From NCBI RefSeq assembly GCF_018437505.1, contig NZ_CP072467.1, forward strand, positions 4,240,010-4,304,009: DNA of 64,000 nt. The letters run 5' to 3'. A model generated the notes under the pieces. That model was not told where the DNA came from. It saw nothing but the letters and a program-made list of their open reading frames with translations, and ran no database searches. Shown in pieces: positions 1-64,000 of this stretch. Every line of letters starts with the position of its first letter. The first letter of the stretch is position 1. The translations under genes and the position numbers were made by a program. The stretch comes from Spiractinospora alimapuensis (GTDB taxonomy: Bacteria; Actinomycetota; Actinomycetes; Streptosporangiales; Streptosporangiaceae).

Positions 1-47
1 TCCCGACCCGGATCGTGTGACCGGGGGCGACGAGCACAAGGAGAACT

Positions 48-614
48 ATGCCCACCCCAACGAAAGGCCCGCGCCTCGGAGGCGGTCCCGATCACGAGCG
101 GCTGATGATGCGCAACCTCGCGACATCGCTGTTCGAGCACGGCCGGATCAAGACGACCGAGGCCAAGGCCAAGCGCCTTCGTCCCTACGCCGAGAAGCTG
201 ATCACGCTCGGTAAGCGTGGCGACCTGCACGCTCGCCGGCAGGTCCTGACCAAGATCTCCGACAAGAGCGTCGTGCACGAGCTCTTCACCGAGATCGGGC
301 CGCGTTACGCCAACCGGACCGGTGGCTACACCCGTATCACCAAGGTTGGGCCGCGGAAGGGCGACAACGCCCCGATGGCCGTGATCGAGCTGGTGGAGGC
401 CGGACCGGCCGGTGCGACCGCGGGGGCCCAGGCCGCCGCCCGCGCCGCCGCGGCGGAGACCGCCACCAAGCCGGCCGAGGCTCCCGCGGAGGAGGTCGAG
501 GCCACCGAGGTCGCCGAGTCCACCGACACGGCTCAGGCCGAGGAGCAGGCGGCCGAGAGTGCCGCCGAAGGCGCGGACACCGACGAGGCGCAGAAGGACA
601 AGAGCGACTCCTAG
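48..614 (+). CDS. rplQ: 50S ribosomal protein L17
   Basis: Component of the large ribosomal subunit. The first ~120 residues are the conserved L17 core, with the basic N-terminus and the [10 protein letters not shown] and [13 protein letters not shown]-type segments (here [14 protein letters not shown]). The remaining ~65 residues are an Ala/Glu/Thr-rich acidic tail of low complexity, a common extension in high-G+C actinobacteria. The ATG at 48 follows an AAGGAGA ribosome binding site at 39-45. In related genomes rpoA lies just upstream; only its downstream spacer is in this window. A strong hairpin follows the stop. Identification is certain; the tail is probably disordered. Confidence 0.97.
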
Positions 615-646
615 GATCGCGCTGGTCTCAGCGAGTGAATGTGATC

Positions 647-680
647 GGATGCCCGGTCCCCATGTCGGGGCCGGGCATCC
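647..680 (+). terminator. Hairpin terminator after rplQ
   Basis: Inverted repeat GGATGCCCGG (647-656) / CCGGGCATCC (671-680), extended by CCCC (658-661) / GGGG (667-670) around a 5-nt loop, with one bulged T. There is no long T-run, which is usual for actinobacterial terminators. It separates rplQ from truA. Confidence 0.75.
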
Positions 681-705
681 GGCTTGTGTGGGCGGGGAGT
701 TGACG

Positions 706-1563
706 GTGGGAGAGACGACGGAGGCTGGCACGGCCGAGGAGCCGGCTCTGGTGCGCCTGCGGCTGGACATCGCCTACGACGGCGCCGAGTTCTCCGGATG
801 GGCGGCCCAACCGGAACGGCGCACCGTGCAGGGCGTGCTGGAGAAGGCCCTGGCGCGGGTATTGCGCATCGACCGGCCCCAGCTCACCGTGGCGGGGCGG
901 ACCGACGCCGGGGTGCACGCCCGGGGCCAGGTCGCGCACGTCGATGTTCCAGCGGAGGTGTGGGACGCTCAGGAGGGCAAGCTGACCCGACGTCTGGCCG
1001 GGGTGCTGAAGCCCGACGTGCGGGTCTGGTCCGTCGCTGCCGCACCGGCCGGGTTCGACGCCCGGTTCTCCGCGCTGCGCCGGCGCTACGTGTACCGGGT
1101 GGGAGACGCCCCCGGAGGGGTCGATCCCCTGCGCCGCCACGACGTGTTGTGGCATCGGCGCCCGCTGGACCTGGAGCGCATGAACCAGTCCACCACCGCG
1201 CTGGTGGGTGAACACGACTTCGCCGCCTTCTGCCGTAAACGAGAGGGCGCGACCACCATCCGGGAACTCCTCCGGTTGGAGTGGCGCGAGGCCGGCCCCC
1301 ACCGCTACGACGCCACGGTGGCCGCGGACGCGTTCTGCCACAACATGGTGCGCGCCCTCGTCGGTGCGATGCTCATGGTCGGCGATGGCAGGCGTGAGCC
1401 GGACTGGCCGGGGGAGGTGCTCCGGGCCGGCGTCCGGAACTCCGGCGTCCACGTCGCCCCGGCGCACGGCCTCACCCTGGAGGAGGTCACCTACCCCGGC
1501 CCCGGTGACCTCGCGAGCCGCGCCCAGGAGACCCGCCGGGTCCGTACGTTGGACGCACCGTAG
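706..1563 (+). CDS. truA: tRNA pseudouridine(38-40) synthase TruA
   Basis: Converts uridines 38-40 of the tRNA anticodon arm to pseudouridine. The protein (285 aa) begins with the typical [16 protein letters not shown] strand and contains the catalytic motif GRTDAGVHA, with Asp67 as nucleophile. Later blocks RRRYVYRV and [14 protein letters not shown] are also standard. The GTG at 706 is chosen because GGGGAG at 694-699 sits 6 nt upstream. The reading frame stays open further 5' but would run through the rplQ terminator, so longer starts are unlikely. rplQ-truA order is conserved in actinobacteria. Confidence 0.95.
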
Positions 1564-1584
1564 TCGGGCCCGCCGCTCCCACCA

Positions 1585-2592
1585 TCAGGATTTCTCCACC
1601 CTCTCCGCTGGAGCGGACCCAATCCGCACCGTTGTCGAGACTCGTGCGTAGCTGAGCGTTCCGATCACCAGGCCGACGCCCCACACCAAGTAGGCGGGCA
1701 CGGAGACCCAGAAGAAGGGTTCCGGCAGATCCAGTCCGCCGGACGGAGGGAAGGGGTTTCGGCCCTGCAGTCGCTCCAGCACCATCTGCCCGGTCATCAC
1801 GCCGAAATAAGCGACCATGGTCACGCCGAGCACGGAGCCGCAGCCGATCAGGAGCCGGCGCGGAACCCGGCGGCCTCGCAGCAGAGGGACCCACGCCGGC
1901 CAGATCCTTCCCCACCGGTGCACGAGGGCCAGGGGTAGGAGGATGCCGGCGAGCAGGAATCCGACCTCGAACACGATCATGCTCGGGCCGCCGGTGAGCG
2001 GGTTGGTGTCCAGGCCGACCACAAGTTGGGCGGCCAGTCGGACCAGGCACGCGGCGACCGCGGCGTAGCCGACGGCGACGACCCAGCCTGGAGTCTCCCG
2101 TGGCGGTGGTCGATCTCCGAGGTCCCCGTGGGTGGCGTTCCAGAAGCGCCACGTGTGCAGGGCGACGAGAGACGCGGCGACCACACAGCCCAGCCGGCTC
2201 AGTGCGCCCAGCGGTTGGAAGTCCATGCCGAGCCCTGGGAGAACACCGCTGACCAGGTCCAGCAGGATGAGCGCGGCCGCGCCCATGAGTGTTGCCGCGA
2301 TACCGGCCCCCGCTATGGCGACTGTCAGTCGGGAAACCCGTGCCGGGCGGCCCCGCTGCAGAAGGAACTGCGCCACGACAGCGCCGATGGCGAGAACGAG
2401 CACGACGATTCCCGAAGACCCGGTGAGCATCACCAGGTCGGGCCCCATCGCCGACATCGGCACGTCGACCACAGTCAGCCCGAGGCGCGCCACGGCGTAG
2501 CCGGCCAGCCAGACCACGGTGAGGACGGTCAACCAGCGCCGGGGACGAGCTGGGCTTCCGAGGGTTCCGGGAACTGCCGCTGCGGTGGACAT
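1585..2592 (-). CDS. Multi-spanning membrane protein, LVHRWG/WVP family
   Basis: A 335-aa integral membrane protein with about eight hydrophobic segments. I do not recognise a named family. It shares the signature LVHRWG, then P-x-WVP, then VPR, before the last two membrane helices with the proteins at 12505-13605 and 13637-14221, so the window holds three paralogues. The ATG at 2592 (protein starting MSTAAAV) precedes the first membrane helix directly; the frame continues upstream with Arg/Cys-rich residues that look non-coding. It is convergent with truA (22 bp between stops). No enzyme motif was seen and the function is unknown. Confidence 0.75.
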   Translation of the reverse strand: MSTAAAVPGTLGSPARPRRWLTVLTVVWLAGYAVARLGLTVVDVPMSAMGPDLVMLTGSSGIVVLVLAIGAVVAQFLLQRGRPARVSRLTVAIAGAGIAATLMGAAALILLDLVSGVLPGLGMDFQPLGALSRLGCVVAASLVALHTWRFWNATHGDLGDRPPPRETPGWVVAVGYAAVAACLVRLAAQLVVGLDTNPLTGGPSMIVFEVGFLLAGILLPLALVHRWGRIWPAWVPLLRGRRVPRRLLIGCGSVLGVTMVAYFGVMTGQMVLERLQGRNPFPPSGGLDLPEPFFWVSVPAYLVWGVGLVIGTLSYARVSTTVRIGSAPAERVEKS

Positions 2593-2669
2593 GCCGTGAC
2601 GGTAACCAGGCGAGCACCGCCGACACCTCACCCGCAAGAGGGAGTTCGCGCCCCACGCGGGGGAGAAGC

Positions 2670-3419
2670 TCACGCTTCACGGGAGGTGGGTGCCTCGACA
2701 ACGAAGAACAGGAAGATGGTCTTGGTCGAGAGAGCGTCGAAGTCCGCCGGGAAGTGCTCTCGTCCGGCGGGGTCGAGTCGCGGCTCGCTGATGGTGGATA
2801 TCCGGAAGCCGGCGGTGGTGAAGGCGTCGATCATCGCGTGCAGGGGGCGACGCCAGAACATCATCGGTACACGCTGTCCGCCGAACTCCCAGTCGAAGTA
2901 GTAGCTGGTGGTCGCGTAGTAGTCGGGGCGCGGTTCCTGGATCGTGTAGGCCACGAACGGGTGGTCCACGGACGCGATCAGCCGACCTCCCGGCCTGAGC
3001 ACCCTGCGCAGCTCGGCCAGGGGCGGCGCCCAGTCCTCCAGGTAGTGCAGCACGAGTGACGCGACGACGTCGTCGAACGTGTCGTTCCCGAACGGCAACG
3101 GCTCGCGCAGATCGGCGACGTGCAGCGCGGCGTCGTTCCCGAGCCGTTTCCGCGCCAACGCCAGCATCCCGGAACTGACGTCGATCCCGGTGACGTCCGC
3201 ACCCCGGTCACCCAGCTCAGCCGCCAGGCTCCCGGACCCACACCCGACATCCAGGATCCGCCGCCCGGCCACGTCCCCAGCGAGATTCACCATCGCGGGC
3301 CGCTCATAGTAGGCGTTGACCAGGCTGGTCTCATTCTCCGCCGCGTACGCCTCAGCGAAGCTGTCGTAGTCGTTCACCGGTCTTGGGTCGCTCCTGGACG
3401 CGTCAGTCACACCTGCCAT
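2670..3419 (-). CDS. SAM-dependent class I methyltransferase
   Basis: Small-molecule-type methyltransferase of about 249 aa. Motif I is LDVGCGSGSLAAEL, motif post-I is VTGIDVSSGML, and a later block reads ELRRVLRPGGRLI, all typical of the Methyltransf_11/25 fold. The C-terminal part (VAYTIQEP, FDWEFGG) probably forms the substrate pocket; the substrate cannot be told from the sequence. The start is uncertain: ATG 3419 (MAGVTDASR) lacks a strong ribosome binding site, and an upstream start at 3467 is open but looks unlikely. It lies upstream of the membrane-protein gene with 77 bp between them, possibly co-transcribed. Confidence 0.85.
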   Translation of the reverse strand: MAGVTDASRSDPRPVNDYDSFAEAYAAENETSLVNAYYERPAMVNLAGDVAGRRILDVGCGSGSLAAELGDRGADVTGIDVSSGMLALARKRLGNDAALHVADLREPLPFGNDTFDDVVASLVLHYLEDWAPPLAELRRVLRPGGRLIASVDHPFVAYTIQEPRPDYYATTSYYFDWEFGGQRVPMMFWRRPLHAMIDAFTTAGFRISTISEPRLDPAGREHFPADFDALSTKTIFLFFVVEAPTSREA

Positions 3420-3484
3420 CGTCGCAGCCACGGGACCACCCGCGCACCTGCCGTCGAGCCCCCGCACACGAGAAGTTCTTCAAA

Positions 3485-3560
3485 GGTCACGCTTCGCGTG
3501 GCGTTCTCTCTTGTGGCGGCTTCGGTGCCGTGGGTGTGTGGTTGGGGGCCTGGTGGGGGG
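3485..3560 (+). repeat. Intergenic repeat, copy A
   Basis: One of five good copies of a ~75-bp dispersed sequence. This copy starts GGTCACGCTTCGCGTGGC, contains TTGTGGCGGCTTCGGTGCC and ends near GGCCTGGTGGGGGG. The central part can fold as a small stem with a TTCG loop. It lies between the methyltransferase start and the 75-aa gene. Copy B at 6504 is its partner on the other side of the RsbW/XRE/flavoprotein block. Confidence 0.6.
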
Positions 3561-3642
3561 TGGCCGCCCCGCCGGAGGGGTGTGGTGGGGCGGCCACCGG
3601 GGTGCCCCGTGCGTCGGGTCGGTGTGACGCGCGGGGGGTTTG

Positions 3643-3870
3643 TTAGGTGGTGGGGTGGTTGTGGGTGGCGAGTCGTAGCGCTACCTGGTCCTCGCTGCCC
3701 AGTGGGTATACGGCGTCGGCGACGCGCCAGTGGTCTCCGTGCCATTCCGCTAACGGGCTGTTGTGGAGGTGGTAGGTGCGGATGTGGGTTCCGTTGGGGA
3801 GCTGCTGCCAGCCCATGTAGACGTCGCCGTGTTTGAGGAGTTCGTTGAGCAGGCGATCCTTGGGGGGCAT
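3643..3870 (-). CDS. Small protein coupled to RsbW-like ATPase
   Basis: A 75-aa soluble protein, starting MPPKDRLLNEL and containing the aromatic segment GDVYMGWQQLPNG and the block EWHGDHWRVADAVYP. I do not recognise the family. Its ATG lies 2 nt after the stop of the upstream ATPase gene (TGA-AC-ATG), so translation is almost surely coupled. That suggests a shared role, for example as a partner or target of the ATPase. It lacks the features of the DUF397 proteins that often accompany XRE regulators in Streptomyces. Confidence 0.7.
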   Translation of the reverse strand: MPPKDRLLNELLKHGDVYMGWQQLPNGTHIRTYHLHNSPLAEWHGDHWRVADAVYPLGSEDQVALRLATHNHPTT

Positions 3871-3872
3871 GT

Positions 3873-4295
3873 TCACCGCTCGCGTCCTCTCTGTGCGGGG
3901 ATGAGGCGGGGGAGGTGGGCGGTGACGGTGCAGTGGTCGTGGTGGGTGATGGTGGTCCAGGTTTCCGCCATGGCGGCGACCAACTGGAGTCCGTGGCCGT
4001 GTTCGGCGAGGGGGTGGGGGCGCCTGCCCCATTGGGGTGTGGTGTGGGTGTCGTTGCCCTGGTCGGTGACGCTCACCAGTGCGCGGGTGGGCTGGATTTC
4101 TGTGGTGACGGTGAAGGTTCCGCCGAGATCTCCGCTTCGGGTGTGTAGGAGGGCGTTGGTGGCGAACTCCGACACCACCAGCACGGCCTCACCGATCGCG
4201 TGGGGCTCCACTCCGCGGGCGGAGAGTTCCGTACGGACCCAGGCGCGGGCCAGTGCCACGCTCCCTGGCAGGCCAGCGAACCTCTTCGTGGTCAT
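3873..4295 (-). CDS. RsbW-like ATP-binding protein (HATPase_c_2)
   Basis: A 140-aa single-domain GHKL ATPase of the anti-sigma-factor kinase type. Visible motifs are the N-box region VVSEFATNALLHT, the G1 box SVTDQG and the G2-like HGHGLQLVAAMA. Proteins of this class bind ATP and may act as serine kinases on anti-anti-sigma partners, but in actinobacteria many are orphans of unknown target. The ATG at 4295 has GGTGGGGG 7-8 nt upstream. The frame is open upstream without coding character. It is coupled to the 75-aa gene downstream and lies in a block bracketed by repeat copies A and B. Confidence 0.85.
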   Translation of the reverse strand: MTTKRFAGLPGSVALARAWVRTELSARGVEPHAIGEAVLVVSEFATNALLHTRSGDLGGTFTVTTEIQPTRALVSVTDQGNDTHTTPQWGRRPHPLAEHGHGLQLVAAMAETWTTITHHDHCTVTAHLPRLIPAQRGRER

Positions 4296-4639
4296 GACGT
4301 CACCCCCACCACGGGCAAGGGACCGGTCGCGAGGATCGACGTCACGGTCGAGGGGTGGTCCAGAGTGGTGCCACAACCCCGACACCAGGCATGCGATGGG
4401 CGACGGAACAGGTAGGGACGCACCCGCGAATGACGGCGACGCGCACCACGCGAAGCCGGGGGTACAAGAAACCCGCCACCGCGGGTTAGGGTTCTCGCTG
4501 GCATCAGTCCTCCTAAGACTGGTGTCCACGCCCCCGGACGTAACTTCGTCGCGGGGGCCTGTCAGTGAGTGACCTTAGGTGCGATGGGTCCGCTGACCAT
4601 GTACTTGAGTGAAGGCAGAAACCCGTACTTTTGTGCGGG
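4296..4639. other. Intergenic region between ATPase and XRE genes
   Basis: 344 bp without a supported gene. It should hold the promoter of the ATPase/75-aa operon (reading left) and, at its right edge, the XRE terminator. It is visibly richer in A+T around 4490-4640 than the neighbouring genes. No operator palindrome stood out. Confidence 0.5.
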
Positions 4640-4641
4640 TT
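4620..4641 (-). terminator. Hairpin terminator of the XRE gene
   Basis: Inverted repeat AACCCGTAC (4620-4628) / GTGCGGGTT (4633-4641) with a 4-nt loop and one G-T type mismatch. It overlaps the TAA stop of the XRE regulator read on the minus strand. Confidence 0.6.
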
Positions 4642-5845
4642 AGGTGATCCCTGCGCGCGCAGCAAGGGCACGGAGTTGGGGAGTGGAGCGTTGATGCTCT
4701 CGCCTGAGCAAAGTTGTCAGAAGTTCGGTCGAATGCGCGCCGTAGCGGATGAGCTCCGGGGAGAGCTGTTCGGCCTCCAGCAGTGTGTTCACCGCTGCGG
4801 CATCCATGCGTTTTTGCGCGTAGGCGCGGGCGAGGTCTAGGTGGACCTGCGTGCGACGCCCCACTAGCCCGGGAGGAAGGGACGTCACCGCGATCCCCTC
4901 GCCTTCGCGAATTGCCATTTCGTGTTCACCAACCGTGACCGCAGTAGAAATGGTGTGAATCTGCACATTCGTCGGTCCGAAAGCGGTGCCGTGCAGATTC
5001 GCATCCCGTCCAAGACGATTGGCGGCTCGACGTGCTTGGGAGAGTAGTCGCGGCACTGCCGCTCTATCGAATTCGGCTGCCGCTGCGGTGGCTGCAGCCA
5101 GATGCAGTCCGCCATACACGCTGAGCTCTTCAGGGCGGTCCCTGTGCATCCGGCGTTCAAGAGCGTGCGCCGCGCCCATCGCCAGTTCCGCGGCTTCGCC
5201 CGGTCGCTTGCGGGAGATGAAGATATAGCTGAGCCGGTAGGCGCCCACCGCGCTGAGTAGAGGGTCCTCGGCGCTCTCCGCAGCGAACATTGCCCGGTCC
5301 GCCGCCTGCCACGCAAGGTCAGTGACCCCCACGCGTCGGAGAACCGCGGCGGTCGTGTTGTACACCATGGCGCGTGTGGAGCAAATAGCAGGATGATCTG
5401 TGCTCCGGCTGTGGGCCGCTGCTTCCACCCGTTGAATGAGCCTAGGCAACCGCCGTCCGACGTCCTCGTAGCGCGTCGCTTGGTATGCCGCATAGGTCCA
5501 GTCCGCCTCGCGGCGCAGGCCTTCGGCGTTAACCGGTTGTGTGTCGGATTCAGCGAGTGTCGCTTCTAGGCCTGAATATCGCATCATCGCACGTTCGATT
5601 TCTTCGACCGCAGCGAATCGCATATCTCGCTCGTCGCCTTCCGTTCCCGTTAGATCCGCGATATCGACACGAAGGACCTCGGCAATCCGCGTCAGTACGG
5701 TATGGGAATCCACCTTGCGTTTGCCGCGCTCCACTTGGGACAACCAGGACTCCGAACGACCAATCAAGCCAGCCAGAACTTCCTGCGAGATACCGCGCCG
5801 GCGTCGGTTACGCCGAATCATCTGGCCCCTGCTGACGGTGTCCAT
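4640..5845 (-). CDS. XRE-family regulator with TPR-like C-terminus
   Basis: A 401-aa regulator. Residues ~8-65 are a Cro/CI-type helix-turn-helix (SQEVLAGLIGRSESWLSQVE). The rest is alpha-helical with TPR-like repeats, as in Streptomyces XRE/TPR regulators that bind ligands or peptides. ATG 5845 has GAGGAC a short distance upstream. The flavoprotein gene ends 20 bp upstream on the same strand, so the two form an operon. Base composition is less G+C-biased than in core genes (for example 4900-5100 and 5550-5700), which fits horizontal transfer. The 47523-48830 gene has the same overall build. Confidence 0.85.
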   Translation of the reverse strand: MDTVSRGQMIRRNRRRRGISQEVLAGLIGRSESWLSQVERGKRKVDSHTVLTRIAEVLRVDIADLTGTEGDERDMRFAAVEEIERAMMRYSGLEATLAESDTQPVNAEGLRREADWTYAAYQATRYEDVGRRLPRLIQRVEAAAHSRSTDHPAICSTRAMVYNTTAAVLRRVGVTDLAWQAADRAMFAAESAEDPLLSAVGAYRLSYIFISRKRPGEAAELAMGAAHALERRMHRDRPEELSVYGGLHLAAATAAAAEFDRAAVPRLLSQARRAANRLGRDANLHGTAFGPTNVQIHTISTAVTVGEHEMAIREGEGIAVTSLPPGLVGRRTQVHLDLARAYAQKRMDAAAVNTLLEAEQLSPELIRYGAHSTELLTTLLRREHQRSTPQLRALAARAGIT

Positions 5846-5864
5846 ATGCCCGTCCTCGTCTCAG

Positions 5865-6380
5865 CTACGTCGCTGTGGTCCGGAGTGTGTTGATGAGGGT
5901 TTCCCAGGGGGGGATTCGTCGGTGGTAGGGCGCGGTGGGGTCGTGGATGAGAGTGACGGAAGGGATGGCTCTGAGGGTGTTGAGTGAGTTTTGGAAGGCG
6001 GGGTGGGATGCGAGTTGGGGTTTGCAGTGGGGGACCACGATTGTGGGGACGTCGTAGCCGACGAGCTCGCACAGGAGGCCGATGGCGAAGCAGTCCGCGA
6101 TGCCCTGGGCGAACTTGTTGGTGGAGTTGAATGTGAGGGGACATGCCACCACAGCGTCGGCTGGCGGCAAGGACGAGCCGGTTCCCGGCATTCGATAGTC
6201 CACGCGGACCGCTTGCCCGGTGATCTCCTCAAGAGCGTCCATGTCGTGGAACCGGGTCCCATTAGGTGTTGAGACCACGCCCACCCTGTAACCCTCAGCC
6301 TGAACAGCCCTCACCAACGACACCAACCCCTCGGGGGCAGGCGCGCCAGAGACCACCAGATACAGCGTTCTCACCCCCAT
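5865..6380 (-). CDS. Flavoprotein (PPC decarboxylase-like fold)
   Basis: A 171-aa protein of the HFCD flavoprotein superfamily, starting MGVRTLYLVVSGAPAPEG. The ADAVVACPLTFNSTNKFAQG segment resembles the FMN/substrate loop of phosphopantothenoylcysteine decarboxylase-like proteins (PxxxNT-type). The short size and lack of a CoaB domain rule out normal CoaBC. Such small flavoproteins often sit next to XRE regulators in actinomycetes and may be ligand sensors or peptide-modifying decarboxylases; that part is inference. The ATG at 6380 is chosen because conserved sequence begins there. It is the first gene of the operon with the XRE regulator. Confidence 0.8.
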   Translation of the reverse strand: MGVRTLYLVVSGAPAPEGLVSLVRAVQAEGYRVGVVSTPNGTRFHDMDALEEITGQAVRVDYRMPGTGSSLPPADAVVACPLTFNSTNKFAQGIADCFAIGLLCELVGYDVPTIVVPHCKPQLASHPAFQNSLNTLRAIPSVTLIHDPTAPYHRRIPPWETLINTLRTTAT

Positions 6381-6503
6381 ACCCCGAAGTATGGCCCCTC
6401 CCGGCCATACGCGCGATCCACTCTCCACAACCGGACAGGACAAGCGATCCGCCGACAGAGAGGCAAGAACTGGCGGAGAATGGCGAAAGCGCAGTCCCGA
6501 AGC

Positions 6504-6580
6504 CGCCACGCCCCGCGTGACCTTCTCCCTCGGTGGCAACTCCGGTTCGCTCCGCACCCTCTCGACGGCCTGGTGCCGGG
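6504..6580 (+). repeat. Intergenic repeat, copy B
   Basis: Second copy of the dispersed repeat, somewhat diverged at its 5' end (CCACGCCCCGCGTG), then GGTGGCAACTCCGGTTCGCTC and CGGCCTGGTGCCGGG. It is nearly identical to copy E in its centre. It lies between the divergent flavoprotein and zinc-ribbon genes. Confidence 0.6.
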
Positions 6581-6624
6581 TTTCCTGCTGGCGTCCGTCG
6601 TGGTCGGACGACTACGGTCTCCCC

Positions 6625-6915
6625 ATGCCGTCGAACACGAACTTCGTGTGTCTGCCTTGTCGGCGCGTCGTTCGGGGGGCGTTGTGGCCGAAGCGGACGC
6701 GGGTGTGTCCCACGTGTGCTGAGCCGATGGTGGACGCGGGGCCGCAGGTGGCGGTTCCGCGGCGATTGGACCGGTCAGGGTGGCGGGTGTTCGGTGCGGT
6801 GCTGGAGGCGGGGGTGACGTTTCACTCCACCTGTGGGTGCTGCGGCGACGGCCCGGGGTACCGTCCGCGCACGCCACGGGAGTTTCGGGACTGGATCCGG
6901 GACGACGAAAGCTAG
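6625..6915 (+). CDS. Small zinc-ribbon protein
   Basis: A 96-aa protein starting MPSNTNFVCLPCRR, with a likely zinc ribbon formed by C-x2-C near residues 9-12 and CPTC near residues 28-31. A second cysteine cluster, CGCCGDG, lies near residue 71. The family was not identified. The ATG at 6625 has no clear ribosome binding site but sits about 8 nt after a TACGGT that could be a -10 element, so the mRNA may be leaderless. The next gene starts 43 bp downstream. Confidence 0.6.
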   Translation: MPSNTNFVCLPCRRVVRGALWPKRTRVCPTCAEPMVDAGPQVAVPRRLDRSGWRVFGAVLEAGVTFHSTCGCCGDGPGYRPRTPREFRDWIRDDES

Positions 6916-6957
6916 GGTCCGTTTCCCCTTGATCCCCCGCGTCGGTACGGTTCCGGC

Positions 6958-7467
6958 ATGGCCAATCCCGCGCGTCGCCCCCTGCTCTTCCTGGATGTCG
7001 ACGGAACACTCCTCCCACTGGGTGGGGCGCAGCCGCCGACGACCCCGGACCTGCTGGGGCAGTGGCAGCACATCTTCAACCCACAACTCGCCAAGCTCGT
7101 CCCGGGGCACGGTCCTCGGCTTCTCGCGCTGCCGTGCGAGCTCATGTGGGCCACCGCGTGGATGCACGAGGCCAACGAGGTGATCGCCCCGATGCTTGGC
7201 CTCCCCGAACTCCCCGTGTGCGACCTGCCGGAGGTCCGGGTGGGCCAGGACGACGAGACGCTGCACTGGAAGACCCAGGCCCTCGTCGCGGCCGCGGCCG
7301 GCCGTCCCTTCGTCTGGGTCGACGACGAGATCAGCGACCACGACCGCGCCTGGGTGGCGGACAACCACCAGGGCGAGGCGCTCCTCCACCGGGTCGAGTC
7401 CTCCGTCGGCCTCACCGACGACGACTTCACCGCCCTCACCGTCTGGCTGGAGTCCTCAGCCGGCTAG
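6958..7467 (+). CDS. HAD-superfamily-like phosphatase
   Basis: A 169-aa protein with the HAD nucleophile motif FLDVDGTLLPL at the N-terminus and the acidic motif IV FVWVDDE near residue 120. There is only a short helical segment between, so it is a minimal HAD domain. Substrate unknown. ATG 6958 lies about 8 nt after TACGGT, the same spacing as in the upstream gene, and may be translated leaderless. Its TAG stop overlaps the stop of the opposite-strand proline-rich gene in a palindromic CTAG. Confidence 0.8.
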   Translation: MANPARRPLLFLDVDGTLLPLGGAQPPTTPDLLGQWQHIFNPQLAKLVPGHGPRLLALPCELMWATAWMHEANEVIAPMLGLPELPVCDLPEVRVGQDDETLHWKTQALVAAAAGRPFVWVDDEISDHDRAWVADNHQGEALLHRVESSVGLTDDDFTALTVWLESSAG

Positions 7468-8747
7468 TCCGCCAGCGCCCGGTCCCCCAACGGGGTGAAG
7501 GGCACGGTCAGGAACTCCTCACTCAACTCGGCGAGTGCGTCGGCGCCCTCGTCGGGGTCCTCGGGGTCGGTGGCCAGCGCGAACACGTGGTACCGACCCC
7601 ACGTCAGACCGCTGGCCGCACCGCCCGCGCTGTCGGTCTCCGCGGCGGGGGAGTCCTCCGGACCGGCGAGCCCCGTGAACCACTCTCCGGCGTCGATGTC
7701 CTGCGCGTCAGCCGCCTCCGCGGCGGCCGCGTCGGTCGGGAAGGCCGCCACTCCGACCGACACCGCGGTGTCACCCGCTTCGTCGGCGTAGACCCCGCGC
7801 ACCACCTGTCGGCACTCGGTCTCCTCCAGGACCGCGGCGAACGCCCCGTTGCCCGCGTCGGCGCAGGAATCCGCGTCGTCGCTGTGCAGCAGCGAGTAGG
7901 AGTCCCCGCTCTCGGTCTCGACGGTCTCGGGGAACAGGTCGTCGGTGGACAGTGCCGAGGTGTCGGTCTCCTCGTTCGCGACCAGTGTCACGTCGTACCC
8001 GGTCTCCGCCGCCGGAGGCTCGGAGCTGGAGGCGCTGCTGCCGATGAGGAACGCCGTGGTTCCCGCCACCCCGAAGAGCGCGACGCCGGCACCGACCAGG
8101 ATCACCCACCGCCAACGCGACGGCCGGTGGAGTTGTTGGAGTTCGGCGAGGTCGTACGTCGCCGTCCCTCCCGACGGCCGAGGAGCCCCGGGCTGGTTGG
8201 AGGCGTGCGGTCCGCTGGGCGTGTGGGGGAGTGCCGGCGGAGGTGTCGCGCTCAGGTGGAAGCCGACGGGATTCCCGCCAGGCCGACGCCCTGCAGGGGG
8301 AGGCGGTGGTGGTGATCCCGGGGTGGGAGACGCCTGGGGTGGAGGAGGTCCGCCAGCGGCCACGTGCGGCCCGGTCGCAGGGCGTTGCGGCCCCGACGGT
8401 GGCGTGCCGGGCGGCGGCCCCTGGACATGTGGTGGCCCCTGCGGCGGACCGGGTGGCGGGCCACCCATGGGGGCGTGTCCGGGGTGCGGGCCGGACGGAT
8501 GGTGCCCGGGCGGAGGTCCGTGCGGCACCTGAGGACCTGACGGGGGATGCTGTGGTCCGGTTGGCACCGGCCCCGCCATCCCCGGCTGGCCCGGCATCGG
8601 GCCCAGAGGCGGCGGTTGCCCCGGCGGCGGTCCCGGAGGAGGCCCGGCGTTTGCGGGCGTATTGGGGCCCGTCGTCGGCGCCGGGGGGTAGCCGGGGGCG
8701 AGTAAGTCGGGAGGTGGTTGGGGCGGACGGGGCTGCCCCTCCGGCAT
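7464..8747 (-). CDS. Proline-rich single-pass membrane protein
   Basis: A 427-aa protein. The first ~225 residues are Pro/Gly-rich and low in complexity (PPPGPPPGQPPP-type repeats), presumably cytoplasmic. A single membrane helix WRWVILVGAGVALFGVAGT follows near residues 235-260, then an extracytoplasmic domain of ~170 aa. No catalytic motif was seen. Similar Pro-rich anchored proteins are frequent in Nocardiopsis-like genomes. ATG 8747 (MPEGQPRPPQ) is chosen because the sequence upstream loses the proline pattern; the frame extends to 8894. Function unknown. Confidence 0.75.
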   Translation of the reverse strand: MPEGQPRPPQPPPDLLAPGYPPAPTTGPNTPANAGPPPGPPPGQPPPLGPMPGQPGMAGPVPTGPQHPPSGPQVPHGPPPGHHPSGPHPGHAPMGGPPPGPPQGPPHVQGPPPGTPPSGPQRPATGPHVAAGGPPPPQASPTPGSPPPPPPAGRRPGGNPVGFHLSATPPPALPHTPSGPHASNQPGAPRPSGGTATYDLAELQQLHRPSRWRWVILVGAGVALFGVAGTTAFLIGSSASSSEPPAAETGYDVTLVANEETDTSALSTDDLFPETVETESGDSYSLLHSDDADSCADAGNGAFAAVLEETECRQVVRGVYADEAGDTAVSVGVAAFPTDAAAAEAADAQDIDAGEWFTGLAGPEDSPAAETDSAGGAASGLTWGRYHVFALATDPEDPDEGADALAELSEEFLTVPFTPLGDRALAD

Positions 8748-9184
8748 GTTCTCTGGCGTTTGCGGTTCGATGACGGATCTCCGGAGATGCAGACGGCACG
8801 GTTGGGGGAATCTCGTCGCTGGGCTGGGCCGATACTGTGTCGACCAGCGCCCGTCAGAGGATAGCTCGAGTGGCCGAAGCACTCCCGAGGACAAGGCATA
8901 ATGGCGTGAAGGAGAATCATCGAACGCGGTGTGGCTACCAATAGCCGCGGGACCAACGGGTTAGGATCCTGGGGCCGTTTTGACCTGCGACGCCGTTAGT
9001 CGGTAGGATTCTTGGTCGTTGTGCGTTGAGCTGGGCCTGAACTGTCTCACCAGTCTGGGAGGCAGCGCCACTGCCAAGCGCTCAGCGCATGCGGTGCGTC
9101 CGCGACCGGACACCGTGATCCAGTGAACGCGCGTCCCCATCAGCATGACGATGGAACGCGAACTCAAGACGAAGGCTAACGATC
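8748..9184. other. Intergenic region with rplM promoter and leader
   Basis: 437 bp between the proline-rich gene (leftward) and rplM (rightward). Its right half holds the rplM promoter and a leader of about 170 nt. The left half should carry the promoter of the proline-rich gene; nothing specific was recognised there. Confidence 0.6.
8980..9009 (+). promoter_or_regulatory. Sigma-70-type promoter of rplM-rpsI
   Basis: TTGACC at 8980-8985 and TAGGAT at 9004-9009 with an 18-bp spacer, a near-consensus vegetative promoter. Transcription would start near 9016, giving a leader of about 170 nt before the GTG of rplM, room for ribosomal-protein feedback control. The upstream TAGGAT at 8962 is a less likely alternative -10. 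Confidence 0.7.
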
Positions 9185-9637
9185 GTGCGCACATTCAGCC
9201 CGAAGCCCAGCGACGTTCAGCGTCAGTGGCACGTCATCGACGCTTCCGAGGTCGTGCTCGGGCGGTTGGCCAGCCACGTCGCCACGCTCCTGCGGGGCAA
9301 GCACAAGGCCTACTACGCCCCGCACATTGACACCGGTGATCACGTCATTGTCATCAACGCCGACAAGGTGGTGTTGACCGGCAATAAGCTGGAGCAGAAG
9401 CGTGCCTACCGCCACTCCGGTTACCCGGGTGGTCTGCGCTCCGTCTCCTATGGCGAGCTGATGGAGAAGAACCCCGAGCGGGCGGTGGAGAAGGCCGTTA
9501 AGGGCATGCTCCCCAAGACCTCCCTGGGTCGGCAGATGGCCAAGAAGCTGAAGGTGTACTCGGGCACCGAGCACCCGCACCAGGCCCAGCAGCCGGTCCC
9601 CTACAACATCACCAAGATCGAGCAGCCCGCGCAGTAG
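9185..9637 (+). CDS. rplM: 50S ribosomal protein L13
   Basis: Large-subunit protein of 150 aa. The sequence has the family blocks [36 protein letters not shown] and [13 protein letters not shown] 9185 starts [15 protein letters not shown], the usual actinobacterial N-terminus. rpsI follows after 31 bp, the universal L13-S9 operon. Confidence 0.97.
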
Positions 9638-9668
9638 GCGGGGCGCCACTATCAGCACGAGGAGTACC

Positions 9669-10181
9669 GTGGCCGAGCCCACCGGCACCGAAGGGGTCGT
9701 TGACGACGCTTTCGCGGACGACAGCGAGTTCCCCGCCCAGTACACGACCGAGACCCCTGACGAGCCGGGGCACGGAATCGTTCCCGCCGCGGCCGGCCCT
9801 TCCGTTGGCACCGGCCGGCGTAAGCAGGCGATCGCCCGTGTCCGTATCGCTCCCGGCTCCGGTGAGTGGAAGGTCAACGGCAAGCCCCTGGAGGCGTACT
9901 TCCCGGACAAGGTCCACCAGCAGGTCGTGAAGGAGCCGCTGGTCGCCCTTGGTTTCGAGGAGGGCTACGACGTCTTCGCGCGGCTCACCGGCGGTGGCTC
10001 CAGCGGCCAGGCCGGCGCGCTGCGCCACGGCCTCGCCCGCGCGCTGAGCTCGCTGGACCCGGAGCACAACCGCCCGCCGCTCAAGAAGGCCGGATACCTC
10101 ACCCGCGACTCGCGGGAGATCGAGCGTAAGAAGGCCGGTCTGAAGAAGGCCCGTAAGGCGCCGCAGTACTCCAAGCGCTAG
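9669..10181 (+). CDS. rpsI: 30S ribosomal protein S9
   Basis: Small-subunit protein of 170 aa. The first ~45 residues are an acidic, variable actinobacterial extension. The S9 core then begins at [14 protein letters not shown] and ends in the basic tail [12 protein letters not shown] that reaches the P-site tRNA. GTG 9669 has GAGGAG upstream. A perfect hairpin with a T-run follows. Confidence 0.97.
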
Positions 10182-10260
10182 TTGCGCCTGGCGCCGTGTC
10201 GGCGGATCCCCCAGGATCACCACACGCCGGTTCCGCGGCGGCAGAATAGAAGCGATCATT

Positions 10261-10296
10261 CCGCACGGACCGCCACCACCGTGGCGGCCCGTGCGG
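10261..10296 (+). terminator. Terminator after rpsI
   Basis: Near-perfect inverted repeat: CCGCACGG paired with CCGTGCGG, then CCGCCAC paired with GTGGCGG around a 4-nt loop, followed by ACGTGTTTTC. A strong intrinsic terminator between rpsI and glmM. Confidence 0.85.
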
Positions 10297-10370
10297 ACGT
10301 GTTTTCGGGGCCTGCTGGCCGGTGACGGTTCTTGCAGTGGGTATGTGTCGGGAGAAGGGACGGCGGATCA

Positions 10371-11714
10371 TTGGGCCTCTTCGGGACTGATGGCGTACGC
10401 GGTGTCGCTGGTCGAGACCTGACAGCGGATCTGGCGCTGCGGCTGGCGAACGCCGCCGCGAACGAGCTCGCCGGATCCGAGAGACCCGGCGGCCGTGCCC
10501 TGGCCGTGGTCGGGCGAGATCCGCGCGCGTCCGGAGAGTTCCTCGAGGCGGCCGTGACCGCGGGCCTGTCCAGCGCGGGCGTGGACGTCATCCGCGTGGG
10601 CGTGCTGCCGACCCCGGCCGTCGCCTACCTCACCGGGGTGCTGGAAGCGGACCTCGGTGTGATGATCTCCGCCAGCCACAACCCGGCACCCGACAACGGC
10701 ATCAAGTTCTTCACCGCCGGCGGGCACAAACTGCCCGACGCCGTCGAAGAGGCCATCGAGGCCCGCATGGAGCTCCCGCCCGACTACGTGCGGGGCGGGC
10801 ACGTCGGACGGGTCAGCGACTCCGGCGACGGGGCCGACAAGTACGTCGCCCACCTCCTGCACGCCGTGCAGCAGCCGCTGGCGGGCCTGCGCGTCGTCAT
10901 CGACTGCGCGCACGGAGCCGCGAGCGACGTGGCGCCGCGTGCGCTGCGCCAGGCCGGCGCCGACGTCGTCGTGATCGGCGGTACGCCGGACGGCCTGAAC
11001 ATCAACGAGGACTGCGGCTCCACCCACCTCGGCCTCCTGCAGGCGGCCGTGACCCGCGAGGGCGCCGACGTCGGGCTCGCCTTCGACGGCGACGCGGACC
11101 GCTGCCTCGCCGTCACCGCCGACGGAAGTGTCGTCGACGGCGACCAGATCATGGCTGTACTGGCCGTGGAGATGCAGGAGTCCGGCCAGCTCACCCAGGA
11201 CACGCTCGTGGTGACGGTCATGTCCAACCTCGGGCTGCGCCTGGCCATGCGCGAGGTGGGGATCCGGGTGGTCGACACCCCCGTCGGCGACCGCTACGTT
11301 TTGGAGGCCATGCGCCAGGACGGCTACGCCCTGGGGGGTGAACAGTCCGGACACGTCGTCCTGCTGGAGCACGCCACCACCGGTGACGGGATTCTCACCG
11401 GCATGCGACTCCTGGCCGCCATGTCCCGGCGCGGTATCCCGCTCGGCGACCTGACCAAGGTGATGACCCGGCTTCCCCAGGTCCTGATCAACGTGCGCGG
11501 TGTCGACAAGAGCCGCGTCGACACCGACCCCGGCGTGGCCCGCGCCATCGCCCAGGCCGAGTCGGAGCTGGGCCAGACCGGACGAGTGCTGCTCCGTTCC
11601 AGCGGAACCGAGCCCCTGGTCCGCGTGATGGTGGAGGCCGCGGCCCACGAACACGCCCAGAGCGTCGCCGAACGCCTGGCCACCGTGGTGCGCACCGAAC
11701 TCGCCCTGGACTAG
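10371..11714 (+). CDS. glmM: Phosphoglucosamine mutase GlmM
   Basis: Interconverts glucosamine-6-phosphate and glucosamine-1-phosphate for UDP-GlcNAc synthesis. The 447-aa protein starts [11 protein letters not shown]. The phosphoserine loop ISASHNP places the catalytic serine at residue 102, as in E. coli GlmM, which supports the TTG start at 10371. The metal loop FDGDADRC and the C-terminal phosphate loop [11 protein letters not shown] are intact. GGAGAAGGGA at 10351-10360 is the likely ribosome binding site. GlmS, the previous step, is at 17-19 kb. Confidence 0.95.
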
Positions 11715-12030
11715 GGAGTCGGCCGAACTCGCTGTTCCAGGAGAGCGCGCCCCATCAGGATTTCTGCACCCCCACCGGGATTACGGCACATCCAACCGGT
11801 GGGGTGCACTTCGACCCGCTAATTCGGGGTCGACAACACCCACCTGAGGTCGAGCTCCACGCTGATGCCCGGGGCTGCCGGAGCTCTCCTCGTCCCCGAA
11901 ACCACCGAAGCCGCAGGTCTACTACCACGCCGACACCGCACGGTCGGTGTGTGTCGTGTTCGGTTCGGTGTCGGGCGAGCGACACGCACGGGAGCTACGG
12001 CCGGGTAGAGAAGCGTTCTGGGGGACCGGC
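11715..12030. other. Intergenic region after glmM
   Basis: 316 bp between the convergent glmM and Nudix genes. No supported gene; a short minus-strand open frame (11755-11985) has no recognisable features. A clear terminator was not found. Confidence 0.5.
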
Positions 12031-12432
12031 TCAGCCGAGGTCGCCTGTGGCGTGGAGTTGGTCGAACAGGACCTGGTCCACAGGGGCGACCCGTGGGCGG
12101 TCGGCGTAGCTCAGCCACTCCATCTCGGCGATCTCACCCTGTGGTGTGGGATCGCCGTCGTGGTCGGCCGTGTAGCACGCCATCCGCACCACCGCGTCGC
12201 TGCCGTACCCGTCGGCCGGAGCGTCGAAGGTGCCCACGTGGACGGCGGTGCCCCCACGCAGGTTGACCCCCAGCTCCTCCTTGACCTCCCGGAGCAGGGT
12301 GTCGAGGTCGCCTTCGCCGGGTTCCCGCTTCCCTCCGGGGATGTAGAAGAGGGTCTTCCCGCGCGACCGTGTTCCCAGGATCCGTCCTTCCAGCAGCGTC
12401 ACCCACGCCACGGTGTCGACCAGTATCGCCAT
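12031..12432 (-). CDS. Nudix hydrolase
   Basis: A 133-aa single-domain Nudix protein. The Nudix box fits G-x5-E-x7-REUxEExGU, read as GKREPGE followed by REVKEELGV. These proteins hydrolyse nucleoside diphosphates linked to another group; the substrate cannot be deduced. ATG 12432 has AGGGG 5-6 nt upstream, better placed than the upstream ATGs at 12468 and 12486. It is the last gene of a leftward set with the two membrane-protein genes (72 bp spacing). Confidence 0.9.
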   Translation of the reverse strand: MAILVDTVAWVTLLEGRILGTRSRGKTLFYIPGGKREPGEGDLDTLLREVKEELGVNLRGGTAVHVGTFDAPADGYGSDAVVRMACYTADHDGDPTPQGEIAEMEWLSYADRPRVAPVDQVLFDQLHATGDLG

Positions 12433-12504
12433 CGCCACCCCTTGTTTCCCCTGTCGGACGCTCGCCATTGAAGCATGCCGACGCACCGCGCCCGACAGTC
12501 CCGC

Positions 12505-13605
12505 TCACGGGCCGGCGGAGAGTTCGCCCTGGTGTGGTACGTGGCACCAGGGACGAGTCCGGTCACCGTAGGAATGGGCGCCGACGAGCATCCCACCACC
12601 CAGACCGCCGAAGGCGAGCCCCCCGAAGAGCGTCATCCAGGTGACTCCGGCGGGTGAGGTGAACGGTTCGGTGGCCCGCGGGGCGGGCAGCGCCCCCAAG
12701 CCGGTCAGCGACGCGTAGGTCACCAGGACGACCCCGTACAGGGCCAGGCCGACGCCGAACATCCAGGCCGGGAGCAGAAGCGTCAACCGCGGCACCCTGG
12801 AGCCCCCGAGGAACGGCACCCAGCGGGGCAGCACCTGGCCCCAGCGGTGGACCAGCGAGAGCGGCAGCAGGATCCCCAGGGTGGAGGCGAGCACGGTGAC
12901 ATCGACGCCGAGCGCGGCCAGCGCGTCGACCAGCGGCGAGTGCCCCTCGTTGACGGCCTGCCAGGCCGTGGCGGTCACCCCGAGCGCGTCCCCTCCCAGG
13001 GTCCAGACCGACTTGGTCACGGCCCAGGGGAGCAGGCCACCCAGGAGGAGGTACACGGTCAGCAGGGTCTGACGGCCCGCCGTGGAAGCCCCGGGGTAGC
13101 GCAGCCGCGCATGCCCGGCTTCCGGGTGCTGACGACCGCAGCGGACGCAGTTTCCCCGGGCCCGACGCCAGTGGACGAGCGCGGTGGGCACCAGTAGGCA
13201 CACGACCAGGGTGTGCAGCACCACCTGGAGAGAGCCCGCGACGCTGTCGACTCCGGCGCCCGCGACCAGTGTCACCAGGTGGGCGGGCAGGCTCAGCATC
13301 CCGGTGGCGAACGCTGGGATCGCCGCCGTCGTCACGATCGGCACGAACCATCCGCCCGGTGGGTCCGCTCGTCGAACGGCGGCCAGACAAGCGCCCGCCG
13401 TCCCGGCCGCCAGTACGGCCAGTGCTCCCAACGCCCACGGGGCATAGTCGAGCGAGGGCGACCAGGGGACTAGGCTCCCGGCGCCCATCCAGCCCAGTTG
13501 CGCGACGGCGAGGACGACGCAGCAGACGACCGCCAGGCGCGGTGCCCAGTGCGGCCACGTCCGTTGTACCGATGCGAGACGCGTCGCCCCGTTCGAGTTC
13601 CCCAC
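12505..13605 (-). CDS. Multi-spanning membrane protein, LVHRWG/WVP family
   Basis: A 366-aa integral membrane protein with about eight or nine hydrophobic segments. It has the shared signature LSLVHRWG, then PRWVPFL and VPRL, near residues 270-290. A cytoplasmic loop carries NCVRCGRQH, a CxxCG-type pair that could bind metal. It starts with GTG 13605. The family is shared with the genes at 1585-2592 and 13637-14221, the latter ending 32 bp upstream on the same strand. Function unknown. Confidence 0.75.
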   Translation of the reverse strand: MGNSNGATRLASVQRTWPHWAPRLAVVCCVVLAVAQLGWMGAGSLVPWSPSLDYAPWALGALAVLAAGTAGACLAAVRRADPPGGWFVPIVTTAAIPAFATGMLSLPAHLVTLVAGAGVDSVAGSLQVVLHTLVVCLLVPTALVHWRRARGNCVRCGRQHPEAGHARLRYPGASTAGRQTLLTVYLLLGGLLPWAVTKSVWTLGGDALGVTATAWQAVNEGHSPLVDALAALGVDVTVLASTLGILLPLSLVHRWGQVLPRWVPFLGGSRVPRLTLLLPAWMFGVGLALYGVVLVTYASLTGLGALPAPRATEPFTSPAGVTWMTLFGGLAFGGLGGGMLVGAHSYGDRTRPWCHVPHQGELSAGP

Positions 13606-13636
13606 GGTGTGCCCCGATCAGTTGGCGCGGGCGTGG

Positions 13637-14221
13637 TCAGCTACGCCGGCGCCGGTTGTAGGCGTAGGCGACGACCAACAAGAGGAATGGCCACGCCGCG
13701 AGAGGGCCGTAGGTCCAGAAGACCTCGCCCGCCTCCTCACGCTCAGGCAACGGCGTGCGGTCGGTGACGCGCTCGCTGTCGGTCATCACCGCCAACGAGG
13801 AGTCGGGGTTGATCTCGGTGATGGTGTTGGCTTGGTACACGGCGAGGACCACCAGCCCCAACAGGACCAGAGCTCCCGTGACCGCCGGAACGACCGCTGC
13901 CCTGACCGGAACACTCCGCCGACCCACACCGGGCACCCAGTCGGGAAGGCGTTCCCCCCACCGGTGGACGAGGCCCAGCGTGAGCAGCCCGAGCCCCACC
14001 GACACCACGGAAAGCATCAGCATGTACCAGCGCGGAGTCCCGTCCACCGTGAGGTCCCCGCTGAACGCCCCCACCGCGCGCCACACCGCCGAGGGCAGGA
14101 CGCACACCGGCACCGCGTACGCCGCCACGACCTCCCACCACGGAGTCCCGGGAACCACTCCGTGTATCAGCCGGCCGCCGCCATCCGACTTTCCCGTACC
14201 AGAGGAAACCCCGTGCGCCAT
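13637..14221 (-). CDS. Short membrane protein, LVHRWG/WVP family
   Basis: A 194-aa protein with four hydrophobic segments. It carries LGLVHRWGERLPDWVP followed by SVPVRA and a final membrane helix ending in an Arg-rich tail. It corresponds to the C-terminal half of its two longer paralogues, so it is either a natural short form or a 5'-truncated copy. ATG 14221 has GGGAGGG about 10 nt upstream, suggesting it is expressed. It is probably first gene of the leftward 14221-12031 operon. Confidence 0.7.
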   Translation of the reverse strand: MAHGVSSGTGKSDGGGRLIHGVVPGTPWWEVVAAYAVPVCVLPSAVWRAVGAFSGDLTVDGTPRWYMLMLSVVSVGLGLLTLGLVHRWGERLPDWVPGVGRRSVPVRAAVVPAVTGALVLLGLVVLAVYQANTITEINPDSSLAVMTDSERVTDRTPLPEREEAGEVFWTYGPLAAWPFLLLVVAYAYNRRRRS

Positions 14222-15329
14222 GACTCTCTGCCCTCCCGCTGGACGTCGGCCCCGGACCGGCCGCGATCGCGGTCCTCATGCTGCTCCGCGCCAGCCCCCC
14301 GCGCTTCCCCCGGGAAGGGGATATGCGCCGCGACAAGGACCGTTCCAGCGCTCAGGCCGGATTGAAGGTCCGCCGAGCCGCGGTCACGTTGGGACGTCAC
14401 GATCCGCCCTCGTGGTGGGCATCCAAAGCCCACGCTCGGTCACCCCAAGCGCCGCGCGCCCCGCACCAAGCGGCAGGAGCCGTCCCGACGTCCGATGGAC
14501 GTCCGGCTCCCGACTCACGACACCTCGCCCCAACGGCCGCCCACACATGAGGGTGAGCCCGCCGTCACCAGGCGTCTGACCCTCGGTCGCATCCGCGCGG
14601 CAACGTCGTGGCCGGTCACTGACCGGCGTTGTTGTCGCCGCCGAGGAGAGCCGGAGCGGAGGACGGTCCCCGACCAGGCCGACGCTGTCTTCCGGTCGCT
14701 GGACGGAACACTCCGAGGGGCACGCGGACGCGTGGCCGGTGCGCCTGGCCGTCGGCGCTCGGTCGCTCGCGTCGCGGCGGTGTGCTGGGGTGACATCCTC
14801 CGGTGCGGGTGGGCCGACACTGGCTCACGTCTCATCGCGCGTAGTCTCGACCCCAGCGTCCGCCGAGCCTCACGGCGCATCCGTGGTCGGAGTGCGAGTG
14901 GACGCGGCGTTGTGCCAGGGCTCCGAGATCGGGGGCGTGCTACGCACACTGGTGGTCTGGCGGTTGGGAGGCGGCAGCGCTGCGAGGCGCCCGTGTGGTT
15001 CCGCAACACGCGACCGTTCGCCGGGGACACGTCACAGGTGTTCGGGCGGACGACCGGTCGAACGATGATTCGTCGAGTCCCTTATGGCATACCTGGCGAC
15101 CGATTCCTCCATCTCCCTCCGGTGGACGGATTCTGAGGATCGTAGTTCCCCACTACTGGCGCCGGCCGCACTAGTAGTGGGGGCGCGCCAACAGAGGAGC
15201 GAGGTCGTGCCCCCTTCGGCCGCTGGGAATCGCCTCAGCCTTCTCCCGATTGGCCGTCACCCGGCACCACCCACCGTCGGTGGCGGCTGGGGATGCCGTG
15301 GAGTGCCCGGTCGACGCAGGACTCCTGCG
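14222..15329. other. 1.1-kb region without recognisable gene
   Basis: Open frames in both directions here are Arg/Pro/Ser-rich and have no family motif, typical of random high-G+C sequence. The only clear structure is the inverted repeat at 15148-15182. It may be decayed coding DNA, but no ancestor could be recognised. Confidence 0.5.
15148..15182. repeat. Perfect 10-bp inverted repeat
   Basis: CCCCACTACT (15148-15157) and AGTAGTGGGG (15173-15182) are perfect inverse complements around a 15-bp G+C-rich spacer. It could be a dyad operator or a terminator for the leftward acyl-CoA synthetase 148 bp away; there is no T-run. Function open. Confidence 0.5.
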
Positions 15330-16901
15330 TCACTGCCGGGCGATGGCGGGTGCGCCTCCGCGTAGGACGTACTTCTGGATCTTTCCGGTGGCCGTCTTCG
15401 GGAGTTCCTCCACGAACTCGACCTGGGTTGGTGCCTTGAAGTGGGCGAGGTGGTCCCGGGCGAAGCCGATGATGTCCTCGGTGGTGGCGGTGTGGCCGGG
15501 GCGGAGGACCACCGCGGCGCGGGGGGTCTCTCCCCAGCGTTCGTGCGGGACTCCGACCACGGCGACCTCCTGCACGGCGGGGTGGCGCAGCAGGACACCC
15601 TCCACCTCGATGGAGGAGATGTTCTCCCCGCCGGAGATGATGACGTCCTTGATCCGGTCCTGGATCTCGACGTAGCCGTCGGGGTGGGTGACCGCGGCGT
15701 CACCGGTGTGGAACCAGCCGTCGCCCATCACCCGGTCGGTGGCCTCGGGGTCGTTGTAGTAGCCGGCCATCACGACGTTTCCGCGGACCACGATCTCGCC
15801 GAGGGTCGTGCCGTCCCACGGCACCTCGGTGCCGTCGTCGGCCCGGACCTTGAGCTCTCCCGAGGTGATGAGCTCGACGCCCTGCCGGGCCTTGAGCCGT
15901 CCGCGTTCCTGTACCGACAGACCCTGGTGTTCCGGGCGTGACTCGCACACCGTGATGAACGGCGTGGTCTCGGTCAGTCCGTAGATGTGGGTGACGGTCC
16001 ACCCGAACCCGTCCTCGAGACGTTCGATCGTCTCCGACGCCGGCGACGCCCCCGCCGTCACGACGTGGACTCCGGACGGGACGGAGCCCCGCACCTCCTC
16101 CGGGGTGTTGGCGAGCGTGATGAGCACCGTCGGCGCGGCGCAAAGCCAGGACACCCGCTCGGTGCGGATCAACTCGAAAACGCGGCGCGGGTCGACGGCG
16201 CGCAGACACACGTGTGTGGCCGCGGCCGCGGTCACGATCCAGGTGTAGGTCCAACCGTTGGCGTGGAACATCGGCAGCGTCCACAGGTACCGGTCGCCGA
16301 TGCCCATCCGCAGGTGCAACAGGGTTCCCACGACGTTGAGGTACGCGTTGCGGTGTGTGATCATCACGCCCTTGGGGCGTGCGGTCGTCCCGCTCGTGTA
16401 GTTGATGGTGAGCAGGTCCGTCTCCGCGATCTCCGGGGCGACGAACGTCGGGGCCGCCCCCGCGAGCAGAGCCTCGTAGGACTCCCACCCCTCGGCTTCC
16501 CCCTCGAGCGCCACGAAGCGTTCCACCCCGGGCATCTGGTCCCGTACCCCGTCCACGGCGGCGAGCTGGTCGGAGTGCACGCACAGCACCTTGGCGCCGG
16601 AGTGGTTGACGATGTACACGAAGTCCGCCGGGGAGAGGCGGTAGTTCACGGGAACGAGCACGGCGCCGAGCTGCGGCACTCCGTAGAACGACTCGAGCTG
16701 CGCGTGGGTGTTGGGCGCGATGTAGGCGACGCGGTCTCCCTTGGCGACGCCCATCGACTGCAGGGCGGCCGACCAGCGGTCGCAGCGGGAGAAGAACTCC
16801 TCGTAGGTGTAGCGGAGGTCCTGGTCGACGACGGCCTCCCGTTGTGGGTATAGCCGCCGCGTACGTCGAGCGAATTCCAGCGGAGTGAGCGGTGTTTCCA
16901 T
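15330..16901 (-). CDS. Acyl-CoA synthetase (AMP-forming)
   Basis: A 523-aa ANL-superfamily enzyme that activates a carboxylic acid through an acyl-adenylate. The P-loop-like motif is NYTSGTTARPKGV, the A5 motif is IYGLTETTP, A7 is GWFHTGDAA, A8 is IQDRIKDVIISGGENIS, and the catalytic lysine is in KTATGKIQKY. Overall it resembles medium/long-chain fatty-acyl-CoA ligases; the substrate is inferred only. ATG 16901 has GGGGAGAAGG 5-6 nt upstream. It follows glmS on the same strand but a terminator separates them. Confidence 0.9.
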   Translation of the reverse strand: METPLTPLEFARRTRRLYPQREAVVDQDLRYTYEEFFSRCDRWSAALQSMGVAKGDRVAYIAPNTHAQLESFYGVPQLGAVLVPVNYRLSPADFVYIVNHSGAKVLCVHSDQLAAVDGVRDQMPGVERFVALEGEAEGWESYEALLAGAAPTFVAPEIAETDLLTINYTSGTTARPKGVMITHRNAYLNVVGTLLHLRMGIGDRYLWTLPMFHANGWTYTWIVTAAAATHVCLRAVDPRRVFELIRTERVSWLCAAPTVLITLANTPEEVRGSVPSGVHVVTAGASPASETIERLEDGFGWTVTHIYGLTETTPFITVCESRPEHQGLSVQERGRLKARQGVELITSGELKVRADDGTEVPWDGTTLGEIVVRGNVVMAGYYNDPEATDRVMGDGWFHTGDAAVTHPDGYVEIQDRIKDVIISGGENISSIEVEGVLLRHPAVQEVAVVGVPHERWGETPRAAVVLRPGHTATTEDIIGFARDHLAHFKAPTQVEFVEELPKTATGKIQKYVLRGGAPAIARQ

Positions 16902-16983
16902 GGACGCCTTCTCCCCACTTTCCCGAACCGGGACCACCGAGGCCGATGAGGTCGAACCTACGGTTCTGGTTCCGGAACGGCAA

Positions 16984-17017
16984 GACCCCGCTCCGGCATG
17001 GTTCTCGGAACGGGGTC
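16984..17017 (-). terminator. Terminator after glmS
   Basis: GACCCCGCTCCG (16984-16995) pairs with CGGAACGGGGTC (17006-17017) with one mismatch and a 10-nt loop, 36 bp beyond the glmS stop on the minus strand. Confidence 0.75.
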
Positions 17018-17053
17018 ATCGCTGTGTGGCGGGCCGGGTCCGGCAGCCGCCGG

Positions 17054-18907
17054 CTACTCCACGGTCACGCTCTTGGCGAGGTTGCGCGGCTGGTCGACGT
17101 CGTTGCCCTTGGCCAGGGCCAGCTCACAGGCGAAGATCTGCAGCGGAACCGTCGCCACCAGAGGCTGCAACAGCGTCGGCACGTCGGGGAGCTCGATGAG
17201 GTCGTCGGCGTAGGGCCGGACCGACTCGTCGTCGGCCTGCGCGATCACGATGGTGCGCGCCCCGCGGGCCCGGATCTCCTGGATGTTGGACACGATCTTG
17301 TCGTGCAGCACGCCGCGCCCCTCCTCGGAAGGGACGACCACGACGACGGGCAGCCCCGGCTCGATCAACGCGATGGGCCCGTGCTTGAGCTCACCGGCGG
17401 CGAAGGCCTCGGCGTGCATGTACGCCAGCTCCTTGAGCTTCAGCGCGCCCTCGAGCGCCACCGGGTAGCCGACGTGCCGGCCGAGGAACAGCACCGTCTC
17501 ACTGTCGGCGAGGGACCGCGCCAGGTCACGGGTGGGCTGCATGGTGTCCAGCAGTCGCTCCACCGAGTCCGGCATGGCCGCGAGCTGCTCGATGATCGTG
17601 CGGATCTCGTCGCCGTACTTCAGCCCGCGCACCTGGGCCAGGTACAGGCCCACCAGGTAGCAGGCCACGAGCTGGGTGAGGAACGTCTTGGTGGCGGCCA
17701 CCCCGACCTCGGGTCCCGCGTGGGTGTACACCACGGCGTCGGACTCGCGGGGGATGGTGGAGCCGTTCACGTTGCAGATCGCCAGGACCTTTGACCGCTG
17801 TTCCCGGGCGTGGCGCATCGCCATCAACGTGTCCATGCTCTCGCCCGACTGGGAGATCGCGATGACCAGCGTCTGCGGGTCGAGGATGGGGTCCCGGTAC
17901 CGGAACTCGCTGGCCACGTCCACGTCGCACGGGATACGGCACCAGTGCTCGATGGCGTACTTGGCGATCAGCCCCGCGTGGTAGGACGTCCCCGCCGCGA
18001 TGATCACGATCTTGTGGATGTCGCGGAGGTCGGCGGGGGAGAGCCGCATCTCGTCCAGGGACAGCGTGCCGTCCTCGCCCAGCCGCCCCAACAGGGTGTC
18101 GGCCACGGCGCGCGGCTGCTCCATGATCTCCTTGAGCATGAAGTACTTGTAGCCGCCCTTCTCGGCGGCGGACGCGTCCCAGTCCACGTAGTACTCGTTG
18201 CCCTCGACCTGGGTGCCGTCGTAGTCGGTGACGCGCACCGAGTCGCGCCGCAGCTCCACGACCTGGTCCTGGCCGAGCTCGATCGCGTCGCGTGTGTGGG
18301 CGATGAAGGCCGCCACGTCGCTGGCGATGAAGTTCTCACCCTGACCCCGCCCCACGACCAGCGGCGAGTTCCGGCGGGCCGCGACCACGAGGTCGGGGTC
18401 CTCGGTGCTGACGGCGACGAGGGTGAAGGCCCCCTCCAGCTGCCGGCACGTGCGTCGCATCGCGGCGGCGAGGTCGCCGTCGCCGGCGCTCTGCAGTTCG
18501 TCGCTGAGCAGGTGCGCGGCGATCTCGGTGTCGGTCTGGGAGTGGAACTTGCTGCCCCGCTCCTCCAACTCCACCCGCAGCCGCGCGAAGTTCTCGATGA
18601 TGCCGTTGTGGATCACGGCGACCCGGTTGGCGTTGTCCACGTGTGGATGCGCGTTGACGTCGGTGGGCGCGCCGTGGGTGGCCCAACGGGTGTGACCAAT
18701 GCCAATCCCGTCGGCGGGCGGCGGGCTTTCGGCGAGCGCGTCACGGAGGTTCTGGAGCTTGCCGGCCCGCTTCTCCGTGCGCAGGTTTCCGTCGGCCAAC
18801 ACGGCCACCCCGGCGGAGTCGTATCCGCGGTACTCAAGGCGGGAGAGGCCCTCGACGATAATGTCTAGCGCCGGCTGCGGCCCGACGTAACCCACGATTC
18901 CACACAT
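17054..18907 (-). CDS. glmS: Glucosamine-fructose-6-P aminotransferase
   Basis: Makes glucosamine-6-phosphate from fructose-6-phosphate and glutamine, the entry to UDP-GlcNAc. The 617-aa protein starts MCGIVGYVG, with Cys2 as the glutaminase nucleophile, which fixes the start at 18907. HTRWATHG is the glutaminase loop. Two SIS domains follow, with ISQSGESMDTL in the first. The C-terminus LAKSVTVE is the conserved lid. No glmS ribozyme is expected in this phylum and none was seen. It is divergent from coaA. Confidence 0.97.
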   Translation of the reverse strand: MCGIVGYVGPQPALDIIVEGLSRLEYRGYDSAGVAVLADGNLRTEKRAGKLQNLRDALAESPPPADGIGIGHTRWATHGAPTDVNAHPHVDNANRVAVIHNGIIENFARLRVELEERGSKFHSQTDTEIAAHLLSDELQSAGDGDLAAAMRRTCRQLEGAFTLVAVSTEDPDLVVAARRNSPLVVGRGQGENFIASDVAAFIAHTRDAIELGQDQVVELRRDSVRVTDYDGTQVEGNEYYVDWDASAAEKGGYKYFMLKEIMEQPRAVADTLLGRLGEDGTLSLDEMRLSPADLRDIHKIVIIAAGTSYHAGLIAKYAIEHWCRIPCDVDVASEFRYRDPILDPQTLVIAISQSGESMDTLMAMRHAREQRSKVLAICNVNGSTIPRESDAVVYTHAGPEVGVAATKTFLTQLVACYLVGLYLAQVRGLKYGDEIRTIIEQLAAMPDSVERLLDTMQPTRDLARSLADSETVLFLGRHVGYPVALEGALKLKELAYMHAEAFAAGELKHGPIALIEPGLPVVVVVPSEEGRGVLHDKIVSNIQEIRARGARTIVIAQADDESVRPYADDLIELPDVPTLLQPLVATVPLQIFACELALAKGNDVDQPRNLAKSVTVE

Positions 18908-19056
18908 GTGCGCCAGAGTAGCCAATAGGTGAAGGTCCTGTGGCCTCTCAACTGGGTATTCAGTCACAGTGTCGCACCCGCGCGCGTGCGCGGAAGTCCG
19001 ATCCCATCGGAGCGCGCCTGGTGGGGCGCTGTCTGTCCGGATGGGGGGTGTCAGTT

Positions 19057-20013
19057 ATGGTTTCGGGCGTGTCACAACCGACGCGCAACGGGTTTGCCTC
19101 ACCATACGTCGAGCTCGACCGCCCCGCGTGGGCGTCGCTGCGAGCCGCAACACCTCTGTCGCTGACAGAGGCCGACCTCCAGGATCTCCGGGGGCTCAAC
19201 GATCCGATGTCGCTGGACGAGGTCCGCGACATCTACCTGCCGTTGTCCCGCCTGCTGAACCTCTACGTCGCCGCCACACGTGCCCGACACGAGGCCGTTC
19301 GCGGGTTCCTCGGTGAGGACGACCGGCCCGCGCCGTTCATCATCGGCATGGCGGGCAGCGTCGCGGTGGGGAAGTCGACGATCGCGCGGTTGCTGCGGTC
19401 CCTGCTGGCGCGGTGGCCGGACCACCCCAACGTGGAGCTCGTGAGCACCGACAACTTCCTCCACCCGAACCAGGTCCTGACCGAGCGCGGGCTCATGAGC
19501 CGCAAGGGCTTCCCGGAGAGCTTCGACCGCAGGGCCCTGGTGCGGTTCGTGTCCGAAATCAAGGCGGGGAAGCCACGGATGGACATCCCCGTCTACTCGC
19601 ACCTGGCCTACGACATCGTGCCGGGACAGACGCAGGAGGTGCACCGCCCCGACATCCTCATCGTCGAGGGCATCAACGTGCTCCAACCCCCGCCGATCGG
19701 GAGGCTCGGCGTCGCGGACTTCTTCGACTTCTCCATCTACGTCGACGCCAAGGTCGAACACGTGCGCACCTGGTACCTGGAACGCTTCGAGGCGCTGCGA
19801 CGCACCCGTTTCTCCGACCCCCGCTCCTACTTCCACAACATGGCCGAGTTCGCCGACGACGAGCGCGCCATGCGGTTCGCCCGGCGCACCTGGGCGACGA
19901 CCAACGAGGTCAACCTGGTCGAGAACATCGCGCCGACCCGCGGCCGGGCCACGCTCGTGCTCTACAAGGACGCCGACCACCAAGTGCAACGCGTGCGCCT
20001 GCGCAAGACCTGA
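19057..20013 (+). CDS. coaA: Type I pantothenate kinase
   Basis: Phosphorylates pantothenate, the first step of coenzyme A synthesis. The 318-aa protein has the Walker A motif GSVAVGKST, the TDNFLHPN block and RKGFPESFD, all typical of CoaA. ATG 19057 has GGGGGGTG 8 nt upstream; GTG 19069 is a possible alternative. The next gene starts about 100 bp downstream. Confidence 0.95.
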
Positions 20014-20114
20014 CCCTCCCTCCGACAACGCGCCGACACCTGGCCGGGGAGCCCTCCACCGCGCCCACGGGCCGGCATGCTGGGACGGGACACGGCGAGG
20101 ATCCGGGAGGGCGC

Positions 20115-21581
20115 ATGCGCGAGGCACATTCCGTTGACGTGGTGCGGGCCGCGGAGGGCCAGCTCATGGCACGGCTCCCCGAAGGAGCGCTGATGGCCCG
20201 GGCCGCCGCCGGGCTCGCGGTGGCCTGCGGTCGGGTGCTCGGCCGCGTGTCCGGCGCGCGCGTCACCCTTCTCGTGGGAAGCGGCGACAACGGCGGGGAC
20301 ACCCTGTTCGCCGGCGCCCGGCTCGCCCGACGCGGCGCCGCCGTCCGGGCGCTGCTCGCCGGCAGCCGCGTGCACACCGGTGGACTCGCCGCGTTCCGCG
20401 GAGCCGGAGGCCGGGTCGTCGACCTCGAACACGCCCAGACGACGATCGACACAGCCGACCTCCTCGTGGACGGGCTGGTCGGCATCGGAGGACGGGGCGG
20501 CCTCCGGGCACCGCACGCCGACCTCGCCCGAGCCGCGAACGCGGCCACGGCGCCGGTGGTCGCGGTCGACCTCCCCAGCGGGATCGACGCCGACACTGGC
20601 GAGGTCGACGGGGTCGCGGTGTGGGCGGACGTCACCGTCACCTTCGGCACCCACAAGCCGGGACTCCTGATCGACCCGGGAGCGGAACACTGCGGGGTGG
20701 TGGACCCGGTCGACATCGGACTGGGGCCGTGGTTGCCGGACCCCCGAGTCGTGTCACCAACAGCCCACGACGTGGCTGGGGCCCTGCCCCGGTTGGCGCC
20801 GGAGACACACAAGTACACGCGCGGCGTGCTGGGCATCGCCGCAGGCAGCGGATGGTTCCCCGGAGCCGCGGTGCTCGTCGTCGGTGGAGCGTTCCGCGCG
20901 GGGGGAGCCGGACTCGTCCACTACACCGGAGACGCCGACGTTCGGGCCGAGGTGCTGCGCCGGTGGCCGGAGACGGTGGTGGGGGAGCCCGGTGCGACCT
21001 CGGCCGTCCGCGCCACGGCGTGGGCGGTGGGCTCCGGGCGAGGAACCGACGGTGACGCGGAGGAGGAACTGGCGGAACTCCTGGCGGAAGACACCCCCGT
21101 ACTTCTGGACGCCGACGCCCTCACCGTCGTCGCCCGCCACCCCACACTCGTCACCGAACGCGTCGCCCCCACGGTCCTCACCCCACACGCGGGAGAGCTC
21201 GCGCGGCTGCTTCCGGGAACCGAGCGCGAGGCCATCGAAGCCGCCCGCCTCGCCTACGTGACACGCGCCGCCGAGTTCTACGGAGCGACCGTCCTGCTCA
21301 AGGGCTCGACAACAGTCATCGCCGACCCAGCGGGACCGGCGATCGTCAACCCGACCGGAACAGCGCTGTTGGCCACCGCGGGCAGCGGTGACGTCCTGTC
21401 CGGAATGATCGGGTCATTCCTGGCGGCCGGGATGGAGCCCCGAACGGCCGCGATGTCGGGCGCGTTCCTCCACGGGCTGGCCGCCCGGCTGGTTCGTGAC
21501 GGTGCTCCAATCTCGGCATCGGACCTCTTCGAAGGAACGTCCTTGGCCATCAACACGGTCAATGCCGCCGCTAGGACGTGA
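20115..21581 (+). CDS. nnr: Bifunctional NAD(P)HX epimerase/dehydratase
   Basis: Repairs hydrated NADH and NADPH. The 488-aa protein has an N-terminal YjeF_N epimerase domain (GSGDNGGDTLFAGARL, DLPSGIDADTGEVDG) and a C-terminal ADP-dependent dehydratase domain of the ribokinase-like fold (LTPHAGELARLL, ATAGSGDVLSGMIGS). ATG 20115 has GGGAGG 4 nt upstream. In related genomes this gene lies between coaA/glmS and alr, as here. It overlaps the convergent StyA-like gene by 11 bp. Confidence 0.95.
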   Translation: MREAHSVDVVRAAEGQLMARLPEGALMARAAAGLAVACGRVLGRVSGARVTLLVGSGDNGGDTLFAGARLARRGAAVRALLAGSRVHTGGLAAFRGAGGRVVDLEHAQTTIDTADLLVDGLVGIGGRGGLRAPHADLARAANAATAPVVAVDLPSGIDADTGEVDGVAVWADVTVTFGTHKPGLLIDPGAEHCGVVDPVDIGLGPWLPDPRVVSPTAHDVAGALPRLAPETHKYTRGVLGIAAGSGWFPGAAVLVVGGAFRAGGAGLVHYTGDADVRAEVLRRWPETVVGEPGATSAVRATAWAVGSGRGTDGDAEEELAELLAEDTPVLLDADALTVVARHPTLVTERVAPTVLTPHAGELARLLPGTEREAIEAARLAYVTRAAEFYGATVLLKGSTTVIADPAGPAIVNPTGTALLATAGSGDVLSGMIGSFLAAGMEPRTAAMSGAFLHGLAARLVRDGAPISASDLFEGTSLAINTVNAAART

Positions 21582-22830
21582 ACTTGCCGATCGTCGCCGC
21601 GAACCGCTCCGGATCCCACATCCAGTCGTAGGTCTTGGGGTTCCCCCACCCGGTGATCCAGAGGTCGCAGAGCTCCGGGCTCTGCTTCAGGAGCGGGACG
21701 AGGTCTCCCTTCAGGTGTGGCGGAAGCGCCCCGGACCAGAAACCCGTCACCATCTCGGAGAAGGTGGCAGCGTGCTGGCCCTGCTGCTCCCAGAACGTCT
21801 CGAACGCGGCCTTGCCCCACTCGGGGGTGAACGCCTCACCCTCCGGCACGCTCTGGATCGCGTCGAAGTAGGCCTGGGAACACATCACCGAGTTGCCGAC
21901 GCCCTGCAGACTCCGAGGATCGGTGGACACCACGACATCGGCGAGCCCAAGAACCCAGCCACCGCCGGGCAGCCGACCGACGGGATTACGGACCCGCGGC
22001 TTCACTTCGACCGAGATGGCCGCGTTTCGGTCGGCCAGTGTGGCGTTCGCGGCCCGTTCGGCCAAGTCGGGTAGGTGGGTGGCGAAGCGTTGCCGCATCA
22101 CATCCCAGATCTCCTGGCTGCTGGCATGACGCGACAGCTCGGAGCGGCAGTCGAGTGGCTCGCCGGGATGCGCGGTAACACAGACGCAGAAGGCGGCGCC
22201 GTGCGCGGTGAGCTGGGGAGCGGAGTAGACGTTTCCGCTGTCCTGGAGGGAAACCGACTCGACGCCGAACTGGTTTCGGTCGTCCACCGGATCTTCGTAG
22301 TCGAACACCGTCGCCTGCGTGACGACCACGGGTGCGGCACCACTCTCCCGGTGGGGATCGTCATGGAACAGTTCCCCGAGTTCTCCACCGCCGACCGCGA
22401 CGACGACCAGGTCGTACATGCGGGTGAAGTACTGGAGGTCGCCGACCGTGGCACCTGTGATCACGACCCGGCCGCCGCGGTCCTCGAAGTACTCCAACCA
22501 GTCCGACATCTTCAACCGGTTGTCAACGGCGACCCCGGCGCCGTCGTTGCTGTGTCCACCGAACGCGATTTCGGGACCGCTCAGGGGCCGTACCGAAAGG
22601 TGCGCGCCGGGCAGTTCTGTTGGATCCCCCCAGTGGTGGAAGAAGAGGCTGTCCTGACGCTCCATCGAGTAGACCTCTGGGAACGTGATGGCCAGGGGTG
22701 CCGGGCGACCAGCCCGGAGTTCTCCGCTGGATCTCGCCGTCATCATGGTGACTTCGTGTCCCGCGGCAAGCAGTTTGTGAGCGAGAGTGAGCCCGCTGTA
22801 GCCGGCACCCACGACAAGGATCTTGCGCAT
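21571..22830 (-). CDS. StyA-like FAD-dependent monooxygenase
   Basis: A 419-aa protein of the styrene/indole monooxygenase (StyA, group E flavoprotein) family. It has the FAD fingerprint ILVVGAGYSGLTLAHKLL at the N-terminus and the late block LGLADVVVSTDPRSLQGVGNSV, which contacts FAD in this family. Such enzymes use FADH2 delivered by a separate reductase (StyB) to epoxidise aromatic alkenes. No reductase gene was found in the window, so the partner must be elsewhere or generic. ATG 22830 has a perfect AGGAGGAG 6 nt upstream. Natural substrate unknown. Confidence 0.85.
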   Translation of the reverse strand: MRKILVVGAGYSGLTLAHKLLAAGHEVTMMTARSSGELRAGRPAPLAITFPEVYSMERQDSLFFHHWGDPTELPGAHLSVRPLSGPEIAFGGHSNDGAGVAVDNRLKMSDWLEYFEDRGGRVVITGATVGDLQYFTRMYDLVVVAVGGGELGELFHDDPHRESGAAPVVVTQATVFDYEDPVDDRNQFGVESVSLQDSGNVYSAPQLTAHGAAFCVCVTAHPGEPLDCRSELSRHASSQEIWDVMRQRFATHLPDLAERAANATLADRNAAISVEVKPRVRNPVGRLPGGGWVLGLADVVVSTDPRSLQGVGNSVMCSQAYFDAIQSVPEGEAFTPEWGKAAFETFWEQQGQHAATFSEMVTGFWSGALPPHLKGDLVPLLKQSPELCDLWITGWGNPKTYDWMWDPERFAATIGKFTS

Positions 22831-23411
22831 TCGTGCTCCTCCTGCACACCCGGTGGCGTTCTCCCGTTGCCGAATTGAGGGACTATGCTTCCACACGTCA
22901 CCGATTCGCACTGCGGAAAGAGCGAATTATCTGCCCTCTTCCTCATATGTGAAGTTCTGGACTCGAACGCTCGGGGTGGTTTCCCGAAAACGACCTGTTG
23001 GTGTGGATGCCAGATCCCGGTCGCGTGGCGACGACCAGCGCGTTCCCATAAATGATCTTGTGGGTGGTGGGTAGCGTCACTTTCTGGTTTTCGTCACCTA
23101 CAGAATCAGGATGTGTTGGCGACCCAAAACGCGGTTCGACCGTGCGCCTTGACCTCGACGAAGCGTCGCTCCAACTGGCCGTGGATATCGGGCGCCTGCG
23201 GAGTGGTGCCCCCTCAGGTTGGCGCGGTAGAAGTTCACGGGTGCCTCCGCGTTAGCCCCCCACGCCCACCAGCGAAACGCGTTCCCGAAGACCGAGGCGC
23301 CCCCTTTCCTCCGGTCGTCGGTCGGTGCTGGGTGGGGAATGGGTGGCCACTCCCGTGGGTGAAGGGTTCGCGATAACGTGGGCGAATCACCCCCAATGTC
23401 CGAGGAACGTG
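22831..23411. other. Divergent intergenic region, A+T-richer
   Basis: 581 bp between the divergent StyA-like and PrsW-like genes. The left half (about 22880-23120) is clearly lower in G+C than its surroundings and probably holds both promoters. No gene or convincing operator was recognised. Confidence 0.5.
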
Positions 23412-25628
23412 ATGCCTGAGCAGGCCATGCTCGCGCGGGATCTGGTGCTGCGCGTTTGTGCCAGTTCCACGGAGTTCGACCGTGGGTGGCTCAAGGAGGG
23501 GCGTAAGGCGGTCGTGCCGTTCGACGCCGCGAGGGATCGCGGTCTCGTCGATGGGATCGTCGCCGCGGGACACGCGATGGGCGTCGACCGGCTGCTCGTG
23601 TGTCGCACGCGTGGGGAGTTCGCTTACGAGCCGGTGACACAGATCGAGGTGCGTACCAGCGCGCTCCTGGGACTGATTCGCAGTTGGGGACGTGAGCCGA
23701 CGGACTTCCTGGTGGTCGTCGAGGATCAGTCCTGCGCGGTCCTGGTCACCGCGAGTCGGCTGACGGTCGTCGCTGGCGAGGTGGACTTCGTACGGGCGGT
23801 CGTCGGCGACGACCTGGCGGCGGCACGCGCGGAGTTCGCCGAACACGCGCGGGCCAGCCGGGAGAGCAACCTCGAGGACGCCGCCGAACTCTACGGGTGT
23901 ACCAAGCGTGGGCCCGCACACGCCCGGAACCGGACGCCGGCTCCCGACTCCGCGGAGCGTGTCGTCGCCGGCGCCGCCGCCCGACGGTCGTCGTCGCCGC
24001 GGCGGGCCGCCCTGTACCGCTCCACACGGGGGTTGCTCGGATGGGTGGCGCTCGCCGTGTTCGTCGCTGGCGCCGTCGCGATCGACGAACTGTCGATGGC
24101 CCTGCCCCTCACACTCGGCATGCTGTGGCTGTTGGTCCAGCTCGCGTGGCTCGCGCGCTCGCGCACGCTGAGTTTCGCGGCGCTGCCCCGGATGATGGCG
24201 CTCGGCGCCCTGTGCGTGGTGCCGGTCGCGATGGTGGAACGGGCCCTCGCCGGGGTGATTCCCGGACTGTCCTACGACGATCCGTATGCCTACGCCTACA
24301 TCGCGGTCCCCGTCGAGGAGGTGGGGAAGCTCGCGCCCGTGCTCTTGGTGTGGCTGTTCGCCCGACGGCGGTTCCAGCGGTTCGCCGCGGTGGACTACCT
24401 CCTCTTGGCCGCGGCCTCCGGCGCCGGATTCCACCTGGTGGAGCAGGTGGCCAGACACGTCTCCGCCGACGGGGTTCTGCCGGCGATGCCACCCGAGCTG
24501 GGCCTCTTCACGTTCCTTCCCGGCGGAGTGGTGCTCGCCGAGCATGGTGTTCACTTCTCGGGCCACGCAGTGACCACAGGGCTGGTCGGCGTCGCGTGCG
24601 GGATCGCCCTCGTGGGGTGGCGACGCTACGGGCTCGGGCTGTGGCTGTTGCCACCCCTCGCCCTGTGGATCGCCGCCCTCGAGCACATCAACGTCAACGC
24701 GGCGACGATAGCGGTCCTGCAGCCAAAACCCGCGACCGTCGTCATGTACGCCGCGATCGGGAACGGTCGATGGACACCGGCGATCCTGGTGCTGCTGATC
24801 CTCGTGGCGGTCATCCTGGACTACCGCGTGTCACACGGTGCGGCGCAGGATGTTCCCCCACTTCCTGGTGAGCCGCCCCTCGGCCGCGCCGCCCGCTGGG
24901 CCTACGGCCGCGCCATCCGGTTGACGGTTCGCGTCCCCGGCGACATCGCCCCCGTGTTCCGACGCCTCGCCCTCGACTGGGCGTGGGCACCGGTCGTCGT
25001 CGTCGACACCGCGCGCAGGATCACTCACGAACTGATCGTGCAGCTCGCCGCGGCCCGTTGCGGTCCCAGTGCGCAGTGGGACTGCTGGCGTTTCCTCCGA
25101 GCGCGGAGGGAGCACGCGATGGGCGCCACTCGCGCGGGTGGTCGTCCGTGGCGACGCTCGCCCGACTCGGAGGACCTGACCGAGCAGGCGACGAGCCTCA
25201 CCCTCCGCCTTGGTGTCGCGACCGCGGCCGCCGCGCTCGGCGCCGGAGTCCTCCTCGGGGGGTTCGAGCCCCTCGCGGGGCAGGGCGCGGCCCCGGCGGC
25301 GTACGCGGCGATCGCCACCGACACGCTCGCCGGATTCGGCTCCGGCCTGGCGGGGGCGGACCAGTGGTGGGCCGTGGCGATGCCCGTCGCCCTCCTGATC
25401 CTGCTGACCAGCGGCTGGGGATTGCCGCACGCGTCCCCTGATCCCAGCGCCCTCCTCCGCGCGCCCCTGCGCCGAACCTTCTCCCTCCTCGGTCAGTTCG
25501 CCCCCGGCCAGATCCCCTACACCACAGCCGCCCTCGTCGGTCCTGTCACCCCCCGCCGCCTCACCTCCCTCCTGCGCGCCCCCGACCGGGCCACCACCCC
25601 CTCCGATCACGAGAACCACTACCCGTGA
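23412..25628 (+). CDS. PrsW-family membrane protease with extra domains
   Basis: A 738-aa protein. Residues 1 to ~195 form a soluble domain of unknown family. The middle (~200-480) has about eight hydrophobic segments and the three PrsW motifs: VPVEEVGK near residue 302, GFHLVEQ near 340 and FSGHAVTTG near 383, the glutamate/histidine set of glutamic-type intramembrane proteases (CPBP/PrsW superfamily). The last ~250 residues add a charged linker, two more hydrophobic segments and a tail. Known PrsW proteins are much shorter. ATG 23412 has GAGGA 6 nt upstream. It may cleave a membrane-bound regulator; the target is unknown. Confidence 0.8.
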   Translation: MPEQAMLARDLVLRVCASSTEFDRGWLKEGRKAVVPFDAARDRGLVDGIVAAGHAMGVDRLLVCRTRGEFAYEPVTQIEVRTSALLGLIRSWGREPTDFLVVVEDQSCAVLVTASRLTVVAGEVDFVRAVVGDDLAAARAEFAEHARASRESNLEDAAELYGCTKRGPAHARNRTPAPDSAERVVAGAAARRSSSPRRAALYRSTRGLLGWVALAVFVAGAVAIDELSMALPLTLGMLWLLVQLAWLARSRTLSFAALPRMMALGALCVVPVAMVERALAGVIPGLSYDDPYAYAYIAVPVEEVGKLAPVLLVWLFARRRFQRFAAVDYLLLAAASGAGFHLVEQVARHVSADGVLPAMPPELGLFTFLPGGVVLAEHGVHFSGHAVTTGLVGVACGIALVGWRRYGLGLWLLPPLALWIAALEHINVNAATIAVLQPKPATVVMYAAIGNGRWTPAILVLLILVAVILDYRVSHGAAQDVPPLPGEPPLGRAARWAYGRAIRLTVRVPGDIAPVFRRLALDWAWAPVVVVDTARRITHELIVQLAAARCGPSAQWDCWRFLRARREHAMGATRAGGRPWRRSPDSEDLTEQATSLTLRLGVATAAAALGAGVLLGGFEPLAGQGAAPAAYAAIATDTLAGFGSGLAGADQWWAVAMPVALLILLTSGWGLPHASPDPSALLRAPLRRTFSLLGQFAPGQIPYTTAALVGPVTPRRLTSLLRAPDRATTPSDHENHYP

Positions 25629-26082
25629 ACCCTGTGGACGTGTGTCGTCCGGGCGCGGACGGATCCGTCCTCCCACGCCCGGTGGTGGCGTCGCGTGGGA
25701 CGCGCCGCTCCCATTTCCTTTCTGTATGGCGCCCAAGAACGTCGCGCTTCGTCCGGTTGCATCCTGGGTCGGCGGGTGCCTGCCGATTGCGGTGGTTCGG
25801 TCAAGCGGCGGCGTCGTTCGCGTGACTGAGGGACGCCGCGCTCACCGTCCCTGAGTCGCCCAGTCCGTGGCTCCGCCAGATCGTCGCGGGCCGCCTGGGC
25901 CAGGCCCGTCCGTCCCCCAGCTCCGAGCGGGGGCTCCCGATGGACGTTGCGCCTTCGTATGGGGCTGGGGTGGTCGGTGCGCTCGACGGCGCGCGCCATC
26001 GGCGACCGAACTCCTCCCCCCGTTGACGCGGGCTGAGCTGGCGGGACAGGGCTCGGCGCGGTGCCAGAATGGAGGCATGTCC
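25629..26082. other. Intergenic region upstream of alr
   Basis: 454 bp with no supported gene. It should contain the alr promoter; TTGACG at 26023 is a candidate -35 but no good -10 is placed after it. Confidence 0.4.
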
Positions 26083-27246
26083 ATGCCGAACAGTGCATCT
26101 GAGCGCACGACGGAGTCCGGGCCGGTGGTCGCGGGGCAGGCCGAGGCTCGGATTGACCTGGGTGCCATCCGATCCAATGTCGGTGAGCTGGTTCGGCGTG
26201 CGTCCGGGGCCGCTGTCATGGGGGTGGTGAAGGCCGACGGCTACGGGCACGGGATGGTGCCGGCGGCACGGGCCATGCTCGCGGGGGGCGCCACCTGGTT
26301 GGGAACCGCGTTCGTCGACGAGGCGCTCGCGGTTCGGGCGGCGGGCATCACGGCGCCGACCGTCGCGTGGATCGTCCCGCCGGGGACCCCGCTGGATCAG
26401 GCCGTCGCGGCGGACATCGACCTGGGAATCAGCGTCATCGCGTCGATCGATGACGCTGCGGAGGCGGCGCGGCGCGTTGGTCGACCGGCCCGGGTCCACC
26501 TCAAGGCCGACACCGGATTGGCGCGCGGTGGGATCAGCCCGCGGGACTGGGCGCATGCCGTCGAGGCGGCGGCGGACGCGGAGCGGGCCGGGCACGTTCG
26601 GGTGGTCGGGGTCTTCTCGCACTTCGCGTGTGCCGACGAGCCGGGTCACCCGTCCATCGCGCGGCAACTGGACGCCTTCCAGCTCGCGTTGAAGACGGCC
26701 GAGAAGGGCGGGCTCCGCCCGGAAGTCCGGCACCTGGCGAACTCCGCGGCGACGCTCACCCTCCCGGAGAGCCACTACGACCTCGTGCGCCCGGGGATCG
26801 CCGCCTACGGTCTGCACCCCATCCCCGAGCTGGACGACGGCGCGTTGCGGCCGGCGATGACGCTATCCGCGCCGCTCATGCTGACCCGCTCCATCGACAC
26901 CGGCCAGGGGGTGTCCTACGGATACCGCTTCGTCGCGGAACACCCGACACGGCTCGGTCTGGTGCCGCTGGGCTACGCCGACGGCGTCCCACGGGCCGCG
27001 ACCAACACCGCCGAGGTGAGCGTCAACGGTGCCCGTTTCCCGATCGCGGGAACCGTGTGCATGGACCAGTTCTGCGTCGACCTCGGTGACCAGCCGGTGG
27101 AGGCCGGCGACCGCGTCACTCTCTTCGGGCCGGGGGAACAGGGGGAGCCCACCGCCCAGGAGTGGGCCGACCGGTTGGGAACCATCCACTACGAACTGGT
27201 GACCCGCGTCGGCGGCCGGGTGGCCCGTCGCTACGTCGGCGGTTGA
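26083..27246 (+). CDS. alr: Alanine racemase
   Basis: PLP enzyme making D-alanine for peptidoglycan. The 387-aa protein has the PLP lysine in VVKADGYGHGM (Lys50), the second-subunit catalytic tyrosine region GVSYGYRF, and VCMDQFCVDLG near the active-site entrance. ATG 26083 has GGAGG 7 nt upstream; the in-frame ATG at 26077 is only 1 nt from that site and is unlikely. alr upstream of the tsaE-B-rimI-tsaD cluster is conserved in actinobacteria. Confidence 0.96.
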   Translation: MPNSASERTTESGPVVAGQAEARIDLGAIRSNVGELVRRASGAAVMGVVKADGYGHGMVPAARAMLAGGATWLGTAFVDEALAVRAAGITAPTVAWIVPPGTPLDQAVAADIDLGISVIASIDDAAEAARRVGRPARVHLKADTGLARGGISPRDWAHAVEAAADAERAGHVRVVGVFSHFACADEPGHPSIARQLDAFQLALKTAEKGGLRPEVRHLANSAATLTLPESHYDLVRPGIAAYGLHPIPELDDGALRPAMTLSAPLMLTRSIDTGQGVSYGYRFVAEHPTRLGLVPLGYADGVPRAATNTAEVSVNGARFPIAGTVCMDQFCVDLGDQPVEAGDRVTLFGPGEQGEPTAQEWADRLGTIHYELVTRVGGRVARRYVGG

Positions 27247-27288
27247 CCGCACGCGCGCCGTGGGGCATGGACAGGTGGGCCGTAGCTC

Positions 27289-27873
27289 GTGAATCGACGA
27301 GGATCTCTGGTCGCGTTCGTGTCCGTCGCCGTCGTGGGCGCGATGGCCTGGGGGGAATGGGCGTGCTGGCGGGCTTCGAGACAGGAGTACCCGCGACGCC
27401 CGCCGCCGGCCGGCGACCGCGAGGCCATCGTGGTGCTCGGCTATCCCAGCGGGGCCGGCGACTGGCCCGGCCTCGTGCAGCGCTACCGGGCACGCGTCGC
27501 CGTGCGTTCTCGCGCCCCCGAGGCGAGCCGGAGCGTGTTGGTGTTCACCGGCGCCGGCTCTCGGCGGGGCGCCCGGCGCTCCGAGGCGTCAGTCATGGCC
27601 GAGTACGCGGTTCGCCACCTGGGGGTGGACCCCGCGGACGTGGTCCTGGAGGAGCGGGCCACCACTACGTGGGAGAACATCATGTACTCCCTGCCGCTGG
27701 TCGGGTCGTTCCCCGTCGTGAAGGTCGCGTCGAACACGTTCCACGCGCGCAAGGCGCGACGCTACCTGTGGCGCCAAGCTCCCGCCGTCGCCGTCCGGCT
27801 TCGACGGACCCGCGATCACCGGTTCGGGGAACTGTTCCCGCTCAAACCGCTTCTCGCGCTGTATCGCCGATGA
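27289..27873 (+). CDS. DUF218/YdcF-family membrane-anchored protein
   Basis: A 194-aa protein with an N-terminal membrane anchor (residues ~5-25) and a DUF218 domain: the strand EAIVVLGYPSG, then GAGSRRGARRSEASVMAEYA and the block VVLEERATTTWENI, characteristic of YdcF/SanA/ElyC proteins. Family members are linked to envelope homeostasis, but the activity is not defined. GTG 27289 starts 42 bp after alr, so co-transcription with alr and the tsa genes is likely. Confidence 0.85.
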   Translation: MNRRGSLVAFVSVAVVGAMAWGEWACWRASRQEYPRRPPPAGDREAIVVLGYPSGAGDWPGLVQRYRARVAVRSRAPEASRSVLVFTGAGSRRGARRSEASVMAEYAVRHLGVDPADVVLEERATTTWENIMYSLPLVGSFPVVKVASNTFHARKARRYLWRQAPAVAVRLRRTRDHRFGELFPLKPLLALYRR

Positions 27874-27903
27874 GGGAGCGATCTCAGGAGGGTGTCCGAG
27901 GAG

Positions 27904-28401
27904 GTGTGGAACCTGCCTACCCTGGATGACGTGTCCAGTGTGGAAACCCGCACCGCGGAGACCGACACCGCGATGCGTGACCTTGGTCGGGAACTCGCCG
28001 AACGCCTCCGCCCCGGCGACGTCGTCGTGTTGTCCGGCCCGCTCGGTGCCGGCAAGACGACGCTCACACAGGGGATCGGTTCCGGCCTTGGGGTGCGCGG
28101 GCCGATCACCTCCCCGACGTTCGCTCTCTCCCGACGTCACCCGTCCTTGGTCGATGGCCCGGCACTGGTGCACGTCGACGCCTACCGGCTCGGGGACCCC
28201 GACGAGCTGGAGGACCTGGACCTGGACGCGACCATGCCGGACTCGGTCACCATCGTGGAATGGGGTGAGGGCGTGGCGGACCACCTGGGTTCGGAGCGCC
28301 TCGAGGTCGGCATCGTTCGCCACTCCGACGACACGCGCACCGTGACCCTCACCGGCGTCGGAGCCCGCTGGGCCGACACCCCCGCGACGCAGGAAAGGTG
28401 A
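27904..28401 (+). CDS. tsaE: tRNA t6A biosynthesis ATPase TsaE
   Basis: ATPase that drives turnover of the TsaB-TsaD complex in t6A37 synthesis. The Walker A motif is SGPLGAGKTTL, followed by SPTFAL and VDAYRL, which are diagnostic of TsaE; the C-terminal VEWGE block is present. The start is uncertain: GTG 27892 overlaps the AGGAGGG site, so GTG 27904 (11 nt from it) is preferred, with GTG 27931 possible. The stop overlaps the start region of tsaB. Confidence 0.93.
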   Translation: MWNLPTLDDVSSVETRTAETDTAMRDLGRELAERLRPGDVVVLSGPLGAGKTTLTQGIGSGLGVRGPITSPTFALSRRHPSLVDGPALVHVDAYRLGDPDELEDLDLDATMPDSVTIVEWGEGVADHLGSERLEVGIVRHSDDTRTVTLTGVGARWADTPATQER

Positions 28402-28406
28402 CCCGA

Positions 28407-29084
28407 GTGCTGCTCCTCGCGTTCGACACCGCCACCCCGGCCGTCACCGTCGCCGTGTGCTCGGTGGACGGCGGCGACGCCACGGTCCGTGCCGAGCGGA
28501 CTTCCGTGGACGCGCGGCGGCACGGTGAGCTGCTGGCCCCGAGCATCGCCGACGTGGTGCGCGCGGCCGGGGCCACCATGACCGACCTGACCCACATCGC
28601 CGTCGGGATCGGACCGGGCCCCTACACCGGACTTCGGGTCGGGCTCGCCACCGCCCACGCGCTGCGTGACGCGTTGGGCATCCCGTGCGTGGGCGTGCCC
28701 ACCCTCGACGCCCTCGCGAAGTCGTCCGGGCGCACGGAACCGTTCGTCGCCGCGACCGACGCCCGCCGCAAGGAAGTCTTCTGGGCGCGCTACACCGACG
28801 CCGACACCCGGGTGGGGGACATCGCCGTCGACCGACCCGCCGATGTGGAGACCGGAGGGTTGCCCGTCATCGGAGCCGGCGCGGCGCTCTACCCGGAGAC
28901 CCTCGGAGCCGGGCAGGATTCGTGGGAGCCGACGCATCCGACCGCGGCCGCGCTGGGAACCTTCGCCGTGGAGCGTCTGGTCACCGGGGCCCCACTGCCC
29001 GAGCCACATCCGCTGTACCTGCGACGCCCCGACGCACAAGTTCCCGGGGCCACCAAGAGAGTCCGACAATGGCAGCAGCAATGA
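28407..29084 (+). CDS. tsaB: t6A complex subunit TsaB
   Basis: Pseudo-enzyme of the ASKHA fold that dimerises with TsaD and is needed for t6A formation. The ~225-aa protein begins [16 protein letters not shown] and has [17 protein letters not shown], the standard TsaB blocks. GTG 28407 is 8 nt from AGGAAAG; GTG 28398, overlapping the tsaE stop, is also in frame but too close to that site. The 3' end overlaps rimI. Confidence 0.93.
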
Positions 29085-29590
29085 CGCCCGTCCCGGCCTA
29101 CCGACTGCGCCCCATGCACGCCGACGACCTCCCACGCGTGCTGGACCTGGAGCGCCGGCTCTTTCCCGCCGACTCCTGGAGCACCTCCATGTTCCGCGAC
29201 GAGCTCCGCGCGGACGGCCGCTACTACCAGGTTGCCGAGATCGTCGACCCCGAACCCGACCAGCCCGCGGTGATCGGCTACGCCGGCCTGCGCTACGTGC
29301 CCCCCGAGGGCGACGTCCAGACCATCGCCGTCCACGAACGCTGGTGGGGATCCGGAGTGGGCACCGCCCTGCTGACCGCGCTGCTCACCGAGGCCGAACG
29401 GCTCGCGGTGACCGACGTGTTCCTCGACGTGCGCTCCGACAACCCGCGCGCGCAACGGCTCTACCAGTGGTTCGGGTTCACCGAGATCGGCGTCCGGCGG
29501 GGCTACTACCGAGATGGTGTCGACAGTGTCGTGATGCGTCGACAGCAAGCGTCCGTGGGCGCCGTGGACAACGATCGAGGGGAAGACTAG
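29069..29590 (+). CDS. rimI: RimI-like N-acetyltransferase
   Basis: GNAT acetyltransferase of ~173 aa, by position and sequence the ribosomal-protein-S18 alanine acetyltransferase RimI. The acetyl-CoA loop is [13 protein letters not shown] and the C-terminal block [14 protein letters not shown] is typical. ATG 29069 has AGAGAG upstream and overlaps tsaB by 16 bp; ATG 29081 in an ATGA overlap with the tsaB stop is the alternative. tsaD follows after 2 bp. Confidence 0.9.
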
Positions 29591-29592
29591 CC

Positions 29593-30627
29593 ATGACCGG
29601 CGAACCACTGGTGCTGGGCATCGAGAGCTCCTGCGACGAGACCGGGGTCGGGCTCGTCCGCGGCTGCACCCTGCTCGGTGACGACGTCGCGTCAAGTGTG
29701 GACCAGCACGTCCGGTTCGGTGGAGTCGTCCCCGAAGTGGCGAGCCGCGCGCACCTGGAGGCGTTGCCCGCCACGATGGACCGGGCGCTGGGCCGCGCCG
29801 GTGTCACCCTCCGCGACGTCGACGCGATCGCCGTGACCGCGGGCCCCGGCCTGGCGGGGGCTCTGCTCGTCGGGGTCTCGGCGGCGAAGGCCTACGCCCT
29901 GGCCCTGGACAAGCCGCTGTACGGAGTGAACCACCTGGTGGGGCACGTCGCCGTCGACCAGCTAGAACACGGACCGTTGCCCAAGCCGGTGGTCGCGCTG
30001 CTCGTCTCCGGCGGGCACACCTCCCTGCTGCTGGTCCGCGATCTCGCGACCGATGTCCGGCTGCTCGGTGAGACGGTCGACGACGCCGCCGGTGAGGCCT
30101 ACGACAAGGTGGCGCGCCTACTCGGGCTGGGCTACCCCGGCGGTCCACGCATCGATGGCGCCGCGCGAGAAGCCGTGGGCGCCAGTCTCCGCTTCCCCCG
30201 CGGCAAGTGGGGCGACGGCACCTACGACTTCTCGTTCTCCGGCCTGAAGACCGCGGTCGCCCGGTGGACGGAGGACGCCGAGGCCCAGGGGTCCCCGGTT
30301 TCCGTCCCCGAGGTGGCCTCCGCGTTCCAGGAGTCCGTCACCGATGTTCTCACCCGCAAGGCCGTCGACGCCTGCCGCGACCATGGCGTCGAGCACCTGG
30401 TCATCAGCGGGGGCGTCGCCGCGAACTCCCGTCTGCGCACCCTCGCCGAAGAACGCGCCGAGGCGGCCGGCATCCAGGTGCGTGTCCCCAGACCGGCCCT
30501 GTGCACCGACAACGGCGCGATGATCGCCGCCCTCGGCGCCGAGGTGGTCGCCGCGGGCCTTCCCCCGTCTGCCCTGGACCTCGCCACCGACACCTCGCTC
30601 CCGGTCCAGCAGGTCCTCGCCGCGTAA
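29593..30627 (+). CDS. tsaD: tRNA t6A threonylcarbamoyltransferase TsaD
   Basis: Transfers the threonylcarbamoyl group to A37 of ANN-decoding tRNAs. The 344-aa protein has the N-terminal [12 protein letters not shown], the metal site NHLVGH (H-x3-H), LLVSGGHTS and the late [12 protein letters not shown]. The metal motif usually reads HLEGH; here Val replaces Glu, which does not affect the two histidines. ATG 29593 has GAGGGGAAG upstream. Last gene of the alr-to-tsaD run. Confidence 0.96.
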
Positions 30628-30712
30628 GACGCGCGGTCCGGGGCCCCGTTTCGAGAGTTCCTCCCCTCATCGCTCCGCGTGAGCTCGCGCGCTGGGGGTG
30701 AGGCGCCCGACG

Positions 30713-31330
30713 ATGGCGGGGGCCTCGTACGGCCGGACGAGTACTGGTACTGCCCCGTCTTCCCGGATGCGGCGACGACGTACGAGTGAACTCACTGGGA
30801 CGGCGGAACGACCTCCGCTCGGTAGGGAACGTGTGGTCACCTGCCGCGATCGCGCTGGCCGACGAGAAGGGCACCTCGGTAGTGACGTGCGGGCGATCGC
30901 CGCCGGGCCGTGCGTGGAGGCGATGTCGCTCCATAACCACGTATCCGGCAGGGACGGCCTCGACGGGATGGTGGACGCTGTGGAGATCGCGCCACAGAGC
31001 CGGAGGCCGACTGGAGGACGGCCATGCCCCTGCTCGGGTCGCCTCGGCCTACGTCGGGTCGCCATCCCGAGGCCGTGGGCCCGCTGGACTCCCGCGGCGA
31101 ACACGCCGGCGACCCTGCCCCCCACCACGGCGCTGTCCCCGGTGCCCTGCGTGACGGCGGGTTCTCCGTCCCGATGGCGGCGCACGCCGTCGCCGCGATC
31201 GACAGCCAACTCCGTGGCTTCGTGGTCCAGGAGCTGAGTCCGCCGTTCGCCACGCCGCCGAGTTCGACACGGTGGCCGTCGGTGTCGCGCGGGGCCTGCC
31301 GGCGGGCGCGCACCGGCATCCGCCCTCACG
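30713..31330 (+). pseudogene. TetR/AcrR-family regulator, frameshifted
   Basis: Remains of a TetR repressor spread over three frames. RPPLGRERVV (about 30809-30840) and AAIALADEKGTSVVT (30843-30887, next frame) are the N-terminal helices. RAIAAGPCVEAMSLHNHV and GRDGLDGMVDAV (30884-30982, back in the first frame) are the helix-turn-helix and following helix. HPEAVGPLDSR, then ALRDGGFSVPMAAHAV and GFVVQELSPPF (31063-31248, third frame) are the C-terminal ligand domain. At least three frame changes and an apparent deletion in the middle make it non-functional. No likely target gene is adjacent. Confidence 0.8.
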
Positions 31331-31380
31331 CCCGACGCAACACCCCAGCGGGGCGAGCGGTGACGACGGGGCTACCTGAC

Positions 31381-31429
31381 ACACGAAGAAGGGGGGATGG
31401 ACGAATGGTCGTCCATCCCCCCTTCGTGT
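31381..31429. terminator. Very strong bidirectional hairpin
   Basis: ACACGAAG, a 3-nt bulge, then GGGGGATGGACGA pairs with TCGTCCATCCCCC and CTTCGTGT, about 21 bp of stem around a short loop. It lies between the rightward tsaD/TetR remnant and the leftward coiled-coil gene and should terminate both. Confidence 0.85.
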
Positions 31430-31451
31430 CATGCATGGGGGAATGAGGAGA

Positions 31452-33191
31452 TCAGTCCTCGTCGTCGTCCTCTTCGACGGCGCGACGGGCGGCGTTCTTG
31501 GCGACCTTCTTGCCGTCACGGCCGGGACGCAGGAGCGCCTCGGCGAGGGCCAGCATGGTCTCCTCGAGCGCCGCGAGGCGCTTGGTGATGTCGTCGTGCG
31601 ACGTCTCGACGGCGTCGCTCACCGTCTCCTCGAACTCGTGCCGGTCGGGACGACGGCGCAGCTCCTCCAGCAGTGGGTCCAGCGTGTCGCCCAGGCGGCG
31701 GTCCAGCCCGTCGAAGCGGTCGGAGTGGTCAACGACCGGCCGGTCCTCCAGGACGCTGAGCCGCCGGTGCACCTCGCTGACCTCAAGCGTGGCGGGCAGT
31801 TGGCCCAGGCGCTGGCTGAGGGACTCCAGCCGGTCGTCCAGCGCCTCAAGGCGGCCGTCCACGCCCTCGAAGTGCCCGTGCACGCCCTCGAACTTGCCCT
31901 CGATCCCGCCGGTACGACCGTCGAGACCGTCCAGCCGGCCATTCACCGCGTCGATCTTGCCTTCCAGGCCCTGGAAGCTGCCCTCCCAGTGGCCCTCGAA
32001 GGTGTCCACGCGCTCGCTGAGCTTGGTCATCGCCGTCTCGAAGTTGGTGCTCAGCGATTCCCGGACCCGCTCGGTGCGGTCGGTGATCTCGGTGAGGTGC
32101 TGGTCGACCCGCGTTCCCACGGCCTCGCGGTCCTGCTCGAACCGTTCGGTGAGGGCCTGAGCGGAGGCATCCACCATCTCCCGCACCTCGGTGATCCGGG
32201 CCTCGGTCGACTCCGTGAGTCGCGCGACCGCGGAGGAGGCTTCGCTGACGACCGCCTCGAGTGCGTTTCGCTGCTCGTCGGAGTGGGTCGTGAGCGCCGT
32301 GACGTGCTCGGAGATCGCCGTGGCCAGCGAGTCGTGCCGGTGGTCGGTGTGCTGGCGCAGTTCCGCGCGGGCGACGTCCAGCTTCTCCCCGAACTCGGTG
32401 CGCAGCTCGGCGATGGAGTTCGCCATGTCGCCGGCCCGGCTCTGGGTCTCGGTGGAGAGCGTGGTCAACGCGTTGCTGGTGTCGCTGACCGCGGCGGTGA
32501 CCTCGGCGTGGTTCTCCTCGGCCTGGGTGGTGAGACGCTGGGCGCTCTGGTCCACCTTGGCGGTGAGCTCCTCGTGCCGCTCGTCGGCGCGGGCGGTCGT
32601 GGCCTCGTGCTGTTCCCGCGTCCGCTCGCTGAGGGCGGAGAGGGAGGACTCCAGCGCGGTGGCCCGCTCGGTCAGGGCCTCGACCGCGGTGTCGAGCTGC
32701 CCGGCCCGGGCCTCCAGCGTGCTCTGGAGGGTGTCGACCCGTGAGGTGAGGGCCTCGAGCTGGTCGGCGGTGCGCTGGTTGGCCTCGGTGATGGTCTCCA
32801 ACCGGCCCAGCGCCGTGTCGAGGTTCTGGGTGACGCCGTCGATTCCGCCGCGCATCGCCGGAAGCTCCGACAGCGGCGCGATACGTTCACCGACACGGTC
32901 AATGTGCTCGGCGAGGGTCTCCGCCCATTCCGGGGGCCGACCAGTGAGTTCCTCCAACTGCCCCTGAACGGTGGTCACCGCCTGGGCGAGTGCGGAGAAC
33001 TCGCGCTCCCGAAACTCGCGCAGCAGCCACTCCACGCCTTCGAGGCGCTGGCGCATCTCCTCGGTGACGGCGCCCTGCGACTGCTGTTCGGAGAGCTGGT
33101 CCTGCGCGGCGCGGGAGAGAAGATCCCGCATTCGGTCGGAGATCCCGGTCTGTTCTCCCCCGTTGAGGAAGTTCTGATTCAGGTGGTCCAC
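31452..33191 (-). CDS. Long coiled-coil protein
   Basis: A 579-aa soluble protein made almost entirely of helix-forming heptads. The segment of ~60 residues near residue 400-460 has short G-containing repeats (LEGKIDAVNGRLDGLDGR and similar). The C-terminus is basic (GRDGKKVAKNAARR) then acidic (VEEDDDED). There is no membrane helix or enzyme motif. Automated tools often label such proteins as apolipoprotein- or chemotaxis-like; that would not be meaningful here. GTG 33191 has AAGGAGCA 7 nt upstream. A cytoskeletal or scaffold role is possible. Confidence 0.8.
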   Translation of the reverse strand: MDHLNQNFLNGGEQTGISDRMRDLLSRAAQDQLSEQQSQGAVTEEMRQRLEGVEWLLREFREREFSALAQAVTTVQGQLEELTGRPPEWAETLAEHIDRVGERIAPLSELPAMRGGIDGVTQNLDTALGRLETITEANQRTADQLEALTSRVDTLQSTLEARAGQLDTAVEALTERATALESSLSALSERTREQHEATTARADERHEELTAKVDQSAQRLTTQAEENHAEVTAAVSDTSNALTTLSTETQSRAGDMANSIAELRTEFGEKLDVARAELRQHTDHRHDSLATAISEHVTALTTHSDEQRNALEAVVSEASSAVARLTESTEARITEVREMVDASAQALTERFEQDREAVGTRVDQHLTEITDRTERVRESLSTNFETAMTKLSERVDTFEGHWEGSFQGLEGKIDAVNGRLDGLDGRTGGIEGKFEGVHGHFEGVDGRLEALDDRLESLSQRLGQLPATLEVSEVHRRLSVLEDRPVVDHSDRFDGLDRRLGDTLDPLLEELRRRPDRHEFEETVSDAVETSHDDITKRLAALEETMLALAEALLRPGRDGKKVAKNAARRAVEEDDDED

Positions 33192-33550
33192 CGAGGTGCT
33201 CCTTTTCGGTGTTGCGCCTCCCACCCACCGGGCTCACGTGGATGGGTGGATCGATCGCCGCCCGGAGGGCCGTTCCGGGGCGGAGGCTCCATGACGCGCG
33301 CATCCCTGGGGGGTTCCCTGCGGCGCGATGTGGAGGCGGTTTTTCCGCGCAGCCCAGACCAGTGTGCTGGCACGGACATTCCCAACCGTGAAATCGGTCG
33401 GGCACGGACAGTCTAACGATAGGAGCCCGGTGCGATCAGAAGAGGTGACAATGCCGAAATCGGAACGGGGCCACCCATCAAGGACCGGAATGCATTTTTG
33501 GTACCTCTCGAATGCCGCTTCCGCGCCCAGACGGGGACAGCTCTCGTCCG
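33192..33550. other. Intergenic region
   Basis: 359 bp between the coiled-coil gene start and the methyltransferase stop, both on the minus strand. It should hold the coiled-coil gene promoter. A short CCACCCA/TGGGTGG inverted repeat lies at 33221-33249. Nothing else recognised. Confidence 0.4.
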
Positions 33551-34894
33551 CTAAACCGTCGTGACCTCGTCACACAGGATGCTGATTGGTCGATCGCCGA
33601 CACGCGTCAGGACAACGACGACGGAATTCGGGCCGTCGACGCGGAGCGAAGCGCGCAACTTGTCCACATCCGCGGCGAAGCCGCGTTTCTTAATCGTTAC
33701 TGTTCCGGCGTGCCGCTCACGCAGCGCCGCGCGCAGCCGTTTGACGGAGAACGGCATGACCGCCGTCACCGCGAAGGCGCGGCACAGGGGCGTGTCCACC
33801 AGGGCGTCACCCGTGATGTAGGCGATCCGTGGGTCCAACAGGGCGCCGTCGACCACGGCCGCGGCCTCCGCGACGAGACCCGCGCGGATCACCGCGTCGT
33901 CCGGTTCGTACAGGAACCCCTTCACCTCCGCGACCGGCGGATCGCCGAGGGTGGGGTCGGCCGTCAGGGTGACCGGTGCCGAGTCGGCGTCCGGCTCCGC
34001 GTGGGAGAGGGGGGCGGAGAGATCGAGGGCGTCCGCCGATCCCCTCTCGGAGAGGAGGGTCGCCCTTCGCGTGCCGTCGCTGAGCGAGCCGAACCACAAC
34101 GCCGCCTCCTTGAGGTCGCCGTCGACCGAAATCCATTCGGCCCCAGTACCGGGTGGAACCAGGTCGTGCGCGATCCCGGGGGCGACCTTCACACAGGCGC
34201 CGGGTGCCGCGTGGGCGAGCGTGAGCACCGTGTCCCACGGTGGGGAGTAGGAACGGGGGTCGAAGACGCGTCCTCGAGCCGCGCGTCGGGCGGGGTCACA
34301 GAACACGGCCGCGTAGCGCTCGGCCAGTTCCTCGGGGCGTCGCGCCAACGCCGTCACGTCCCCGAGCTCCACCGCGCCCCGGGCGTCGAGCTCCAGCGCG
34401 TCCACGTTGGCCCGGGCGACCTCCACCGTCAGCGCGTCACGGTCCACGCCCCGCACGGTCACGCCGGCCGAGGCGAGCGCGAGCAGGTCGGCGCCGATCC
34501 CACAGGCGAGATCCGCCACCGGGCGGGAGGGGTCGCCGAGCAGCGCCGCGACGCGTCGGGCCCGGTAGCGCGCCACCGACCCCCGGGTGGCCTGCTCCAG
34601 ACCGTTCGGGGTGAAGTACAGGCGGCGGGCCAGCGGTCCCCACTTGCGTTCCCCGCGGCGCCGGAGCTCGTCCTGGGTCAGCGCCGCACCCACGAGGTCG
34701 GTGACGGGGACGGGCAGGGGCGTGGCCCACGTCTCGACGGCGCGACGCGCCCGCGCCGCACGACGCAACGGATCGTCGGAGTCCCGACCGTGCTGGTCGT
34801 CGAGCCAGGTGAGGAGCTCCTGCCCAACCGGTGTACGCAGTGCGCGGAACGCGTCGATGGCCTCGCGCTCCGCCTCATCAGTTCCCGCTTCCAC
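33551..34894 (-). CDS. Class I methyltransferase with THUMP-like domain
   Basis: A 447-aa SAM-dependent methyltransferase. Motif I is VADLACGIGADLLALA, and the catalytic-region motif reads AVFCDPARR. The C-terminal ~80 residues (LRAALRERHAGTVTIKKRG) match the THUMP-like domain of this actinobacterial family, suggesting an RNA substrate; that is inference. GTG 34894 has GAAGGAAAC about 9 nt upstream; the frame continues through the groES control region, where no protein is expected. It is divergent from groES. Confidence 0.88.
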   Translation of the reverse strand: MEAGTDEAEREAIDAFRALRTPVGQELLTWLDDQHGRDSDDPLRRAARARRAVETWATPLPVPVTDLVGAALTQDELRRRGERKWGPLARRLYFTPNGLEQATRGSVARYRARRVAALLGDPSRPVADLACGIGADLLALASAGVTVRGVDRDALTVEVARANVDALELDARGAVELGDVTALARRPEELAERYAAVFCDPARRAARGRVFDPRSYSPPWDTVLTLAHAAPGACVKVAPGIAHDLVPPGTGAEWISVDGDLKEAALWFGSLSDGTRRATLLSERGSADALDLSAPLSHAEPDADSAPVTLTADPTLGDPPVAEVKGFLYEPDDAVIRAGLVAEAAAVVDGALLDPRIAYITGDALVDTPLCRAFAVTAVMPFSVKRLRAALRERHAGTVTIKKRGFAADVDKLRASLRVDGPNSVVVVLTRVGDRPISILCDEVTTV

Positions 34895-34931
34895 CTGCGT
34901 GTTTCCTTCTCTGCTCGTTCGTCTTGGCCGT

Positions 34932-34960
34932 TTGACTGAGGCTTTGGGCCCGGCTACTGT
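34932..34960 (+). promoter_or_regulatory. Predicted groES promoter
   Basis: TTGACT at 34932-34937 and TACTGT at 34955-34960, 17 bp apart. The predicted start falls at the first bases of the CIRCE element, so bound HrcA would block RNA polymerase. Confidence 0.6.
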
Positions 34961-34966
34961 TCCGTA

Positions 34967-34993
34967 TTGGCACTCTCGGGTGTTGAGTGCTAA
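34967..34993 (+). promoter_or_regulatory. CIRCE operator (HrcA site)
   Basis: TTGGCACTC, nine bases, GAGTGCTAA. This differs from the CIRCE consensus (TTAGCACTC-N9-GAGTGCTAA) at one base. HrcA repressor binds CIRCE and releases it on heat shock, so groES-groEL should be heat-inducible through HrcA. Confidence 0.92.
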
Positions 34994-35120
34994 TAGCGAC
35001 GAGGCTGGTCTGGCACCCGCGACGACAGGCCGCCGTGGTCGCCCCTTTTGTGCATGCCTTTCGTGAATGTGCATCGTGAGAACAGCAACGTGTGATTAGC
35101 AACTGAAGGGGGAGGTCACC

Positions 35121-35435
35121 GTGTCGACCGCCACCGCTAACAAGACCGTACTGAGGCCACTGGACGACCGCGTCGTCGTCAAGACCCTGGAGGCCGAGCA
35201 GAAGACCGCTTCCGGCCTGGTCATCCCGGACACCGCCAAGGAGAAGCCGCAGGAGGGCGAGGTCCTGGCCGTGGGCCCGGGTCGCCTGGACGACAGCGGC
35301 AAGCGCGCCGAGATGGACGTCAAGGTCGGCGACGTCGTCCTGTACAGCAAGTACGGCGGCACCGAGGTCAAGTACAACAACGAGGACTACCTCGTGCTCT
35401 CTGCCCGTGACCTGCTCGCGGTTGTCGAGAAGTAG
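35121..35435 (+). CDS. groES: Co-chaperonin GroES
   Basis: Heptameric lid of the GroEL chamber, 104 aa. The blocks [16 protein letters not shown], the mobile loop [18 protein letters not shown] and [17 protein letters not shown] are typical. GTG 35121 has GGGGGAGGT upstream. It is preceded by a CIRCE operator and followed by groEL after a 165-bp gap that contains a hairpin. Confidence 0.97.
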
Positions 35436-35463
35436 TAACAGGGACCCACGGTTCTTGTAGGGC

Positions 35464-35500
35464 GTCCGTCCCGGCCGGCAGCGTGCCGGGCGGGACGGAC
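35464..35500 (+). terminator. Hairpin between groES and groEL
   Basis: GTCCGTCCCG (35464-35473) pairs with CGGGACGGAC (35491-35500), with an inner CCGGCA/TGCCGG stem. It is strong enough to act as a terminator or attenuator, or to mark an mRNA processing site, leaving more groES than groEL mRNA. Confidence 0.65.
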
Positions 35501-35510
35501 GTGTTTGTGA

Positions 35511-37220
<1,710 letters not shown>

Positions 37221-37285
37221 CAGTCGTCCGGGGAATCCGCGTGTCGTGCAACGCGGGATGCGGGGTTCCCGGGTATGACAGGAAG

Positions 37286-37326
37286 AGCCGCGTTTCTCCC
37301 CGGAAACGGGGAGAGGCGCGGCTTTT
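37286..37326 (+). terminator. Terminator after groEL
   Basis: AGCCGCG with an inner TCTCCCCG pairs with CGGGGAGA and CGCGGCT, followed by a TTTT run. A classical intrinsic terminator; a second weaker hairpin lies just upstream (about 37230-37272). Confidence 0.85.
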
Positions 37327-37447
37327 GTGTGATCTGGTCCTGGAATGTGATCATTCTGTTGTCCGAATTCGTGCCAGTCCGGTCCGTTCGGCAGGGCACA
37401 CTGCGTGATGTGACGGATCGTCGAGGCGCTGCATCCGTGGCCTGGGA

Positions 37448-39821
<2,374 letters not shown>

Positions 39822-39891
39822 CCGGGGGTTTCCCCCGCGCCGTTAGACTCGCTCCGGCAATGTGAGCGGCCTTGAAGAGGAGAGTAGTGCG

Positions 39892-41001
39892 TTGAGCCAG
39901 GTGGATATCGGACTCGGCAAGCTCGGACGGCGGGCCTACCGCCTCGATGAGATCGGCATCGTCCCGGCCCGACGCACCCGCGACCCCGAGGAGGTGTCGA
40001 TCACCTGGCAGATCGACGCCTACCGCTTCGACACCCCCATGGTGACCAGCCCGATGGACAGCGTGGTCTCCCCGGCCACCGCGGTCGCCATCGGTGAACT
40101 GGGTGGCCTGGGTGTCCTCGACCTCGAGGGCCTGTGGACCCGGTACCAGGACCCGGAGCCGCTGCTGGCGGAGATCGCCGAGCTGGACGACGAGGCCGCG
40201 ACCCGTCGCTTGCAGGAGATCTACGCCGCCCCCATCCGTGAGGAGCTGATCGGCCAGCGGATCGAGGAGATCCGTTCCGCCGGGGTGGTGACCGCCGCGC
40301 GGCTCTCGCCCCAGCGGACCGCCGAGTTCCACAAGGCCGTCATCGAGGCCGGTGTCGACCTGTTCGTCATTCGTGGCACCACGGTGTCGGCCGAGCACGT
40401 CTCCGGCCGGGCCGAACCGTTGAACCTCAAGGCGTTCATCTACGACCTCGACGTCCCCGTCATCGTGGGCGGCTGCGCCACCTACACCGCGGCGCTGCAC
40501 CTGATGCGGACCGGCGCCGCGGGCGTGCTGGTGGGCTTCGGCGGGGGCGCGGGCCACACCACGGACCGGGTGCTCGGCGTCGCCGTGCCGATGGCCAGCG
40601 CGATCGGGGACGTCGCCGCCGCGCGGCGCGACTACCTGGACGAGTCGGGTGGCCGCTACGTTCACGTCATCGCCGACGGCGGTATGGGCAACAGCGGCGA
40701 CATCGCCAAGGCGTTGTCGTGTGGTGCGGACGCCGTGATGGTGGGCTCGCCGATCGCCCGCTCGGCGGAGTCGCCGGGCCGTGGATACCACTGGGGCAGT
40801 GAGGCGCACCACGACGAGCTGCCGCGTGGCCAGCGCGTGCACGTGGGAACGGTCGGTTCGCTGCGGCAGGTCATGAACGGGCCCGCCTCCACCAGCGACG
40901 GCACCATGAACCTGATGGGTGCGCTGCGGCGCACCATGGCGACCGCCGGCTACAGCGACCTCAAGGAATTCCAGCGCGTGGAGGTCGTGGTCGGCCCTTA
41001 A
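39892..41001 (+). CDS. guaB3: GuaB3-type IMP dehydrogenase family protein
   Basis: A 369-aa IMPDH/GMP-reductase-family barrel without CBS domains, the GuaB3 branch common in actinobacteria. Phosphate-binding blocks VIADGGMGNSGDIAKAL and DAVMVGSP are present. The loop that carries the catalytic Cys in true IMPDH (GSICTTR) reads FGGGAGHTTDRV here, with no Cys, so standard IMPDH chemistry is doubtful. TTG 39892 has GAGGAGA 8 nt upstream. TAGACT at 39844-39849 is a candidate -10. Function open. Confidence 0.9.
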   Translation: MSQVDIGLGKLGRRAYRLDEIGIVPARRTRDPEEVSITWQIDAYRFDTPMVTSPMDSVVSPATAVAIGELGGLGVLDLEGLWTRYQDPEPLLAEIAELDDEAATRRLQEIYAAPIREELIGQRIEEIRSAGVVTAARLSPQRTAEFHKAVIEAGVDLFVIRGTTVSAEHVSGRAEPLNLKAFIYDLDVPVIVGGCATYTAALHLMRTGAAGVLVGFGGGAGHTTDRVLGVAVPMASAIGDVAAARRDYLDESGGRYVHVIADGGMGNSGDIAKALSCGADAVMVGSPIARSAESPGRGYHWGSEAHHDELPRGQRVHVGTVGSLRQVMNGPASTSDGTMNLMGALRRTMATAGYSDLKEFQRVEVVVGP

Positions 41002-41040
41002 CCGGCGGCCGCGAACTCGCGCGAATCATCCCCGATCCAC

Positions 41041-41072
41041 CCACCGGAACCGCCTGCCTGGGGTTCCGGTGG
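41041..41072 (+). terminator. Terminator after guaB3
   Basis: CCACCGGAACC (41041-41051) and GGTTCCGGTGG (41062-41072), an 11-bp perfect stem with a 10-nt loop. Confidence 0.75.
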
Positions 41073-41189
41073 TGCCATAACCCAAACGTTCTCCACTGCG
41101 TCCACTGACAGGGGCGTGGCCCTCGTCGTGCCCTGGGAGCTTGGAGTACTTTGGTTCTGTTCGTCTCCCCCCGACCCTGAGGCTGAGCC

Positions 41190-42104
41190 GTGGTGACGAA
41201 GCGCGCTGATGTGACCCCCGAGTCCGACACCCCCACCGCCGCTCCCGTGTCCTGGAAGACCGCGGTGGGCGCCGTCGCCGTCACCGTCGCGGTGGCCGGC
41301 GGAGTCGTCGCTCTCGTCGCCGGCACGATGGACTCGGCGGTCACACCCCCCACGCCGCCCGGCGCGCTGGAGGCCGCCGGATCGGTCTCCACGATGCCGG
41401 ACGAGGACCAGTCCAGCGCGGCGGTCGCCGAACCCACGGCCGACGACGAGCCCACCGAAGATAGCGAACCCGAGCCCGAGGAGACCGACGAGGAACCCGA
41501 GGTCGAGGACGAGGGGGACGACGCCGAACCGCCGCCGATGGAGGCGGACCCCGTGTGGCTGGACGACGTGGCCGACCGGACCGACATCCCGCGCCGCGCG
41601 CTGGAGGGCTACGCCAACGCCCAGCTTCTGCTCGCCGAGGAGAACCCGAGCTGCCAGGTCTCCTGGCCCACCCTCGCCGGGATCGGCTGGGTGGAGTCCC
41701 GGCACGGGACGTACGCGGGCGGGGAGATCGGGCCGGACGGAAACACCACGGTCGACGTCATCGGCGTCCCGCTGAACGGCGGCCCCGGGGTCGCGCGGAT
41801 CCCCGACTCCAACGACGGGGAGATGGACGGCGACACCGAGTGGGACCGCGCGGTCGGCCCGATGCAATTTATCCCCACGACCTGGGAACAATGGGGAACA
41901 TCAGCCGACGCAAAGGGCCAACCCGATCCGCACAACATCGATGACGCAGCGTTCAGTGCCGCACGGTACCTGTGTGCTCAGGGACGCGACCTCACCGACG
42001 ATGACGACTGGTGGGAAGCGATCATCTCCTACAACCGTTCCGAGTCCTACGCGAGGGACGTGCTCGACACAGCGAACGAGTACGTGACCGCAGCGGAGGA
42101 CTGA
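41190..42104 (+). CDS. Membrane-anchored lytic transglycosylase
   Basis: A 304-aa peptidoglycan lytic transglycosylase of the MltB-like/SLT_2 type. After a short basic start comes a membrane anchor (residues ~23-50), then a ~70-residue Asp/Glu/Pro linker crossing the wall space. The catalytic domain begins near residue 125, with the likely catalytic glutamate in GIGWVESRHGTY and the blocks AVGPMQFIPTTWEQW and SYNRSESYARDV. It cleaves glycan strands outside the membrane. GTG 41190 or 41193. It stands alone between guaB3 and glpD. Confidence 0.88.
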   Translation: MVTKRADVTPESDTPTAAPVSWKTAVGAVAVTVAVAGGVVALVAGTMDSAVTPPTPPGALEAAGSVSTMPDEDQSSAAVAEPTADDEPTEDSEPEPEETDEEPEVEDEGDDAEPPPMEADPVWLDDVADRTDIPRRALEGYANAQLLLAEENPSCQVSWPTLAGIGWVESRHGTYAGGEIGPDGNTTVDVIGVPLNGGPGVARIPDSNDGEMDGDTEWDRAVGPMQFIPTTWEQWGTSADAKGQPDPHNIDDAAFSAARYLCAQGRDLTDDDDWWEAIISYNRSESYARDVLDTANEYVTAAED

Positions 42105-42179
42105 CCGGCGGTTCTGGTTAGCCTGGTGCGGACCGCTACAGCGGCCACGACGAATGACGGCCGGGAAAGTTGGGAAGCC

Positions 42180-43898
42180 GTGGCAAACTACTTGGGACCC
42201 GAACAGCGATCCGCCGCGCTTGGCGCGATGTCCGAGCAGGAACTGGATGTCCTGGTCGTAGGCGGAGGAATTGTTGGAGCGGGGGTCGCCCTTGACGCTG
42301 TGTCACGCGGTCTCTCCGTCGGACTGATCGAGGCACGGGACTTCGCGTCCGGTACCTCCAGCAGGTCCAGCAAGCTGATCCACGGTGGTCTGCGCTACCT
42401 CGAGCAGCGCGACATCGAGCTCGTGCGCGAGGCGTTGAGCGAACGCGCGTTGCTCGTCCAGCGCCTGGCGCCTCACCTCGTACGGCCGATCCCCTTCCTG
42501 TACCCGCTGGAGCATCACGTGTGGGAGCGGGCCTACGTGGGGACGGGCGTCACGCTGTACGACACACTCAGCCTGACCACCGGTACCTCGCGCGGACTGC
42601 CCGCGCACCGTCACCTCACCCGCAGCGGCGCGTTGCGGATCTTCCCCGCGTTGAAGCGGGACGCGCTGGTCGGCGCGGTGCAGTACTGGGACGCGCAGGT
42701 CGACGACGCGCGTTACGTGGTGACCGTGCTGCGCACGGCCGCGAACTACGGCGCCCACATCGCCTCACGGGCCAAGGCCGTGGGCTTCCTCCGCGAGGGG
42801 GAGCACGTCACCGGCGCGCTGGTGCGCGACCTGGAGAACGACCGCGAGATCCCGATCCGCGCGAAGCAGGTCGTGAACGCGACCGGTGTGTGGACCGACG
42901 AGATCCAGGAGATGGTCGGTGGCCGTGGCCAGATCCACGTCCGTGCCTCCAAGGGGATCCACCTGGTGGTGCCGCGCGACCGGATCCAGTCCGCGAGCGG
43001 GCTCATCCTGCGCACCGAGAAGAGCGTGCTTTTCGTCATCCCGTGGGGCCGGCACTGGATCATCGGCACCACCGACACCGAGTGGGACCTGGACAAGGCC
43101 CACCCCGCGGCCAGCCGCGCCGACATCGACTACCTGCTGGACTGGGTGAACAGCGTGCTGCGGGTTCCGCTGACGCGCGACGACGTGGAGGGGGTGTACG
43201 CGGGCCTGCGTCCGCTGCTCTCGGGCGAGTCCGACGAGACCTCCAAACTGTCGCGCGAGCACACGGTGGCACACCCCGTGCCGGGGCTCGTGCTGATCGC
43301 GGGCGGAAAGTACACGACCTACCGCGTCATGGCGAAGGACGCGGTGGACGCGGTCGCCCACGGCCTGGGCGGCGGCGTCCCGTCGTCGGTCACCGACCGG
43401 GTCCCGCTGGTCGGCGCGGAGGGCTACGCCGCCCTGTGGAACCGACGTCACGCCATCGCGCGCGAGTCCGGCCTGCACGTGTCGCGGATCCAGCACCTGC
43501 TGCGACGCTACGGGTCGCTGATCGACGAAGTCCTCGAGCTGGTCCGCGAGCAGCCCGACCTCGGTGTGCCCTTGGACGGTTCCGACGACTACCTGCGGGC
43601 GGAGGTCGTCTACGCCGTCCAGGCTGAGGGCGCCCGGCACCTGGAGGACGTCCTCTCGCGGCGCACCCACGTCTCCATCGAGACCTGGGACCGCGGCCTC
43701 GCGTGCGCCCGCGAGGCCGCCGAGCTGATGGCGCCCGCCCTGGGCTGGACGAAGGAACGCGTCGACCGCGAGGTGGAGTACTACACCAAGCGCATCGAGG
43801 CCGAACGCGCCGCCCAGGAACAGGAGTCGGACCAGGAAGCCGACGCCGTGCAACACGGCGCGCCCGACATCGTCCCCGAGTCGGTCGGCTCCGCCTGA
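42180..43898 (+). CDS. glpD: Glycerol-3-phosphate dehydrogenase
   Basis: FAD-dependent, membrane-associated oxidation of glycerol-3-phosphate to dihydroxyacetone phosphate. The 572-aa protein has the FAD fingerprint VLVVGGGIVGAGVAL, SSRSSKLIHGGLRYL (the GlpD signature) and GGKYTTYRVMA. The C-terminal domain is complete, ending with an acidic tail. GTG 42180 (VANYLGPEQ) matches the usual N-terminal length; GTG 42126 would add 18 residues of unclear value. No glpF or glpK is adjacent. Confidence 0.94.
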   Translation: MANYLGPEQRSAALGAMSEQELDVLVVGGGIVGAGVALDAVSRGLSVGLIEARDFASGTSSRSSKLIHGGLRYLEQRDIELVREALSERALLVQRLAPHLVRPIPFLYPLEHHVWERAYVGTGVTLYDTLSLTTGTSRGLPAHRHLTRSGALRIFPALKRDALVGAVQYWDAQVDDARYVVTVLRTAANYGAHIASRAKAVGFLREGEHVTGALVRDLENDREIPIRAKQVVNATGVWTDEIQEMVGGRGQIHVRASKGIHLVVPRDRIQSASGLILRTEKSVLFVIPWGRHWIIGTTDTEWDLDKAHPAASRADIDYLLDWVNSVLRVPLTRDDVEGVYAGLRPLLSGESDETSKLSREHTVAHPVPGLVLIAGGKYTTYRVMAKDAVDAVAHGLGGGVPSSVTDRVPLVGAEGYAALWNRRHAIARESGLHVSRIQHLLRRYGSLIDEVLELVREQPDLGVPLDGSDDYLRAEVVYAVQAEGARHLEDVLSRRTHVSIETWDRGLACAREAAELMAPALGWTKERVDREVEYYTKRIEAERAAQEQESDQEADAVQHGAPDIVPESVGSA

Positions 43899-43967
43899 CC
43901 CCGGTAGGCCGCGCGTGGTCCCCGTCGGTTGGGGCCGCGCGCGGCGGCATTTTTGGTGGTGTGGTGG

Positions 43968-44037
43968 GGTCGGCTCCGCGTGGCTCTCTTCTCATGGCGG
44001 CTTCGGTTGCTCCGCGCCTTGGGTTGATGGCCGGGTG
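43968..44037 (+). repeat. Intergenic repeat, copy C
   Basis: GGTCGGCTCCGCGTGGC followed by CATGGCGGCTTCGGTTGCTCC and GATGGCCGGGTG. It is diverged in its last third compared with copies D and E. Confidence 0.55.
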
Positions 44038-44282
44038 TCGTGCTGAGGGGCTCGCCGGTCCCCTCGCACCCATGTCCACGGCACCGAGTGGTCGGTTGAG
44101 GCCGCGCCGCGCCCTGTGGACGGCCCTGAGCGGATCGGGTTCGCGAAAAGTACGCTGTGCTGAAGGGGGACCCCACGCCGCGAGGGGACTTCTTCGCTCA
44201 TCAGTGTCCCTGGGGCGACCGGTCACCGGCCGCCGGGAGTGCGCGTGCCCGCGTCGGTCCGGGGATTCGTGGCGCGCCCCGG

Positions 44283-44288
44283 TAGGCT
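44283..44288 (+). promoter_or_regulatory. Leaderless -10 element of galE
   Basis: TAGGCT ends 6 nt before the galE GTG, and no ribosome binding site is present, so transcription probably starts at the GTG itself. The response-regulator gene at 61551 has the same arrangement. Confidence 0.5.
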
Positions 44289-44294
44289 GATGGC

Positions 44295-45311
44295 GTGAAG
44301 ATACTGCTCACTGGCGGGGCCGGCTACATCGGCACGCACACCGCGGTCCAGTTCGTCGCGGCCGGGCATTCGGTCGTGCTGCTGGACAGCCTCGTCAACA
44401 GCAGGCCCGAGGTGGTGGCCCGGGTCGAGCGGATCGTCGGGCACTCGCTCGCCTACTACACGGGTGACTGCGCGGACCCCAAACTCCTCGACCAGATCTT
44501 CACCGACCACGACATCGACGTCGTGGTGCACTTCGCCGGGCTGAAGGCCGTCGGTGAGTCGGTGGAACAGCCCCTGCGCTACTACCGCAACAACCTCGAC
44601 TGTGCCCTCACCCTGTGCGAGGTGATGGAGGCGCGCGGCGTGCGGCGGTTGGTGTTCTCCTCGTCCGCCAGTGTGTACGGAACCCCGGAGCAGGTCCCGA
44701 TCCCAGAGACGGCCTCCCTGCACGCGGCCAACCCCTACGGCGCGACCAAGCTGTTCGTCGAACGGATCCTCGCCGACCTCGCCGTGGCGAACCCCGCGTG
44801 GCACATCGTCGCGCTGCGCTACTTCAACCCCATCGGTGCCCACCCCAGCGGACTGATCGGGGAGGACCCCCAGGGCATCCCCAACAACCTGTTCCCCTAC
44901 ATCGCGCAGGTCGCCGCCGGACGGCGGGACAAGCTGCGGGTCTTCGGCGACGACTACCCGACGCCGGACGGCACCGGAGTGCGGGACTACCTGCACGTCA
45001 TGGACCTGGCCGATGGGCACGTCGCCGCCGTGGAGCACATCGCGGACCAGGCGGGTTGGCGCGGCTACAACCTCGGGACCGGGCAGGGCGTGTCCGTGCT
45101 GGAGTCGGTGCGCACCTTCGAGCAGGCCACCGGAAGCCACGTGCCCTACGAGGTGGTACCGCGGCGCCCCGGTGACATCGCCGAGTGCTACGCCGACCCC
45201 ACACGTGCCCGTGAGGAACTCGGCTGGGTGGCGCGGCGCACCATCGCCGAGGCCTGCGCGGACGCGTGGCGCTGGCAGCGGGAGAACCCGAACGGTTACG
45301 CCGCCGACTAG
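44295..45311 (+). CDS. galE: UDP-glucose 4-epimerase
   Basis: Interconverts UDP-glucose and UDP-galactose with bound NAD. The 338-aa short-chain dehydrogenase has [10 protein letters not shown] at the N-terminus, the SSSASVYG strand and the catalytic tyrosine/lysine in NPYGATK. The substrate-binding blocks [11 protein letters not shown] and [13 protein letters not shown] are standard. GTG 44295 is probably leaderless. No other gal genes adjoin; the product likely feeds cell-wall or exopolysaccharide sugars. Confidence 0.95.
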
Positions 45312-45451
45312 GCACGCGAAGCCGCACGGGGCAGCAGTCGCCGCCACGGTGGGCGGGGGAGGGGCCGAGGCGGAGCGCGAACCGGCGATCATGGCACGGT
45401 GCCCTCGCTAGACTGGGGACGTCCTCGATTTCACCTGCGGAAAGGTCGTCC

Positions 45452-47083
45452 GTGTCCGACGCCGGCACCCCACCACCCGAGCCCGACACCGCTGCATCCG
45501 GTACGGCCATCGCCGAAACGTCCGCGTTCGACACGGTTCTGGTCGTGGACTTCGGAGCGCAGTACGCACAACTCATCGCGCGGCGGGTGCGGGAGTGCAA
45601 CGTCCACTCCGAGATCGTCCCCAGCACGATGCCCGTGACGGAGATGCTCGCCAAGAACCCCAAGGCGATCATCCTCTCCGGCGGCCCGGCCTCGGTGTAC
45701 TCCGAGGGAGCCCCGCAGGCTCCCGCCGGGCTCTTCGAGACCGGCGTGCCCACGCTGGGCATCTGCTACGGGTTCCAGTGCATGGTGCAGGACCTCGGCG
45801 GGTCGGTCGAGCACACCGGACAGTCGGAGTTCGGGCGCACCGAGCTCGCGATCAGTGACCTCGGCGTCCTGTTCGCGGACCAGCCCTCCACACAGACGGT
45901 GTGGATGTCGCACGGGGACTCCGCCACCGACGCCCCCGCCGGCTTCACGGTCACCGCGAGCACCGAGCGCACCCCCGTCGCCGCGATGGAGGACACCGCC
46001 CGGGGCCTCTACGGTGTCCAGTTCCACCCCGAGGTGCTGCACTCAGAGCACGGCCGCGCGGTGCTGCGCCGGTTCCTGCTGGAAGCGGCCGGCGTTCGCC
46101 CCACGTGGACCATGGTCAACATCGTCGACGACCAGGTCGCGCGGATCCGCGCCCAGGTGGGGGACCGCCGCGCCATCTGTGCCCTGTCGGGCGGTGTGGA
46201 CTCCGCGGTCGCCGCCGCCCTGGTGCAGCGGGCGATCGGGGACCAACTCACGTGTGTGTTCGTCGACCACGGCCTGCTGCGCAAGGGCGAGGTCGAGCAG
46301 GTGGAGAAGGACTTCGTCGCCGCCACCGGCGCCGCGCTGAAGGTGTTGGACGCCAAGGAGCAGTTCCTCTCGGCCCTCGCCGGGGTGTCCGACCCGGAAC
46401 AGAAGCGCAAGATCATCGGCCGGGAGTTCATCCGCTCCTTCGAGAGCGTGGCCCGCGAGGTCGTGGCCGAGTCCAGCGAACCCGGCGCGGAGGTGGAGTT
46501 CCTCGTCCAGGGAACCCTCTACCCCGACGTGGTGGAGTCCGGCGGGGGCACCGGCACCGCGAACATCAAGTCCCACCACAACGTGGGTGGCCTCCCCGAC
46601 GACCTCAAGTTCTCCCTCGTGGAGCCGCTGCGTGACCTCTTCAAGGACGAGGTGCGCCACGTCGGCGAGGAACTCGGCCTTCCCCCGGAGATGGTGTGGC
46701 GCCAGCCCTTCCCCGGCCCGGGCCTGGGCATCCGCATCGTCGGCGAGGTGACGGGCGAACGCCTGGAGATCCTCCGCGAAGCGGACGCGATCGCCCGCGA
46801 GGAACTCACCCGCGCCGGCCTGGACCACGAGATCTGGCAGTGCCCCGTCGTCCTCCTCGCCGACGTCCGCTCCGTCGGAGTCCAGGGCGACGAACGCAGC
46901 TACGGCCACCCCGTCGTGCTGCGCCCCGTCAGCAGCGAGGACGCCATGACAGCCGACTGGTCCCGCCTGCCCTACGACCTCCTGGCGACCATCTCCAACC
47001 GCATCACCAACGAGGTCCGCGAGATCAACCGCGTCACCCTCGACGTCACCAGCAAGCCCCCCGGCACCATCGAGTGGGAGTAG
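45452..47083 (+). CDS. guaA: GMP synthase (glutamine-hydrolysing)
   Basis: Aminates XMP to GMP with glutamine. The 543-aa protein has an N-terminal class I glutaminase (nucleophile Cys in GICYGFQC, His/Glu in [10 protein letters not shown]), then the ATP-pyrophosphatase P-loop [13 protein letters not shown], and a C-terminal dimerisation domain ending [12 protein letters not shown] 45452 has GGAAAGG 6-7 nt upstream. It completes the GMP pathway started by guaB. Confidence 0.97.
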
Positions 47084-47123
47084 ACACCGCGACCAGGTGA
47101 ATCCCTGCACCACCAGCTGAGTC

Positions 47124-47140
47124 GCGCGGCTTAACCGCGC
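47124..47140 (+). terminator. Short hairpin after guaA
   Basis: GCGCGG and CCGCGC around CTTAA, 40 bp after the guaA stop; moderate strength. Confidence 0.5.
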
Positions 47141-47194
47141 CCCCGTCGGGGCGATGGCTGGTGACGGGCTTCGACGTAGCAGCCAGTGGGCCAC

Positions 47195-47260
47195 ACGTGG
47201 CGCGGCCCACTGGCTCGTGGCAGCGTTGGTTGCGCTGCTCCCTTCTACCTGGTCTAGGTC
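47195..47260 (+). repeat. Degenerate intergenic repeat copy
   Basis: CGTGGCGCGGCCCACTGGCT, then GTGGCAGCGTTGGTTGCG and CTTCTACCTGG follow the order of the repeat consensus with many changes. It is next to copy D in tandem. Confidence 0.35.
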
Positions 47261-47285
47261 GGGGTATAGCAATACTGCTCCGAAA

Positions 47286-47360
47286 GGTCGCGCTCCGCGC
47301 GGCTCACCCCTGTGGCAACTTCGGCCGATCACTGTGCCCCCTTCCCGGCCTGGTGCGGGG
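47286..47360 (+). repeat. Intergenic repeat, copy D
   Basis: GGTCGCGCTCCGCGCGGC, TGTGGCAACTTCGGCC and GGCCTGGTGCGGGG. The first 22 bases are identical to copy E at 52301, and the end is too. Copies D and E lie in direct orientation about 5.0 kb apart around the regulator/kinase/MetRS block. Confidence 0.65.
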
Positions 47361-47522
47361 GAGCCTCGAACTCCTGGAAAAGGCTTCCTTCAGGGGCAAT
47401 ACTCGGTATGGTCTGGCCTTGCGGTTCTGTGTTGTCATGGAACCGAACCGCTGTCTGGATGCCTCATGCGTGGTGGGGGTGTCGGACGTGAATCGATGCG
47501 AATTCTGACTTGGGTCGTGGTC

Positions 47523-48830
47523 ATGAAACCCAACAGCCGGCTCCGTCTGGCGCGGGAAGCGTGTCCTTCGCCGGCTGATCCCAGTGAGCCCATGAGCCGA
47601 GCTGAGTTGGCCGAAGCCGTTAGCGAGTATCTGTGGCGCACCACGGGGACGCACTCCGCGTTGGACGCCCACGCCATCGCTCGCTACGAACGTGGCAGAG
47701 TGACCTGGCCCAGTGCCCGGTATCGGGCCGGTCTGCGCGCCGTGCTCGGAGTCCCCACAGATGCTGGTCTGGGCTTTCACGCGGTGCGGCGCCGGCGCGG
47801 CCCGACATCGAAGGCCGAGACCTTCTCCCCGAACGGTGCTGTCCGAGCCGAGGGCTCCGGAATGGACTCGGAAGACCTCCTGGTCCTCGACGCGGTTGAG
47901 ACCTCTGTTCCACGGTGGGTGGGAGCGGTCGAAGTGGAGTACGTGCGGGCAACTACCCGCGCAGTCGCGATGTCGGAGAACGCATTCGGCGGTGGGCTTT
48001 CCTACGGGGCGGGGCTCTCGCAGCTTCGTTGGTCAAAACAGCTGCTGGGTGCGAGGGCCAGCGACACCGTTCGTCGGGAGTTGTTTGAGTCCGTGGGCAA
48101 CCTCGGTGGGGTCGTGGCGTACTCCGCCTTCGACGCCGGGATGTTCGAAGTGGCCGACCGAAGCTTCCGGTTCGCTCTTAGGTGCGCTGAGCGTGCCGAC
48201 TCCTGGGAGCTACGGGCGAACATCCTTGCCGAGATGTCCCGCAAGGCGACCTACCTGAACGACCTGGACGGGGCTCTCACCCTGGTTGAGCACGCCCAGG
48301 TGCGGGAGGATCGGCTGTCGCGATCAACGCGGGCGATGCTGTGGACGTTGCGTGCCCGCACGCTCGCGTTGCGAGGGACCTTCCACGCGGTTGAGGACAA
48401 TATCGTGCGCGCGGACGAGTGCTTCGCCCTGCGCGACCCGAAGTACGCTCCACCGTGGCTCTGCTACTACGACGAAGCCGAGCACTATGGAAGCACCGGT
48501 AAAGCCCTGATTCCCCTGGCAGTGGACTCTCGTCGACCTGAAGTCGCCGCTTCTCGACTACGTCGTGCTGTCACTATGCACGACTCGCGCTACCGCCGTT
48601 CCCGTGTCTTCTCCAGCATTCGTCTCGCGTCGCTCCTGTTGGCTGTCGGAGATCCAGCGGAGGCGGTGAGTGTTGGGCACCAGGCTCTCCCTGACGCCAA
48701 GAGGCTGCGCTCCGCCAGGATCGCGACTGAACTGGCCGGACTGGCACGCGTCGCCGGAACACATGACCAGCGCGAGGACATCGCCGAGCTCCGTCACGAG
48801 GCGTCGGCGGCGGCTTCAGCGGCGACCTGA
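47523..48830 (+). CDS. HTH/TPR transcriptional regulator
   Basis: A 435-aa regulator. Residues ~1-85 look like a divergent XRE helix-turn-helix (NSRLRLAREA, SRAELAEAVSEYLW, AIARYERGRVTWPS). The rest is helical and TPR-like (ERADSWELRANILAEMS, LLLAVGDPAEAVSVG). It has the same plan as the regulator at 4640-5845. ATG 47523 is preferred; ATG 47496 is in frame upstream. The kinase gene starts 12 bp after its stop, so it is the first gene of an operon and may control it. Confidence 0.8.
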   Translation: MKPNSRLRLAREACPSPADPSEPMSRAELAEAVSEYLWRTTGTHSALDAHAIARYERGRVTWPSARYRAGLRAVLGVPTDAGLGFHAVRRRRGPTSKAETFSPNGAVRAEGSGMDSEDLLVLDAVETSVPRWVGAVEVEYVRATTRAVAMSENAFGGGLSYGAGLSQLRWSKQLLGARASDTVRRELFESVGNLGGVVAYSAFDAGMFEVADRSFRFALRCAERADSWELRANILAEMSRKATYLNDLDGALTLVEHAQVREDRLSRSTRAMLWTLRARTLALRGTFHAVEDNIVRADECFALRDPKYAPPWLCYYDEAEHYGSTGKALIPLAVDSRRPEVAASRLRRAVTMHDSRYRRSRVFSSIRLASLLLAVGDPAEAVSVGHQALPDAKRLRSARIATELAGLARVAGTHDQREDIAELRHEASAAASAAT

Positions 48831-48842
48831 GAGTATCGCCGT

Positions 48843-49724
48843 GTGGCCTCTTCTGTGAACGACGCGCGCAGGATTCTCGACCGCGCCGCGCAGGCGGTCG
48901 GGATTGACCCAACTGGTGCGAAGGTGATCCGCGACGGCGCCAACGTCCTCTACGAGTTGCCGGGCCGGATCGTCGCCCGTGTCGGGCGCCCCGGGGAAGG
49001 TGATGTGGCGGAGCGGGAGGTGTCTGTCTCTCGATGGTTGGAGGACCGAGGGATTTCCGTGGTCCACGCCCTCCACGGGGTGGATCAAGCCGTCGTCGTC
49101 GACCGGCGGCCGGTCACCTGGTGGCGACTGCTGCCACGCCACCGTGCGGCTAGCCCAGCCGAGCTCGGTTCTGTCCTGCGAAAGCTCCATGACCTCGCAG
49201 TTCCAGACATCGGGCTCACGAGGTTCGACCCATTTCACGGGATCGACGCAGCGGAGCTTGAGTCCATGATTCTCGCCCCCGGGGACCACGCCTGGTTGGT
49301 GCGGCGCGTCGACGAACTTCGCCAGGGTTATCAGGCGGTGGTGGAGACGCAATCGCGGGTGATCCACGGAGACGCGTGGCAGGGCAACGTCGCGGTCGCC
49401 GACGACGGGGAGATGTTCATCCTGGACCTGGAGAGTGTCGCTCTGGGGCCGCCAGACATCGACCTCGTCCCCCTCGCGGTGGACTACACCGACTTCGCCC
49501 GCCTTGCCCGGGATGACTACGCCTCGTTCGTCGCCGCGTATGGCGGGTACGACGTCACGGAGTCACCCGGATATCGCGTTCTGGCTGACATCCAGGAACT
49601 GCGATGGCTGTGGTTCCTCCTCGGCAAGAGCGGCACCAGTCCCGGCGCCCACGCTGAGGCCCAGTATCGCCTCCGGTGCTTGCGCGGCGAGGTACCGCGT
49701 CCATGGACTTGGAGCGCGTTCTAG
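48843..49724 (+). CDS. APH-like phosphotransferase
   Basis: A 293-aa protein of the aminoglycoside phosphotransferase/choline-kinase superfamily. The catalytic loop is VIHGDAWQGNV (Brenner motif) and the metal-binding aspartate is in FILDLESVALG. The N-terminal nucleotide lobe has VARVGRPGEGDVAEREV. It phosphorylates a small hydroxylated molecule or drug; the substrate cannot be told. GTG 48843 lies 12 bp after the regulator, indicating co-transcription. Confidence 0.85.
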   Translation: MASSVNDARRILDRAAQAVGIDPTGAKVIRDGANVLYELPGRIVARVGRPGEGDVAEREVSVSRWLEDRGISVVHALHGVDQAVVVDRRPVTWWRLLPRHRAASPAELGSVLRKLHDLAVPDIGLTRFDPFHGIDAAELESMILAPGDHAWLVRRVDELRQGYQAVVETQSRVIHGDAWQGNVAVADDGEMFILDLESVALGPPDIDLVPLAVDYTDFARLARDDYASFVAAYGGYDVTESPGYRVLADIQELRWLWFLLGKSGTSPGAHAEAQYRLRCLRGEVPRPWTWSAF

Positions 49725-49904
49725 TCCACAGGGCACGTTCACACCCTGCCTTTCGATGCCCCAAAGTATGCCCTCCCCGTCATGCCGACAGCGTGGAATC
49801 GTGATGGCCGAAGGTCACCGGAGGCCGAGCGTCCCACGGGTGTGATCGTGCGCAGCCTCCGTTGACCCCTCTGTCGGCAGGACAGGTCGGGAGGAATCCA
49901 CCCC

Positions 49905-50624
49905 ATGAAACACGACTACAGCATCACCGGGCACGTCAACGGCCGTCACATCCAGGGGCGCGGTACCGGAGCGATCGACCCATCGACGGGCGTGAGTGAA
50001 ATGGACGTGACATTTGAGCGCATCGCCGATGGGTGGGATCCCCGTTCAATAGTGCTGATGTGCTGTGACCGTGCGTTGATCATGGCCGCGCGGGAAGAGT
50101 TGGGTGCAGTCGGCATGTTCCGAGCCTCCGGAGGCGAGCTCACGATCGGTGGGCACCTGCCCGGTAACGGTCGCGAAGGAGTGATGCGCACAGGTCGCGG
50201 TGAACTTATGGCACATGTCAATGCCACGTCGCGAACCGATCTACGCGGTGACGCTCCCTTTGACCACTCTCGAGTCGAAGGCGGATTCTCGCATCTGAAG
50301 CAAGGCCTCAATGGCATAAAACGAATCCCGCCCTTTGACGGTGTGATGTTCCAGGCCGGTCCGAACCTCGTCGTTGTCACCACGCGCTTCGTAGCCGAGC
50401 TGGAAGACGGCTCCACCATCTTCGGTTCCACCAACTACCCGCACTATCTCCCAGATCAGGTGATCGAGATCCCCGGCCACCAGCAGTTGCGGGTCGAGTC
50501 CGTCGAGCAGCGACTCGACGGTTCACACCTGTACTCCAAGGTGACCACGTCCGTTATGCCCCTCATCGCCCAGCCGCAGGAGCCGGTCTCCCAGCTGACT
50601 GAACCACTGATGGCGAGGGCCTGA
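49905..50624 (+). CDS. Uncharacterised protein of accessory block
   Basis: A 239-aa soluble protein that I do not recognise. It is rich in beta-strand patterns with alternating hydrophobic residues (YSITGHVNGRHIQGRG, NLVVVTTRFVAEL, LYSKVTTSVMPLI). The shape suggests a beta-barrel or lipocalin-like fold, which is inference only. There is no signal peptide or membrane helix. ATG 49905 has GGGAGGA about 9 nt upstream. Third-position G+C is lower than in core genes. It sits between the kinase and the MetRS-like gene. Confidence 0.7.
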   Translation: MKHDYSITGHVNGRHIQGRGTGAIDPSTGVSEMDVTFERIADGWDPRSIVLMCCDRALIMAAREELGAVGMFRASGGELTIGGHLPGNGREGVMRTGRGELMAHVNATSRTDLRGDAPFDHSRVEGGFSHLKQGLNGIKRIPPFDGVMFQAGPNLVVVTTRFVAELEDGSTIFGSTNYPHYLPDQVIEIPGHQQLRVESVEQRLDGSHLYSKVTTSVMPLIAQPQEPVSQLTEPLMARA

Positions 50625-50736
50625 AGGCCGCCTGTGCTGAGCGTCGAAAACCAGGCACTACCTTGGCCGCTGGTCGGTAGGATCCCCGCACTATCCGCCG
50701 TCATTTCGAAGACGTTCTCTGAGTCGGTGAGGCACG

Positions 50737-52254
50737 ATGACACGCCGCTACATCACGACCGCCATTCCCTACGTCAACTCCACGCCGCACCTGGGGTTCG
50801 CGATGGAGATGGTGCAGACGGACGTGATGGCGAGGCACTGGCGGCACCGGGGGCACGAGGTTCGGTTCCTGAGCGGCACGGATGACAACTCGTTGAAGAA
50901 CGCGATCGCTGCCGAGGCCGAGGGCGTACCCACAGCGCAGCTGGTGGAGCGCAACGCCGCTGCCTTCTACGGCCTGCGGGAACCGCTCCAGCTCAGCTTC
51001 GACGACTTCATTCGTACGAGCTCCGACCCCCGCCACGCACGCGGCGTCGACCGGCTGTGGCGGGCCACGGAGAGCGCGGGAGACCTTTACCGCAAGCATT
51101 ACGAGGGGTTGTACTGCGTCGGCTGCGAGCAGTTCTACACCGAGGCAGAACTCCTCGACGGACTGTGCCCCGAGCACCTCACCGCTCCACAGGAGGTGAG
51201 CGAGGAGAACTGGTTCTTCAAGCTGTCGCGGTACGAGCGGCAGCTCCTTGACGTCATCGAGACCGGGCGACTGCGCATCGAACCCGAGAGTCGCCGCAAC
51301 GAGGTCCTCAGCTTCATCAGAAGCGGACTTCAGGACTTCTCGATCTCGCGGTCCATCGAACGGGCGCGGGGCTGGGGGATCACTGTTCCTGATGACCCCA
51401 AGCAGGTCATCTACGTATGGTGGGACGCTCTGGGCAACTACATCACGTCCCTGGACTACGGCACCGACGGTGAGACGTACCACCGTTGGTGGACCGACTC
51501 CGACGAACGGACGCACGTCATCGGCAAGGGCATCCTGCGCTTCCACGCGGTCTACTGGCCGGCGATGCTGCTCAGCGCCGGCCAACCCCTTCCCACGACC
51601 ATCTTCGTCCACGACTACCTGACAGTTGATGGCCGCAAGCTCGGCAAGAGCCTCGGCAACGCCATCGATCCGGTCAAGATCGTGGACGCATACGGCCCCG
51701 ACGCGCTGCGCTGGTGGCTCGTCCGTGACGTCGCGCGGGTCGGCGACGCCGACTTCACCCTCGAACGCCTCCTGGCCCGCTATCACGAGGACCTCGCCAA
51801 CGGGCTCGGCAATCTCGTCAACCGCACCGTGAGCATGATCCATAGGTACCGCGACGGCCACGTTCCCCCACTGCCCGACGAACCACCGGTCCTGCCTCTG
51901 ACACAGGCCATCGACACCGCGCCCGAAGCGGTTGACGCGGCCATGGAACGGTTCGACTTCCGCACCGCCACGGCAGCCGTCTGGAAAATCGTGGAAGAGG
52001 CGAACCGCTACGTGGTCGAGGTCTCGCCCTGGAACCTCGCCAAGGCCGAGAAGGAGGGCGACGCCGAGGCCGGCGCGGCCCTCAACGACACACTGGCGCT
52101 GCTCACCCATGCCGTCCGTGTCGTCGCTGACGAGCTGAGCCCCTTCCTGCCGTCCGCTTCTGAGCGAGTCTCCGCCCAGCTCCTGCCGACGGAGGGCCGA
52201 CTCCCCACGCCGCAGCCGCTCTTCCCCCGCATGGAGCCCGTCTCTCCTGAGTAG
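50737..52254 (+). CDS. metG: Methionyl-tRNA synthetase-like protein
   Basis: A 505-aa class I aminoacyl-tRNA synthetase most like MetRS. The N-terminal ITTAIPYVNSTPHLGF, the single zinc knuckle YCVGCEQFY...LCPEH, SWLVWWDAL-like region (VWWDALGNYI), and GKGILRFHAVYWPAM match MetRS. The signature motifs deviate: HIGH reads HLGF and KMSKS reads KLGKS (near residue 300). The anticodon-binding domain is present but there is no C-terminal tRNA-binding domain. It is probably a second MetRS (drug-resistant form or specialised role) and not the housekeeping copy; that is inference. ATG 50737 follows GAGGCACG. Confidence 0.85.
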   Translation: MTRRYITTAIPYVNSTPHLGFAMEMVQTDVMARHWRHRGHEVRFLSGTDDNSLKNAIAAEAEGVPTAQLVERNAAAFYGLREPLQLSFDDFIRTSSDPRHARGVDRLWRATESAGDLYRKHYEGLYCVGCEQFYTEAELLDGLCPEHLTAPQEVSEENWFFKLSRYERQLLDVIETGRLRIEPESRRNEVLSFIRSGLQDFSISRSIERARGWGITVPDDPKQVIYVWWDALGNYITSLDYGTDGETYHRWWTDSDERTHVIGKGILRFHAVYWPAMLLSAGQPLPTTIFVHDYLTVDGRKLGKSLGNAIDPVKIVDAYGPDALRWWLVRDVARVGDADFTLERLLARYHEDLANGLGNLVNRTVSMIHRYRDGHVPPLPDEPPVLPLTQAIDTAPEAVDAAMERFDFRTATAAVWKIVEEANRYVVEVSPWNLAKAEKEGDAEAGAALNDTLALLTHAVRVVADELSPFLPSASERVSAQLLPTEGRLPTPQPLFPRMEPVSPE

Positions 52255-52300
52255 GAGGTCGTCCCGAGCCACCTGCGCCGCCGGCACCGAGAACGATCGC

Positions 52301-52377
52301 GGTCGCGCTCCGCGCGGCTCACTGCCTTGTGGCAACTCCGGTTGCTCGCCGTGCCCCCTTCGCGGCCTGGTGCGGGG
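52301..52377 (+). repeat. Intergenic repeat, copy E
   Basis: The most complete copy: GGTCGCGCTCCGCGCGGC, GTGGCAACTCCGGTTGC, GTGCCCCCTTCGCGGCC and TGGTGCGGGG. GCGC-TCC-GCGC and GCAAC-TCCG-GTTGC can form two small hairpins. It lies between the MetRS-like gene and the convergent PLP enzyme. Confidence 0.65.
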
Positions 52378-52388
52378 CGGGGCCACGG

Positions 52389-53273
52389 CTACCCGGTCAC
52401 GACCGCCACCACCCGGCTTCCGGCGGGGATCCGGCCGTCGGCGGCGAGGGTGAACAGCCCCGCCATCGTTTTCGCGGTGTACACGAAGTCCAGTCGGAGA
52501 CCGTGGCGGGTGTGGAAGTCCTGGATGAAGGCCTCGAGTTCGGCGGGCCGCTTGGCGTAGCCGCCGAAGTGGAAGTCGGGTTCTAGGTGCCAGTTGTCGG
52601 TCTCCAGGCCCGCTTCGGATTGGAGGCGGCGGACCTCTGTCGCCAGGTGTTCGCCTCCCTTGAGGACGGGGAAACCCAGCGCCCGGACGTCCGGCGGGAG
52701 ACCGGCGGCGATTCCGGCGAGGGTGGCGCCGGTACCCACCGGGCAGCAGACCACATCAACGGGTTCGGTGATCTCACGGGCGACGTCCGCGCAGCCGTGG
52801 ACGGCGGCGGCGTTGCTGCCGCCTTCGGGGATCAGGAAGAAGTCGCCGTGTTCCTCGCGCAGCCGCGCCACCACGTCGGGCTGGTGTTTGCGACGGTAGG
52901 TGGTGCGGTCCATGTAGGCGAGCCGCATCCCGTGGGCGACGGCGGAGGAGAGGGACGGATTGAGGGGGTGGTGCTCCTCGCCGCGGATGACGCCGATGGT
53001 GCCGAAGTCGAAGTGGTGTCCGGCGGCGGCCACTGCGCGGACGTGGTTGGAGTAGGCGCCGCCGAAGGTCAGCAGGGTGTCCTGCCCTGCGGCGCGGGCC
53101 GCCGTGAGGTTGGGGTGCAGCTTGCGCCATTTGTTTCCCGGGATCTCCGGGTTGATCAGGTCCTCGCGTTTGAGAAGGAGCCGCACCCCGCGTCGGGTCA
53201 GGCGCTCGTCGACGACTTCGTGCAGGGGTGAGGGAACCCGAACCGGGAACTCCGCACCGGTGGCGGTCCGCAT
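52389..53273 (-). CDS. D-cysteine desulfhydrase/ACC deaminase family
   Basis: A 294-aa PLP enzyme of the tryptophan-synthase-beta fold. The PLP lysine is in PGNKWRKL, the asparagine block is TFGGAYSNHVRA and the phosphate-binding loop is CPVGTGATLAGIA. It belongs to the ACC deaminase/D-cysteine desulfhydrase subfamily; the true substrate may be D-cysteine or another D-amino acid. ATG 53273 begins MRTATGAEF. It is 53 bp downstream of the coxG-like gene on the same strand, so read-through is possible. Confidence 0.88.
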   Translation of the reverse strand: MRTATGAEFPVRVPSPLHEVVDERLTRRGVRLLLKREDLINPEIPGNKWRKLHPNLTAARAAGQDTLLTFGGAYSNHVRAVAAAGHHFDFGTIGVIRGEEHHPLNPSLSSAVAHGMRLAYMDRTTYRRKHQPDVVARLREEHGDFFLIPEGGSNAAAVHGCADVAREITEPVDVVCCPVGTGATLAGIAAGLPPDVRALGFPVLKGGEHLATEVRRLQSEAGLETDNWHLEPDFHFGGYAKRPAELEAFIQDFHTRHGLRLDFVYTAKTMAGLFTLAADGRIPAGSRVVAVVTG

Positions 53274-53325
53274 GGCACAAGGGTAGGACGCGCCCCACCG
53301 GACCGGTGGGGGCGTCTGGCGGCGG

Positions 53326-54051
53326 TCAGCCGCGCCGGCGGCGGATGAGCCAGCGCAGGAGGACGACGCCGACGACCGCGGCGACGGCTGCGATCGCGAC
53401 CCGCTTCAGCACGGGCGTTCCCGCCATTTCCACGAGGTCGATCGCCTCGTCCTGTGCTGGGCGGGCGGCGACGTTCTCGTCCACGGAGTAGGCGCGGCTC
53501 ACGCGTGGCTGGGCCCCCGCGTCGGCACCGGCTCCGGCCCCGGCCGCCGCGCCGGGAGCCGAGGTGGTTCCACCGGTCGGCGCTTCCTGGGTCTCTCCAC
53601 CAGCGGCCGGCTGGGTGAGTTCGGTGGCCAGGTTGTCGGCGAACCGGTTCACCAGCTTCCCGCTGACGTCACTGAGCATGCCGCGTCCGGTCTGTGCGAC
53701 CCGGCCGGTGATGTTCAGGTCGGTCGTGACACTGACCCGAGTGCCGTCGTCGCTGGGTTGGACCCGCGCGGTGATGCGTGCGTCGGCGGTTCCCGAGCCG
53801 CGGGCCTCCTTCCCCTTGGCCTCGATCTCCGCGACACGGTTGTCGTCGTCCCGCGACACGATCTTGGCCTGTCCGCGGTACGTCACGGTGATCGGACCGA
53901 CCTTGACCTTCACCCGACCGTTGTACGTCTCGCCCTCGGACGAGTCCAGGGTCGCGCCCGGCATGCAGGGCGCGATCCGCTCCACGTCCAGCAAGGCCTC
54001 CCATACCTGGTCAGGAGGTACGGGGACGGTGAAGTCGTTCTCCAGTTGCAT
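53326..54051 (-). CDS. CoxG-like SRPBCC protein
   Basis: A 241-aa protein. Residues 1 to ~150 are an SRPBCC domain of the CO dehydrogenase subunit G type (VPVPPDQVWEALLDVERI, CMPGATL, SGKLVNRFADNL). An Ala/Gly/Thr-rich linker follows, then a membrane helix near the C-terminus (VAIAAVAAVVGVVLLRW) ending in RRRRG. In carboxydotrophs CoxG recruits CODH to the membrane. It fits as the last gene of the coxS-coxL-coxM-coxG order. ATG 54051. Confidence 0.88.
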   Translation of the reverse strand: MQLENDFTVPVPPDQVWEALLDVERIAPCMPGATLDSSEGETYNGRVKVKVGPITVTYRGQAKIVSRDDDNRVAEIEAKGKEARGSGTADARITARVQPSDDGTRVSVTTDLNITGRVAQTGRGMLSDVSGKLVNRFADNLATELTQPAAGGETQEAPTGGTTSAPGAAAGAGAGADAGAQPRVSRAYSVDENVAARPAQDEAIDLVEMAGTPVLKRVAIAAVAAVVGVVLLRWLIRRRRG

Positions 54052-54166
54052 GCTCACAGCTCTGAGCCCGGCCTTCCTAGCCACCCAAGTGGCTCTCCTC
54101 TACGGCCCGGTGGCGTGCGCCGGCGGACCGTGCCCCGGCGCACACCACCCTCGACGACCGAGTTGA

Positions 54167-55021
54167 TCAGAGTCCCGCCGCCCGCGCCAGAGCCCGTCCG
54201 GTCAGGACACGGGACAGGTGCCGGCGGTAGTCCTCCTTGCCGTGGAGATCACTGGGCGGGTTGGTGCCCTCGTCGGCGGTCCGTGCCGCCTCCGCCAGTG
54301 CCTCCTCCTGCGCGGGGACGCCGCGAACGGCCGACTCCACCGACGCGGCGCGAACGGGCACGGAGTCCATGTTCGTGAGCCCGATCCGCGCCTCGGCGAC
54401 GGAACCGTTGCTGCGCCGCACCGCCGCCGCGACCCCGACGATGGCCCACGCCTGCGCCGTCCGGGTGAACTTCTCGTAGTGGAAGTTCCACCCGCCCCAC
54501 TTCTTGGGGATACGGATGCCCGTCAGCACCTCGTCCTGTTCCAGAGTGGTCTCCAGATAGTCGACGAAGAACTCCGAGGCGGGGATGACCCGTTCGCCGC
54601 CCGCCCCCTGGACCACCATCTCGGCCTCGAGCGCCAACGCGACGGCGGGCAGGTCGCTGGCCGGGTCGGCGTGCGCGAAGGCGCCGCCGAGTGTCCCCCG
54701 GTGGCGTACCGCCGGGTCGGCGACGGTCTGGGTGGCCGTGGCCAACAGGGAACAGTGCTCCGCGATCAGCGGGTCCCGGACCACGTCGTAGTGCGTGGTC
54801 ATGGCGCCGATCCACAGGTGGTCGCCCTCGTCGCGCACCCCACGCACGTCCTGGATCCCGCCGAGGTCGATCACGACGTCGGGCTCGGCGAACCGGAGCC
54901 GCAGGAGCGGCATCAGGCTCTGGCCGCCCGCGATGACCTTGGGGTCCTCGCTCTCGCCCATGGCCTCGACCGCGGAGGCGATGTCGTTCGGTTTGAGGTA
55001 CTCGAAACGCGGTGGGATCAC
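54167..55021 (-). CDS. coxM: CODH-type medium subunit (FAD)
   Basis: The 284-aa flavin subunit of a molybdenum hydroxylase. FAD-binding motifs AGGQSLMPLL and TLGGAFAHADPASD are the CoxM signatures. It passes electrons between the FeS subunit and the acceptor. It starts with GTG 55021, overlapping the coxL stop in GTGA, so translation is coupled to coxL. The frameshift in coxL would disturb this coupling unless bypassed. Confidence 0.92.
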   Translation of the reverse strand: MIPPRFEYLKPNDIASAVEAMGESEDPKVIAGGQSLMPLLRLRFAEPDVVIDLGGIQDVRGVRDEGDHLWIGAMTTHYDVVRDPLIAEHCSLLATATQTVADPAVRHRGTLGGAFAHADPASDLPAVALALEAEMVVQGAGGERVIPASEFFVDYLETTLEQDEVLTGIRIPKKWGGWNFHYEKFTRTAQAWAIVGVAAAVRRSNGSVAEARIGLTNMDSVPVRAASVESAVRGVPAQEEALAEAARTADEGTNPPSDLHGKEDYRRHLSRVLTGRALARAAGL

Positions 55022-57373
55022 TGTGCGCCTCCTTGGCCACGGGCGGCGACCACGGCGCGCCAGACCCGCTCAGGTGTGCAGGGCATTTCGATGTTGGTGA
55101 CGCCCATCGGGGCGAGGGCGTCCACGATCGCGTTGACGACGGCCGGTGTGGAGGCGATGGTGCCCGCCTCCCCGACGCCCTTGACCCCCAGCGGGTTGGA
55201 CGTGGCCGGGGTCTCCGTCCGGTCGGTGACGAACTCCGGCAGGTCCGCCGCGGTCGGCAGCAGGTAGTCGGCCATGGTCGCGGTCACGAGGTTGCCGCTG
55301 TCGTCGTAGACGGCCTCCTCGAACAGGGCCTGGGCGATGCCCTGCGCGAGTCCGCCGTGCACCTGCCCTTCCACGATCAACGGGTTGACGGTCTTCCCCA
55401 CGTCGTCCACCGCGACATAGGAGCGCAACCGGACCTGCCCGGTCTCGGTGTCGACCTCCGCGGCGCACAGGTGGGTCCCGTGCGGGAAGGAGAAGTTCTC
55501 CGGGTCGAAGGTGAACTCCGCGTCGATGGTGGGCTCCATGCCGTCCGGCAGGTCGTGCGCGGCGAACGTCGTGAGCGCGACGTCCTGGATGGAGGCCTTC
55601 GGCTCGGTGGTGCCCCGCACCCGGAACGCGCCGTCGCGGAACTCCAGATCCGACTCGGCGGCCTCGAGCATGTGCGCGGCGAGCGGACGCGCCTTCTCGA
55701 TCACCCGGTCGCAGGCCCCCACCACGGCGACGCCCCCGACGGTCAGCGAACGCGACCCGTAGGTGTCCATGCCGCGGGGACACCCGGGTGTCACCGTGCA
55801 GCACCTGGACGTCGGAGAACGGAACGCCCAGCCGGTCGGCGACGATCTGGCTCCACGCGGTGTCGTGACCCTGCCCGTGCGGGGTCGCCCCGCTCACCAC
55901 CTCGACCTTCCCGGTGGGCAGCATCCGTACGGACGCCTGCTCCCACCCGCCGGCGGAATAGTTGAGCTGGCCGAGGACGCGGGAGGGAGCCAGACCACAC
56001 ATCTCCGTGTAGGTGGAGATGCCCAGTCCGAGTTGCACCCGGTCGCCCCGTTCGCGGCGCTCCCGCTGCTCACGCCGCAGCCCCTCGTAGTTGAAGAGCT
56101 GCTCGGCCCGCTCTGTAGCGGCCTCGTAGTTGCCCGAGTCGTAGGTCAGCCCCGCGACCGAGTCGTAGGGAAACTCCTCGTGCTTGATCCAGTTGCGCCG
56201 CCGGAGTTCCAGCGGATCCATCCCCAGTTCCGCGGCGAGTTCGTCCATGATGCGTTCGATGGCGAAGGTCGCCTCCGGGCGACCCGCGCCGCGGTAGGCG
56301 TCCGTGGGCATCTTCGTGGTGAAGACGCCGGTCGCCGTGAAGTGGTAGGCGTCCATCTTGTAGATGCCCGGGAACATGAACGCGCCGAGCACCGGGATGC
56401 CGGGCGTCACCAGCATCAGATAGGCGCCCATGTCGGCGAGCAGGTCCACCTTGAGGCCACGGAGCCGGCCGTCGGCGTCCGCGGCGATGGAGACGTCCTG
56501 GATCTGGTCCCGCCCGTGGTGCGTGGTCTGGAACCCCTCACTGCGGGTCTCGGTCCACTTGACCGGGGTGCCCAGGCGCTTGGCCAACAGCAGCGCCAGC
56601 ACTTCCTCCCCGGTCACCTGCAGCTTGGATCCGAAGCCGCCGCCCACGTCCGGCGCCACGACCCGGATCTCGTGCTCCGGGATCCCCGTCACCAGCGCGA
56701 GCTGGATCTTCAGGATGTGCGGGATCTGGGTGGCCGACCACAGCGTGAAGCCGTCGCTGTCGGGCGCGCACACCACGGCCCGTGGTTCCATCGCGGCGGG
56801 GATCAGCCGTTGCTGCCGATAGCGCCGCGTCACCGTGACCGCGGCGTCGCTGAAGGCCTCGTCGACGTCCCCGGTGTCCAACGGCCACACGAAGGACTTG
56901 TTGGTCCCCACGTCCGCGTGCACCAGGTCGGCGCCGTCGGCGAGCGCGGCCTCCATGTCCATGACCGGGGGCAGTGGTTCGTAGTCGACGTCGATGGACT
57001 CCAGCGCGTCGGCCGCCGCGTAGGCGTCCCGCGCCACGACGCAGGCCACGATCTCGCCGGCGTAGCGGACTTCCTCCACCGCCATCGGCGGGTGGTTGGG
57101 GATCACCGTGTCCTCGGTCACCGGCCAGGCGCAGGGCAGGCTTCCCTGCTCGCCGGCGAGGTCCGCACCGGTCAGGACCGTGACCACGCCGGGCTGTCGG
57201 CGCGCCTCGGAGGTGTCGATGCGGGTGATGCGGGCGTGCGCCTCCGGGCTCCGCAGGAACGCCACGAACTGCGTTCCGGGGAGTTGGATGCTGCTCGTCC
57301 ACTGTGTGCGCCCCGTGATGAGTCGGGCATCCTCCTTGCGGGGAAGTGCCTGGCCGAGCGGGGTAGTGGTCAT
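55018..57373 (-). pseudogene. coxL: CODH-type large subunit CoxL, frameshifted
   Basis: Molybdenum-cofactor large subunit of the CO-dehydrogenase/xanthine-oxidase family. The first frame runs from ATG 57373 ([15 protein letters not shown]) to about 55774; the rest (GMDTYGSRSLTVGGVAV to the end) continues in another frame to 55018. The junction is in gccgcgggg at 55771-55779, and one missing base there would restore the usual SPRGMDTYGSRS. The active-site motif is AYRGAGR, which marks form II (CODH-like, substrate uncertain) and not form I (AYxCSFR). The two halves are otherwise intact, so a recent mutation or a sequence error are both possible. Confidence 0.8.
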
Positions 57374-57924
57374 GACGCACCCCCCGACGTCGGCGCGGGT
57401 GCGTCCGCCCCCGCCGTCGACGTGGCCTGCTGGGGAACGCTGCCGGGCTCGGCCGCGCTGGCACGCATGACCTCCGCCGCGGAGCGGACGGCGCGCACGA
57501 TGTTGGCGTAGCCCGTACAGCGACAGAGGTTGCCCTCCAGCCCCTCGCGGATCTCGTCGTCCGTGGGGTCGGGGTTCTCCCGGAGCAGGTCCACGGCCGC
57601 GATGATCATCCCGGGCGTGCAGTAGCCGCACTGCAGGGCGTGGGCCTCGTGGAAGGCCTTCTGGACCGGGTGCAGCACCCCGTCCTCGGCGAGCCCCTCG
57701 ATCGTGGTGATGTCGTGCCCGTCGGCCTGAGCGGCGAGCACCGAGCAGCTCTTTGTGGACAGGCCATCCATGAGTACCGTGCAGGAGCCGCAGTTCGTCG
57801 TGTCACACCCCACGGGTGTGCCGACCTTGCCGAGGCGTTCGCGGAGATAATGGATGAGCAGCAGGCGTGCTTCGACCTGATCGTCGTAGCGGACACCGTC
57901 AACGGTCGCGCGGATCTGTGGCAT
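57370..57924 (-). CDS. coxS: CODH-type small [2Fe-2S] subunit
   Basis: A 184-aa two-cluster iron-sulfur subunit. The plant-type cluster is bound by [10 protein letters not shown] and a later Cys; the second cluster by CGYCTPGM and CRCTGY. The last ~35 residues are a variable Ala/Pro-rich tail. It is first in the operon, and its TGA overlaps the coxL ATG (ATGA). Confidence 0.95.
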
Positions 57925-58116
57925 TCAGGCTACACCTCCGGGATTTGGCCATGGAGACTGCTCCAGGGGTAGAGCCAACGTAAAACACGCCTTCGCGACT
58001 CGCCAGAGGAAGTCAGCTAAAACGGGACCAAGTCTTGGCACGGTTTGTTAAGACACCGCGCGTGGTCGCGCGTTAGGGCGCGTATTCGTTGCGGTCGCCT
58101 CATCCCGGCTGGTGGC

Positions 58117-58314
58117 TCACCCCTGACGCTGCCGCGTACGCCCTACGCCACCGACGATTCCGGCGATGACCAGCCCGGCGATCAGCACGGGCAGGGCCCA
58201 AAGTCCGCTGAATTCCAGATGGCCGGTGCCGCGCAGGATGAATGCCGCGCCCAGAGCGACGAACAGAATTCCGGCACTCAGCGAAAACCAGTCAAAAGGT
58301 CGCTTTTCAGACAT
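58117..58314 (-). CDS. Small two-helix membrane protein
   Basis: A 65-aa protein with two hydrophobic segments (SLSAGILFVALGAAFIL and LWALPVLIAGLVIAGIV). Its ATG overlaps the 3' end of the PspC gene by 8 bp, so it is translationally coupled. A similar small protein accompanies PspC genes in Streptomyces-type loci. Function unknown. Confidence 0.8.
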   Translation of the reverse strand: MSEKRPFDWFSLSAGILFVALGAAFILRGTGHLEFSGLWALPVLIAGLVIAGIVGGVGRTRQRQG

Positions 58315-59623
58315 GGTTCACCGTCACGTTCCCCGCATGCGATCGAAGGTTGAGGACCAGCGTGGCGGGAGTCGTCTCCTCGACGTCCTCGGCGTCCGCC
58401 ATGGTGTCGGCGTTGGGTTCGAGTGTCTCCGTCAGGTCGACGCGGAACCCGGCCCGTGACGATGAATCCAGTATGTTCACCCCTCCAAGGAAGACTTGTC
58501 CGCGCACCTCGGTGGCCACGGTGTCCGGAATGAGGACGTCCAGCGTCCCGAACCCCACCGTGGCGTCCACGGTGAGCTGCTGCCCGGGATCGAGCTCGTC
58601 GTAGGGTACGGCGGACAGGTCGAGCAGCGCGCTCCCACCGGTCAGTTCGTGCGGTGTCTCCGCCTCGGACACGCTGGCCGGGCGCCAGTTCGGTCCACCC
58701 ACCTCTGTCTCGGTGAGGTCCGTCATGACGCTGGTGGTCGTCACCAACACCGCGAGGATGCCGAGAATCGCGAGCCCACGCGGGTCGCCGAACCAGGACC
58801 CCAGCAGGAAGGCGGTTCCGATGATCACGATGGCGCTCCCCAAGAACACGGTGCCGGCGCCCTCACCGACCAACAGTGCGGCCGAGGGCGCGTCGGCGGC
58901 CGCCGCGATCCCCACGGCGACGGCACAGATCAGTCCGACGGCGACCATCGCGAGCGAGGGCCCGCGGTGGCGCGGCGCCGGTGCCTGGTCACGTGCGGCC
59001 GGAGAGGACTCTGAGGAGTCCTGCCGGGACTCCTCCTCGCCCGTCGACTCGGCGACGAGCCGCATGTCGACCGGACCACCACCCGCCACCGACCAGGGAA
59101 CGGCGGGATCGTAGTAGGCGGGCTCGGACGGTGGCGCCGGCTCGGGAGGAGCGGGCGCGTCGGAGCGCAGCAGTGTGGGCAGGTCGCGCGCGGTCTGCGC
59201 GAGGTCGACACCCCGGGCGCGCGCCGTCAACAGGCCGAGCAGCAGGGGGACCGAGAGAACGAGCGTCCCCCATCCGGGACCGCCGAAGATGCTGAGCGCC
59301 GCACACGCCGCGATCCCCGCCGCCAGCAGCGACAGGACCGCCTCAGGGTGCAGCCGCCGGTTCAGCAACTGCTCGGCCAAGGCCGGCCCCTGCTCCTCGT
59401 CACGCATGAGCGCCCAGGCCGCGAAGTACAGCAGTACCCCCACGCCGCCGGCGAGGGCGGTCATGACGAACGCCGATCGCCAGACGACCGGGTCGACGCG
59501 TGTGTAGGCCCCCAGGCCCGCACACACCCCGGTCAGTACGCCCTGGGAAGGCGCCCGGTGCAGCGGCCGCCCCTCCTCGGTCGGCACCGCCTTCTCCTCG
59601 GTCCCACCCTGCTGCTCCTCCAT
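58307..59623 (-). CDS. PspC-domain membrane protein
   Basis: A 438-aa protein. The N-terminal PspC domain (GVLTGVCAGLGAYTRVDPVVWR, LYFAAWALM) is followed by several membrane helices and a charged loop. The C-terminal ~110 residues are a beta-rich domain of the LiaF-like/DUF1707-neighbour type (LTVDATVGFGTLDVLIPDTV). PspC proteins sense or respond to envelope stress. ATG 59623. It is divergent from the PspC-histidine kinase, which suggests that the kinase pair controls it. Confidence 0.88.
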   Translation of the reverse strand: MEEQQGGTEEKAVPTEEGRPLHRAPSQGVLTGVCAGLGAYTRVDPVVWRSAFVMTALAGGVGVLLYFAAWALMRDEEQGPALAEQLLNRRLHPEAVLSLLAAGIAACAALSIFGGPGWGTLVLSVPLLLGLLTARARGVDLAQTARDLPTLLRSDAPAPPEPAPPSEPAYYDPAVPWSVAGGGPVDMRLVAESTGEEESRQDSSESSPAARDQAPAPRHRGPSLAMVAVGLICAVAVGIAAAADAPSAALLVGEGAGTVFLGSAIVIIGTAFLLGSWFGDPRGLAILGILAVLVTTTSVMTDLTETEVGGPNWRPASVSEAETPHELTGGSALLDLSAVPYDELDPGQQLTVDATVGFGTLDVLIPDTVATEVRGQVFLGGVNILDSSSRAGFRVDLTETLEPNADTMADAEDVEETTPATLVLNLRSHAGNVTVNHV

Positions 59624-59780
59624 GGCTCCATCGTGGACCACCGGGCCTCTCACATCCATCAGGGACGACCCTGACCCGGCCCGGAGCGGCTCCCCGGAGA
59701 AACGCGGGGGCGTCCCCGATGTGCTCCGGGGTCGTCAGCGTGCATCCTGAGAGAACACGAGGACGCGATCAGGAGAGCAC

Positions 59781-61019
59781 GTGGCCGACACCGCAACGAC
59801 GACGCCCCGGATGTACCGGAGCGTGGACGACCGGCTGGTCGCCGGCGTCGGCGCCGGCCTGGCCGAACACCTCGGGCTCGAGAAGAACATCGTGCGCCTG
59901 GCGCTGCTCGTGCTCGCGATCGGTGGCGTCGGCATCGCCATCTACATCGCACTCGTCGTCTTCGTTCCGCCGGCGCTCCACGCGCCCGCCACGTCGGACG
60001 ACGCGTCCGCCGAGAGCGACGAGGCCCGAGCGGCGCGCGCCACCTCCACCCGATCCACCGGGCGCCGGATCGCGCAGGTCCTCGCGTTCGCCGCGGTGGC
60101 GCTGATCGGGTGGATCCTGCTCGGCGCGCTCGGGGGCATCGTCGACCCCCTGCTGTGGTTCATCGTCTTCGGCATGCTCGGCGTCGCCGTCCTCTGGTAC
60201 CAGGCCAACCCCGCGCAGCGCGACACCTGGGTCGGCACGCCGGGACTGACCGGCCGACGCAACCTGCTGCGGATCGCCGCCGGCGTCGCCCTGATCGTCA
60301 TCGGTGTCGTCGGCTTCCTCGCCTTCCGCCAGGAGATCAGCGAGGCGCGCCAAGGCCTCTCCGCCACGTTCGCCGTCCTGTGTGGCATCGCGATGGTCGC
60401 CGCACCGTGGATCCTCAGCCTGGTGCGGGAACGCGACCTCGAGCGCAAGGAACGCATCCGCAGCCAGGAACGGGCCGACATCGCCGCCCACATCCACGAC
60501 TCGGTGCTGCAGACCCTGGCGCTCATCCAGCGCAAGTCCGACGACCCCCGCGAGGTGCAGCGACTGGCCCGAGTCCAGGAACGCGCCCTGCGCTCGTGGC
60601 TCTACGGATCCGCCGCCACCGCGGCCACGACCGTCGCCGTCGGCATGGAGCGCATGGCGGCCGACGTCGAACAGGAGCACGGTGTGCCCATCGAGGTCGT
60701 GTGCGTGGGGGACGCCGACATCGACGACACCCTGCGCCCCGTCGTCAACGCCGCCCGCGAGGCCGTCGTCAACGCGGCGAAGTACGCCGGCGTCGGCTCC
60801 ATCTCGGTCTACTGCGAGGTCGAACCCGAGGAGATGCTCGTGTTCGTCCGGGACCGTGGTGCTGGGTTTGACCTGGAGTCGATTCCGGCGGATCGGATGG
60901 GCGTACGGGGGTCGATCATCGGCCGGATGGAGCGCCACGGCGGATCCGCCCGCATCCGTACCGCCCCGGGGGAGGGGACTGAGGTCCAGCTCCGGATGCC
61001 CCGGACGGCAGCGGGCTGA
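59781..61019 (+). CDS. PspC-domain sensor histidine kinase
   Basis: A 412-aa kinase. Residues ~10-65 are a PspC domain with one helix, followed by four more membrane helices (to ~residue 215), then a HisKA_3-type dimerisation domain with His239 in AAHIHDSVLQTLALI. The ATPase part has EAVVNAAKYAG (N-box) and VRDRGAGFDL (G1), ending GTEVQLRMPR. It should phosphorylate the NarL-type regulator at 61551. GTG 59781. Its 3' end is duplicated downstream. Confidence 0.92.
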   Translation: MADTATTTPRMYRSVDDRLVAGVGAGLAEHLGLEKNIVRLALLVLAIGGVGIAIYIALVVFVPPALHAPATSDDASAESDEARAARATSTRSTGRRIAQVLAFAAVALIGWILLGALGGIVDPLLWFIVFGMLGVAVLWYQANPAQRDTWVGTPGLTGRRNLLRIAAGVALIVIGVVGFLAFRQEISEARQGLSATFAVLCGIAMVAAPWILSLVRERDLERKERIRSQERADIAAHIHDSVLQTLALIQRKSDDPREVQRLARVQERALRSWLYGSAATAATTVAVGMERMAADVEQEHGVPIEVVCVGDADIDDTLRPVVNAAREAVVNAAKYAGVGSISVYCEVEPEEMLVFVRDRGAGFDLESIPADRMGVRGSIIGRMERHGGSARIRTAPGEGTEVQLRMPRTAAG

Positions 61020-61081
61020 CGCACACCTCCTGGTGGATGGCCGAGGCCGTGGGGTGCGGTGTACGCCGGCGCTCCGCGTGC
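60943..61081 (+). repeat. Direct repeat, copy 1 (kinase 3' end)
   Basis: The last ~75 bp of the kinase gene plus ~62 bp downstream. It is repeated nearly identically at 61217-61355 with an offset of 274 bp; differences are about ten point changes. Confidence 0.85.
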
Positions 61082-61216
61082 GCGTGGTGGGGGTCGGGAG
61101 CGAGCGGGAGTTTGCTCCGGGCGAACCGTTGGAGCGCCATGGTGCGTCCGGCTGGGGGGCGGCGTTCGCCCGGGCGCGCCGCACGGGCACGGGTACGGGG
61201 CAGATCAGGTCGCGGA

Positions 61217-61355
61217 GGTCCGCCCGCATCCGTACCGCCCCGGGGATGGGGACTGAGGTCCAGCTCCGGATGCCCCGGACGGCAGCGGGCTGACGCACAC
61301 CTCCCGGTGGATGGCCGAGGCTGTGAGGTGTGGTGTTCGCCGGCGCTCCGCGTGT
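61217..61355 (+). repeat. Direct repeat, copy 2 (kinase 3' end remnant)
   Basis: Duplicate of 60943-61081, including the codons for GTEVQLRMPRTAAG and the TGA stop (61291-61293). Without an upstream domain it is a non-functional gene fragment. Confidence 0.85.
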
Positions 61356-61537
61356 GGCCCCAGGCTCGGCGAGAACGAGAGGCTAGACAGGGGATCGGGG
61401 CCTCGAGGTCCGGCCGGGCCCACCGCGCCCAGGCGGGACGCGGACGCACGATCCCGACGTCGGGGACAGCGGCACGGCGCGGCACCGCGTGGCGTAACGG
61501 ACGCCCACCAGTTCTTCAGACCGTGAGGCGATCCGAG

Positions 61538-61543
61538 TAGGCT
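61538..61543 (+). promoter_or_regulatory. Leaderless -10 element of response regulator
   Basis: TAGGCT lies 7 nt before GTG 61551, with no ribosome binding site, so transcription probably starts at the GTG. It would let the regulator be made independently of the kinase. Confidence 0.5.
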
Positions 61544-61550
61544 CGAAGGC

Positions 61551-62213
61551 GTGACTGACGAGACGCGTTCCGAGGCCCAGCTCCCTCGCGTCGTCCTGGT
61601 GGACGACCACCGGATGTTCCGGACCGGTGTCCGGGAGGAGCTCGGCGACCGCGTGACGATCGTGGGTGAGGCGGGCGACGTCGACAACGCCGTCCGGGTC
61701 ATCCAGGAGCACCAGCCCGACCTCGTCCTGCTCGACGTGCACCTTCCCGGCGGGGGAGGTGTCGAGGTGCTGCGGCGGGTTCTCGCCGCGAACCCCGACA
61801 TCCGCTTCCTCGCCCTGTCGGTGTCCGACGCCGCCGAGGACGTCATCGGAATCATCCGCGGTGGAGCTCGCGGCTACGTCACCAAGACGATCTCCGGCAA
61901 GGAACTCGCTGACGCCATCGTGCGGGTGGCCGACGGCGACGCCGTGTTCTCGCCGCGGCTGGCCGGCTTCGTCCTGGACGCCTTCTCCGCCACCGACGCG
62001 CCCCCTATCGACCCCGAGCTGGACCGCCTGACCCAACGCGAGCGGGAGGTCCTGCGTCTCATCGCGCGCGGATACGCCTACAAGGAGGCGGCGAAGGAGC
62101 TCTTCATCTCGGTGAAGACCGTGGAGACCCACGTCTCCTCCGTGCTGCGCAAGCTCCAGTTGTCCAACCGCCACGAACTGTCCCGCTGGGCGAGCGCGCG
62201 CAAGCTCGTGTGA
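61551..62213 (+). CDS. NarL/LuxR-family response regulator
   Basis: A 220-aa regulator. The receiver domain has the acidic pair VDDH near residue 18, phosphoacceptor Asp62 in LVLLDVHLPG and the lysine in YVTKTI. The C-terminal LuxR helix-turn-helix is LTQREREVLRLIARGYAYKEAA...SVKTVETHVSSVLRKL. It is the partner of the PspC kinase. Likely targets are the divergent PspC operon and its own locus, by analogy with similar systems. Confidence 0.92.
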   Translation: MTDETRSEAQLPRVVLVDDHRMFRTGVREELGDRVTIVGEAGDVDNAVRVIQEHQPDLVLLDVHLPGGGGVEVLRRVLAANPDIRFLALSVSDAAEDVIGIIRGGARGYVTKTISGKELADAIVRVADGDAVFSPRLAGFVLDAFSATDAPPIDPELDRLTQREREVLRLIARGYAYKEAAKELFISVKTVETHVSSVLRKLQLSNRHELSRWASARKLV

Positions 62214-62217
62214 GCCG

Positions 62218-62736
62218 TCAGGCCGACGGGCCCGGACTCCCGTCGGTCCCCTCCGGCAGTACGGAACGCGCCGCGAGAAGGTTCATCGCCGTTAGTCTCA
62301 GTACGACCTCGTCGCGCTGGTTGAGCAGCTCGATCGCGGTCCGGACGATCCCACGGTCGGGCTTGGTGCGCGAACGGCGGCTCTCGACGACGGTGGCGCG
62401 CAGCCGCAGCGCGTCCCCCGGCCGGACCGGGGCCACCCACCGCAGCTCGTCCACGCCGGGACTCGCCAGGCTGGCGACACTGGAGAGGTAGTGGCGAGCG
62501 AGCAGGCGCATCATCACCGCCGTCGTGTGCCAACCACTGGCGATCAGTCCGCCGAACTGGCCGTGCACGGCCGAGTCGGGATCGACGTGGAACGACTGCG
62601 GATCGAACTCCTCCGCGAAGGCGACGATGTCCTTCTCCCGCACCGTGACCGTGTCGTCGAACTCGTACGTCGTGCCGACGACGTAGTCCTCGAAGTACCG
62701 CTGGTCGATCGGTACCGGGAACGATCTCTCCACCAT
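62218..62736 (-). CDS. MaoC-like hotdog dehydratase
   Basis: A 172-aa single hotdog-fold protein. The MaoC hydratase region is FAEEFDPQSFHVDPDSA followed by GGLIASGWHT, with Asp and His placed as in (R)-specific enoyl-CoA hydratases. Probably acts on acyl-CoA thioesters. ATG 62736 has AGGGAGGAG upstream. It is convergent with the regulator, with only 4 bp between the stops. Confidence 0.88.
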   Translation of the reverse strand: MVERSFPVPIDQRYFEDYVVGTTYEFDDTVTVREKDIVAFAEEFDPQSFHVDPDSAVHGQFGGLIASGWHTTAVMMRLLARHYLSSVASLASPGVDELRWVAPVRPGDALRLRATVVESRRSRTKPDRGIVRTAIELLNQRDEVVLRLTAMNLLAARSVLPEGTDGSPGPSA

Positions 62737-62847
62737 CGGATCTCCTCCCTCTGGTTGGCACTCACTCCGATTGTGGGGAGTGGAGTCGGCGACACGGCCC
62801 GGGAACCGCGAACACGCCCACCCCCGTGGCCCTCACTCAAGATTGCG

Positions 62848-63792
62848 CTAGGGAACGTCCGTGGCCAGCGCACGCAGGAGCCGCTCCAGGAACTCCTCCG
62901 TGGCGACCTCGGTGGGCAGGCGCACGGTGGGACGTTCCTCCGGCGCCGGGGTCGGGCGCAGGTCGGCAATGGTCATCCCGCGGGTGTGTGTCCCCGTGAG
63001 CTCCACCCGTACCGGGCGTTGCCGCTCGGCGACGACCAGGGACTGGTCCACCAGGATGGCGGCGGCGAGGGGGTCGTGCATGGCGCATGCCGTGTGCCCG
63101 AAGACCTCGGTGCTGTAGTGCCCGACATAGAACTCGAGGAACTTCGCGCAGAACTCCGCCCGCGTGCCCTGGACCCGGGACAGCCGGTCCAACCAGGGTT
63201 GGGTGGCCAGCGTCCGCATCGTCACGTCCAACGTGACCAGGGTGGTGTCGAAGCCGGCGGCAAGCACGCGTTCGGCCGCCTCGGGGTCCTTGTGGATGTT
63301 GGACTCGGCCCACGGAGTGGTGTTGCCCGGCGCGGTGACCGCGCCTCCCATGATGACCACCCGACCCAGCAGCCGCGGCAGCTCCGGTTCGATCGCGAGC
63401 GCGAGCGCCACGTTGGTCAACGTCCCCAGCACGAGGACGTCGATCTCCCCGGGGGCGACCCGGGCCAACTGGACCAGAAGCTCAGCGGCGGAGCCCGGTA
63501 CCGCGCCCTCGCGCGCCGGCGGCGTCTCCACCTCGCCCAGGCCGTTCATCCCGTGAACGTGCTCGGCGAACGCGGCCGGCCCCACCAGGGGCCCCGCGGC
63601 CCCGCGGGCGACCGGCACCGTGGGCCGACCGAACAGGTGCATGAGGCGCGACGCGTTGTCCGTGGTGACGTCGACCGGGTTGTTTCCGAAGACCGCCCCG
63701 ACACCCACGATGTCGACCTCGGGGAGAGCCGTCAGGTAGGCGAGCGCGACCGCGTCGTCGATGCCCGGGTCGGTGTCCACGAATACTCGCAT
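62848..63792 (-). CDS. Nucleoside hydrolase
   Basis: A 314-aa inosine/uridine-preferring nucleoside hydrolase-family enzyme that cleaves the N-glycosidic bond in nucleoside salvage. The calcium-binding N-terminal motif DTDPGIDDAVAL is perfect, and VIMGGAV, ESNIHKDPEAA and CAMHDPLAA complete the active site. The base preference cannot be told. ATG 63792 follows GGAGA. Confidence 0.92.
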   Translation of the reverse strand: MRVFVDTDPGIDDAVALAYLTALPEVDIVGVGAVFGNNPVDVTTDNASRLMHLFGRPTVPVARGAAGPLVGPAAFAEHVHGMNGLGEVETPPAREGAVPGSAAELLVQLARVAPGEIDVLVLGTLTNVALALAIEPELPRLLGRVVIMGGAVTAPGNTTPWAESNIHKDPEAAERVLAAGFDTTLVTLDVTMRTLATQPWLDRLSRVQGTRAEFCAKFLEFYVGHYSTEVFGHTACAMHDPLAAAILVDQSLVVAERQRPVRVELTGTHTRGMTIADLRPTPAPEERPTVRLPTEVATEEFLERLLRALATDVP

Positions 63793-64000
63793 TGCGTCTC
63801 CATCTCGACGGTCACGGCCGGTGCCACGGGCCCAGAACCCGGTTTCCGTTCGGCGCGGCCACCGGGGCCACGCGCCGGGTCACCGCGATCGAGCCATCCG
63901 CAGCGTAACCGGGGCGGCACCGGCACCGCCGAACCGGGACCCGTCCACGCGTCCGGGTCCCGTGCGTCGGGGATCAGCCTCCGGAGCGCGGGTAGGTCAA

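Follow-up and report, generated by a model that had tools for sequence, protein, structure and literature searches.

What is a second methionyl-tRNA synthetase (MetRS) doing downstream of guaA, beside a protein of no recognised family and behind a regulator and a kinase? The window analysed here, a stretch of 64,000 nucleotides from Spiractinospora alimapuensis in whose coordinates positions are given below, carries these four genes in a block at 47286-52377. All four point rightward and lie 3' of guaA, whose stop codon is at about 47083. The first, on the plus strand like the others, encodes an NsdA-family regulator of HTH/TPR-like type (47475-48830; its start codon is uncertain and the open reading frame begins at 47154). 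It is followed after 12 bp by the gene for an APH-like small-molecule kinase of 293 residues (48843-49724), then after 180 bp by that for a protein of 239 residues, which we call U239 (49905-50624), and finally by that for a MetRS of 505 residues (50737-52254). Gene order, strands, coordinates and the 12-bp gap, all recomputed from the window, agree with the first-pass annotation, which had described the block as an insertion bounded by repeats and had suspected a single system of drug resistance or tRNA-linked metabolism.

The suspicion of acquired DNA is borne out by composition and by the site itself. The GC content is 62-66% across the block and 70-71% on both flanks. In two relatives (G008 and G007), which lack the block, guaA and the molybdenum-hydroxylase-like genes seen in the window stand in the same order, separated by other genes. 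A clean empty junction downstream of guaA was not found among the genomes compared, because the nearest of them belong to other genera; hence the presence/absence comparison proposed earlier holds for the missing block and not for the junction. The GC dip and the absence of the block at the matching site together support the view that it was acquired horizontally, at a variable site 3' of guaA. Further along the window, the large-subunit-like gene of the molybdenum hydroxylase (55018-57631, minus strand) is split over two overlapping frames near 55790, which points to either a frameshift or an error in sequencing.

The repeats at the edges of the block are real, and say less about it than they seemed to. 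The left copy (47289-47360) and the right copy (52306-52377), both on the plus strand, are direct copies with 76% identity ungapped and 87% gapped; their first 16 bases, CGCTCCGCGCGGCTCA, are identical and their ends nearly so, as first noted. Yet the repeat does not delimit the block: it belongs to a dispersed family. BLAST with the right copy as query found 18 matches (E<=0.01), spread over both strands, in the organism's own genome (5.86 Mb in one contig), and a strict pattern of the repeat matched exactly seven times genome-wide, against none for the reversed control. The element is about 80 bp long, and its copies number at least 18. They lie in both orientations in intergenic positions far from the block, several of them near genes for XRE-type regulators. 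The repeat is also found in the window at 6534-6576. Since the family is dispersed, the flanking copies alone are no proof of a mobile unit or of a joint transfer of the four genes, and given their occurrence in both orientations we rejected the repeat as evidence for the border of such a unit. No transposase was found among the genes of the block. As for the nature of the repeat, a search of Rfam gave no match, and a structured RNA was set aside as an explanation, the folding z-scores being only -1.5 and 0.3.

Do the four genes form one system? One might think of a single operon directed against an aminoglycoside-like or MetRS-inhibiting compound and placed under the NsdA-type regulator, and the shared strand, the flanking repeats and the common GC dip would fit such an operon. 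The families first proposed for the regulator and the kinase do stand. The regulator scores 224 bits against NCBIfam NF053720 (NsdA family; cutoff 75) and has a weak TPR_12 match; the kinase matches the broad Pfam APH family (3.2e-15) and no other. But the kinase lies far under the cutoff of the named resistance enzymes, none of which it matches above threshold (for APH(9)-Ia, 15 bits against a cutoff of 680), and 180 bp part it from U239. Above all, each pair of genes recurs without the other. Of 29 loci from the same bacterial family that hold a kinase homologue, 12 also have a regulator relative at a distance of 1.5 kb or less, among them six of the seven closest; this pair recurs without U239 or the MetRS. 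U239 and the MetRS recur in turn without the regulator and kinase, the nearest approach being a single locus (L028) where an NsdA-like regulator (36% identity) stands about 4 kb away and no kinase accompanies it. Judged by these gene neighbourhoods, the block is composed of two independent modules, regulator with kinase and U239 with MetRS, and we consider a common operon very improbable. The earlier idea of one four-gene system is not supported.

The MetRS matches tRNA-synt_1g (6.5e-96), Anticodon_3 and, above cutoff, metG (TIGR00398, 423 bits), and it belongs to PRK12267/metG. That it is a second and divergent copy, as had been supposed, is clear from the main MetRS of the genome, which lies elsewhere, at 3.13 Mb (G000 3132720-3134432), and shares 32% identity with it. 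The two enzymes differ in structural type. The block MetRS has one CxxC...CxxH knuckle in its CP domain and the main enzyme has an extra knuckle insertion; types of MetRS are defined by knuckle number (PMC9071491). The single zinc-type knuckle therefore makes the accessory enzyme type 1, and the two knuckles of the main one make it type 2. In the accessory enzyme the HIGH and KMSKS positions read HLGF and KLGKS, variants that may weaken catalysis; HLGF is common in its clade. Members of this clade occur in about 27 of 120 genomes of the family. In four genomes (G430, G207, G442 and G002) a clade member is present and a MetRS of the second type was not found, so a clade member as the sole MetRS found suggests a working enzyme, one that can probably serve a cell alone. 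Relatives of the block MetRS are also carried by plasmids of Streptomyces and Rhizobium, outside obvious biosynthesis clusters. The accessory MetRS genes on three Rhizobiaceae plasmids (L173, L174 and L176) are 45-50% identical to that of the window, and two Rhizobium plasmids share a setting of hydrolase, ethanolamine-utilisation-like protein, MetRS and enoyl-CoA hydratase.

U239 is far rarer than the synthetase. We found it in two of 250 genomes of the window's family and in one of 395 of the class, with whole copies in three of 390 genomes of the family of Amycolatopsis palatopharyngis. Rare as it is, it keeps constant company: all five intact actinobacterial U239 genes that we found adjoin a MetRS of the same clade, four in the same direction and one divergently, so the co-occurrence that the first-pass annotation had proposed to search for is there. 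The carriers are the window, A. palatopharyngis (L029), Saccharomonospora iraqiensis (L028), a Pseudonocardiaceae metagenome-assembled genome (MAG; L027) and genome G023. The copies in L029, L028 and L027 have the gene order of the window and 70-74% identity to its U239; that of G023 is the divergent one, at about 52% identity. The region between U239 and the MetRS is not conserved and holds no conserved leader. The dN/dS ratios of U239 (0.10-0.21) and of the MetRS (0.15-0.25) are low and show, from these sequence comparisons, that both genes are kept by purifying selection. The MetRS tree unites the enzyme of the window with those of the three Pseudonocardiaceae carriers (100/100), and that of G023 nests in a different sublineage, among clade members without U239; hence the pairing arose more than once or was lost repeatedly. 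A second copy of U239, of the G023 subtype and broken at its 5' end, lies near a serA-like gene and a contig end (L092:5967-6668, G610 C6) in the Pseudonocardiaceae MAG. Near the Amycolatopsis pair are genes for a restriction-modification system of XhoI-like type and for a TraD/TraG-like ATPase (L029, 380-2763 and 10460-12055). A more distant relative, with 26% identity, sits on a Hymenobacter plasmid (NZ_CP110137.1; L031:9983-10672), annotated as a hypothetical protein among transposases and uncharacterised genes.

One might argue that U239, even as a GFP-like barrel (see below), is linked to an ordinary spare MetRS only by the mobile DNA that they share, the barrel serving some unrelated function. 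The restriction system and ATPase beside the Amycolatopsis pair would fit such an accident, as would the clade itself, most of whose MetRS genes (members in about 27 of 120 genomes, as against U239 in two of 250) have no U239. So would the Hymenobacter relative, within 10 kb of which no MetRS is annotated; the function of the barrel need therefore not involve a MetRS, and its role may be more general than this link. Mere shared transport is at odds with the adjacency in five of five intact actinobacterial copies, in two orientations and with two MetRS sublineages. We thus regard it as unlikely, if a serious contender, and the pairing of U239 with the MetRS as fairly supported by the genomes compared.

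What is U239? Searches of Pfam (up to E 10), NCBIfam and PHROGs gave no family match, in keeping with the earlier view of a beta-rich protein of no known family. A phage origin was considered and dropped, as phages, viral contigs and PHROGs held no match, and so was a defence system, PADLOC giving no match for any protein of the block. Tests of sequence-family membership do not place U239 with the green fluorescent protein (GFP): besides the lack of a Pfam match, the best PDB sequence reached only E 0.13. Other signals point towards GFP. With a profile of five U239 relatives, the PDB sequences gave six matches, and all six were GFP-like, a weak signal when taken by itself. Four fluorescent proteins were combined into an HMM, which with filters off put exactly the six U239 relatives in its top ranks (E 0.006 to 1.1) among 5,385 ORFs from all six frames of 984 kb, the Hymenobacter protein among them. 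The fourth of these proteins, EosFP, whose sequence is presumably correct, also entered the mixed alignment. Single fluorescent proteins did less well as phmmer queries against the same ORFs: EosFP gave weak matches to U239 (E 0.009), avGFP gave none, and those of DsRed and mNeonGreen were at chance level. Aligned by hhalign with three fluorescent proteins, whose sequences were confirmed against PDB entries, U239 scored 28.75, against a maximum of 21.3 for 60 column shuffles and 15.4 for the reversed profile.

Structure prediction leads to the same family. Two template-free AlphaFold2 models, built from different query sequences and an alignment without the G023 and Hymenobacter sequences, have the same topology, b1-b2-b3-helix and then later strands. 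In Foldseek searches of the PDB they matched 1,050 and 1,158 chains, respectively, at E<=0.001; the matches listed were all fluorescent proteins or chains bearing one, with best E-values of 6.5e-7 and 6.8e-8. Superposition on fluorescent proteins by VIA-align gave Z 10.7 (3.5 Å, 169 residues) and Z 11.9 (3.4 Å, 190 residues). A can of 11 strands around a central helix is thus predicted and matched, by models of pLDDT 40-52. Their mean pLDDT is 39.7 for the first and 52.1 for the second (pTM 0.57), residues 66-135 being poorly modelled, and this low confidence, above all in that segment, is the main weakness of the fold assignment. It leaves some room for another beta-barrel, lipocalin- or nitrobindin-like for example, whose likeness to GFP would be a bias of AlphaFold2 runs on few sequences and of a PDB rich in fluorescent proteins; the pLDDT, the modest sequence E-value and the abundance of these proteins in the PDB would all be as expected. 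Such a bias accounts poorly for the first ranks of the six relatives among 5,385 ORFs, for an hhalign score above its column-shuffle control, for the agreement of both models and of all Foldseek matches listed on fluorescent proteins, and for a helix that follows b3 as in GFP. We judge a different barrel improbable, and a GFP-like can fairly supported by the models.

If U239 is a GFP-like can, it is probably a dark one. Three MAFFT modes agree in aligning Met52-Cys53-Cys54 (codons at 50058-50066, plus strand) with the chromophore tripeptides SYG, QYG, GYG and HYG of fluorescent proteins, in an alignment that is unreliable around the maturation residues Arg96 and Glu222, and the hhalign register, which sets Trp44 of U239 on Trp57 of avGFP, implies the same placement. 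The cysteine pair at this predicted chromophore position is invariant in all six relatives, none of which has the XYG tripeptide: they read M-C-C or, in Hymenobacter, I-C-C. The cyclisation chemistry of GFP needs the glycine of the tripeptide. A tripeptide without it is therefore not expected to cyclise, and a canonical chromophore is not expected in U239.

Accessory synthetases are known as spares that serve under conditions stopping the housekeeping enzyme. We propose that the patch was acquired, that it unites two modules, and that the second of them joins a spare type 1 MetRS to a non-chromogenic GFP-like U239 as its dedicated partner, a scenario to which we give a little less than an even chance. 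The extra MetRS would charge tRNA(Met) when the type 2 housekeeping enzyme is inhibited or damaged, for instance by a natural MetRS inhibitor or by oxidative stress; a role in drug tolerance is plausible. U239 would control or protect the synthetase, and might do so by binding a ligand or by sensing the redox state through its buried cysteine pair.

How does this compare with known systems? In Gram-positive bacteria, accessory MetRS enzymes of the other structural type form type 1/type 2 pairs tied to inhibitor tolerance. The block resembles them in its horizontally spread second MetRS of the other type, and differs in that here the type 1 enzyme is the spare and the type 2 enzyme the main one, and in that the spare travels with U239. 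A link of this kind with U239 would be a new kind of tRNA synthetase partner. With the fluorescent proteins and chromoproteins of lancelets, copepods and anthozoans, U239 shares over nearly its full length the predicted b1-b3, the central helix and the later strands, together with an N-terminal GxVNGxxxxGxGxxxxxxG pattern and a W-D before the helix; unlike them, it has M-C-C (I-C-C in Hymenobacter) for XYG, has no Pfam match, is bacterial and is paired with a MetRS. Relatives of GFP without chromophore residues are known from ctenophores, that of Mnemiopsis having QTN at the tripeptide (PMC4997694); these resemble U239 in this respect and differ in being animal proteins with no reported link to a synthetase. 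The G2 domain of nidogen is likewise a GFP-like can without chromophore whose sequence link to GFP appears at the profile level only (HHpred P 0.0017 and worse; PMC2467403), but it is an extracellular domain of an animal matrix protein, whereas U239 is a stand-alone bacterial protein.

Where the GFP fold came from is not settled; GFP and nidogen G2 are both known from animals. In the part of the literature covered we found no report of bacterial GFP-like proteins, and the GFP-type barrels that we found described came only from animals. A reviewer quoted in one study suggested undetected barrels as possible precursors of both GFP and G2, and a metagenome search by its authors yielded only ordinary animal-type GFPs (PMC2467403). 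A bacterial GFP-like barrel that accompanies an enzyme of translation would be surprising if true. Tentatively, and with confidence just under the halfway mark, we see in U239 and its relatives non-chromogenic bacterial GFP-type cans with a buried cysteine pair, of which one actinobacterial lineage works with a dedicated MetRS, and candidates for the non-animal relatives that GFP and nidogen G2 have so far lacked. Such a relative would provide a can that naturally has no chromophore and carries a cysteine pair at its centre, and would make the origin of the fold testable; should the fold be confirmed, the U239 family would bear directly on the question of a precursor of GFP and nidogen G2.
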